Part shown: piece after piece, positions 1 to 39,332 of the stretch
How the letters are laid out: every line of letters begins with the position of its first letter
Position numbering within the stretch: position 1 is the first letter of the stretch
Assembly: GCA_021414115.1 (NCBI GenBank)
Contig: JAIOPD010000092.1
Location: 1 to 39,332, forward strand
Length of the DNA: 39,332 bases
From: Planctomycetia bacterium
GTDB lineage: Bacteria; Planctomycetota; Planctomycetia; Pirellulales; UBA1268
Direction: 5' to 3'
Program-made: the position numbers and the translations under genes
The notes under the pieces: generated by a model
Told to the model about the DNA's origin: nothing
Seen by the model: the letters and a program-made list of their open reading frames with translations, nothing else
The model's database searches: none

Positions 1-1956
1 CGTCGCCACGGCGCCGCCGTAGCCCTTGTTGCGAGCCAACGCATCGGTCGACACCTCCGTCGTCTTGGTCCCGTCCTTAGCGAGCAGCGGCACAAGCTTC
101 GTCGCGGCCAGCGGCGATTCGAGCGCCACCATCAAAATGGCGAGCTGTTGATCGTGCGCGGTCGACTGGCCGGGAAACAGGCCATCGAACTTCTTGCCGA
201 GTTCGACGCGGACCGTCTCTTCCGGAATGCCGAGGCGGATGAACACGAGCTGGTAAGTACGCAGATACTCGAGCTGTTGGAACTCGCTGAGCTTGGCGTA
301 GTCGAGCTTGTCGAGCGCGGCAAGCAGTTGCGGCTGCGCCGGCTTGTCGGCTTGTCGGGCCAGACCGCAGACGCCGGTGATCACTGTTTCCGGATCGCTC
401 GAACCGAGCACCGTGTCTTGCCAGACGGAAAGCGGCAGGCGTTCGAGAGCCACGCGCGCGGCGTAGCGAATGTGCCGATCGGCGTGAGCGAGGTGCGGTA
501 CGAGAAACGCCGCCGCCTTCGACGGATCGGCGACATCGGCCTTGTGATACTCTTCGATCGAACGGCGCAGCGCTCGCAACTCGGCGCCGGCCTCGTCCTT
601 GGCGTTGGCCGGCTCGGTCGATTCCTTGCCGACGTACGTCACGCGGAACAACTCGCTCTGCGTGCCGCGGCCGCCGACGGTGAAGTACATCGCGCCGTCG
701 CCGCCGATCGTCACGTCGGTCAGCGGCAGGCCGTTGCGGGCCACGAACTCTTCCTTCGTGGCTTTATAGCTCGCGCCATCGGGTTCGATGTGAATTGCAT
801 ACATCGTGGCGAACGTCCAGTCGCAGATGTAGAGCGCCTTCTGGTACTTCGCCGGGAACTTCGCGCCGTGGCCGAACGTGACGCCCACGGGGGATCCGGG
901 CCCGATGTTGACGCACGCCGGCAGGCTGTCGGGGAAAGCAGGGGCCCACTTGCCCGAGCCCGACCGCCAGCCGAGTTCACTGCCGCTCGTGGCGTGGTTC
1001 ACCCGCGTGGGGCGATACCAGGGCAGGCCGACGTCCCACTCCATGTCGGCGTCGTAGACGAACATCTCGCCGTCGGCGTCGAACGCGAAGTCGTAGGGAT
1101 TGCGGTAGCCGGCAGTGAAGATCTCCCAGGTCTTGCCGTCGCGATCGGTGCTCGCCACGTAGCCGCCCGGTGCGAGGATGCCCGTGGCGTGGCCGCTGGC
1201 GTCCCAGAGCCGCGTGATGATCTGATCCTCGTCCCAGTTCGCCGGCAGCCGGCTCGTGCCGTCGGCGGGCAGTTCGACCCGCCGCTGGTTCGGGCGAATA
1301 CCTCCCATGGTCTGCGGCGGGGTGAGGTTTTTCAGGGCGAAGGGGAGCTTCGTGTGGTTGCCGCAGATCACGAAAAGCTTCGTGCCGTCGGGGGAGAGAC
1401 GGATGGCGTGGGGGCCGTGCTCGCCCCGGCCGTCGAAGGCCCGCAGTTTCTCGACCGCGTCGAGCGTGTCATCACCTTGAGGATCGCTCACGCGGTAGAG
1501 GCCGCTGTCCGGGCCGTTGTTGCAGACGACGTAGAGGGCGTCGAAGGCCCAGAGCAGACCTTGGGCGCCGCTGATCGTGGCGGGGATTCGCTCGACGACG
1601 GTCGGCTTCGATCCATCGAGCGGCGCTGGGGTGATCCGTACCAGCCCCTTGTTGCTCTCATCGCTGGCGATGAGCCGGCCCTGCGGATCGGTGGCGAGGC
1701 AGACCCACGAACCGAGTTCCTCCTTCGGCACCACGAACAATCGTTCGATGTGGAAACCAGCGGGCGCGGCAAAGCGCCGCAGTCCCGCAGCGGCTGTGCC
1801 ATCGGCCGCCGTCTCGCTCGCAATAGGCATCCGCTCTGCCGGCTGTTCCCAACGCTCAGCGCCAACTGCGACGGACGCAGTGACGACGAGCAAGCCCGCC
1901 GGCAGCCCACGCAGGACGGTACGACAAAAGCCATGCGGCGTGGGCATCGATGTCAT
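1..1956 (-). CDS. PVC-type membrane-bound dehydrogenase / heme-binding protein, N-terminal 652 residues (3' end beyond window)
   Basis: Reading the minus strand from the ATG at 1956 gives 652 codons without a stop to base 1, so the C-terminus lies outside the window. Residues ~14-31 are a hydrophobic signal segment. The body (~60-430) is a beta-propeller-like region with family-typical stretches such as GFHIERLF, HGPHAIRLSPDG, NPYDFAFDADG and FGHGAKFPAKYQKALYICDW. An alpha-helical HEAT-like part follows from ~460. The pattern fits the planctomycete/verrucomicrobial membrane-bound dehydrogenases, whose C-terminus usually carries a CxxCH cytochrome c motif; that part cannot be seen here. The substrate is unknown, possibly sugars or alcohols in the periplasm. 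The gene diverges from putA across 292 bp in which I recognise no clear promoter. The long open frame on the opposite strand is its shadow. Confidence 0.85.
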   Translation of the reverse strand, partial: MTSMPTPHGFCRTVLRGLPAGLLVVTASVAVGAERWEQPAERMPIASETAADGTAAAGLRRFAAPAGFHIERLFVVPKEELGSWVCLATDPQGRLIASDESNKGLVRITPAPLDGSKPTVVERIPATISGAQGLLWAFDALYVVCNNGPDSGLYRVSDPQGDDTLDAVEKLRAFDGRGEHGPHAIRLSPDGTKLFVICGNHTKLPFALKNLTPPQTMGGIRPNQRRVELPADGTSRLPANWDEDQIITRLWDASGHATGILAPGGYVASTDRDGKTWEIFTAGYRNPYDFAFDADGEMFVYDADMEWDVGLPWYRPTRVNHATSGSELGWRSGSGKWAPAFPDSLPACVNIGPGSPVGVTFGHGAKFPAKYQKALYICDWTFATMYAIHIEPDGASYKATKEEFVARNGLPLTDVTIGGDGAMYFTVGGRGTQSELFRVTYVGKESTEPANAKDEAGAELRALRRSIEEYHKADVADPSKAAAFLVPHLAHADRHIRYAARVALERLPLSVWQDTVLGSSDPETVITGVCGLARQADKPAQPQLLAALDKLDYAKLSEFQQLEYLRTYQLVFIRLGIPEETVRVELGKKFDGLFPGQSTAHDQQLAILMVALESPLAATKLVPLLAKDGTKTTEVSTDALARNKGYGGAVAT

Positions 1957-2248
1957 GGTGTTTCTCTGGGGTGGCGAGTCGAACGATTTCCGCGATTTTC
2001 GAGGGTATTTCGAAACACACCTTGCCGCCAATGCTCCCATGCGCATTCCTCCAGGTATGAGGCTGCACAGGGATTGCGCGCGAGATTCCGCTCATGCGTG
2101 AGATAAACGGCGGGATGCGGTGGACTCAGCCCATGCAAGAGCGGGTGCGTATGTCTGCGTGCGCAGCCCGTTGACCGTCGAGCACGATGCGGCGTCAAAA
2201 CAACTGCTGACCTGAGTACACTGCCTCGCACACCCACGGAACCTATTC

Positions 2249-5200
2249 ATGGCGTTGTCCGACACTCCCGAACTCATCGATGCCGCCGTGGCCCTTGCGG
2301 CCGAGCTTCAGCGGGAGGCCGTGAAGCTGCAGTCGGCGGCTGAACGGCGGCAGCAGGCCGAGCTCGATCGGATGCTTCGCAATCCGGCCGACAAGGCGAC
2401 GCTCGTCGAGCTCACCGATCAGGCGTTTCGGTCGCATGCAGCCGCCCGCACCGCCGAGCAGTTCACGCACATCCTCGACGTGCAGGGGATTCCGCGGTTT
2501 TTTAGCCCGCTCGATCAGGCGCTGCTGCTCGGCTTTCAGACGTTCGGCGACTGGCTGCCGTCGGTGACGGTGCCGCTCGTGAAGGAGCATCTGCGGCATG
2601 AGACGGCGAACGTCGTTTTGCCGGCCGAGCCCGAACTGCTCCACGAGCACCTCGCCGCCCGCCGCCGGCAGGGGCTGCGGATGAACGTCAACTTTCTCGG
2701 CGAGGCGCTGCTCGGTGAAGAGGAGGCGCGGCAGCGGCTCGAGAAGTATCTGGCGGCACTCCAGTCGCCGGACGTCGAGGTGCTGTCGGTGAAGATCTCG
2801 ACGCTCGACTCGCAGATCATGCCGATCGCCCGCGAGCACACGCTCGGCCGGCTCTGCGATCGCCTGGAGCTGCTCTACCGTGCCGCCGCGCGGGGGAACA
2901 AGTTCGTGTACCTCGACATGGAGGAGTATCGCGATCTCTCGCTGACGGCCGAGGCCTTCATGCGGACGCTCACGCGGCCGGGACTCGGGCGTGTGCAGGC
3001 CGGGATTGCGCTCCAGGCCTACGTTCCCGACTCGTTCTGCTGGCAGCGGCGGATCACCACCTGGGCGCGGGAGCGGGTGGCGGGCGGCGGATCGCCCGTG
3101 ACGATCCGGATCGTGAAGGGTGCCAACATGGAGATGGAGCGGATCGATGCCGCCCTCCACGATTGGCCGCAGGCTCCGTTTCGCACGAAGGCCGAGACCG
3201 ACTCCAACTACAAGCGGATGCTCGGGTTCGCTCTCGAGCCCGACCACCTCGCGGCCGTGCGCGTGGGCATCGCCTCGCACAACCTCTTCGACGTGGCCTA
3301 TGGACTCGTGCTCGCGGCCGACCGTGGGGCAGGAGACCGCGTGCAGTTCGAGATGCTCGAAGGGATGGCCAACCATCAGCGGCGGGCCCTGCTCGGCCAC
3401 ACGAAGCGGCTCCTCCTCTATGCCCCTGCATGCCGCAAAGAGGAGTTTCTGAACGCGATCGGCTACCTCATCCGCCGGCTCGACGAGAACACCGGCCCCG
3501 AGAATTTCCTGGGTCATGCCTTCCGGCTCACCGTGGGCAGCGACGATTGGAATCTGCTGGAACGCGGCTTCCGGGAGTCGTTCACGACGCCCGTGTCGGA
3601 TGCGCCGCAGCGGCCGCAGGATCGCCGCACGGAGACGTTCCCCGAGCCGCAGCCGGAGCGGCCGTGGCACGAGTTCGAGAACGAGCCCGACACCGACTGG
3701 GCGCTCGAACAGAACGGGATCTGGGCGACCGAGATCACGGCCGGCGAGCCGGACGAGTTTGCCAATGGCATCGTGCCCGTCGTCGTGGCCGGCCGGGAGG
3801 TGCCCGGGCTGGAGGCCCGTGTCTGCCGCGATCCGTCGCGGCCGCACGCCGTGCTCTGCCGTCATGCCGTGGCGACCGATCGCGAGGTGGACGAGGCCGT
3901 GGCCTGTGCAGCGGCCGATCCAGACGGCTGGCGGTCGCTCGCGGTCGATGCCCGGAGTGCCGTGCTCGGGCGGGTGGCGCAGGAGCTGCGGCGGGCCCGC
4001 GGCCGGCTGCTCCGCGTGGCGCTGCTCGACGGCGGCAAGTTGCTTACGGAAGCCGATCCCGAGGTGTCGGAGGCGATCGACTTCGTCGAGTTCTATCGAT
4101 CGAGTGCCCGGTCGTTTCACGAGCTGCCGGGCATCGAGGCACAAGGGTGCGGCGTCGTCGTGGTCGTGCCGCCGTGGAATTTTCCGATCGCGATCCCCTG
4201 TGGCGGCATCGCGGCTGCGCTCGCCGCAGGCAACACCGTGATCATCAAGCCCGCCTCCGACGCCGTGCTCACGGCGTGGGAGCTGTGTCAGTGCTTCTGG
4301 CGGGCCGGCGTGTCGCGGCAGGTGCTTCAGTTCGTGCCCTGTCCGGGGGCCGGGCCCGGGGCGCGGCTCGTGGCGCATGCGGGCGTGTCGGCCGTGATCC
4401 TCACCGGGGGCACCGACACGGCCCTTGCGATGCTCGCCGCGAAGCCGATCCTGCGGCTGTCGGCCGAGACCGGCGGCAAAAACGCCACGATCGTGACGGC
4501 GATGAGCGACCGTGAGCTGGCGATCAAGCACGTGGTGCATTCGGCGTTCAGCCACGGTGGCCAGAAGTGCTCGGCCACCTCGCTGCTGCTGCTCGAGGCC
4601 GAGGTCTACGATGACCCGGCCTTCAAGCGAATGCTCTGCGATGCGGTCGAAAGCCTGCACGTCGGGTCGGCCCATGACCTGCACACGCGGATGGGCCCGC
4701 TCGTCCGGCCACCGGCCGGCCTTCTCGAAGAGGCGCTCAAGACGCTGGAGCCGGCGGAGACCTGGGCCGTCTTGCCAGGGCGGGTCCCCGACAATCCGAA
4801 CCTCTGGTCGCCGGGCGTGAAATATGGTGTGACGCCCGGGAGCGCGACGCACCTCACCGAGTTTTTCGGGCCGCTGCTCGGCGTGATGCGGTTCGAGCGA
4901 CTCGCCGATGCGATCGAGATCGTCAACGCGACGGGCTACGGGCTCACGAGCGCGATCCACAGCCTCGACGACCGGGAGATCGACGAGTGGAAGCGGGGCG
5001 TTCGGGCGGGCAACCTCTATATCAACCGGGGCACGACCGGCGCGATCGTGCTTCGGCAGCCATTCGGTGGCATGGGGAAATCAGCGGTCGGGCCTGGGCT
5101 CAAGGCGGGCGGGCCGAACTACGTGGCGGCGTTCATGGACTTTCGGGATGCGGCCAAGCACAGTCCGTCCGCGCCGCATGCGATCGACAACGTCGACCTT

Positions 5201-5623
5201 GCGACGCTCGTCGCACGGCTGCCCACCGACGCCGAGGGACTGCGGCTGCGGGCCGCGATCGCGAGCTATGATACCGCATGGGCCGACGAGTTCTCGCGGG
5301 AGCACGACCACCTCCGGCTCCTGGGGCAGGACAACATCCGCCGCTATCTGCCGTTCCCCGTGGTCTGTGTGCGGGTCACGCCGCAGGACTCGTGGTTCGA
5401 CATCGTGGCCCGGGTGGCTGCCGCGCGGGTGACCGGGGCGCGGGTGCTCGCCTCGTTCGCGCCGGGGTGCCCACGGGCATGGCACGACACGCTCGACGAG
5501 TGGACGCATGTCTGGGCCGCCGGCATCGAGCTTGCGACGGGCGGCGGCGGCAGCGGGCCAGTGGATCGCCGACGTGCCGGTCGTGGCCGCAGGCCGGATC
5601 GAGCTGCTCTGGTATCTGCGTGA
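2249..5623 (+). CDS. putA: Bifunctional proline dehydrogenase / 1-pyrroline-5-carboxylate dehydrogenase, C-terminus apparently frameshifted
   Basis: This enzyme oxidises proline to glutamate in two steps: an FAD-dependent proline dehydrogenase, then an NAD-dependent aldehyde dehydrogenase. The N-terminal half (~60-460) shows KGANMEME and RRLDENTGPENFLG, typical of the PRODH barrel. The aldehyde dehydrogenase half has PWNFPIAIP, the catalytic Glu740 in SAETGGKNA and the catalytic Cys774 in GGQKCSATS, then QPFGGMGKSAVGPG. There is no N-terminal ribbon-helix-helix domain, so it should not act as a DNA-binding repressor. After WAAGIEL at ~1101 the frame continues as a low-complexity Gly/Arg tail unlike the family, while the expected family ending is found in another frame at 5532-5705. 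Both catalytic centres lie upstream and look intact. The ATG at 2249 has only a weak purine-rich site before it. Confidence 0.9.
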   Translation: MALSDTPELIDAAVALAAELQREAVKLQSAAERRQQAELDRMLRNPADKATLVELTDQAFRSHAAARTAEQFTHILDVQGIPRFFSPLDQALLLGFQTFGDWLPSVTVPLVKEHLRHETANVVLPAEPELLHEHLAARRRQGLRMNVNFLGEALLGEEEARQRLEKYLAALQSPDVEVLSVKISTLDSQIMPIAREHTLGRLCDRLELLYRAAARGNKFVYLDMEEYRDLSLTAEAFMRTLTRPGLGRVQAGIALQAYVPDSFCWQRRITTWARERVAGGGSPVTIRIVKGANMEMERIDAALHDWPQAPFRTKAETDSNYKRMLGFALEPDHLAAVRVGIASHNLFDVAYGLVLAADRGAGDRVQFEMLEGMANHQRRALLGHTKRLLLYAPACRKEEFLNAIGYLIRRLDENTGPENFLGHAFRLTVGSDDWNLLERGFRESFTTPVSDAPQRPQDRRTETFPEPQPERPWHEFENEPDTDWALEQNGIWATEITAGEPDEFANGIVPVVVAGREVPGLEARVCRDPSRPHAVLCRHAVATDREVDEAVACAAADPDGWRSLAVDARSAVLGRVAQELRRARGRLLRVALLDGGKLLTEADPEVSEAIDFVEFYRSSARSFHELPGIEAQGCGVVVVVPPWNFPIAIPCGGIAAALAAGNTVIIKPASDAVLTAWELCQCFWRAGVSRQVLQFVPCPGAGPGARLVAHAGVSAVILTGGTDTALAMLAAKPILRLSAETGGKNATIVTAMSDRELAIKHVVHSAFSHGGQKCSATSLLLLEAEVYDDPAFKRMLCDAVESLHVGSAHDLHTRMGPLVRPPAGLLEEALKTLEPAETWAVLPGRVPDNPNLWSPGVKYGVTPGSATHLTEFFGPLLGVMRFERLADAIEIVNATGYGLTSAIHSLDDREIDEWKRGVRAGNLYINRGTTGAIVLRQPFGGMGKSAVGPGLKAGGPNYVAAFMDFRDAAKHSPSAPHAIDNVDLATLVARLPTDAEGLRLRAAIASYDTAWADEFSREHDHLRLLGQDNIRRYLPFPVVCVRVTPQDSWFDIVARVAAARVTGARVLASFAPGCPRAWHDTLDEWTHVWAAGIELATGGGGSGPVDRRRAGRGRRPDRAALVSA

Positions 5624-5705
5624 GCAGAGCATCTCCTTCGACTATCACCGCTACGGCAACCTCGGCCGCCGCGCGGGCGAGTCGCGACGTCTGCTGCGTC
5701 GATAG
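5532..5705 (+). pseudogene. Out-of-frame C-terminal segment of putA
   Basis: In the frame shifted relative to putA, bases from 5532 read LRRAAAAAGQWIADVPV, then GRIELLWYLREQSISFDYH and RYGNLGRR, ending with a stop at 5703-5705. This is the ending expected of PutA-like proteins of this type. In relatives I remember, roughly 30 residues separate the 'W..GIE' stretch from this ending; here they are absent. A deletion whose length is not a multiple of three would explain both the missing residues and the frame change. A sequencing or assembly error is the alternative. Confidence 0.65.
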
Positions 5706-5762
5706 GCCGCGAGGAGGCTTTTGCCGCCCCCGACCTCGCGATCCACCACAGTCGGATGCGCT

Positions 5763-6635
5763 CTAACGAAGTTCGATCGGCTTGACGTCGAGGCTGCCGA
5801 TCTCCGCCCGGGCCGCCGGCTTCGGTGTCGTGGCTGGTGGGCTCGCTGCCGCAGCGACCGGCTGCGAGGGACCCTCGAGCATCCGTTCCATCTCGGCGAC
5901 GCGGGCCTGGACCGCCGTCGGCATGCGGCTGCGGCCCTCGGGCGTGTCGATCGACTCGTTGAACACGACCCGGCCCTGCGGATCGGAGACGACGAGCGTC
6001 TTCTCGTCGCCGCTGGTCAGACGAATCTGGTAATCGGCGTCCTGCCGGACGAGCGTCTCGTCGGCGAGCCTCCGCAGGCGGCCCGCGTCGACGGGTCCGT
6101 TCCTGGCAATGCTCTGCTGGACCAGCGCGAGTGACGAGGCAGCTGGACGTAGTCCGCCGCGGGTCGCCGTCCCTGGCGACCGGCTTGCCGCGCCGACCCC
6201 GCCATCGGCGAGTGGAATCGAGACTTCACGGCCTGCCCGCATGATCGTGCAGTCGAGCCGGACATCCTTCTCCGCCGCCGCGAGCAGCGCGTCCAACTGC
6301 TCGGGCAGCACGAGCAGCTGGTCGTCGAGTTTGACGAGGACGTCATGCTGGGCAAATCCCGCCCGGGCTGCGGGCGACTCGGGAGCGACCGCCTCGACCA
6401 CGAGTCCTGCACCTCGCTTGACCGCCAACTGCTGCCGCAGCACCGCCGACGCGCGGGAGAGGGTGAGACCGAGACTCGCCGACGACCGTGGACCACTGGG
6501 CACGCCTCGTGCCGGCTCGAGATGCGAGCGGGGCTGCTCGTTGGCGCCGGCGGTCAGAGTAAGACTCCCGGCGATCGCCAGCGTGGCGAGGAAGCCCGCG
6601 CACGAACGGCGACAAGGCGGCGGTGTGATATTCAT
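5763..6635 (-). CDS. Secreted PDZ-domain protein
   Basis: A 290-residue protein starting at the ATG at 6635, which gives a clean Sec signal (basic PCRRSCAG, then hydrophobic FLATLAIAGSLTLTAGA). Starts at 6677 (ATG) or 6680 (GTG) would put 14-15 residues before it and make the signal's N-region unusually long. A PDZ domain occupies about residues 50-140 (LGLTLSRASAVLRQQL, GLVVEAVAPESPAARAGFAQHDVLVKLDDQLL). A charged region and a Pro/Ala-rich tail follow. No protease triad is present, so it is not a DegP-type enzyme in itself and may bind a partner in the periplasm. It converges on the end of putA and diverges from the secreted protein at 6965 across 329 bp. Confidence 0.75.
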   Translation of the reverse strand: MNITPPPCRRSCAGFLATLAIAGSLTLTAGANEQPRSHLEPARGVPSGPRSSASLGLTLSRASAVLRQQLAVKRGAGLVVEAVAPESPAARAGFAQHDVLVKLDDQLLVLPEQLDALLAAAEKDVRLDCTIMRAGREVSIPLADGGVGAASRSPGTATRGGLRPAASSLALVQQSIARNGPVDAGRLRRLADETLVRQDADYQIRLTSGDEKTLVVSDPQGRVVFNESIDTPEGRSRMPTAVQARVAEMERMLEGPSQPVAAAASPPATTPKPAARAEIGSLDVKPIELR

Positions 6636-6964
6636 GGCACACGGGGGTTGGAGCACGAGCTTCGAGAAGGTGTGCATCACCGTCCCCGTGGCTCGTGGGA
6701 GACGAACCTATGACGTTTCCGAGGCCGCCACGCCAGACCGACTCCGATGTGGGGGAGGGTCGGACCCCGATCCGCGGGAACATGGGAAACGTGGCGATCG
6801 CAGGACGCTTCCGCAGGCACGGCGGCCTGGGGTGATTCGGCAACACGACGGCGAGATTACCGGTCGCCGGGAACCGTACCGATCGAGCGTGTCGTTCCGT
6901 CCGATATCAATCGAGGTGGAGGGGGTGGCCCTCCGTTTCGTCGCTGTTTCGGAGGCCCTGGATC

Positions 6965-8059
6965 ATGTCGCACCGCCCGCACCTTGCTTCGCTTTCGGCA
7001 CGCGTGGCCCTCGCTGCCGCGTGCCTCGGCCTTACCGCCGCGGTCGCCACGGCCGCCGATGGCACCAGCGGTCGCGGCCCATCGACCACGTCCAAGTCGG
7101 CGAAGCGGGTCGCGACCGTTCCCGCGGCTGTCCAGCCGCCCGCTCCCAAGAAGCCGGTGCTGCTGCCCGGCACGGGGTCGCTCGTCAAGAACGTCGTCGA
7201 TGACTTCGAGGACGAGAAGTGGGCCTGGCGCTACAACCATCCGAAGAGTTCGGAGGAGCAGGACAAACGCATGCGGGGCCCGCTCGCAAAAAGTACCAAC
7301 GGGCGGTGGTTCGAGGGCCCCAAGCGCGGCACCCCCGACGTCGTCAAGCGGGTCGAACTACCCGCGCCCGGTCTCGAGGGGAGCGAGCACGGCCTGCTGG
7401 TCGCGACGCTCCACGGCGGCATTCCGGGCCGGGTCACCTACCAGATGCAGCAGGACGACCTGATCTACAACCTCGGCAAGTACAGCGGCCGCAGCATGTC
7501 AGTGGGCGACAGCCCGAGCATCACCGTCAGGGTGTACATGCCCCCCTTCGAACAGTGGGAAAACCGCAGCGGTCCGAGCTTCGGCTTCCGCGCCGGGTGC
7601 TTCACCCACGCGATCATCACCGGCGACGATCATCCCGACGAGGGAGAGTTTGGCGTCGAGGAGTATTGGCCGGGCATGTTCGTGTGCTTCGAGAGCAGTC
7701 ACGACGGCCGTTACAAGGAAGACGGCGGCTACATCCGCGTGCGCAGCGGCCGCAACGGCGGCGAGATCCGCGGGCCGCGGGTCGAGCAGCTCGGCTGGTG
7801 GACGCTCGGAATGTCATTCACGCCGGATGGCATGGTTCACTACTTCGCAAGCCCCGGCGTGGACGAGTTGACGATGGACGACCACATCACCTCCCAGTTT
7901 CCCTACGGCTACCGCACCGAGTGGGTGAAGACGTTCTTCTTCAATGTCTGCACCCAGGACGACGGCCGCACGTGGAGCACGCCGTGGGTCATCGACGACC
8001 CGAAGGTCTATTTCGTGAAGCGGCCGCAGATGGCGACGACGAAGTCGACGAAGCGCTGA
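6965..8059 (+). CDS. Secreted protein of unknown function
   Basis: A 364-residue protein with a Sec signal (VALAAACLGLTAAVATAAD, cleavage near residue 31), a Ser/Thr/Lys/Pro-rich linker to ~residue 75, then one globular domain. A GGAGG ribosome site lies about 9 nt before the ATG. The domain is rich in aromatic and acidic residues (VVDDFEDEKWAWRYNHP, EEYWPGMFVCFESSHDGRY, QLGWWTLGMSFTPDGMVHYF). The DDFED opening and the 'WTLGMSFTPDGMVHYF' stretch recall lectin/LamG-like or glycoside-hydrolase-associated sandwich folds, but I do not recognise a named family. It converges on the transporter gene with 16 bp between the stops. Confidence 0.75.
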   Translation: MSHRPHLASLSARVALAAACLGLTAAVATAADGTSGRGPSTTSKSAKRVATVPAAVQPPAPKKPVLLPGTGSLVKNVVDDFEDEKWAWRYNHPKSSEEQDKRMRGPLAKSTNGRWFEGPKRGTPDVVKRVELPAPGLEGSEHGLLVATLHGGIPGRVTYQMQQDDLIYNLGKYSGRSMSVGDSPSITVRVYMPPFEQWENRSGPSFGFRAGCFTHAIITGDDHPDEGEFGVEEYWPGMFVCFESSHDGRYKEDGGYIRVRSGRNGGEIRGPRVEQLGWWTLGMSFTPDGMVHYFASPGVDELTMDDHITSQFPYGYRTEWVKTFFFNVCTQDDGRTWSTPWVIDDPKVYFVKRPQMATTKSTKR

Positions 8060-8075
8060 GCCGCCATCTCGGGCG

Positions 8076-8999
8076 TCAGCGACCGAGCCGCCACCAGCAG
8101 GCAAGCCCGCTGCCGATCAGGGAGTGGACCACGCTCGAGATCGCGCAGGGCACGGCGGTGAGCGGTTCGGCAGGAAAGTGCCGCTGGGCGAGCACGACGC
8201 CGAGCCCCGAGTTCTGCATGCCCACCTCGATCGAGATCGTCCTCGAGATCGGCAGGTCGTAGCCAAAGGCCCTCGCGAACATGTAGCCGACGCCGAAGCC
8301 GATCCCGTGGAGGGCCACCACTGCGGCGAGCAGCCGCGGACCGCTCGTCCACACCGCAGCGGCGTTCTGGGCGATCACGCTCGCGCAGACCAGCGCGATC
8401 GCCAGCACGCTGACGACCGGTGCCAGGGGCTGCACAGCGACGGCCACCTTGGGCACAAACCTGTTGACGGCCACTCCGACCGCGACCGGTAGCACGACCA
8501 CCTGCAGGGTCGACGCCACCAGACCCAGGGCATCGACCTCGACGAGCTGGCCGGCAAGGAGTTTCGTGAGCAGCGGCGTGAGGACCACCGCCGCCATCGT
8601 CGAGCAGGCGGTCATCACCACGGAAAGCGCGACGTCGGCCCGGGCGATGTAGGTGACCACGTTCGAGGCCGTGCCCCCCGGACAGCAGGCCACGAGGATC
8701 AGGCCGACCGCCAGCGGCGTCTCCAGATCCAAAAGCGTGGCCACCGACCAGCCGGCCGCCGGCATGATCAGGAACTGCGCGACGACTCCCGTGACGACGG
8801 CCAGCGGCCGCGTGGCCACCCGCGTGAAGTCGTCGACCGACAGCGTGATCCCCATGCCGAGCATGATCACGGCCAGGGCGGCCACGATCGCGGGGCCGCG
8901 AAACCAGGCGAACCACCCGGGCTCGGCCAGCGCGAGCCCGCACGCCACGAGAACCCAGAGAGGAAACAGGTTGGCGACGAGTTCGAGGGATCGCCGCAT
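8076..8999 (-). CDS. Bile acid:sodium symporter family transporter (BASS/SBF)
   Basis: A 307-residue integral membrane protein with nine or ten hydrophobic segments. Diagnostic stretches are MLGMGITLSVDDF, LVACCPGGTASNVVTYIARADVALSVVMT and the late ISIEVGMQNSGLG, which match the SBF fold of sodium-coupled organic-anion importers. The in-frame opening could extend upstream to 9230, but those 77 residues are Arg-rich, unrelated to the family and overlap the preceding lipoprotein gene, so the ATG at 8999 is preferred. It begins 11 nt after the lipoprotein stop, so the two are probably co-transcribed. The substrate cannot be read from sequence; family members move bile acids, pantoate or 2-keto acids. 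Confidence 0.88.
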   Translation of the reverse strand: MRRSLELVANLFPLWVLVACGLALAEPGWFAWFRGPAIVAALAVIMLGMGITLSVDDFTRVATRPLAVVTGVVAQFLIMPAAGWSVATLLDLETPLAVGLILVACCPGGTASNVVTYIARADVALSVVMTACSTMAAVVLTPLLTKLLAGQLVEVDALGLVASTLQVVVLPVAVGVAVNRFVPKVAVAVQPLAPVVSVLAIALVCASVIAQNAAAVWTSGPRLLAAVVALHGIGFGVGYMFARAFGYDLPISRTISIEVGMQNSGLGVVLAQRHFPAEPLTAVPCAISSVVHSLIGSGLACWWRLGR

Positions 9000-9010
9000 G
9001 CCAGTCGCCG

Positions 9011-10156
9011 TTACCGCGCGATGCGGATGAAGTCGCAGGCCGGAGCCAGACCGGCGGCCAGGCCGGTCGTCGGCCCGCGCACCGAGACCTCGTCGGCACC
9101 CACGCGGACAAGCATGCATTCGCAGTCGCGGCCGGTGTCGCCGCCACGGCCCTCGATCTGCACCCTCCAGTTGTCGCCATCGCGGGTCCACACACCTTCG
9201 GCGAAGCGACCGTCCGACGTGAACGTCCATGAACGGATGGCCTGGCGTTCCGGATCCCAGCCGATGATCTCCGTGACCTCGCGATCGGCGACGTCAGCCG
9301 CGGGCAGCAATCCGGGAATCGCGTCGTCGCCAGCGGCAGGACCGGTTTCGTCTTTGTCAGCCGTGACCGCATGGGTGCGGATCAGGAATGCCCGACCGGC
9401 GCTCCAGAAGCACCGCGTGCTTGCCGTCACCCCAGGACCGACGTCTTCCCAGATGCCAACGAGCCACGACAACGCATCGAGGGGTCGCGCGACCGCCCCT
9501 GCGGCCTCCGGCCGGGCCGCCTCGCGGACGCTTTCCAGCAGCCAGCGGCCATCCTGTTTGACGACGACCGCCGAGAAGCGGCTGCCGGCCCTGTTGCCGT
9601 CGCCGAACATGATCCGCGAGGTGCCATCGACGACGGCCACATCGGCACGCACCGGGCGAATGGCCTGCACGTCGATGTCGATGGTCGCGGCCGCATCGTC
9701 CGCGAACAACGCCGTGAACACCTCGCGAACCGCCTCCCGCCCCGCCGTCACCTCGCCGGAGTCGAGATCGATGTTCTCGCCGGCAGCGGTCCAGTGGGCG
9801 ACAAGAGCGGCGGCATCATGCTGATTGAAGGCCCGCAGATACCCTCCCAGCATGTCGCGAATCTCGGCCCGCTCGTCGGCGACGGCAGTCGGGGCAGCCG
9901 TCACGGACGCTTCCGGCGCCAACCGGCGCGGCTCGCCGACGCGGGCCAGAGTCAGTCGCGGCCGCGCTGCCGTGTAGGGACGGGGGCCCGCGATCACCAC
10001 CGGCACTGGCACCACGGCTCGCACCTGGTGGGCCTGGAGTTCGGGCTCCACCCGCTCTTCGCCGATCTCACGTCCGCCACGGCGTGAGGAGCATCCCGAG
10101 GCACCGATCAGGAGCAGGCCGACGACGGCCGCTCCACGGAATGACATCCGTTCCAT
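9011..10156 (-). CDS. Lipoprotein with SnoaL-like domain and C-terminal WLVGxW domain
   Basis: A 381-residue predicted lipoprotein: the signal VVGLLLIGASGC has a lipobox with the acceptor Cys at position 22. A disordered Pro/Arg stretch is followed by a SnoaL/DUF4440-like domain (~90-215; MLGGYLRAFNQHDAAALVAHW, GREAVREVF, VVDGTSRIMFGDG). A second domain starts at PLDALSWLVGIWED and contains IIGWDPERQAIRSWTF. The start at 10156 is set by an AAGGAGGG site 9 nt upstream; GTG 10159 and ATG 10147 are in frame but worse placed. The same two-domain architecture recurs in the gene at 17535, so they are paralogues. The function is unknown; SnoaL folds bind small hydrophobic ligands or act as isomerases. 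Confidence 0.82.
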   Translation of the reverse strand: MERMSFRGAAVVGLLLIGASGCSSRRGGREIGEERVEPELQAHQVRAVVPVPVVIAGPRPYTAARPRLTLARVGEPRRLAPEASVTAAPTAVADERAEIRDMLGGYLRAFNQHDAAALVAHWTAAGENIDLDSGEVTAGREAVREVFTALFADDAAATIDIDVQAIRPVRADVAVVDGTSRIMFGDGNRAGSRFSAVVVKQDGRWLLESVREAARPEAAGAVARPLDALSWLVGIWEDVGPGVTASTRCFWSAGRAFLIRTHAVTADKDETGPAAGDDAIPGLLPAADVADREVTEIIGWDPERQAIRSWTFTSDGRFAEGVWTRDGDNWRVQIEGRGGDTGRDCECMLVRVGADEVSVRGPTTGLAAGLAPACDFIRIAR

Positions 10157-10253
10157 CACGAGTCACCCTCCTTGTCGTGCAACCGGCGCGGCGGCCCTTG
10201 GCCGCCATCATCCGATGGCCATCAGGGTACCCGGTTTGGGGAGGAACGGACAG

Positions 10254-11807
10254 TCACTTCGCCTCGACCGTCAGCCCCGGGAAGTCGTCGGTGCGAAACG
10301 GCGTGAGGGGCAAACCGGCTCCGGAGTACATGTTGCACACCGGATTGTCGGCCCAGGCGTACCGCACTGCCACCGGGTCGGCCACCGTCTCGCTCCAGAC
10401 CTCGATGCGGCCGTCGCCGAGGACCGCGGCCTTTGCCGCCACGAACTTTCGGTCGGCGCCGGCGATCGTGAAGCCGCGCGGCTCGGCGACGTCGAACGGC
10501 CGCCATCCCCCAGTCGCATGGTCGAAGGAGAGCACGATCTTCGAGCCTTGCTTTTCCATCGACTTGTACAGCGGGCTGCGGCACGCAATGCCGGGCACCT
10601 TGTAGGTTTCGGCCAGCGCCCAGCGGGCCAGCCGCTTGGCCACGTCCTGCTTGTTTTTCGGGTGGATGTCCTTGCCCTCGCCGAGATCGATGATCACGGC
10701 TTCGCCCGTGTTGGGCAGGGCCTTCATCGTCAGCGTCTGGGCCTCGCGGAGTTCAGCCCAGGCGCTCTCGGCGGGCTCGGCCTTTTCGGCCTGGTAGTCA
10801 GCCAGCTGCACCCAATAGAAGGGAAAGTCTCCAAGCCCCCACTCCTCCCGCCATGATTTGATCATGAACGGAAAGAGGTCTCGGTATTGATACGCCCGGC
10901 CGGCGTTCGACTCGCCCTGGTACCAGATCGCGCCGCGGATCCCATAGCCGATCGACGGCACGAGGACTCCGGAGTGGATGTTGCCGGGACGGGCATTGCC
11001 CGTCATCTGACCTGCAGGGTTGGCCGGCTGTTTGGGCACCGGCTTTCCCTCCGCCTTCGCCGTCTCAGACGCCGCCTTCCACTCCGTCATCTTCTTCTCG
11101 AAGTCCGCCTTGGCGGCTTCGAAGCCCTCTTCCGTCTTCAGCCAGCGCTCGTGGATCGCCTTCAGCGCGTCGTGGGCAGCGAGCTTGTCGCGCTTCACCC
11201 ACGCCTCGGCGGCGCTGCCGCCCCAGGCATTGTCGATGAGCCCGACCGGCACCCCGAGCGTCTGGTGAAGCTGTCGTCCAAAGAGATACCCGACCGCCGA
11301 AAACTCACCGGCCGTCTCCGGCGAACAGACTCCCCACTTCCCGTTGAAGTTCCACTGCGGCTCCTGGGTGCCGACCTGCGGCACCGAGAGCAGGCGAATG
11401 TTGGGGAACTTCGCAGCCGCCTTCTCGATGTCGGGGTCGTTCGCCTGATTCAGGCTCCACTGCATGTTCGACTGGCCCGCGCACACCCAGACCTCGCCGA
11501 TGAGGACGTCGTCAAACGCGACGGTGTTCTTGCCCTTGATGGTGAGCGTGTGCGGCCCGCCGTATTCCTGCACCGGGTCGAGGAACACGTGCCATGAACC
11601 ATCGGCCGCAGCGGTCGTCGAGTGGGTCTGACCGCCGAGCGTCACCGTCACGGCTTCGCCCGCATCAGCCTTGCCCCAGACCTTGTTGCGAATGCCCTGC
11701 TGGAGCACCATGTGGTCTCCGAACATGTTGTTGAGCGACACGTCGGCCGCGGCGATCGAGCCGGCGGCGGCCAGAATGGCGGCCAGTGCGAAACGAATGC
11801 GGAGCAT
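10254..11807 (-). CDS. Secreted sialate O-acetylesterase (SASA family)
   Basis: A 517-residue enzyme predicted to remove O-acetyl groups from sialic acids or other acetylated glycans outside the cytoplasm. It has a Sec signal (residues 1-21) and an N-terminal beta domain (DHMVLQQGIRNKVWGKA), then the SGNH-like catalytic core: nucleophile Ser113 in VCAGQSNMQW, the IWYQGESN block at 294-301 and the Asp-His pair in DIHPKNK (380-386). A charged, probably helical insert lies at ~215-260. The ATG at 11807 is preferred because a GGGAGA site lies about 8 nt upstream and the signal peptide begins there; the frame stays open upstream only as noncoding shadow. It is first in a minus-strand run with the lipoprotein (97 nt downstream) and the transporter. 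Confidence 0.92.
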   Translation of the reverse strand: MLRIRFALAAILAAAGSIAAADVSLNNMFGDHMVLQQGIRNKVWGKADAGEAVTVTLGGQTHSTTAAADGSWHVFLDPVQEYGGPHTLTIKGKNTVAFDDVLIGEVWVCAGQSNMQWSLNQANDPDIEKAAAKFPNIRLLSVPQVGTQEPQWNFNGKWGVCSPETAGEFSAVGYLFGRQLHQTLGVPVGLIDNAWGGSAAEAWVKRDKLAAHDALKAIHERWLKTEEGFEAAKADFEKKMTEWKAASETAKAEGKPVPKQPANPAGQMTGNARPGNIHSGVLVPSIGYGIRGAIWYQGESNAGRAYQYRDLFPFMIKSWREEWGLGDFPFYWVQLADYQAEKAEPAESAWAELREAQTLTMKALPNTGEAVIIDLGEGKDIHPKNKQDVAKRLARWALAETYKVPGIACRSPLYKSMEKQGSKIVLSFDHATGGWRPFDVAEPRGFTIAGADRKFVAAKAAVLGDGRIEVWSETVADPVAVRYAWADNPVCNMYSGAGLPLTPFRTDDFPGLTVEAK

Positions 11808-12020
11808 CGAAGAGTCTCCCGGAAACACATGGATATTCGCCCAGACTTTGGAGGATAGCCTGCCGCCCCCCCTCGTGAAACCCACCCTCGCGAGGCGACG
11901 CCGCCTTAGAAACCCGGCGTGGTCACCTTCTGTGGATCCCAAGGGATTGGGTGTTTCTCGCATCCCGTTTATGCGCAGGGTATGGTGTGGTCGTTTTGTG
12001 TCCGCAGAAGGAGTTGCAGC

Positions 12021-13868
12021 ATGGCCGGTGACGAAGACCCCGATTCTCACGAACGCACCGACCCCGATGGGGGACGGTCGGCATCGACCTCCGCGGTGGC
12101 TATTCCGCTGGTCGCCCTCGGGCTCCTCGGGGCCGCGATCTGGCTCGGTTCCAAGCCCACGACTGTTCCGCAACCGGTGGTCGCACCGCTGTCCGGTGGC
12201 ACGACCGCGGCCGATCCCCTGCCCTCGTGGAGCGATGGGGCGACGAAGCAGGCGATCCTCGATTTCGTCGCCGCGGTCACCACTGAATCCGCTCCGACGT
12301 TCGTGCCCGTGGCGGAACGCATCGCCGTTTTTGATCACGACGGCACGCTGATCTGCGAGAAGCCGGTCGTGCATGGCATGTTCCTCGTCGACCGCGTGCA
12401 AGCGCTCGTCGAGCGGCGGCCGGAACTCGCCCACGAGGAACCCTATGCCACGATCCTCACGGGTGACCTCGAGTTCATCCGCAAGCTCGGCAAGAAGTTC
12501 TTCACCGAACTGACCTTCTCCACGCTCGCGGGAGTGCCCGAGGAGAAGCTGGAGGCCGAGGCCCGCGACTTCATCCGCACCGCCCGACATCCCGTGTTTG
12601 ACGTGCCGCTGCGTGAGGTCACGTACCAGCCGATGCAGGAGTTGATCGCCCTGCTCAGGTCGCGAGGATTCAGCGTCTGGATCTGCTCGGGCAGCGGGGT
12701 GCACTTCATGCGGCCCGCCGCGGAACTCTGGTACGGCATCGGGCCGGAACACGTGATCGCCTCGCGTCCGGTCACCGAGCTGCGGGAGGTCGAGGAGGCC
12801 ACGCCGGAGAATGAAAAACACCCGAATCGCCGGCTCGATCTCGTCGTCCTGCCGCACCTCCTCGTGCTCAACGACGAGGAGCGCAAGCCCGTGAGCATCG
12901 GCGAGCAGATCGGCCGACGGCCGATCTTCGCCGCCGGCAACGTCGGCACGACGGGCGACATCGAGATGCTGCGCTGGTCGCAGTCGGGTCCGCGGCCCAG
13001 CCTGCAGCTGCTCGTGCTCCACGATGACGCCGACCGTGAAATGTCCTACTCCGAACCGACCAACGAGTCGCTCGCCGCCGCCGCCGCGTACGGCTGGCAG
13101 GTCGTCCGGATGGCGACGGACTGGAGGCAGCCCTTCGCGAAGCCGCTGGTGAAACAGCAGCCGGTCGCTACGGGCCACGCGACGGCCCCCGTTGTGGCGA
13201 CATCGGCGAACGAACCGCAGGCACCGCCGACTGCTGCCATCGGCGAGGGTCCTGCGCCGACGAAGTGGGACGAGGAACTCGCGGCGTTCGAGCGGCTCGA
13301 TCGCGAGCGTCCGCCCCAGCCCGGTGGCATCGTGCTGCTGGGCTCCTCGAACATCCGCCTCTGGAACACGCTGGCCGATGACTTCCCGGGCATGAACGTG
13401 ATCAATCGCGGGGTCGGAGGCTGCCGGCTCGGTGAGTTGGCCGAGTTTGCCTCACGGCTGGTCGCCGCGGCGCGACCAAAAGTGATCGTCGTGGCCGCCG
13501 GCACCAACGACGTGAATGCGGGCGCGACTGCCGCAGAAGTCCGCGATGCCTTCGAACGGCTTGCCACCGAACTGCGTCGCGAGCATCCCGAGACCACGAT
13601 CCTGTTTCTGGCGATCTCGCCCACCGTGAAGCGGTGGGATCAAGTGGAACGACAAACCGCAGCCAACGCCGCGGTGAAAGATTTCATCGAGACGGCGAAC
13701 GATGGCCGGCTCGTCTACCTCGACGCCAACGCCGCCTTCCTGGGCCCCGATGGCAAGCCGGCTGCGGAGTGCTTCATGGACGACATGCAGCACCCCAGCA
13801 CAATCGGCAACTCGCGGCGGGCCGAGATCCTCCGGCCGGCGCTTCAGGATCTGCTCGACGGCCGTTGA
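12021..13868 (+). CDS. Membrane-anchored fusion of HAD-family phosphatase and SGNH/GDSL hydrolase
   Basis: A 615-residue protein. The ATG at 12021 is chosen because AAGGAG (12008-12013) stands 7 nt upstream; the frame is open to 11919 without support. Residues ~24-43 form one membrane anchor. The HAD domain (~75-370) has motif I in AVFDHDGTL (Asp105, Asp107), motif II in WICSGSG (Ser223) and a motif IV-like AAGNVGTTGDIEML (Asp313), closest to phosphoserine-phosphatase-like HADs. A Thr/Pro/Ala linker leads to an SGNH domain (~415-615): LLGSSNI (nucleophile probably Ser443), NRGVGG, AGTNDVN (Asn496) and DDMQHPS (Asp588/His591). A phosphatase plus an esterase in one exported chain suggests stepwise removal of phosphate and acyl groups from one molecule, but no substrate can be named. 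Confidence 0.88.
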   Translation: MAGDEDPDSHERTDPDGGRSASTSAVAIPLVALGLLGAAIWLGSKPTTVPQPVVAPLSGGTTAADPLPSWSDGATKQAILDFVAAVTTESAPTFVPVAERIAVFDHDGTLICEKPVVHGMFLVDRVQALVERRPELAHEEPYATILTGDLEFIRKLGKKFFTELTFSTLAGVPEEKLEAEARDFIRTARHPVFDVPLREVTYQPMQELIALLRSRGFSVWICSGSGVHFMRPAAELWYGIGPEHVIASRPVTELREVEEATPENEKHPNRRLDLVVLPHLLVLNDEERKPVSIGEQIGRRPIFAAGNVGTTGDIEMLRWSQSGPRPSLQLLVLHDDADREMSYSEPTNESLAAAAAYGWQVVRMATDWRQPFAKPLVKQQPVATGHATAPVVATSANEPQAPPTAAIGEGPAPTKWDEELAAFERLDRERPPQPGGIVLLGSSNIRLWNTLADDFPGMNVINRGVGGCRLGELAEFASRLVAAARPKVIVVAAGTNDVNAGATAAEVRDAFERLATELRREHPETTILFLAISPTVKRWDQVERQTAANAAVKDFIETANDGRLVYLDANAAFLGPDGKPAAECFMDDMQHPSTIGNSRRAEILRPALQDLLDGR

Positions 13869-14028
13869 CGGTCCGCCGGCCCGGAAACCCGCGTGGGAAG
13901 GAAGAAGGTGTCCCGAACTCGATGGGGAGACCCCGTGCTCCCTGGAAATCGGGAGTTCCGGATGCTGGGTTTTCCCGGGCGGTACTATCTGTCGAGGTCC
14001 CAAAAGCAGACAAAACGTGCCGCGGCCG

Positions 14029-14052
14029 CGTAAAAAACCCTTTTTTTGCGGA
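14029..14052 (+). terminator. Possible terminator after the HAD-SGNH gene
   Basis: An A6 run and a T7 run separated by CCC form an A:U stem with short GC flanks (CGCG/GCGG). It lies ~160 nt beyond the stop of the upstream gene. The stem is GC-poor and imperfect, so this is tentative; the T run could also serve as the U tract. Confidence 0.3.
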
Positions 14053-14146
14053 CCAAGCCGCAAGCAGCCACCCCCGCGTACGGGTGCATGATCGGCCAAA
14101 ACGCGGAGGCCAAAAAAAAGTGTTTTTTGTTTTACGACCCAAACCC

Positions 14147-14174
14147 TTGAAAGCCAGATAAGTCAACGTAATCT
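14147..14174 (+). promoter_or_regulatory. Candidate sigma70-like promoter for the YTV gene
   Basis: TTGAAA (14147-14152) and TAATCT (14169-14174) are spaced by 16 bp, close to the housekeeping consensus in an otherwise GC-rich genome, and sit ~130 nt before the GTG start. Nothing but sequence similarity supports it. Confidence 0.3.
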
Positions 14175-14297
14175 ATCCATCTTGCCAGGCGGCCGGCTGT
14201 TCGGTCGTCGCGAGAGATGGGTCTCTTCGATCGACCGGCGTTCGGACGCGTTCGAGAAAAGCCTGCTCGATTCTTCGTGTTTCCTTTCCTTTTCCTT

Positions 14298-14302
14298 GGA
14301 GG
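14298..14302 (+). promoter_or_regulatory. Ribosome binding site fixing a GTG start
   Basis: GGAGG (within TTGGAGG) lies 5 nt before the GTG at 14308. It decides the start of the YTV gene, because the frame is open upstream to 14182 and that extension lacks both a ribosome site and a signal peptide. Confidence 0.7.
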
Positions 14303-14307
14303 TTTGC

Positions 14308-16134
14308 GTGATTCGCAAAGTTCTTTCTTGCCTCCTGCCGGCATTCGCCGTCGTCGCCCTGTGCACCAGCACGTGGGCCGCGGACTGCGGTGCCTGCGGT
14401 GGCGGTTGTGAGGGTGCCGTCGTCAGCGGTGGTGCCTGTGGTGATTGTGGCAATGCCGGCGCAGCCTGCGGCGGCACCAAGACGGTGTATCAGAAGCAGT
14501 ACGTGACCGAGATGAAGACGGTCACCTCGACTGAATACACCACCGAGACTCGCGAGCGGACCTACACGGTCAACAAGCGCGTCCCGCGGACCGAGACGAA
14601 GACCCGCACGGTCACCGTGCAGGTTCCCGAGACTCGGACCAAGACCGTGAACTACACGGTCAACAAGAACGTGACGGAGACCAAGACGGCCGAATACACC
14701 GTCCAGGTCCCCTACACCGAGTCGGTCGAGCAGACCTACACGGTGAACGTTCCTGTCTCCGAGGAGAAGACCGCCACCTACACGGTGATGGTGCCGAAGC
14801 AGGAAGAGAAGACCTCGACCTACACGGTTCAGGTTCCCTACACCGAGGAGGTCGAGCAGACCTACACGGTGATGACCTCCGTGCCCGAGGAGAAGACCTC
14901 GACCTACACGGTTCAGGTTCCCTACACCGAGTCGGTCGAGCAGACCTACACGGTGAACGTTCCTGTCTCCGAAGAGAAGACCGCCACCTACACGGTGATG
15001 GTGCCCTACACCGAGGAGAAGGTTTCGACCTACTCGGTCAGCGTTCCCTACACCGAGCAGGTCGAGCAGACCTATTCGGTGAACGTTCCCTACACCGAGG
15101 AGATGACCGGCAGCCGGACCGTGCAGAAGCGCGTCCCGGTTCAGTCGTCGAAGACGGTGCAGGTCCGCGGTGGCCACTGGGCGACGGAGCAGGTCGAGGT
15201 CGCCTCGGCCGGCACCGACGCCTGCGGCTGCCCGTGCCCCCCGAAGACGTGCTGCAAGCGTGTCTGGGTTCCGACGTGCGAGACGAAGGAAGTCCCGGTC
15301 ACGACCTACCAGTGCACGACCGAGGAAGTTCCCTACTCCTACACGGTCACCAAGTGCCGTCAGGAGCAGCGGAGCCGAATGGTGAACGTGACCAAGTGCC
15401 GCACCGAAGAGCGCACCCGCACCTACACGGTGTCGAAGTGCCGTCCCGAGGAGCGGACGCGGACCTACACGGTCACCAAGATGGTTCCCGAGACGAAGAC
15501 CCGCTCGGTCAACGTCACGAAGTACCGGTCGGAGGAGCGCACCCGGACCTACACGGTCACGAAGTGCGTTCCGGAGACGAAGACCCGCAAGGTCAGCGTC
15601 ACCAAGTATCGTCCGGAGGAGCGGACCCGCAGCTACACCGTCACGACCTGCGTGCCGGAAGAGCGGACCCGCACCTACACCGTCACGAAGATGGTGCCGG
15701 AGCAGAAGACCCGTACGGTCAACGTCACCAAGTACAAGGCCGAGACCAAGACTCGGGAGTACACGGTGACCAAGTGCGTGCCGGAGACGATGACCAAGGA
15801 AGTTTCCTACACGGTCATGGTCCCGTCGCAGAAGGAAGAGTCGTACACCGTGACGGTGTATGACTGCGTACCCGAGACGAAGACGCAGACCTACACGGTT
15901 CGCGTCCCGCATACGGTGACGAAGGAAGTGCCGGTGCAGAAGTGCGTGACGGTCGCCGTCGAGGTGGCCGTTGAGAACGCCTGCGGTGGCTGCGGTGACG
16001 CCGGCTCGGCCGGTGCCGCTGGTGCTTGCGGCAGCTGTGGCGAGGCTTCGGCCTGCGACAGCTGCGGCGATGCTTCGGCCGCCGCTTGCGACTCGTGCGG
16101 TGGCCGCCGTCGCGGCTGCCGTCGCTGCAAGTAA
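14308..16134 (+). CDS. Secreted YTV-repeat protein with Cys-rich ends (planctomycete cell-envelope type)
   Basis: A 608-residue exported protein starting at GTG 14308. The signal is IRKVLSCLLPAFAVVALC...AWAAD-like. A Cys/Gly-rich N-terminus (CGACGGGCEG) is followed by 20 copies of the tripeptide YTV plus two YSV. The first ten sit in acidic units such as YTVQVPYTESVEQ; the last ten sit in basic units such as RTRTYTVTKCVPE. A Cys cluster (DACGCPCPPKTCCKRVWVP) lies between the halves, and the C-terminus is again Cys-rich (CGGCGDAG, DSCGDAS). This matches the Pfam YTV family described from Rhodopirellula, where such proteins are thought to belong to the wall. Disulphide or metal crosslinking through the Cys clusters is inference. 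A strong ribosome site and terminator suggest high expression. The minus strand is also open over 690 codons, by codon bias only. Confidence 0.88.
   Translation: MIRKVLSCLLPAFAVVALCTSTWAADCGACGGGCEGAVVSGGACGDCGNAGAACGGTKTVYQKQYVTEMKTVTSTEYTTETRERTYTVNKRVPRTETKTRTVTVQVPETRTKTVNYTVNKNVTETKTAEYTVQVPYTESVEQTYTVNVPVSEEKTATYTVMVPKQEEKTSTYTVQVPYTEEVEQTYTVMTSVPEEKTSTYTVQVPYTESVEQTYTVNVPVSEEKTATYTVMVPYTEEKVSTYSVSVPYTEQVEQTYSVNVPYTEEMTGSRTVQKRVPVQSSKTVQVRGGHWATEQVEVASAGTDACGCPCPPKTCCKRVWVPTCETKEVPVTTYQCTTEEVPYSYTVTKCRQEQRSRMVNVTKCRTEERTRTYTVSKCRPEERTRTYTVTKMVPETKTRSVNVTKYRSEERTRTYTVTKCVPETKTRKVSVTKYRPEERTRSYTVTTCVPEERTRTYTVTKMVPEQKTRTVNVTKYKAETKTREYTVTKCVPETMTKEVSYTVMVPSQKEESYTVTVYDCVPETKTQTYTVRVPHTVTKEVPVQKCVTVAVEVAVENACGGCGDAGSAGAAGACGSCGEASACDSCGDASAAACDSCGGRRRGCRRCK
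14710..14795 (+). repeat. 86-bp direct repeat inside the YTV gene, copy A
   Basis: This copy recurs 210 bp later (exactly 70 codons) with a single mismatch (GAGGAG versus GAAGAG). It encodes PYTESVEQTYTVNVPVSEEK and the following YTV unit. Near-identity at third codon positions points to recent duplication or gene conversion. Confidence 0.85.
14920..15005 (+). repeat. 86-bp direct repeat inside the YTV gene, copy B
   Basis: Second copy of the block at 14710-14795, in the same reading frame, differing at one synonymous position. Confidence 0.85.
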
Positions 16135-16181
16135 GCACTGACTGCCGTCGGGCCTCGTGCCCGACGCGTGCTGTGCCCACA

Positions 16182-16222
16182 GAAGGGGCCGGGCGTGAAA
16201 ACGCCCGGCCCCTTCGCTTTTT
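16182..16222 (+). terminator. Strong intrinsic terminator of the YTV gene
   Basis: GAAGGGGCCGGGCGT (16182-16196), loop GAAA and the perfect complement (16201-16215) make a 15-bp stem followed by GCTTTTT. It starts 47 nt after the stop. A smaller hairpin, CGTCGGGC/GCCCGACG at 16146-16166, precedes it. Confidence 0.9.
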
Positions 16223-16304
16223 CCAGGTCGTGGCTTGCGACTCACGCTCGATTCTGGTGCAGTAATGGCCTTTTACGGATGGGTTCCCGCAGGAGGCGGA
16301 TACG

Positions 16305-17408
16305 ATGAGTCAGGTCTGCGCCGATGTGATCGATGCACACCATGGTTCAGCTGGCGACGAACTGCCGACGGCGTCGGCGGCCTGGATCCATGAAGTTCGG
16401 AGGGCCGTTCGCAGCGCCCGCCACGATCTGTTCCGCGTGTCGCCCCTGCGGTATTGGGTCGACTTCCTCGTCAGCCTGACGGCGTCGTACGCCGCTGCCT
16501 CGGTCTACCTGCTCTCGCCGCTGGGCTCGTGGCAGCAACTCGTGGCCTTTCCCATCGCGACATTCTGGCTGTACCGGATGGGGTCGCTCGTGCACGAGGT
16601 CTGCCATCTTGGCGAACACGAAATGCCCGGCTTCAAGGCGGCGTGGAACATTCTCGGCGGCATCATGATCCTGATGCCGAGCCCGTTTTTCACCCGGCAC
16701 CATCGCGATCATCACAGCCAACGGTATTACGGCACCCCCCAGGATCCCGAATACGTTGCGAACTGGGTCGAGGGGGGCAACGCGACGAGCGTGCTGAGCT
16801 ATGTGCTCAAGATTCTGGTGATGCCCATCGCGGTCTTTCTCCGATTTTTGCTGGTGCCGCTCACGTTCATCACCCCGCAGGTCCGCGAGTGGACGCTGCG
16901 ACACGCATCGGCCCTCACCTTCAATCGCGAGTACGAGCGGCGGCTCACCGCCGCCGACCGGAGGGCGATCCTCGCCGTCGAGATCCCTTGTTTTCTTCGT
17001 GCCCTGATGATCCCGCTGCTCGTCATCCTGGGGCTCAACCCCTGGACCAGACTGCCGCTGCTCTACGCGCTGGCCGTGGCGACGGTCGCGCTCAACCAGT
17101 TTCGCTTCCTCGCCGACCACCACTGCGAGGGCGACGGGAGCCGCGTCGACATGGCCGCGCACATTACCGACTCCTGCAACTTCACCCGAAACGACCCGCT
17201 TACGCTGCTCTTTTTTCCGTTCTCGATCCGCTACCACGCGCTCCACCATCTCTTCCCGTCGATGCCCTACCACAACCTCAAACGGGCGCACGAGCACCTG
17301 GTGGCCACGCTGCCCGCCGACTCCCCCTATCGCTCGCTCGATCGACCGAGCTGGTGGAGCGTGGCGAAGCGGAGCATCTTCGGACCGGCGGCGACGGCGG
17401 CCGGCTGA
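16305..17408 (+). CDS. Fatty acid desaturase family protein
   Basis: A 367-residue membrane di-iron enzyme that probably introduces a double bond into acyl chains or a related lipid. The three histidine clusters are present: HEVCHLGEH (His97-His105), RHHRDHHS (His132-His137) and HALHHLFPSMPYH (from His311). An extra DHHCEG lies before the third. Several hydrophobic segments (~50-72, 78-92, 110-128, 165-190, 228-265) give the usual topology. AGGAGG at 16291-16296, 8 nt upstream, supports the ATG at 16305. It follows the strong YTV terminator, so it needs its own promoter, which I could not identify. Carotenoid ketolase-type enzymes share the fold and cannot be excluded. Confidence 0.87.
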   Translation: MSQVCADVIDAHHGSAGDELPTASAAWIHEVRRAVRSARHDLFRVSPLRYWVDFLVSLTASYAAASVYLLSPLGSWQQLVAFPIATFWLYRMGSLVHEVCHLGEHEMPGFKAAWNILGGIMILMPSPFFTRHHRDHHSQRYYGTPQDPEYVANWVEGGNATSVLSYVLKILVMPIAVFLRFLLVPLTFITPQVREWTLRHASALTFNREYERRLTAADRRAILAVEIPCFLRALMIPLLVILGLNPWTRLPLLYALAVATVALNQFRFLADHHCEGDGSRVDMAAHITDSCNFTRNDPLTLLFFPFSIRYHALHHLFPSMPYHNLKRAHEHLVATLPADSPYRSLDRPSWWSVAKRSIFGPAATAAG

Positions 17409-17482
17409 GGGCTGCCGACTCGGGCCTGGTTTTGTCCGTTCGGCCGCTTGCGTCGCGTGGGAAGAAATGGTCTTTTGATTGG

Positions 17483-17500
17483 TCTGGATCGCGATCCAGA
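17483..17500. promoter_or_regulatory. Perfect 18-bp palindrome upstream of the SnoaL-like gene
   Basis: TCTGGATCGCGATCCAGA is fully self-complementary and lies 34 bp before the ATG at 17535. Its place and symmetry suit an operator for a dimeric regulator, but with no loop it would also form only a weak hairpin. No other copy was noticed in the window. Confidence 0.4.
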
Positions 17501-17534
17501 TCGATCAATGCGCGACCAAGCGAGGAAACCACGT

Positions 17535-18533
17535 ATGAGGCAGAGCATGCCGAGCATGAGCACGGATTCAGGGTGGCCCGGGACCGCGGGGAGCTTGCTG
17601 ATGGCCGGGTGGTGCCTGGCCATGGCGGGCGTGGCATCCGCGCAGGCCGTGGTCGCGACGCAGCCCGCTCGAGTTGCCGCCGCGATCAGCACCGTCGAGA
17701 AGGCGATCACCGCCGAGGCCGAGGCGACCGTGAAGGCTTTCAATGCCGGGGACGCGACGGCGCTCGGGAGCATGTTTATCGAGGATGCGGAACTCGTCGA
17801 TGAGAATGGCAATGTCACCGAGTCTCGCGGCGAGATCACGGCCCTCTTCAAGCGGTTCTTCGAGCGGTTTCCCCAAGCCGTGCTCGAGATGGAGGTGACC
17901 GATGCCCGCGCCATCGGTGACGAGCTCGTCATCGAGGAGGGCATCCGACGGATCACGGCGGACCAGGGAACGGCCGCCGCTCAGGTGCGCTACGCGGCCG
18001 TTCGCGCGAAGGAGGGCGACCGCTGGCCAATCGCCTCCTATCGCGAGTTTTCCGACGATCCGCTGCCGACGCCGGCCGAGATGCTCGCCCCGCTCGATTG
18101 GCTCGTGGGCGAGTGGGTCGACGAAAGCCCGGAGGGCAGAACCCAGATCCAGTATCAGTGGAGCGAGGACGGCAACTTCCTCATCGGCGACTACAACCTC
18201 TCGGTCGGCGGTCGGGCGGCATCGCGGAGTACCCAGCGGATCGGCTGGGATCCCGTGGAGAGCAGACTGCGGTCCTGGACCTTCGACTCCGACGGCGGAT
18301 TCAGTGAAGGGGAATGGATGGCCGTGGACGACGGCTGGCTCGTGAAATCGGAGGCGACGCTCCCGGACGGCACGACTGGCTCCGCCACGATTTCCATCCG
18401 TCCGTCCGATCAGGATCACTTCGTCGTCGAGAGCACCGACCGGATCGTCGCCGGCGCCAAGGAGCCGGACTTCAAACTCGTCATCGCTCGCAAGCCGCCC
18501 GCGCCCGCCGCCGCGGCAGCCCCTGGCAAGTGA
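17535..18533 (+). CDS. Secreted SnoaL-like protein with C-terminal WLVGxW domain
   Basis: A 332-residue exported protein. The ATG at 17535 is preferred because GAGGAAA lies ~6 nt upstream and the signal peptide (SLLMAGWCLAMAGVASAQA) follows; the frame opens earlier at 17448 without support. Residues ~50-175 resemble DUF4440/SnoaL-like domains (EAEATVKAFNAGDATALGSMF, ELVDENGNVTESRGEI). The second domain begins PLDWLVGEWVDESPEG and contains RIGWDPVESRLRSWTFDSDGGF. Both domains align in order with the lipoprotein at 9011-10156, but here the signal has no lipobox Cys, so the protein should be soluble. It ends in a Pro/Ala tail. The function is unknown. Confidence 0.8.
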   Translation: MRQSMPSMSTDSGWPGTAGSLLMAGWCLAMAGVASAQAVVATQPARVAAAISTVEKAITAEAEATVKAFNAGDATALGSMFIEDAELVDENGNVTESRGEITALFKRFFERFPQAVLEMEVTDARAIGDELVIEEGIRRITADQGTAAAQVRYAAVRAKEGDRWPIASYREFSDDPLPTPAEMLAPLDWLVGEWVDESPEGRTQIQYQWSEDGNFLIGDYNLSVGGRAASRSTQRIGWDPVESRLRSWTFDSDGGFSEGEWMAVDDGWLVKSEATLPDGTTGSATISIRPSDQDHFVVESTDRIVAGAKEPDFKLVIARKPPAPAAAAAPGK

Positions 18534-18634
18534 GTCGTGATCTGGACTGTCTTGCGGTGCATTTCGTAAGTCGCTGGTCTCTGTCTCGTTTCTCGGTCCT
18601 TTCGTTCTGGTCTCTCCCGAGGAGGAAGCTGCCC

Positions 18635-21052
18635 ATGCGACTGCGTGCTGGCTGTGCGTGGATCATGATCGTGACCCTGCTCATCACGAGCACGGCCCAC
18701 GCTCGACCGTCGGTGGGCCGCGCCGGCGGTGGCGGCGGCGGTGGCGGACGACCGGCAGCGGCTCGGCCACAGATGCCGACACCTCGTCCGCAGTCGCGAC
18801 CGCAAGGCATGCCCCAGGCACGGCCGCAGATGCCTCAGTCCCGACCGCAAGCGATGCCACAGGCGCGACCGCAGATGCCCAACAACGGGATTCAACGGCC
18901 AGCCGCCCGCCCGGGAAGCAGTGGCCCCGGCAGCATGGGTGCTGGAGGCGTGAGCGGCATGGCCCGCCCGCAGGGGCCGAATTTTCAGCGGCCCAGCGTC
19001 GGTTCGATGCAGCGGCCCAATCCCGCGAGACCGTCGCTGCCCAACGCCATGGCACGGCCACAGCCGTCGAGCCCGCTTCCGGGCGGCACGTCGCGTCCGG
19101 GGCTCGGCGCAATCCGTCCCGGTGCCGGTTCCGGGTCTCTGCCGGGCACTGCCGGGCTGCCTGGAACTGGCGGCCGGCCAGGCACCCCCATGACAAAGCC
19201 CGCGCCGCAGCCCGGGCTCCCCGGCCTGGGTGGCGGCAACGCAACTCGGCCAGGCGGTGGCTTTGCCAATCGTCCGGCCCTGCCACCGCGTCCAGGTCAA
19301 ATTGGTGGCGGGAGTGGTCCTGGCGGCGCGAGCACACTGCCCGGGCAACTGCCCGGCAATCGCCCCGGCCTTGGCCCCACCACAAAGCCCTCGTTTCCCA
19401 AACCGGGCCTGCCTGGTGGGGGAGGCGGCGGTGTTGCCGGTGGCAATCGGCCCACAACCCTTCCCGGCAGCATCGGTGGCGACCGACCTGGCGGCGGTGG
19501 TGGCACTCGACCTGGCCTGGGCAACGTCAATCGACCCACTCCGCTCCCCGGCGATCTCGGCGGCAACCGTCCCGGTGGCGGCGCTGGCAACAGGCCCACC
19601 GACCTCACTCGGCCGGTCCGTCCCGGGATCGGAGGCAATCGTCCGACCACGCTGCCAGGTGACCTCGGTCATTGGAATGGTGGCGGGAACTGGAACGGCG
19701 ACCATCATCGTCCGGGCCGTCCCGGGATCGGAGGCAACCGCCCGGGCATCGGCAACGGCAACTGGAACAGCGGCAACTTCAACGGCAACAACTTCAACAA
19801 CATCAACGTCGGTGGTGGCGGTTGGGGTTACGGTGGCGGAGGCTACGGCGGTTGGGGCTACGGTGGAGGCTACGGCGGCTTCAACAACGGGTGGGTCAAT
19901 CCGCACTATGGCAACTGGTACAACGGCGGATGGAACGGCGGTTGGGGTGGCTACAACGGCGGCTGGTGGGCGCCCTTCGCGGCCGGAGCGGCGACCTGGG
20001 GCGTGCTGTCCTCCATCGGAAGCTGGGGCCTTGGCTACGGTTCGCTCGGCTACGGCGCCGCCGGCTACGTGAATCCGTATTACGCATCGATGCCGGCCAC
20101 GGTGGTCGCGTCGTCGCCGTACGACTACTCGCAGCCGATCGTAGTGAACAACTACATCCCGAGCGAGGCAGCGGGAGAGGGCTCAGCGGAAGCGGCCGTA
20201 GAGCAGACGGACACGGCTGCGGCCACGCCATCACCGAGCGACGCCGCCGTGGATGACGCACTGGCAAAGTTCAAGGCCGGTGACTACGCCGCCGCGCTTG
20301 CCGGCTTCGACAAGGCGCTCAAACTGTCGCCGAACGACTCCGTCATTCACGAGGTTCGAGCGCTGGCCCTCTTCGCCTTGGGCCGGTATCCCGAAGCAGC
20401 GGCTGCGCTGAATGCCGTGCTGGTGTCGGCCCCCGGCATGGACTGGACCACGATCAGCAATGTGTATGGCTCGGTCGACGCCTACACAACGCATCTCCGC
20501 CGGCTGGAGGATGTCTGCCGCAGCAAGCCCGACGACGCTGCAGCCCACTTCGTGCTCGCCTATCACTACCTCGTGGGCGGCCACGCCGACATGGCAGCCG
20601 CCGCCCTGCGGGTCGTCGTGGCGAAGCAACCCGGCGACGTCGTGGCCAAGCGGATGCTCGAAGCGATCGAGGCCGCCGAAGCCAAGGATGACTCGGCTCC
20701 GGCGCCGAGCGCCGACTCCGCCGCGCAGAAGACGGATGCCGCGGCGGCTGCGGAACAGCCACTTCCCGAGATCGACCTGGTCGGCACTTGGAAGGCGACC
20801 AGCGGCACCGACACGATCGAGCTGGTCATCGCTGCGGATTCCACGTTCTCGTGGAAAGCAAAACCCAAAGACAAGCCTGCGGTCGATCTCAAGGGCACGA
20901 TCGAGACAGCGGCGGATGCGATCGCCTTGGTCAGCAAGTCGGCCGGCACGATGGTCGCGAAGGTCGCGGCCAAGGGTCCCGATGCCTTCGAGTTCAGTCT
21001 GCCCTCGGCACCAAAGGACACCAAGCCGTTGCTCTTCGCCCGTCAGCCGTAG
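18635..21052 (+). CDS. Exported low-complexity / Gly-rich protein with TPR and C-terminal lipocalin-like domains
   Basis: An 805-residue protein with a GGAGGA site ~8 nt before the ATG at 18635 and a Sec signal (IMIVTLLITSTAHA). Residues ~30-390 are Pro/Gly/Arg/Gln low complexity, first RPQMPQ-type repeats, then GNRPGGG-type repeats. Residues ~393-441 are Gly/Tyr/Trp-rich (GGGGWGYGGGGYGGWGYGG). A short hydrophobic stretch follows (WWAPFAAGAATWGVLSSIG, ~443). About 540-655 form TPR-like helices (ALAKFKAGDYAAALAGFDKAL, RALALFALGRYPEAAAAL). The last ~95 residues start LVGTWKATSGTDTIELVI and resemble a small beta-barrel. The layout suggests a surface or periplasmic scaffold. The disordered half may be sticky or crosslinked (inference). 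The stop lies 6 bp from that of the convergent barrel gene. Confidence 0.8.
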   Translation: MRLRAGCAWIMIVTLLITSTAHARPSVGRAGGGGGGGGRPAAARPQMPTPRPQSRPQGMPQARPQMPQSRPQAMPQARPQMPNNGIQRPAARPGSSGPGSMGAGGVSGMARPQGPNFQRPSVGSMQRPNPARPSLPNAMARPQPSSPLPGGTSRPGLGAIRPGAGSGSLPGTAGLPGTGGRPGTPMTKPAPQPGLPGLGGGNATRPGGGFANRPALPPRPGQIGGGSGPGGASTLPGQLPGNRPGLGPTTKPSFPKPGLPGGGGGGVAGGNRPTTLPGSIGGDRPGGGGGTRPGLGNVNRPTPLPGDLGGNRPGGGAGNRPTDLTRPVRPGIGGNRPTTLPGDLGHWNGGGNWNGDHHRPGRPGIGGNRPGIGNGNWNSGNFNGNNFNNINVGGGGWGYGGGGYGGWGYGGGYGGFNNGWVNPHYGNWYNGGWNGGWGGYNGGWWAPFAAGAATWGVLSSIGSWGLGYGSLGYGAAGYVNPYYASMPATVVASSPYDYSQPIVVNNYIPSEAAGEGSAEAAVEQTDTAAATPSPSDAAVDDALAKFKAGDYAAALAGFDKALKLSPNDSVIHEVRALALFALGRYPEAAAALNAVLVSAPGMDWTTISNVYGSVDAYTTHLRRLEDVCRSKPDDAAAHFVLAYHYLVGGHADMAAAALRVVVAKQPGDVVAKRMLEAIEAAEAKDDSAPAPSADSAAQKTDAAAAAEQPLPEIDLVGTWKATSGTDTIELVIAADSTFSWKAKPKDKPAVDLKGTIETAADAIALVSKSAGTMVAKVAAKGPDAFEFSLPSAPKDTKPLLFARQP

Positions 21053-21058
21053 CGATTC

Positions 21059-22135
21059 CTACCAACGGGCCTCCAGGCCCAGGTTCGCGCCGTGGAGAAA
21101 GACGCCTCCGGCCCCTGCGACGCCGGTGCCACTGGTGGGAGTGTCGGTGAAGTCCCACTGGTTCGGGGCGAGCGCGACACCGCTGAGCCACGCCAGGTTG
21201 TAACCCAGCCGCAGCCCCCACACGTCGGTGAACCGGTAGGCCATCGAAAGGTTCATGCTCGAGAGAAAGCCCATGCCGGTGTCGGCCGCCTCCCGGCCCC
21301 GCCGCCATTCGTAGTTGGACGAGAGCGAACTGGTGATCGGTGACGCCGATTGCGAGAGCCATGCGCCTCCTAGCCCGGCCTTCAGCGTGCCGTCCAGGGA
21401 AAACCGGTCCCAGGTCCTCCTGCCGCGCATGCCGAGCTGCCCGCCGAAGAGATTCGAGCTCGTCGCCACTCGGTAGGCCGTGGACGGCTCGCCTGGAGAT
21501 GCCGTGACCCGGAGCGCTGCCTGTTCGTCGAGGCCGGCCCAGAACAGACCGCCGATCCAGTCGAACTCGGTCTCCTGGCGGCAGCGCCGCGACGGCCAGC
21601 GTGACCGAGGGTCGCAACCGTTGGAAAAATCGCTTTGCAGCAGATTCAGCTCGACCACGTTGAGCGACGAAGACCACCCGGTCCGCACCGTGCTGGCCTG
21701 GTTCCACCCCGGAACGATGGAGCCCAGATCACCGGGCACGGCGAGTCCGCCCTGGAGGTCGGCCCGCGCGTCGCCGTACCAACCAAAAGCACTCCAGTAG
21801 CCCATTTCCCAACCGATCGAGCCGCACTCGTGACGACCGACAAAGAGCCGCACGCCGGGGGCGGTCGTGGGCGTCATGCTCCGCGTGGTGAGCACCGTAC
21901 CACCGGCTCCCGGCACGTTCGCTCCCTCGACGAGGATCGGCTGGTTGTTCGTCGCGTTGTCGCGATCAAGGAACAGGACATCGAAGACGACATAGTCCCG
22001 CACGTCCTCCACCGCCATCGCCGCCTCACCGGCGACCGCCGGAAGAGCATCCTCCGGAAAGGGATCGCCCATCACCTCTTGGGCGACGGCTACCGACCAC
22101 GGCAGCAGAATGAACGCGAGCAGACGAACGATCAT
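21059..22135 (-). CDS. BBP7-type outer-membrane beta-barrel protein
   Basis: A 358-residue exported protein. The ATG at 22135 has GGGGGAGA just upstream and gives a signal IVRLLAFILLPWSVAVAQ; the open frame to 22180 is unsupported. The body alternates short amphipathic strands: LFVGRHECGSIGWEMGYWSAF near the start, FDWIGGLFWAGLDEQAALRVT, SSNLFGGQLGMRGRRTWDRF, and an aromatic C-terminal residue (LGLEARW). These features match the planctomycete BBP7 putative porin family. A single Cys pair in the middle (NGCDPRSRWPSRRCRQ) may form a loop disulphide. It is divergent from the STAS gene by 280 bp. Confidence 0.8.
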   Translation of the reverse strand: MIVRLLAFILLPWSVAVAQEVMGDPFPEDALPAVAGEAAMAVEDVRDYVVFDVLFLDRDNATNNQPILVEGANVPGAGGTVLTTRSMTPTTAPGVRLFVGRHECGSIGWEMGYWSAFGWYGDARADLQGGLAVPGDLGSIVPGWNQASTVRTGWSSSLNVVELNLLQSDFSNGCDPRSRWPSRRCRQETEFDWIGGLFWAGLDEQAALRVTASPGEPSTAYRVATSSNLFGGQLGMRGRRTWDRFSLDGTLKAGLGGAWLSQSASPITSSLSSNYEWRRGREAADTGMGFLSSMNLSMAYRFTDVWGLRLGYNLAWLSGVALAPNQWDFTDTPTSGTGVAGAGGVFLHGANLGLEARW

Positions 22136-22415
22136 GCTTCTCCCCCCGGCAGACTCGACCGCGGCCGCCGACATCGACACGCCCCATCCAACCCGCAGAA
22201 TCCCTGCCCGTGGAGCGATCGGACTTTTTGGGGCCGATCATGAGAAGAATCGTTGCAACGGGAAGAGTCGTTCGGGGGGTGGGCAAACAACGGCGACTCT
22301 GCGGTCCGCCGCCCCCTGCGGCCGACTGCTGGCGGAGCCCGTTTCAAAACGCTAGGCTTTTCCCCAGGGCCATTACATCTTGCCCGGCCTCACAACCTTG
22401 CCAGAGCGAGCATTC

Positions 22416-22772
22416 ATGGATCAGTTCCGTCGTATCCAGACCGGAAAAAAGGGGGACATTCATCTCGTCCTTCTCAAGGACAAGAAAATCCTCGATGACA
22501 CCGTCCTCGACGAGATTCGCACGGAACTGACGCAACTCATCGGCAAGGCGTCTGGGCCAGATATGCTGCTCGATTTCGCCAACGTCGAGTTCATGTCGAG
22601 CGCGATGCTCGGCCTCCTCGGTCAGTTGCACCGCAAGATCACGAAAGGGCAGGGACGTCTCAAGATGTGCGGGATTCGCCCGGAGATCCTCACGGTCTTC
22701 AAGATCACGAATCTCGACAAGCTGTTCAGCATCCACAAGGATGCCCCGACCGCCCTCGCCACGTTCACCTGA
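22416..22772 (+). CDS. STAS-domain anti-sigma-factor antagonist (RsbV/SpoIIAA-like)
   Basis: A 118-residue single-domain protein. DFANVEFMSSAMLGLLGQL matches the STAS phosphorylation loop; Ser62 aligns with the phosphorylated Ser of SpoIIAA, and the neighbouring Asp is replaced by Ser61. In partner switching, the unphosphorylated form binds an anti-sigma kinase and frees its target. The ATG at 22416 is preferred over the upstream TTG at 22380. The next gene, a receiver-PP2C phosphatase, starts 14 nt after the stop, which makes STAS the likely substrate of that phosphatase. No anti-sigma kinase gene is in the window. Confidence 0.9.
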   Translation: MDQFRRIQTGKKGDIHLVLLKDKKILDDTVLDEIRTELTQLIGKASGPDMLLDFANVEFMSSAMLGLLGQLHRKITKGQGRLKMCGIRPEILTVFKITNLDKLFSIHKDAPTALATFT

Positions 22773-22786
22773 CGCGAGCGCGGCCC

Positions 22787-24214
22787 GTGGCACAGGCACC
22801 AGAAGGCATCGTCGCGGCTGCGAATGCGACTGGCGTCGACGTGCTGATCGCCGAGGACAGCCGGATCCAGGCGAAGATGCTCCAGAAGCGGCTCCTGGAC
22901 GCCGGCCATACGGTCCGCTGGGGAGAAAACGGGGCGCTCGCACTGGCGCTGGCCCGTGAGCGGCGGCCCGACATCATCGTCTCCGACATCGAGATGCCGG
23001 AGATGACGGGCTACGAGTTCTGCAAGGCGGTGAAAACCGACCCGGCGCTGCGGACGGTGCCCTTCATTCTGCTGTCCACGCTCTCCGATCCGATCGACAT
23101 CATCCGGGGCCTGGATGCGGGGGCCGACAACTACGTCACCAAGCCCTATGAGCCTGACTACCTGCTGGGCCGCATGGAGTCACTGCTCGCGACGCCGCTC
23201 GCGGCGGCTGATGACTCGGGCGACGCGATGCTCGAGGTCACGCTCGCGGGCCAGAAGTTTCGAGTGCGGGCCGGCCGCCAGCAGGTGCTCAACCTCCTCG
23301 TCTCGACCTTCGAGAATGCCGTCTCGAAAAACCAGGAGCTCGTGGTCGCCAACCAGGAGCTCTCGGTGGCCCGCGACGACCTGCAGAAGTCGAACGAGGA
23401 GTTGACCACGCTCAACGCCGAGATCTCGCGGATCAACGCCCACATGGTCCGCGACCTCAAGGCCGCCGCCAAGGTCCAGCGGTCGCTTCTTCCAGCCGAT
23501 GACGTCGAGATCCCGGCCACGAGCATCGCCTGGAAATACGTCCCCTGCCAGAGCCTCGCCGGCGACTTTCTCAACGTCTTCCCGCTCGACGACGAGCATG
23601 CGGGGCTGTTCGTGGTGGATGTCAGCGGTCACGGCGTGCCCTCCTCGCTGATGGCCGTCACCGTGGGCCGGTTCCTCACGCCCAAGGTCTCCGACTCGTC
23701 GCTGCTCGTGCGGCAGGCAACGGATGGTCGCGTGAGCGTCGTGCCTCCGGCTGAGGTGGCCACGCAGCTCAACAAGATCTTTCAGGCCGACGAATTCTCC
23801 GGCCTCTACTTCACGCTCCTCTACGGAGTGCTCCACCTGCCCACCGGCCGGTTCGACTACTGCTCCGGCGGCCATCCGGCCCTGGTGCGGGTGCCGGCCT
23901 CCGGGGGTGACGTCGAGTTTCACACCACCGAGAGCTTCCCGATCGCCTTCGTGCCCGACGTCGAGTATTCGCAGAGTTCGCTCCAGCTCGCCCCGGGAGA
24001 CCGGCTGTTCCTCTATTCCGACGGCGTGCCGGAGGCGATGGACAAGGACCGCAACCCCTACGGCGACGACGCCATGGCCGCGTGCATCGCGGCCTCGCGT
24101 GCCGCCTCCATCGACGTGGGCGTATCGACCCTGCTCGAGGCCGTCGAAAACTGGTGCGTGCCCAACGGCCCCCTCGATGACGTCTCCATCCTCGGCGTCG
24201 AGTGGCGGCCGTAG
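22787..24214 (+). CDS. Response regulator with PP2C-type (SpoIIE/RsbU) serine phosphatase output
   Basis: A 475-residue cytoplasmic protein. The receiver domain (~16-135) is complete: acidic pocket IAEDS, phospho-acceptor Asp67 in IIVSDIEMPEM, Lys119 in YVTKP. A helical coiled coil (~165-235; NQELVVANQELSVARDDLQ) leads to KVQRSLLP and the phosphatase domain (~235-475) with metal-binding GDFLNVF, FVVDVSGHGVPSSLMA and LFLYSDGVPEAMD. Phosphorylation of the receiver should control dephosphorylation of a STAS protein. The GTG at 22787 is chosen because it follows the STAS stop at once and precedes the receiver by a short tail; the frame is open upstream within the STAS gene. The convergent chemosensory operon supplies a CheA kinase with no other obvious receiver, so CheA may be its donor (inference). 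Confidence 0.92.
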   Translation: MAQAPEGIVAAANATGVDVLIAEDSRIQAKMLQKRLLDAGHTVRWGENGALALALARERRPDIIVSDIEMPEMTGYEFCKAVKTDPALRTVPFILLSTLSDPIDIIRGLDAGADNYVTKPYEPDYLLGRMESLLATPLAAADDSGDAMLEVTLAGQKFRVRAGRQQVLNLLVSTFENAVSKNQELVVANQELSVARDDLQKSNEELTTLNAEISRINAHMVRDLKAAAKVQRSLLPADDVEIPATSIAWKYVPCQSLAGDFLNVFPLDDEHAGLFVVDVSGHGVPSSLMAVTVGRFLTPKVSDSSLLVRQATDGRVSVVPPAEVATQLNKIFQADEFSGLYFTLLYGVLHLPTGRFDYCSGGHPALVRVPASGGDVEFHTTESFPIAFVPDVEYSQSSLQLAPGDRLFLYSDGVPEAMDKDRNPYGDDAMAACIAASRAASIDVGVSTLLEAVENWCVPNGPLDDVSILGVEWRP

Positions 24215-24236
24215 GTCTGGTCGACCCCAATGGCTC

Positions 24237-24368
24237 GGGGCTGCCAATGCCCCGTCGCCGGACGTTCGCCTCAGCCCTCCAGGCTTCGGCTCTCTGCATG
24301 TCCGCTGCACTTCGCCCTCCAGGCTTCGCTTGCTCCCATAGCCCGGCTCTCGGGGCACTGGCAGCCCC
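24237..24368 (-). repeat. Inverted-repeat element, copy 1 (reverse orientation)
   Basis: A 132-bp element bounded by GGGGCTGCCAATGCCCC (24237-24253) and GGGGCACTGGCAGCCCC (24352-24368), complementary at 16 of 17 positions. Inside, GCCGGACGTTCGC (24257-24269) is the complement of a block in the other two copies, so this copy is inverted. It also contains GCCCTCCAGGCTTCG twice (24274 and 24314). It begins 22 bp after the stop of the phosphatase gene. Confidence 0.8.
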
Positions 24369-24390
24369 TCGCTGCGTTCACGGTCAGGGA

Positions 24391-24532
24391 GCCGGGGGCT
24401 GCCCGTGCCCCGCGAGCCGGCGTAGGTGGCCAGCGCAGCCCGGAGGGCGAAAGCGCAGACAACTCCGAGTGAGCGGAGGGCAGGGATGCCCGCAGCGAAC
24501 GTCCGGCTCTCGGAGCACGGGCAGCCCCCGGC
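24391..24532 (+). repeat. Inverted-repeat element, copy 2 (forward orientation)
   Basis: A 142-bp element whose ends (24391-24412 and 24511-24532) are complementary at 21 of 22 positions, with pairing extending inward through AGCCGG/CCGGCT. The core contains GCGCAGCCCGGAGGGCGAA, TCCGAGTGAG and GCAGCGAACGTCCGGC (24492-24507), shared with the copy at 33.3 kb. It ends 6 bp from the cheR stop, so copies 1 and 2 fill the convergent junction. Small open frames here are not convincing genes. Confidence 0.8.
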
Positions 24533-24538
24533 GGCGCG

Positions 24539-25366
24539 TCAGCGGCGCGTCTTCGGCGTGTAGTGGCTGCAGCCGCTGGAGGTCACCCGATTCCAGCCGT
24601 CGTCGATGCCGATCATCGTCTCGGCGCCGCCGAGAAAGAGCGCGCCGTCCTGGCGGAGCGTGCGCCGGACCCGTTGCACCAGGGCGGCGCGGGTCGGGAC
24701 GTCGAAATAGAGCATCACGTTTCGCAGGAAGACGACGTCGCAGAGGGGCATCATCGGCCAGGTGCCGTTGAGGTTTATGCTGCGAAACTCGATCAGCTGG
24801 CGGCACTCCTGCACGACGCTCCACTTTCCCTGGAGCGGCCGGAAATACTTCTTGAGCAGCGGACCGGCCAGGCCGCGATTCGTCTCGAGTTCGCTGTAGA
24901 GGCCCTCCCGGGCGCGGGCGAGCACCGGCTCGGAGAAATCGGTCGCGATGATCCTGATCCGCCATGTCTTCAGGAGGTCACGAAAGTGCTCGTTGAACAT
25001 CATCGCCATGCTGAGCGGCTCCTGGCCGGTCGAGCAGGCGGCCGACCAGAGCGTGAGCTGCCGCTCGGTCGACCGCTTCGTGACAAGGTCGGCAATGATG
25101 CCCCGGAGGGCCTCGAACGGGGCCTTGTCGCGAAAGAACGAGGTCTCGTGCGTCATCATTGCGCAGAGCACGTCCTTCTCGAGCGACGGATCCCCCCCCT
25201 GCCGGACGCGGTCGATGAGCGTCTCGAGGCTCGGGATCCTCCGCTGCCTGACGATCGGCATCAGGCGGGCCACGACGAGGTAGTGCTTGGATTCGTCGAT
25301 GCATACGCCTGTCCGTTTTCGCAGCAGGCTGCACAGGTAGTCGAACTGCGGTGGAGCGACCTTCAT
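24539..25366 (-). CDS. cheR: CheR chemoreceptor methyltransferase
   Basis: A 275-residue enzyme that methylates receptor glutamates using S-adenosylmethionine. The N-terminal helical domain (FDYLCSLLRKRTGVCIDESKHYLV) and the MTHETSFFRD segment are typical. The SAM-binding core has LWSAACSTGQEPLSMAM, where the usual GEEP appears as GQEP, then IIATDFSEPVLARAREGLY and CDVVFLRNVMLYFD. The ATG at 25366 is chosen because the CheR fold starts just after it; the frame upstream overlaps cheB and reads as Arg/Cys-rich noise. It lies 22 nt after the cheB stop, last in the chemosensory operon. Confidence 0.93.
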   Translation of the reverse strand: MKVAPPQFDYLCSLLRKRTGVCIDESKHYLVVARLMPIVRQRRIPSLETLIDRVRQGGDPSLEKDVLCAMMTHETSFFRDKAPFEALRGIIADLVTKRSTERQLTLWSAACSTGQEPLSMAMMFNEHFRDLLKTWRIRIIATDFSEPVLARAREGLYSELETNRGLAGPLLKKYFRPLQGKWSVVQECRQLIEFRSINLNGTWPMMPLCDVVFLRNVMLYFDVPTRAALVQRVRRTLRQDGALFLGGAETMIGIDDGWNRVTSSGCSHYTPKTRR

Positions 25367-25388
25367 GGGGCGGCGGTTCGTCGCGGCG

Positions 25389-26858
25389 TCAGCCGCCACG
25401 CCTCTTGAGCCGCAGGCCGATCTCGACACCCACCTGCGAGAGCGGCAGCACGGCGTCGGCCAGACCGGCCCGCACGACCTCCCCCGGCATGCCCCAGACC
25501 ACACTCGAAAACTCATCCTGGGCGATCACACCCCCACCGGCGGCGACGATCGCCCGCGAGCCGGCGAGGCCGTCACGGCCCATGCCCGTGAGCACCACGC
25601 CGAGCGTGCCGCCTCCCCAGAGCCGGACCGCCGAGCGGAAGAGCACGTCGGCCGATGGTCGGCAGGAGTTTTCCGGCGGATCATCGGTGAGCCGGATGCG
25701 GGGCTGGACCGCGTCACCCACGAGCTCGACGTGCCGGCCGCCGGGGGCCAAGAGCACCTCGCCCGGCTTCGCGCTCTCCCCCTCGGTCGCCTCGCGAACG
25801 GGCAGTCCGCTCACCTTCGCGAGCCGTTCCGCCAGGGCTGCGGTGAAAAAAGCAGGCATGTGCTGGACGATGATGATCGGCACCCGCGCCTCGGGCACGA
25901 AGGCCGGCAGCACCTCGGCGAGCGCCGTCGGCCCACCGGTCGAGACCGCCACCACGACACCCTCGATCCTCGAGTTCCGAGCGGGCCGCGACGACCGCAG
26001 AACCGTCGAACCGCCGCCATTCGGTCCGGCCGCAGCACCCCGGCCCGACATCGAGGCGGTCCCTCGCGACACGAGCGACTTGATCCGGCCGATGACGTCG
26101 CTGCGGATGCGGGCGGCCACGTCGTCCGCGTTCAAGCCGGCAGGCTTGGCAACGTAGTCGTTGGCCCCCGCGAGAAGAGCATCGACCGTGGCCTTCGCTC
26201 CCCGCTCCGTCAGGCTCGAAAACATGATGACGGGAAGTTTTCCGAATCGCTTGCGGATTTCGCGAAGCGCCGTGAGGCCGTCCATGACCGGCATTTCCAC
26301 ATCGAGCAAGACAAGATCGGGCGGCGCCGCGGCGATCGCATCGAGGCAGGTCGCACCATTGACGGCCGTGCCCACGATCTTGAGATCAGGATCGGCGCCG
26401 AGCGTCGCCGTGAGGATGCCGCGAATGGTCGCCGAGTCGTCGCAGATCAATACGCCGATCGGACCGCGACCACCCACCATTGCCAGCTCCCGTGGGACAA
26501 GACCGAGATCGACGAGCTTGCGGGCGAGTGCCGCCGCCGTGAAGGGCTTGGCGAGGTAGTCGTTGATACCCGCTGCCCGGGCCAGGGCGATCCGCTCCTG
26601 ATCGTGCTCGGTCGCAATCATCAGGATCGGCAGGCCTCGATAGGCCGGATCGGCCCTGAGCCGCCGCACGAGTTCCACGCCGTCCATCACGGGCATGTGC
26701 CAGTTGACGGTCACCAGATCAGGCCGGCCGCCAGAGGCGAGCGCCGCGAGGGCCTCGACGCCGTTGCCGGCCTCGCTGCAGGAGAAATTCAACTCCTGCA
26801 GCGCGCGCGCGACGATGCTCCGGCTCGGCTTGGAATCGTCGACGACGAGCGCACGCAC
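25389..26858 (-). CDS. cheB: CheB methylesterase/deamidase with two receiver domains, the first lacking its phospho-acceptor Asp
   Basis: A 489-residue protein with architecture receiver-receiver-CheB. Receiver 1 (1-118) keeps Asp7/Asp8, Thr83 and Lys104, but the acceptor position is Asn52 in LVTVNWHMPVMDG. Receiver 2 (~134-255) is complete (Asp140/141, Asp186 in LVLLDVEMPVMDG, Lys238). A Gly/Ser/Arg-rich linker leads to the esterase domain (~298-489) with catalytic Ser306 in VSTGGP, His333 in VQHMP and Asp429 in GMGRDG. The usual CheB has one receiver and ~350 residues, so this is a CheY-CheB fusion. It should demethylate the adjacent MCP when receiver 2 is phosphorylated by CheA. Receiver 1 may act as a docking or dimerisation module. 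Confidence 0.94.
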   Translation of the reverse strand: MRALVVDDSKPSRSIVARALQELNFSCSEAGNGVEALAALASGGRPDLVTVNWHMPVMDGVELVRRLRADPAYRGLPILMIATEHDQERIALARAAGINDYLAKPFTAAALARKLVDLGLVPRELAMVGGRGPIGVLICDDSATIRGILTATLGADPDLKIVGTAVNGATCLDAIAAAPPDLVLLDVEMPVMDGLTALREIRKRFGKLPVIMFSSLTERGAKATVDALLAGANDYVAKPAGLNADDVAARIRSDVIGRIKSLVSRGTASMSGRGAAAGPNGGGSTVLRSSRPARNSRIEGVVVAVSTGGPTALAEVLPAFVPEARVPIIIVQHMPAFFTAALAERLAKVSGLPVREATEGESAKPGEVLLAPGGRHVELVGDAVQPRIRLTDDPPENSCRPSADVLFRSAVRLWGGGTLGVVLTGMGRDGLAGSRAIVAAGGGVIAQDEFSSVVWGMPGEVVRAGLADAVLPLSQVGVEIGLRLKRRGG

Positions 26859-26913
26859 CGCTGGGATCCTCCCTGACCCGTCCGGCCGTCCGGCAGCCGG
26901 TCACGAACCGCCG

Positions 26914-29061
26914 CTATTTACGCCTGTATTCTTCCACGAGCTGCTGCAGGGCCTGTGCCATGCGGGAGAGTTCCTGCGACGAGACCTGCGTGTTGGAAGC
27001 CCCCTCGGCCGTGCTCTGCGCGGCCTGGGCCACCTGCACGATATTCTCCGCGATCTCCGACGACCCCGTGGTGGCCTCGGCAATATTGCGGCTGATCTCG
27101 CTCGTCGTCACCGATTGTTCCTCGACCGCCGCGGCGATCTTCGTCTGCAGGCTGTCGATCTCCTCGATCACCTTGCCGATTTCCGCGATCTCGTCAACGG
27201 CTCGCCGCGTGTCACCCTGCATCGACTCGATCCGGCCGCCGATGTCCTCGGTGGCCTTCGCGGTGTCGCGGGCAAGCTCCTTCACCTCGCTGGCGACGAC
27301 GGCGAACCCCTTGCCGGCCTCGCCGGCACGGGCAGCCTCGATCGTGGCATTCAGCGCGAGGAGGTTGGTCTGCTCCGCGATCGACGTGATCACCTTGATG
27401 ACGGCCCCGATCTCGTTGCTCGATCGGCCGAGGGCCGCCATGGTCGAGGATGTCGCCGACGCCATCTCCACCGCGCGTCGGGCGGTGGTGGCGGCATCCT
27501 GGGCGTTCCTGGCGATCTCGTGGATGCTGGCGACGAGGTTGTCGATCGAGCCCGATACGGTCCGGGCGTTGCCACTCACCTGCTCCGCGGCAGCGGAGAC
27601 CAGATTGGCCTGGGCCGTCGTCTGCTCGGCGGCCGCGCTCATCTGCTGGCTGACGCTCGTGAGCTCCTCCGAGGAGCTGGCCAGGGCGTGCGTGTTGTCC
27701 ACGATACCGCCGACCAGCGCCGCCTGACGCCGCGTCTCGCGGGTCAGCCGGCGGGCGATCAGCGTCGAGACGCCAAGCACCGCGGCGCTCGTCAATCCAA
27801 ACACCGTGATCCCGAGACGCAGCAGCCGGTTGACCGGCTCGAATACCTCGGCCGCATCGACCTCGGAAATGAGCGCCCAGCGGACATCGCCCCGGCCGCC
27901 CGAGGGATCACGATGCACGACGATCGGCCGCCATGACACCAGCGATCGGACACTCCGATAGTCGACCGCCTCGGCCGTGCCAGTCTTACCTTCATCAACC
28001 GCCGCCCGGACGGCAGGCGTATCGACCTTGAAGTCCGGATTGATGATCGTGGTTTTCGTGCCGAGCTCCTCGGCAAACCGCGAGTTGCTGCGAAACAGCC
28101 GATCGCCGCCCACCGCATAGGTCTCGCCTGTTCTCCCCATGCCGGTCGTCTCGCCGATGATCGCGTCGGCCTTCCCGATCGGAATCTGGAAGGCGACGAC
28201 ACCCACGACCTGACGGCCTTCGAGGATCGGCGCGGCGATAAAGCTGGCCGGCTCGTTGCACGACGGCAGATATCGGGCGAACTCGCCGAAAGCGACGGCG
28301 TCACGGCGGCCGCTCGCCGCCGCCTGCTGGAAGGCCACGCCCAGGCTCGTCGTCACCAGGGGCCCCTCCCGCAGCGATGCCCCCAGATCGGTCTCCTTCG
28401 CCACGCTGTAGACGATCTTGCCGGACACGGCGTCGATGAGAAACACGTCGGCCACGCCGTACCTTTCGCACAAGCTGCGAAAGAACGGATGAAACGTGCC
28501 GTGGGCCCTCGTGTAGGCCGACGCATCGGCAGCAGCATCCAGCAGGCCTTTCGCGCCGATGGCGTTGTCGTTTCGGCGGATGTAGAGGTATTGCAGATAG
28601 GCCGAATCATCATCGAGCGAGTCGGCGAGTGGTTCGAGGTTGACCGAATCGTCGGCCCGCCGGCGATACTCCGCCGCGAACTCGCCCGTGTAGAAGGTCG
28701 CGAGTTCCCGTCGCGCCGTGGCCAGCGCCTTTTCGTCGACCTTGTCGTCACTGCGGATGGTGGCCAGGCCGTCCCTGAATTTCTCGAGCGACTCGCGCAC
28801 GACCCGTCCCTCGGCGAGCACGCCGAGCTGCTGCCGCAGCGCGTGGAAATACCGCTCCACCGACTTGCCGGTGACGGCGTTGACGGTCTCGAGTTGCTTG
28901 AAAGCCTGCTCCCGCAGGGCGGCCGACGAACTGCGATAGCTGATCATGCCCATAAAGGCCATGGGAATCAGCGACACGCCGAGCAGGGCGAGGAGGAGCG
29001 GATTGGTGAGGAACGCACGCCAGCCGCCGGCGGCGATACCGGAGGGATCACGATCTGCCAT
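26914..29061 (-). CDS. Methyl-accepting chemotaxis protein
   Basis: A 715-residue receptor. Membrane segments lie at ~21-41 and ~413-438, with a ~370-residue periplasmic domain between (double-Cache-like: [52 protein letters not shown]). The cytoplasmic domain contains the conserved hairpin tip ([20 protein letters not shown], then [14 protein letters not shown], ~565-600). No recognisable HAMP domain is present; helices follow directly after TM2 with only a short Arg-rich link. The C-terminus EEYRRK lacks a CheR-tethering pentapeptide. The ATG at 29061 overlaps the cheW end by 14 bp, so translation is probably coupled. The ligand is unknown. Confidence 0.93.
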
Positions 29062-29533
29062 GGGAAATCGCCTGCCTTTCGAGGGTCTGCGGCCGCGGCC
29101 GCATGAATGACTGAATCATGCGCTGGGGATCGAGAAGATGCACCAGCCGGTCCGGTGCCGCGAACACGCCCACCAAAGCCTCGCCCGGACCCTCGGCCGA
29201 CGAGGTCGTCGGCTGCTCGATCCGATCCTGCGGAAGTTCCAGGACATCGAGCATCTCGTCGATCACGAGACCGTACCAGTCGTCCTGCAGCGCGATCACC
29301 AGATGCGTCGGTTGCTCGGGCGTCTTCCGCGACACCCCGAGATGGATCGCCGGGTCGATCACGGGCACGATTCGGCCGCGGAGGTGGAGCAGGCCGAGGA
29401 TGGCGTCGGGGGCAAGCGGCACCCGCGTGAGGTGGCCACCCCGCAGCACCTCGACCACGCCAGCGGTGGGCACCGCAAAGCAGGCGTCGCCGATGCGAAA
29501 GGTGCAGAAATCGTGCATGGGGGGTTCGTTCAT
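29048..29533 (-). CDS. cheW: CheW adaptor protein
   Basis: A 161-residue single CheW domain ([56 protein letters not shown]) that links the receptor to CheA in signalling arrays. The start codon shares one base with the cheA stop (TGATG), and the end overlaps the MCP start by 14 bp, so the three genes form one tightly coupled unit. A C-terminal extension ([18 protein letters not shown]) exceeds the domain by about 20 residues and mostly reflects the overlap region. Confidence 0.93.
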
Positions 29534-31725
29534 CAGGCGTCACCCACCGCCGTGTCGAGATCGATGACTTCAGTGGCGACGCCGCCGAGCGCGAGGATGC
29601 CAGCCACGCCCGGCGATGTCGTCGGCTGGAGCCGTGACTCGGCGGCCAAGACGTCGATGATCGAACCGACGGCAAGACCGAATCCGCCCTGTGATCCACC
29701 GACGACCACCACGTTCACCGTCGGCGGTGATGTGGTCGACACACACCCCAGAAGTTCGTCGGCATCCTCGAGCGTCGTAAATCCATCGCCGCGGCGGACG
29801 ACGCGACGGTGACCGACAACCTCAACCTCGTCGCGATGAAACGTCTCGAGCCGCACCACGTCGGCCAGCGGCACGGCCACCCTGCGACCGCCGAGAGTAC
29901 CGCAGACGAGATACCGATCCGTAATCTCGACGATGGGAATCGGGGCGGCGTCTGGCTCGCGGTCGACCGGAGGCAGTCTCAGAATCCTCAGCAGGCCGCG
30001 GAGGTCGAGGATCAAGACGACGCCACCGTCACCGAGCACGGTGGCGCCGGTGTAGAGCCCCAGGGCGGTCAGCAGTCCGCCGATCGGCTTGACCACGATC
30101 GTGGAGAGGCTCGCAGCGTCGAGCAGTTCGCGGCACCGCAGATGCCCCGCGCTCGACTGCATCCCATCGACCACCAGGCCAAACTCCCGGTCGTCCACCC
30201 GCACGAGCACGACCGTCCCATCCTCGCGACAGGCCGTGGTCTCCCGGATGCCCAGAAACTGGTCGAGAAACACGATCGGCACGAGCCGCCCGCGGACCCG
30301 CATCACGGGCGCCTCGGCGAGCCCTTCGATCCGCGGCCCGGAGCGGTCCCGCTTGAGCGGCACCAACTCCCCCACCGCCGACTGCGGGATCGCAAACCGC
30401 TCGCTCCCACAGCGGACGACGAGCGCCGGCATGATCGCAAGCGTGAGCGGCACGTGGACGCTGATGACGGTGCCAATGCCCGCGGTGCTCTGGATGTCGA
30501 CGGTGCCACCGATCGCCTCGATGTTGGTCCGCACCACATCCATGCCCACGCCGCGGCCCGACACGCTGGTGACCGTCGCCGCCGTGGAAAAGCCTGGCTC
30601 GAAGATGAACTGCAGCACTTGATCGGGGGGCATGGCGGCGGCCTCGGCGGCCGAGACGAGCCCCCGTGCCACCGCCTTTTCCCGCACCTTCTCGAAGGCG
30701 ATGCCGCCGCCGTCGTCGGCCACCTCGATCGTCACCCGGCCGCTCTCGTTGAAGGCCCGCAGCGAGAGTCGGCCCACGCGGGGCTTGCCGCTAGCGACGC
30801 GGACGTCCGGCGGCTCGATGCCGTGGTCGACGGAGTTGCGAATCAGATGCGTGAGCGGGTCGCGGATGCTCTCGATCAGCGTGCGGTCGAGTTCGGTGTC
30901 GGCGCCGTCGATGACCAGCTCAACTTCCTTGCCGCAGGAGGCGGCGACGTCGCGGACGGTCCTCGGGAAGCGGTTGAAGACGTGCTCGACCGGCTGCATC
31001 CGCGTCTTGACCGCGGTCTCCTGCAGCGCGTTGGTCACGGTGTTGATCCGTTGCGCCACCGCCTGCACCGCAGGATCGTCGCTGTCGAGGCTCCGCAGCT
31101 GGTTGCGGGCCAGCACGAGTTCGCCGACCAGATCGAGGATCGATGCGAGAAGATCGACGTCGACTCGGACCGTGGTCTCGGCCGTAGCCACGGGAGCAGC
31201 CGCAGTCGGCTGGACGGGTGGGATTGGCTGAGCCGGCGGAGGCGTGGCCGCTGGTACAGCCGCAGCCGGCGCTGCCGCCCGTGGCTCGGGAACGGCCGGG
31301 GACTCCTGCGTCACTGGTGACGGCGAGGTGGAGATCGGGGTCTGCTCGGCCGCGGCGGCGAGCGCCCGGGACAGATCCCGATAATCCTGATCGCCCTCGT
31401 TGCCCGTGGTCTCGATCGCCTGCAGGATCGACCGCACCGCATCGACCATCGAGTAGAGCGAGCCCGTGACACGGTCATCGAGCGTCAGCTTGCCGTCCCG
31501 TAAGCGGCCCAGAAGATGCTCGCCGCTGTGGGCCAGGGCACCGAGCTTCGAGAATCCGAAGAAGCCGCTGTTGCCCTTGATCGTGTGCACCGTTCGAAAG
31601 ATGCTCGCAACCCGCTGGGCATCATCGGGCTGCTTCTCCAGCGCAATGAGGTCCTGGTCGAGTTGGTCGAGGTTTTCGCTCGACTCGACCAAAAACTCCT
31701 CGATAAACTCGCGGTTGTCAGTCAT
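29533..31725 (-). CDS. cheA: CheA chemosensory histidine kinase with tandem CheW-like domains
   Basis: A 730-residue kinase. The Hpt domain (1-~110) has phospho-acceptor His47 in VHTIKGNSGFFGF. No P2 response-regulator-docking domain is evident; a ~60-residue Pro/Ala linker (~125-185) takes its place. Dimerisation helices (~186-255) precede the ATP-binding domain with LIRNSVDHGIE (N box), EVADDGGGI (337-341) and SGRGVGMD. Two CheW-like domains follow (~430-580 and ~597-725), whereas classical CheA has one. The ATG at 31725 matches the family start; the frame is open to 31911 without similarity, and no clear ribosome site is seen. It is first in the operon cheA-cheW-mcp-cheB-cheR. The missing P2 domain suggests docking to its regulators differs from E. 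coli. Confidence 0.94.
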   Translation of the reverse strand: MTDNREFIEEFLVESSENLDQLDQDLIALEKQPDDAQRVASIFRTVHTIKGNSGFFGFSKLGALAHSGEHLLGRLRDGKLTLDDRVTGSLYSMVDAVRSILQAIETTGNEGDQDYRDLSRALAAAAEQTPISTSPSPVTQESPAVPEPRAAAPAAAVPAATPPPAQPIPPVQPTAAAPVATAETTVRVDVDLLASILDLVGELVLARNQLRSLDSDDPAVQAVAQRINTVTNALQETAVKTRMQPVEHVFNRFPRTVRDVAASCGKEVELVIDGADTELDRTLIESIRDPLTHLIRNSVDHGIEPPDVRVASGKPRVGRLSLRAFNESGRVTIEVADDGGGIAFEKVREKAVARGLVSAAEAAAMPPDQVLQFIFEPGFSTAATVTSVSGRGVGMDVVRTNIEAIGGTVDIQSTAGIGTVISVHVPLTLAIMPALVVRCGSERFAIPQSAVGELVPLKRDRSGPRIEGLAEAPVMRVRGRLVPIVFLDQFLGIRETTACREDGTVVLVRVDDREFGLVVDGMQSSAGHLRCRELLDAASLSTIVVKPIGGLLTALGLYTGATVLGDGGVVLILDLRGLLRILRLPPVDREPDAAPIPIVEITDRYLVCGTLGGRRVAVPLADVVRLETFHRDEVEVVGHRRVVRRGDGFTTLEDADELLGCVSTTSPPTVNVVVVGGSQGGFGLAVGSIIDVLAAESRLQPTTSPGVAGILALGGVATEVIDLDTAVGDA

Positions 31726-31870
31726 CCGTGTCAGAGAGGGGACCGGCGGAAGAGAAGACGCTCGTTCCGGGGCGTGGCGACGGGGCAGTCTGCGGCGACT
31801 TTGCCGGCGCAGTTCCCGATCCCCAAGCATACACCTCAAACCGAACCGCCCGGGCCGTCGATCTGGTGAA

Positions 31871-33142
31871 TCAGCCGTTATTCCCGGCAGAGACAGCACC
31901 ACCGGCCCCATCCCCTCTGGACTTCATCGACTGGTCCATCAGCGGCCAGAGGTCGTCGATACGATCTTTGAAAAAGTCACCGATCAGGATGTCGGTGATG
32001 AGCGGCTTCGACTCGCCATGTTGCTTGACGAGCTGGCCGAAGTTGAGGCCATCGTAGAAGCCGCACACGAGCCTGCGCATCCGATCCATGCCGGCGACGT
32101 AGTCGGGCCCCCACGCACCCAGTCGCTCCGCCGACGTGTCGCCCTGTTCGAGTCCGGCGGCGATTGCGTCGGCTGCAAGCGCGCCGCTCTTGAGCGCCAG
32201 CAGAATCCCGGACGAATAGAGTGGGTCGAGGAAGCCGAAGGCATCGCCCACCAGCACCCAGCCGTCGCCGGCCACCTTCGTGGAACTGTAGGAGTATTCC
32301 TTGGCCGCACGAAACGGCGCGATCCGCTCGGCCGCGGCGATTCGCGGCTGTACGCCAGGGCAGCGGGCCACCTCTTCGCCGTAGATCATCTCGAGGTCTT
32401 TCGAGTCGCGATTCTTGAAGAGGTGATCGTAGGGGGCAACCACGCCGACGCTGACGACGTCGTCGGCGAGCGGGATGTACCAAAACCAGCCGATCTTGCC
32501 CGCCGTCTGCATCACGAGCGTGGCACCCGCATCGCGGCCGCTCTCCCGCGCGGCCCCCTTCCAGTAGGTCCAGATCGCAGCCTTCTTCAAGACCGGATCC
32601 CACTGCCGCAGCCCCAGCCGATCGAGGATCAAGCCGCTCTGGCCCGCGGCATCGACCACGACCTGGCAGCGAATCACCTGCTCGACACCCGCGTCATCGA
32701 CCGCCCGCACGCCCACCGCCCGCTCTCCCTCGAAGAGCACTTCGAGCACCCGCGTCCCTTCCTGCACATCGACTCCGTGCCGGCGGGCGTTGTCGAGCAT
32801 CAGGTGGTCAAACTCCTGCCGCGACACCTGCCACGTCCGCGAACTTTCATGCTCCTTGTAATCGGCGAAGTAAAACGGCTCCGACACGCGGCCCTGTTCG
32901 GAGACGAACTGCACGCTGTGCTTCTCGACGAAGGGGCCGCCCCGCAGCGTCGGCAGGATACCGAGCCGGCCCAGCACCCAGAACGTCTCCGGGATCAGCG
33001 ATTCCCCGACGTGGTAACGGGGGAACCGCTCTCGTTCGAGCAGTCGCACCGTCCGGCCTTGCTGCACCAAGAGCGTGGCCGTGGTGGCCCCCGCCGGCCC
33101 GCCGCCAATGACCACCACTTCGGGACTTGCTGCCGCGATCAT
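31871..33142 (-). CDS. FAD-dependent oxidoreductase resembling flavin-dependent halogenases
   Basis: A 423-residue flavoprotein. The Rossmann FAD motif VVVIGGGPAGATTA is at the N-terminus, followed by FPRYHVGESLIPE, typical of the halogenase / geranylgeranyl-reductase superfamily. Two features favour the halogenase side: WFWYIP at 219-224, which fits the WxWxIP signature, and Lys74 in FVEKHSVQF, where halogenases carry their catalytic lysine. The late FAD motif is VGDAFGFLDPLYSSGI (~298-313). Such enzymes need a flavin reductase and a substrate, often carrier-bound; no biosynthetic genes are adjacent, so the product is unknown. A plain monooxygenase or reductase remains possible. Confidence 0.82.
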   Translation of the reverse strand: MIAAASPEVVVIGGGPAGATTATLLVQQGRTVRLLERERFPRYHVGESLIPETFWVLGRLGILPTLRGGPFVEKHSVQFVSEQGRVSEPFYFADYKEHESSRTWQVSRQEFDHLMLDNARRHGVDVQEGTRVLEVLFEGERAVGVRAVDDAGVEQVIRCQVVVDAAGQSGLILDRLGLRQWDPVLKKAAIWTYWKGAARESGRDAGATLVMQTAGKIGWFWYIPLADDVVSVGVVAPYDHLFKNRDSKDLEMIYGEEVARCPGVQPRIAAAERIAPFRAAKEYSYSSTKVAGDGWVLVGDAFGFLDPLYSSGILLALKSGALAADAIAAGLEQGDTSAERLGAWGPDYVAGMDRMRRLVCGFYDGLNFGQLVKQHGESKPLITDILIGDFFKDRIDDLWPLMDQSMKSRGDGAGGAVSAGNNG

Positions 33143-33481
33143 GACGTTGATTCCAGCTCCACGATCAAGCCACTACCGTCAACGATAACCCTAGCCCTGA
33201 CACCCTCGACCGGCAACATCGCCTCCGCGGCAGGCTTTTCCGCAAGACCGAGCGACCGGGAGGGGCCTGGGGCGTCCCAAGTCACGAACTCAGCGAGGGG
33301 CTGCCCGTGCCCCGGAGCCGGCGTATGACGCCAAGCGCAGCCCGGAAGGCGAAGCGCCGGCGGCATCCGAGTGAGTGAAGCCCAGGTTGGGCGCAGCGAA
33401 CGTCCGGCGACGGGGCACGGGCAGCCCCCAAGCCACCCAGGACGTGGAACCCCAGCCTCAGCAGCCCCGGCAACGTCTCGG
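33143..33481. other. Intergenic region holding a repeat element
   Basis: This 339-bp gap lies between the start of the flavoenzyme gene and the end of the small HTH-like gene, both on the minus strand. The repeat element fills its middle. The part next to 33142 should contain the flavoenzyme promoter, but I could not pick a convincing one, and no gene is visible. Confidence 0.6.
33297..33429 (+). repeat. Inverted-repeat element, copy 3
   Basis: A 133-bp element with ends GGGGCTGCCCGTGCCCCG (from 33297) and CGGGGCACGGGCAGCCCC (to 33428), fully complementary. The core shares AGCCGGCGTA, GCGCAGCCCGGA, TCCGAGTGAG and GCAGCGAACGTCCGGC with the copy at 24391-24532, in the same order and spacing. 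Confidence 0.8.
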
Positions 33482-33877
33482 TCAGCCCTCGAACTGCCGG
33501 AGCGCCTCGAGCGCGGCGATCGCGCGATCGAGCCCGCCCAGACGACCGACGGCCTTCTTCGCCGCCACCAGGTCCTCGATCGAGATCTTCGCCTTCGACT
33601 TCACACTCTTGCTGGCCGCCGCCGCTACCGCGACCAGGTCGCCGCTCTTGCGACGCTTCCGCGGCCGGAAGCCCATCCGCTTGAGCACCATGCTCACCTG
33701 CGGCGACGAGACCGTGATGCCCTGCTTCTTGAGGATCGCGATGATCGCCACGGGCCGGGGCTTCTCCCCCTTGGCCTTCATCGACGAGGCGATCTTGCGG
33801 ATCTCCGCCGACTTGTTGATCTCTTTGGCCTTGTTGGTCTCTTTGGAGAGCTTCTTTTCGGCGGCTTTTTCGACCAT
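33482..33877 (-). CDS. Small Lys-rich protein with HTH-like segment
   Basis: A 131-residue basic protein. The ATG at 33877 is preferred to longer in-frame openings because the conserved-looking part begins there. The Lys/Glu-rich N-terminus leads to NKSAEIRKIASSMK, then PVAIIAILKKQGITVSSPQVSMVLKRMGF, whose helix-turn-helix pattern (…ITVSSPQVSMVLK…) resembles small planctomycete DNA-binding-like proteins I recall. A basic patch (RPRKRRKSG) and a helical C-terminus (KAVGRLGGLDRAIAALEALRQF) follow. Nucleic-acid binding, as a regulator or nucleoid protein, is plausible but unproven. It diverges from the membrane protein at 33996. Confidence 0.7.
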   Translation of the reverse strand: MVEKAAEKKLSKETNKAKEINKSAEIRKIASSMKAKGEKPRPVAIIAILKKQGITVSSPQVSMVLKRMGFRPRKRRKSGDLVAVAAAASKSVKSKAKISIEDLVAAKKAVGRLGGLDRAIAALEALRQFEG

Positions 33878-33995
33878 CGCGTGCGGACCTGCTTCGGGGT
33901 TGTGCTCTGTATTACAATGCCGCCCTCGAGCGACATGACAGAATAATAAGTGCTCAGCGACGCTGACGCAAGAGTTGTGACTTTCACTCCAGCCC

Positions 33996-34442
33996 ATGCT
34001 TCCATCGACCACCCGCTCCGATGCCGCCGCTGTCAAGGCACGCCCACGTTCGGGATGGTCACGTTGGTCATGGAGCGAGATCAATCTCCTCCTCGACATC
34101 GCGCTGTTCGTGACGCTGTGCGCCGCCGCGGTGATCGTCCGCTTCGTGTTTCCACCGGGCCCGGCCGCCAAGGGCTGGCTGCTCTGGGGGCTCGACTACG
34201 ACGCCTGGAGTGGCATCCAGTTCGCCCTGCTGGCCACGCTCGCCGTCGGGATCCTCGTCCACGTCATGCTGCACTGGTCGTGGGTCTGCAACGTGGCTGT
34301 GTCGCGGCTCGCTCGCGACAAGCGCAGCCGCGTCGATGACGGGCTGCAGACGATCTACGGCGTAGGGCTCTTGATCGTGCTCTTGAACGTGATCGGGATC
34401 ACGGTGGCTGCGGCGATGCTCACGATCAAGGGACCGGAATAA
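33996..34442 (+). CDS. Small integral membrane protein, DUF4405-like
   Basis: A 148-residue protein with three membrane segments (~30-52, ~74-98, ~120-143). The second ends in LVHVMLHWSWVC, and the His-x4-His-Trp spacing recalls DUF4405/cytochrome-b-like heme-binding helices; family assignment is tentative. There is no obvious ribosome site before the ATG. Its end overlaps the convergent safE-like gene by 17 bp. Proximity to the oxidase cluster would fit a respiratory membrane role, but it is on the opposite strand. Confidence 0.7.
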   Translation: MLPSTTRSDAAAVKARPRSGWSRWSWSEINLLLDIALFVTLCAAAVIVRFVFPPGPAAKGWLLWGLDYDAWSGIQFALLATLAVGILVHVMLHWSWVCNVAVSRLARDKRSRVDDGLQTIYGVGLLIVLLNVIGITVAAAMLTIKGPE

Positions 34443-35163
34443 CATCCGCCGTCGTGCCGTCGGCCGGGGCTTCGCAGAACGGGCAGCCGGCCGCGGGCTG
34501 TCCGGGCAGCGAGACAAACGACGTGCCCCTCGCGATCGAGACGATGCCGGTCGCCACCAGGCACCAGGCGGCCAGCGCATGCACCCGCCGCCGTGATCCC
34601 ACACTGAGGGCCGAACCGCCCAGGCCGGCGGCCACCATCGCGGGCACGGTGCCGGCGCCGAAGGCCACCATCGTCGCGAGCCCCTGGAGCGGATCGTGCC
34701 GGCTCGCGGCATAGGCGAGCATCCCGTAGAGGAGCCCACAGGGGAGCAGGCCCGTGAACAAGCCCGCCAAAAACACGTCCCCGAGACCGCGGGCCGCCAG
34801 GAGCGCGCGAAAGGCAGTTCCGCCAGGGCATCCGGCCGTGCCGTCGACGCCGCGGTGACGGATCACGCCCGCCGCCAGCAGTCCCTGCCAGACGAGCAGC
34901 ACACCGGCCAGGATCGCGAGCACGGCCGGCACGTTTGTCCAGGCCGGCAGCGACCGCGCCAGCCGGGTCGCGACGAAGCCCGCCGTCGCTCCGAGCACGG
35001 CGTAGGTGAAGATGCGGCCTGCCGAATAGGCGACCTGTCGCCGGAGGTTCACTCGCCAGCCGGGAGCTGCACTGCCGATCACCAGCGCGAAGGGGCCGCA
35101 CATGCCGAGGCAGTGGGCCGAGCCGAGCATTCCCGAGATCACGAGCATCGGCCACTCGATCAT
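34426..35163 (-). CDS. Sulfite exporter TauE/SafE-family membrane protein (cbb3-associated type)
   Basis: A 245-residue protein with six or so membrane segments, opening with SGMLGSAHCLGMCGPFALVIG and containing LFTGLLPCGLLYGMLAYA, both typical of the SafE-like proteins found beside ccoI. These are thought to help copper supply or assembly of cbb3 oxidase rather than sulfite export. The start overlaps the ccoI stop by four bases (ATGA), so translation is coupled. The C-terminal tail carries a CxxC (GCPFCEAP) that could bind metal. The final 17 bp overlap the convergent gene at 33996. Confidence 0.88.
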   Translation of the reverse strand: MIEWPMLVISGMLGSAHCLGMCGPFALVIGSAAPGWRVNLRRQVAYSAGRIFTYAVLGATAGFVATRLARSLPAWTNVPAVLAILAGVLLVWQGLLAAGVIRHRGVDGTAGCPGGTAFRALLAARGLGDVFLAGLFTGLLPCGLLYGMLAYAASRHDPLQGLATMVAFGAGTVPAMVAAGLGGSALSVGSRRRVHALAAWCLVATGIVSIARGTSFVSLPGQPAAGCPFCEAPADGTTADVIPVP

Positions 35164-37307
35164 GCCGGCACCCTCGCGATCCCGAGGCCACGCTGCTGGC
35201 GTGACGCCGCGTCACGGAACGTTTCCCCGTCGCCGGCCATCGGCCGCGCCAGCGCCAGCGACCCTGTGACCACGAACAGGCTGCTGGCCACCATCGCCGC
35301 CGCCGCGACCGCCGGATGGAGCCAGCCCACGGCCGCCAGCGGGATGCACGCCGCGTTGTAGCCGAAGGCCCAGAGGAGGTTCCAGCGAATCGTGCGGTTG
35401 GTCCGCCGGGCAAGCGCCGCCAGCCAGGGCAGGTCGGCGAGGTCGTCGCGCAACAGGCAGATCGCCGCCGTCCAGCGGGAGACATCGGCACCGCAGCCCA
35501 GCGCCACGCCGACGTCGGCCGCCGCCAGCGCCGGCGCGTCGTTGATGCCGTCGCCCACCATCACCACACCGGGTCGGCTCTGCACGAAGGCGAGTTTCTC
35601 CTCCGGCAGCAAGGCCGCGCGACACTCCATGCCCAGCGCGGCAGCGACCGCTCGGGCCCGCGGCTCGCGATCGCCCGACAAGAGCCATACCTCGCCACCC
35701 GCTCGAGCCAGGGCCGCCACCGTGGCCGCCGCCTCGGCACGGATTGACTCGTCGAAGGTGATCCGGCCGGCCACGTCGTGGCCGATGGCGAGCACGCACT
35801 CCGGTCGGTCAGCGCTGCCGTCGGGGACGGCGGTCATTCCGGTCGCTTCGACGATCCAGCGGCTGCTCCCCAGTCGCACGATCACTCCGTCGGCGAGCCG
35901 CCCTTCGATCCCGCAGCCGGCGACCGTGCGGACAGCGGCGACGGCTGCCGCCGCGACACCGCGGCGGCTCGCCTCGTCGTCGATGGCTCGCGCGAGGACG
36001 TGCGTCGAGCCATGGGCGAGCGCCGCCGCGATGGCGAGTACGTTTGGTTCGACCTCTCCGGCAGCGGCTCGCACCTCGTGGACCCGCAGGCCCGTCGTCA
36101 GCGTTCCCGTCTTGTCGAAACAGAACACCCGCGCGGTGCCGAGTCGGGCAAAGGCATCGCCGTCGCGGACGAGCACGTGGCGGCGGGCCGCGGCGCCGAT
36201 CGCCGCCCAGAGCGCCATCGGCGTGGCCAGCCCGAGGGCGCAGGGGCACGACACCACGACCACCGCGATCGCGGCCATCGTACCGGACGCGAGGCCCGAC
36301 GCCCCCCAGCCGCCCTGCCACCAGTGGATGCCGAGCGCGGTCGCCGCCGTGACGAGCACGATGGGCAGAAACCAGGCCGACACCCGCTCGGCCAACCGCT
36401 GCTGCCGAGTTCCGGCGTTGGCCGCCGCGGTGACGGCGGCGATCAGCCGCTCGAGCGTGCCGGCGCCGGCCGTGGCCGTCACCTCGACGATCAAAGGACC
36501 GTCGATCACTTCCGTCCCGCTGGCGACCGGATCGCCCACCGCCTTGTCGACCGGCACGCTCTCCCCCGTGACGGTCCGCTCGTCGATCGCCGACCGTCCC
36601 CAGACGATGCGGCCGTCGGTGGCCACCCGTTCGCCGGGCAGGATGCGGAGCCGGTCGCCGACCGCCACGCTCGCCAGCGGCACCTCCGTCTCGCTTCCGC
36701 CGTCGATGCGGCGGACCCGATCCGGGAGGAGCGACCGCAACTCCCGCAGCGCCGCGGTCGTCTCGAGTTTCCCCGACGCCTCGAGCCACTTCCCGAGGGT
36801 CACGGCGACGAGCACCATGCACGCCACTTCGAAATAGACGTGGCCGCCGTCGGTCACGACCGCATGCACCGAGAGCAGGAAGGCGGCCGCCACGCCGACA
36901 GCCAACAGCAGATTGAGCGACGGCCGGCCGGTGCAGACCTCCCGGAAGGCCTCGCCGAACAGCGGGCCGCCGAGCAGGAGCAGCACGGGAGCCGAGAAGA
37001 GCAGGCAGGCATGCCGGGCGAGCCCATAGAAGACGGTGGCCGCCGGATCGGCGGCGGAACCGTCGCGCTGCGACCAGAGCAGCATCGTGAACACCATCAC
37101 GTTCATGGTGAAGAAGAGGGCGACGCCCAGACGGGTCATCATCCACCGCGACTCGCCCGCCTCACCGTGGGCCTCGGTGATCGACGCCGCGAACCGGCAG
37201 CCGAAGCAGCAATACCGGGGGCCGTCGTCGTGGGCGGCCGCCGCGAGCGGCAAGCCGCAGTAGGAACAGCCGCTTTCGGACGTGGGGGTCGGTTCAGCCA
37301 CTCGCAT
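35160..37307 (-). CDS. ccoI: Copper-translocating P-type ATPase (CcoI/FixI type)
   Basis: A 715-residue P1B-type ATPase that delivers copper for cbb3 oxidase assembly. It has an N-terminal Cys-rich metal-binding region (CSYCGLPL, YCCFGCRFA), the TGES actuator motif, the membrane CPC at 354-356 (SCPCALG), the phosphorylation Asp398 in DKTGT and MVGDGINDAPAL. The Cys-rich N-terminus without a CxxC HMA fold is the CcoI/FixI hallmark. The ATG at 37307 is preferred; two GTGs directly before it (37310, 37313) are also possible. It sits 21 nt after the 63-residue membrane protein and overlaps the safE-like gene, so it belongs to the oxidase operon. Confidence 0.93.
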   Translation of the reverse strand: MRVAEPTPTSESGCSYCGLPLAAAAHDDGPRYCCFGCRFAASITEAHGEAGESRWMMTRLGVALFFTMNVMVFTMLLWSQRDGSAADPAATVFYGLARHACLLFSAPVLLLLGGPLFGEAFREVCTGRPSLNLLLAVGVAAAFLLSVHAVVTDGGHVYFEVACMVLVAVTLGKWLEASGKLETTAALRELRSLLPDRVRRIDGGSETEVPLASVAVGDRLRILPGERVATDGRIVWGRSAIDERTVTGESVPVDKAVGDPVASGTEVIDGPLIVEVTATAGAGTLERLIAAVTAAANAGTRQQRLAERVSAWFLPIVLVTAATALGIHWWQGGWGASGLASGTMAAIAVVVVSCPCALGLATPMALWAAIGAAARRHVLVRDGDAFARLGTARVFCFDKTGTLTTGLRVHEVRAAAGEVEPNVLAIAAALAHGSTHVLARAIDDEASRRGVAAAAVAAVRTVAGCGIEGRLADGVIVRLGSSRWIVEATGMTAVPDGSADRPECVLAIGHDVAGRITFDESIRAEAAATVAALARAGGEVWLLSGDREPRARAVAAALGMECRAALLPEEKLAFVQSRPGVVMVGDGINDAPALAAADVGVALGCGADVSRWTAAICLLRDDLADLPWLAALARRTNRTIRWNLLWAFGYNAACIPLAAVGWLHPAVAAAAMVASSLFVVTGSLALARPMAGDGETFRDAASRQQRGLGIARVPA

Positions 37308-37328
37308 CACCACCCATGGCGGGCGACG

Positions 37329-37520
37329 TCAGGGCCGTTGGATCAGCTCGATCTGCATCGCCGGGAGCAGGTAACGGATCGTGTAGACCACAGCGAAGAT
37401 CCAGAAGCCGATCCAGATCACGCGGACGTACCACGGGATCGCGTTGCCGATGTAGTCGTGGTAGCGGTGTTCCGACTCCGGGGCGCCGGTCGCCGACGGC
37501 GGGGGTGACAGATCGGGCAT
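37329..37520 (-). CDS. 63-residue single-TM protein resembling the CcoP N-terminal helix
   Basis: A short protein with a soluble N-terminus ending EHRYHDYIGNAIPWYVRV and one membrane helix (IWIGFWIFAVVYTIRYLLP). The 'H-Y-x-G…P' stretch before the helix recalls the opening of CcoP/FixP, but there is no CxxCH and no cytochrome domain. It starts 3 nt after the stop of the preceding two-TM gene. It is probably a small subunit or assembly partner of the cbb3 oxidase. Confidence 0.72.
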   Translation of the reverse strand: MPDLSPPPSATGAPESEHRYHDYIGNAIPWYVRVIWIGFWIFAVVYTIRYLLPAMQIELIQRP

Positions 37521-37523
37521 GGC

Positions 37524-37826
37524 TCACGTCCTCTCGTCGCGGTCGAGGAGTTTCTCGTTCTCCAGAAAGTCGATCTTGGGCCGTTCCACGTCGCGGAACA
37601 TCCCGTTCCACGAGGCCCAGAGCAGCATGCAGAAGAAGCCGGCGCTGGCGAGCAGGTAGTTCATGATCGGAGCGACCGCAAACTCGCCCCCGGCCTCGCC
37701 GCGGTAGATGTGGACGAACTCCACGAACTTCCCCACGAAGCCGTACATGCTCGGGATCAGGATCAGGACGGCCATGGCCAGCGTGATCCAGGCCTGGCGG
37801 CGGGACATGCCTGCGGTGTGGGCCAC
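37524..37826 (-). CDS. 100-residue two-TM protein in the cbb3 cluster
   Basis: A small membrane protein with helices at ~10-30 (AWITLAMAVLILIPSMYGF) and ~50-70 (IMNYLLASAGFFCMLLWAS) and a charged C-terminus (ERPKIDFLENEKLLDRDE). The GTG at 37826 is chosen because AAGGAG lies exactly 8 nt upstream; the in-frame ATG at 37808 and GTG at 37835 are alternatives. It begins 5 nt after the ccoO stop. I do not recognise the family; a CcoQ/CcoH-like or structural role is possible. The open frame continuing to 38963 is a shadow of ccoO and ccoN. Confidence 0.72.
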   Translation of the reverse strand: MAHTAGMSRRQAWITLAMAVLILIPSMYGFVGKFVEFVHIYRGEAGGEFAVAPIMNYLLASAGFFCMLLWASWNGMFRDVERPKIDFLENEKLLDRDERT

Positions 37827-37831
37827 GTCGT

Positions 37832-38467
37832 TCACTCCTTCACCTCCGAGAGCTCCTCGTAATAGGGATACTCGTCGAGCCACGATCCCAGCCACTGGAT
37901 GTAGGTCGTGATCGCCAGTCCGCGACGGTTCGGCTTGTCGGGCGACCCGTCGAAGAACCAGGGATACTCCGGCATCGGCGAGTTGTGGGAGACGGTAGAC
38001 GGCCGGTAGAAGTGGACCATGTGCCAGTCGTTGCCGCGGCGGCCTCCTTCGCGGGACAGGTCGGGGCCGACCCGCCGCGTGCCGAACATCACCGGCCGCT
38101 GCAGCTCGTTGTCGTATTCCTCGGTCTTCGAGACGGGCCCGTAGCGTCGCGATTCGTTCGACACCGGACGCACGAACTGGCTGTGGCAGTGCCAGCAGCC
38201 CTCGCCGATGTAGATCTGCCGGCCGAGCCGCAGGGCCTCGGCGCACTTCTCCGCCGAGGCCTCGCCGAACGCCGCCTTGAACTGGTCGGGATACCGCTCC
38301 GAGAGATCGCGGAACTGGGCCAGGAGCCGCTTGTTGACGACCTCCTCGGCGGTCTTCTCCGGCCGGTCCCGATACATGAGCATCGGCACGGCGCCATTCC
38401 CGAGAAAGGCGAGGAGGAAGAAGCCGATCCCGGCGATGAAGAAGATGCCTGACTTGCTCTCGAACAT
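37832..38467 (-). CDS. ccoO: cbb3-type cytochrome c oxidase subunit II (monoheme cytochrome c)
   Basis: A 211-residue protein with an N-terminal membrane anchor (GIFFIAGIGFFLLAFLGNGAVP) and a periplasmic cytochrome c domain with the heme motif GCWHCHSQ followed by FVRPV, typical of CcoO/FixO. The sixth heme ligand is probably a Met in MPEYPWF. It passes electrons to the catalytic subunit CcoN. A GGAG site 6 nt before the ATG supports the start. It lies 54 nt after the ccoN stop. Confidence 0.95.
   Translation of the reverse strand: MFESKSGIFFIAGIGFFLLAFLGNGAVPMLMYRDRPEKTAEEVVNKRLLAQFRDLSERYPDQFKAAFGEASAEKCAEALRLGRQIYIGEGCWHCHSQFVRPVSNESRRYGPVSKTEEYDNELQRPVMFGTRRVGPDLSREGGRRGNDWHMVHFYRPSTVSHNSPMPEYPWFFDGSPDKPNRRGLAITTYIQWLGSWLDEYPYYEELSEVKE
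37835..37840 (-). promoter_or_regulatory. Ribosome binding site fixing a GTG start
   Basis: AAGGAG on the minus strand, overlapping the ccoO stop region, sits 8 nt before the GTG at 37826 and decides the start of the two-TM protein. Confidence 0.6.
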
Positions 38468-38521
38468 GCTCGGCTCCGAATCCGGCGGTGGGCGGTGGTG
38501 CTGCGGGGAGGATCGGCGACG

Positions 38522-39332
38522 TCAGGCGGGCGATGGAGTGAGCGTGCTGGCCGCGGGCTCTTCGACCTCGGCTCCGCGCCACGTCATCCAGAGATTGAAC
38601 AGGAAGCAGAGCAGGCCGCCGAACATGGCCAGACCGGCGAACACGCGGACGATCCAGAACGGCTGCGACCCGTCGGTCGAGGCATCCCACGGCTGGAGGC
38701 TCGCCCAATACCAGCCCTGGAAGATGCCGGCCAGCGTGAGGTCGAGGAACATCACGAACAGGCCCACAGTCGACAGCCAGTAGTGGTATTCGCAGAGCGT
38801 GCGGCTGTACCACGGCCGGCCGAGCAGCCGCGGAAAGAGATACGTCATGATCCCGAACAGCCACATGCTGAACACGCCGAACATCACGAGATGGGCGTGC
38901 CCCACCACCCAGTCGGTGAAGTGGATGAGTTTCTGGAACGTGAGCGTCACCTGCAGGGCGCACTGGAAGCAGGTGATGAAATAGAAGACCATCCCCGTGT
39001 AGAAGTAGCGGATCGGCAGGTTGGTGAAGAACTCCGAGCCCTTCTTGCCGAGCGTGCCGAAGAAGTTGATCACCACCGTGGCCACCACCAGTTCGACGGC
39101 GATCGTCGAGATCACCGCGCCATACTGGAGAAACATCGGGATCGGCGTGTAGAGGAAGTGGTGGATGCCCTGGAGTGGGTAGAAAAAGGCGAGCCCCCAG
39201 AAGCCGACGAGCGACAGGCCGTGGCTCCAGATCGGCCGCTTGAGCAGGATCGGCACGAAGTAATACATCAGCCCCCAGCCGAGCGGCGTGACGAACAGGC
39301 CGACGAGGTCGTGAATGAACAGGCCGCCGATC
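38522..39332 (-). CDS. ccoN: cbb3-type cytochrome c oxidase subunit I, C-terminal 270 residues (5' end beyond window)
   Basis: The minus-strand frame is open to the window edge and runs HDLVGLFVTPLGWGLMYYFVP, GIHHFLYTPIP (CuB-ligand His pair) and HFTDWVVGHAHLVMFGVFSMWL (heme-ligand region), the signatures of CcoN. It is the catalytic heme-copper subunit that reduces oxygen to water at low oxygen. The ATG at 39268 is internal and not a start. It heads the minus-strand cluster ccoN-ccoO-small proteins-ccoI-safE; upstream genes are not visible. Confidence 0.95.
   Translation of the reverse strand, partial: IGGLFIHDLVGLFVTPLGWGLMYYFVPILLKRPIWSHGLSLVGFWGLAFFYPLQGIHHFLYTPIPMFLQYGAVISTIAVELVVATVVINFFGTLGKKGSEFFTNLPIRYFYTGMVFYFITCFQCALQVTLTFQKLIHFTDWVVGHAHLVMFGVFSMWLFGIMTYLFPRLLGRPWYSRTLCEYHYWLSTVGLFVMFLDLTLAGIFQGWYWASLQPWDASTDGSQPFWIVRVFAGLAMFGGLLCFLFNLWMTWRGAEVEEPAASTLTPSPA

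Follow-up and report, generated by a model that had tools for sequence, protein, structure and literature searches.

The window, by which we mean the whole 39,332-nucleotide stretch of planctomycete DNA analysed here, carries three core copies of a palindromic element of about 132 bp that has no coding capacity. The first copy (24237-24368, minus strand; covariance-model score 124 bits, E 1.4e-20) is of a variant subtype, GGGCTATGGGAGC...GGACATGCAGAGAGCCGA, with 22 bp between its outer end and a SpoIIE/response-regulator stop codon. A spacer (24369-24393) separates it from the second copy (24394-24529, plus strand; 117.3 bits), whose outer end and the stop codon of a convergent CheR gene are about 10 bp apart; the two copies, arranged 5' to 5', make up a head-to-head doublet (24237-24529) between these genes. 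On the plus strand, the arms of the terminal stem of the second copy occupy 24394-24420 (5' arm) and 24503-24529 (3' arm) and enclose two internal hairpins, the first (GCGCAGCCCGGAGGGCGAAAGCGC, 24433-24456) having a GGA loop and a purine internal loop and the second (GTGAGCGGAGGGCAGGGATGCCCGCAGCGAAC, 24469-24500) a GGA loop. The third copy (33297-33428, plus strand; 126.5 bits) is flanked by two minus-strand genes, at 31871-33142 and 33482-33877, and is preceded at 33255-33296 on the plus strand by what reads by eye as a degenerate remnant of an upstream composite module, to be compared with the GGGGCTTCCCAAGGCACGAACTCAGCGA that precedes other copies. Elsewhere in the window, coding repeats of 42 bp (14 residues) follow one another in a long array over 14543-15926, inside a predicted gene (14182-16134).

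The original prediction, made from this DNA without database searches, had described three copies of an inverted-repeat element with shared internal blocks, and all of these are present in the window where it placed them. The sites of the copies were right, but the limits drawn for the second one, 24391-24532, include a few extra palindromic bases outside the core. A compensatory base change had also been pointed out, and one pair has indeed gone from C:G to A:T in the copy at 24237; a neighbouring pair, however, has changed on one side only (G:C to G:T as read on the strand that folds), and the three copies by themselves therefore offer thin evidence for covariation. Each window copy outfolds all 200 of its dinucleotide shuffles (z -6.6, -7.5 and -7.4), and no transposase adjoins the element, as had been noted. 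This first observation is real but far too narrow.

Copy number and taxonomic spread

The window comes from a genome of 4.35 Mb in 144 contigs that is 95% complete. A search of this genome for the 17-bp arm GGGGCTGCCCGTGCCCC, with two or fewer mismatches allowed, gives 304 occurrences, as compared to 6 of a reversed-pattern control, and for this reason a chance origin of the repeat is excluded. When 57 diverse copies were made into a covariance model, it found at least 146 matches in the same genome (150 candidates were scored), including near-identical copies at unrelated loci. That 9 of the 129 copies kept for the orientation test begin within 300 bp of a contig start suggests that further copies are hidden by assembly breaks. 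The supposition that the copies would not be unique to the window is thus borne out by a search of this genome and its relatives, in which the repeat proved to be of high copy number and to occur in all 22 of the 22 genomes of the genus. Across the taxonomic family that carries it, mostly lake-derived planctomycetes, there are approximately 45 to 150 copies per genome; the model matches number 65 in genome G018 and 77 in G123 at E 1e-6, and 89 in G011 and 45 in G119 at E 1e-10. When 146 genomes of the order were scanned, 21 had matches, all of them in this one taxonomic family and amounting to most of its sampled members, and no genome of any other family in that scan had a match. Two members of the same family, G022 and G023, are genomes in which the element was not detected, and a third, G024, has few copies if any.

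The matching records of the GTDB collection are planctomycete assemblies, many of which are lake-derived by name. The repeat is carried by records titled Candidatus Kuenenia stuttgartiensis (L123, L127, L134, L139 and others) and by one titled Phycisphaerales (L186); either these titles are wrong or the bins are mixed, probably. The viral contigs and the phage and plasmid records that were searched gave no match. With the Rfam covariance models the window is without a match, the hits within 24200-24560 being at chance level and short of the curated threshold, and no earlier description of the family was found among open-licence papers. The remark that no named family fits therefore holds, and the family is apparently unnamed. 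Presence or absence of the element differs between species. An orthologous counterpart of the intergenic region that holds the window doublet also has a copy in one other species (L172), while some of the orthologous regions in other species are short and without a copy, although their exact boundaries could not be drawn.

Genomic setting, doublets and composites

The copies sit at gene 3' ends. Among those with a called gene on both sides, 31 lie between convergent genes, 27 between codirectional genes and 1 between divergent genes (one further codirectional copy was flagged as overlapping a called gene), the genes having been called by a simple home-made codon-score finder and not an established one; the gaps of 80 bp or more in the source genome predict approximately 12, 30 and 17, respectively (p 2e-10). 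At the codirectional sites the element is in the sense direction in 12 cases and antisense in 15. The flanks consist of GCGA or GTGA before the element and GA after it, or else of complementary extensions of the stem. No target-site duplication could be defined, the orthologous empty sites being too diverged for exact junctions, and the GA conserved at either side may belong to the element itself. These flanks bear on the idea that the repeat is a classical MITE of an insertion sequence that has the same terminal inverted repeats and a DDE transposase. The element does have terminal inverted repeats, is small and intergenic, and lacks coding capacity, and several insertion sequence families that contact the sliding clamp are, like this repeat (see below), biased in orientation with respect to replication (PMC5371812). 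However, a MITE of this kind is improbable in our judgement, given the lack of a detected target-site duplication and flanks that are conserved or extend the stem. Nor did an autonomous insertion sequence with such ends come to notice incidentally.

Many cores in the source genome sit inside a composite repeat of approximately 340 bp, which is made up, in order, of a hairpin pair ended by GGAAGCCC/GGGCTTCC, a linker that closes with CCCGCGA, then the core, and finally some 50 bp of tail starting with GACCCACCACTCGGG. The tail frequently finishes close to where a convergent gene stops, and tails of the form ...GGATGCGCTCTAG (L006, L023 and L026, for example) often end on the TAG stop codon itself, as though it had a part in where copies insert or are retained. 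The hairpin pairs ended by GGAAGCCC and GGGCTTCC constitute a second repeat, situated up to about 150 bp upstream of the core (L011, L017, L023, L026 and others), whose end octamers occur 100 times in approximately 380 kb of stretches from the source genome. Other arrangements recur as well. Full copies in L053, L006, L028 and L042 are followed, in direct repeat and up to three times, by a 43-bp segment (GAGCCC..GAACGTCCGGCTC..GGGGCACGGGCAGCCCC) representing a 3' half of the element, and a variant of this segment is found in L010, L023, L027 and L057. In several species, copies are also accompanied by recurring hairpin repeats of other kinds (ACAGGTTGAAAACCTGTGCTAC; GACAGGCTGAAGCCTGTC), as in the flanks of L145, L157, L166, L192, L267 and L270. 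Head-to-head doublets about 25-110 bp apart were seen on several contigs of G123 and in L123, L127, L138, L143, L162, L183 and L188; they form much of the G123 population and are common in other members of the family.

The fold and the strand that forms it

The element is a structured nucleic acid whose fold is kept by selection. In the alignment of 57 copies, 94.7% of the cells at the 36 pairs of the RNAalifold consensus are paired, as compared to an average of 79.0% in shuffles; 30 of the 36 pairs have changed on both sides (shuffles average 18.9), and there are 277 double-change cells versus 83 in shuffles. None of 500 shuffles reaches the observed value on any of five measures, and when the partner is slid by 1-3 columns, pairing falls to 28-41%. 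Double-sided changes are seen in all 13 outer pairs of the terminal stem. The proposal that pairing is under selection, which had been based on a single base pair, is upheld by these 57 copies, in which arm changes preserve pairing far more often than they destroy it, and the covariance model and covariation test it had called for give double-sided changes in excess of both the shuffled and the slid controls.

The anatomy of the fold comprises a terminal stem of approximately 20-26 bp, a middle stem that bears a hairpin with a GGA loop, and a second GGA-loop hairpin. The two internal hairpins are near-identical in design, each having a GC, a GNA/GNA internal loop, 4-5 variable pairs and the GGA loop. 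Among 262 copies, GGA occurs in 96% of the first loops and 87% of the second; conservation is 80-99% for the G and A in the internal loops and 98-99% for a CGT that is internal to the element, at the 3' arm's inner foot. The interior is conserved and asymmetric.

A palindrome that acts only as double-stranded DNA is expected to show G.T wobbles and A.C mismatches equally. On the same pairs of this element there are 304 of the former versus 58 of the latter, although these are cell counts from related copies and are not independent; taken pair by pair, 25 pairs lean to G.T versus 8 to A.C (sign test p 0.0046). From this excess, selection appears to act on the plus strand in single-stranded form, as either RNA or single-stranded DNA. 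The plus strand is also the more stable fold under RNA and DNA parameters alike; with the latter its mean is -51.3 kcal/mol versus -47.9 kcal/mol for the minus strand, and it is the more stable of the two in 132 of 150 copies.

One copy of csrA per genome is usual, and four csrA-family matches above the cut-off were obtained in each of six genomes (G000, G011, G018, G022, G023 and G123). The copy number of this gene enters into an account in which the element is first of all a structured RNA at gene 3' ends, in the role, for example, of paired GGA hairpins for CsrA-type proteins or of an mRNA stabiliser or terminator, and its dispersal is secondary. The strand preference of the wobbles, the GGA of the loops, the four csrA-family matches per tested genome and the location at gene 3' ends all speak for such an RNA, as does the commonest loop, CAGGATG, which resembles the CsrA consensus RUACARGGAUGU (PMC7652899). 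Yet csrA is equally present in G022 and G023, the two relatives without a detected copy of the element; most of the loops have 3 nt, in contrast to the 6 that CsrA favours, and only 18% of the first loops and 11% of the second contain the 8-mer CANGGANG. The near balance of sense and antisense among codirectional copies is also at odds with an RNA function of this type, which in addition leaves the replication orientation described below unexplained, and we hold the account to be unlikely. The CsrB/RsmZ-type RNAs share with the element the possession of several hairpins with GGA in the loop; the element differs from them in being a dispersed repeat with shorter loops and very stable stems. Binding of a CsrA-type protein would fit the fold but is unsupported by the distribution of csrA genes; a CsrA sponge is possible.

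Orientation, mode of spread and relation to known repeats

The orientation of the element follows the direction of DNA replication in three species. Within contigs, copies tend to lie on the same strand, with 63 same-strand pairs of 76 in the source genome (permutation mean 38, p 2e-4), 58 of 88 in G018 (mean 44, p 0.008) and 47 of 61 in G011 (mean 30, p 2e-4); in G119, which belongs to another genus, the corresponding figure of 12 of 20 (mean 9.8, p 0.18) is not significant, and G123, where head-to-head pairs dominate, was kept outside the test. Replication GC skew was estimated from third codon positions with the transcription part removed, on selected stretches. Plus copies are found at negative skew and minus copies at positive skew (45/5 vs 14/43, Fisher p 2.5e-12), the link being seen at approximately 1e-6 in both genomes of this set separately, and further stretches, nearly all of them from G011, give 8/4 vs 3/19 (p 0.005), these p-values being optimistic because it was stretches with copies that were selected and adjacent copies have a skew estimate in common. 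Overall, orientation agrees with replication skew in 115 of 141 copies from the three species, and it is the agreement across species that gives the result its weight. Gene strand is uncorrelated with replication skew (r -0.06). In both G018 and G011 the G-rich strand is the one that carries dnaA and the ribosomal L2 gene; we have therefore taken that strand as leading, and on that basis the plus strand of the element has the polarity of the lagging daughter, with its complement on the lagging template. A supposed flip of orientation at dnaA on contig 3 of G018 was dropped; the skew is uniform there, and a single copy departs from it.

Such an orientation could also arise by selection after insertion, and an account that relies on selection only, which fits the direction of the bias, is the main rival to the one that we prefer. 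It supposes that insertion is blind to orientation and that the more stably folding strand is deleted or selected against when it is on the lagging-strand template. The greater stability of the plus strand under DNA parameters, given above, is what this requires, and the minus strand, which would be the tolerated one, is indeed found on the lagging template. We nonetheless lean against it, tentatively: the difference in stability between strands is small beside the terminal stem that they share, and near-identical, presumably young copies are also biased, as judged by eye and with no separate statistic.

Among known families, REPINs are doublets that form hairpins and undergo compensatory changes (PMC3116915), and the present element resembles the REPIN/REP (GTAG) families as an intergenic long-hairpin doublet of high copy number, with compensatory changes, tandem clusters and singlet remnants. 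A true REPIN, moved by a RAYT (TnpA-REP) transposase, is quite unlikely in spite of the two inverted REP-like arms, the copy number, the compensatory changes and the tandem 3'-half remnants. The element has no GTAG/GTGG foot, being flanked instead by GCGA, GTGA or complementary extensions; it is larger, at 132 bp; and, in contrast to the spacers of REPINs, its interior shows both conservation and asymmetry and includes two GGA hairpins. Neither a Y1_Tnp match nor a RAYT gene was found in the source genome at its 95% completeness. One or two Y1_Tnp genes are present in 9 of the 22 genus genomes (L109-L119); none of these loci contains the element or is flanked by it, and no RAYT or Y1 gene was seen beside element copies. 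Strict membership among the REPINs was rejected for lack of an associated RAYT gene and of the GTAG/GTGG foot, and the RAYT reading is already weakened by this patchy distribution. The original suggestion of a MITE-like passenger or REP-like element caught the general type; the high copy number, asymmetric interior, head-to-head pairing, composite structure and replication orientation escaped it.

The 127-bp enterobacterial ERIC comes close in size, in being an imperfect palindrome over its whole length, in its intergenic location and in its tens to hundreds of copies; it belongs to another phylum, and we claim a functional and structural likeness only, with no relation in sequence. We know of no report of replication-linked orientation or of this branched fold for ERIC, which is described as a MITE-like repeat. 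Its copies number in the tens to hundreds per that description (PMC10969869). Within the Planctomycetes, CGTC-tagged REPs occur without a dedicated transposase (PMC3733652), and class 3 Y1 proteins are flanked by hairpins with a CnGA foot (PMC6006769). These, known from Planctomycetes and Acidobacteria, are likewise high-copy palindromes of the phylum, and CGTC is conserved in the present element too. However, the CGTC REPs are hairpins of 20-40 bp with an outer tag, whereas here CGTC is internal, at the inner foot of the 3' arm, and membership in that group was rejected on grounds of size and tag position; in contrast to the class 3 TnpA-Y1 hairpins, the outer foot here is GCGA/GTGA and there is no Y1 gene beside the copies.

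The reading that we prefer, and to which we give about an even chance, is that of a non-autonomous, high-copy repeat of REPIN/ERIC type that has spread in trans at replication forks with a fixed strand at each insertion. An enzyme supplied in trans would mobilise the palindromic element of about 132 bp, insertion would take place at the replication fork, and each new copy would enter with a fixed strand relative to the fork. Replication-linked orientation has been documented for IS200/IS605 and other transposons that contact the sliding clamp (PMC5371812). The element shares with IS200/IS605 members such as IS608 and ISDra2 an orientation that follows the direction of replication; it differs in having no TnpA and no TnpB, and its folded strand is on the opposite template. 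Under the IS608 rule it is the lagging template that would carry the folded strand, which is the reverse of the arrangement observed here, and an IS608-like enzyme would therefore have to act on the complement of the folded strand. A SINE-like variant, in which a structured RNA would be copied into DNA, inserted in trans at the fork in fixed orientation and kept at gene 3' ends, its GGA hairpins being bound as RNA, strikes us as very improbable.

Small palindromic repeats are common in bacteria, and the mechanism by which they spread is established for a minority of them. The family described here is best read as a new REPIN/ERIC-like family of non-autonomous mobile elements, probably inserted at the replication fork. 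It brings together, in one abundant family, two strand-specific signatures, a single-strand fold under selection and an orientation that follows replication in three species, which opens the way to a direct test of whether repeats with no obvious RAYT spread at the replication fork. With dozens of genomes and approximately 45-150 copies in each, the lineage offers the comparative material for doing so.
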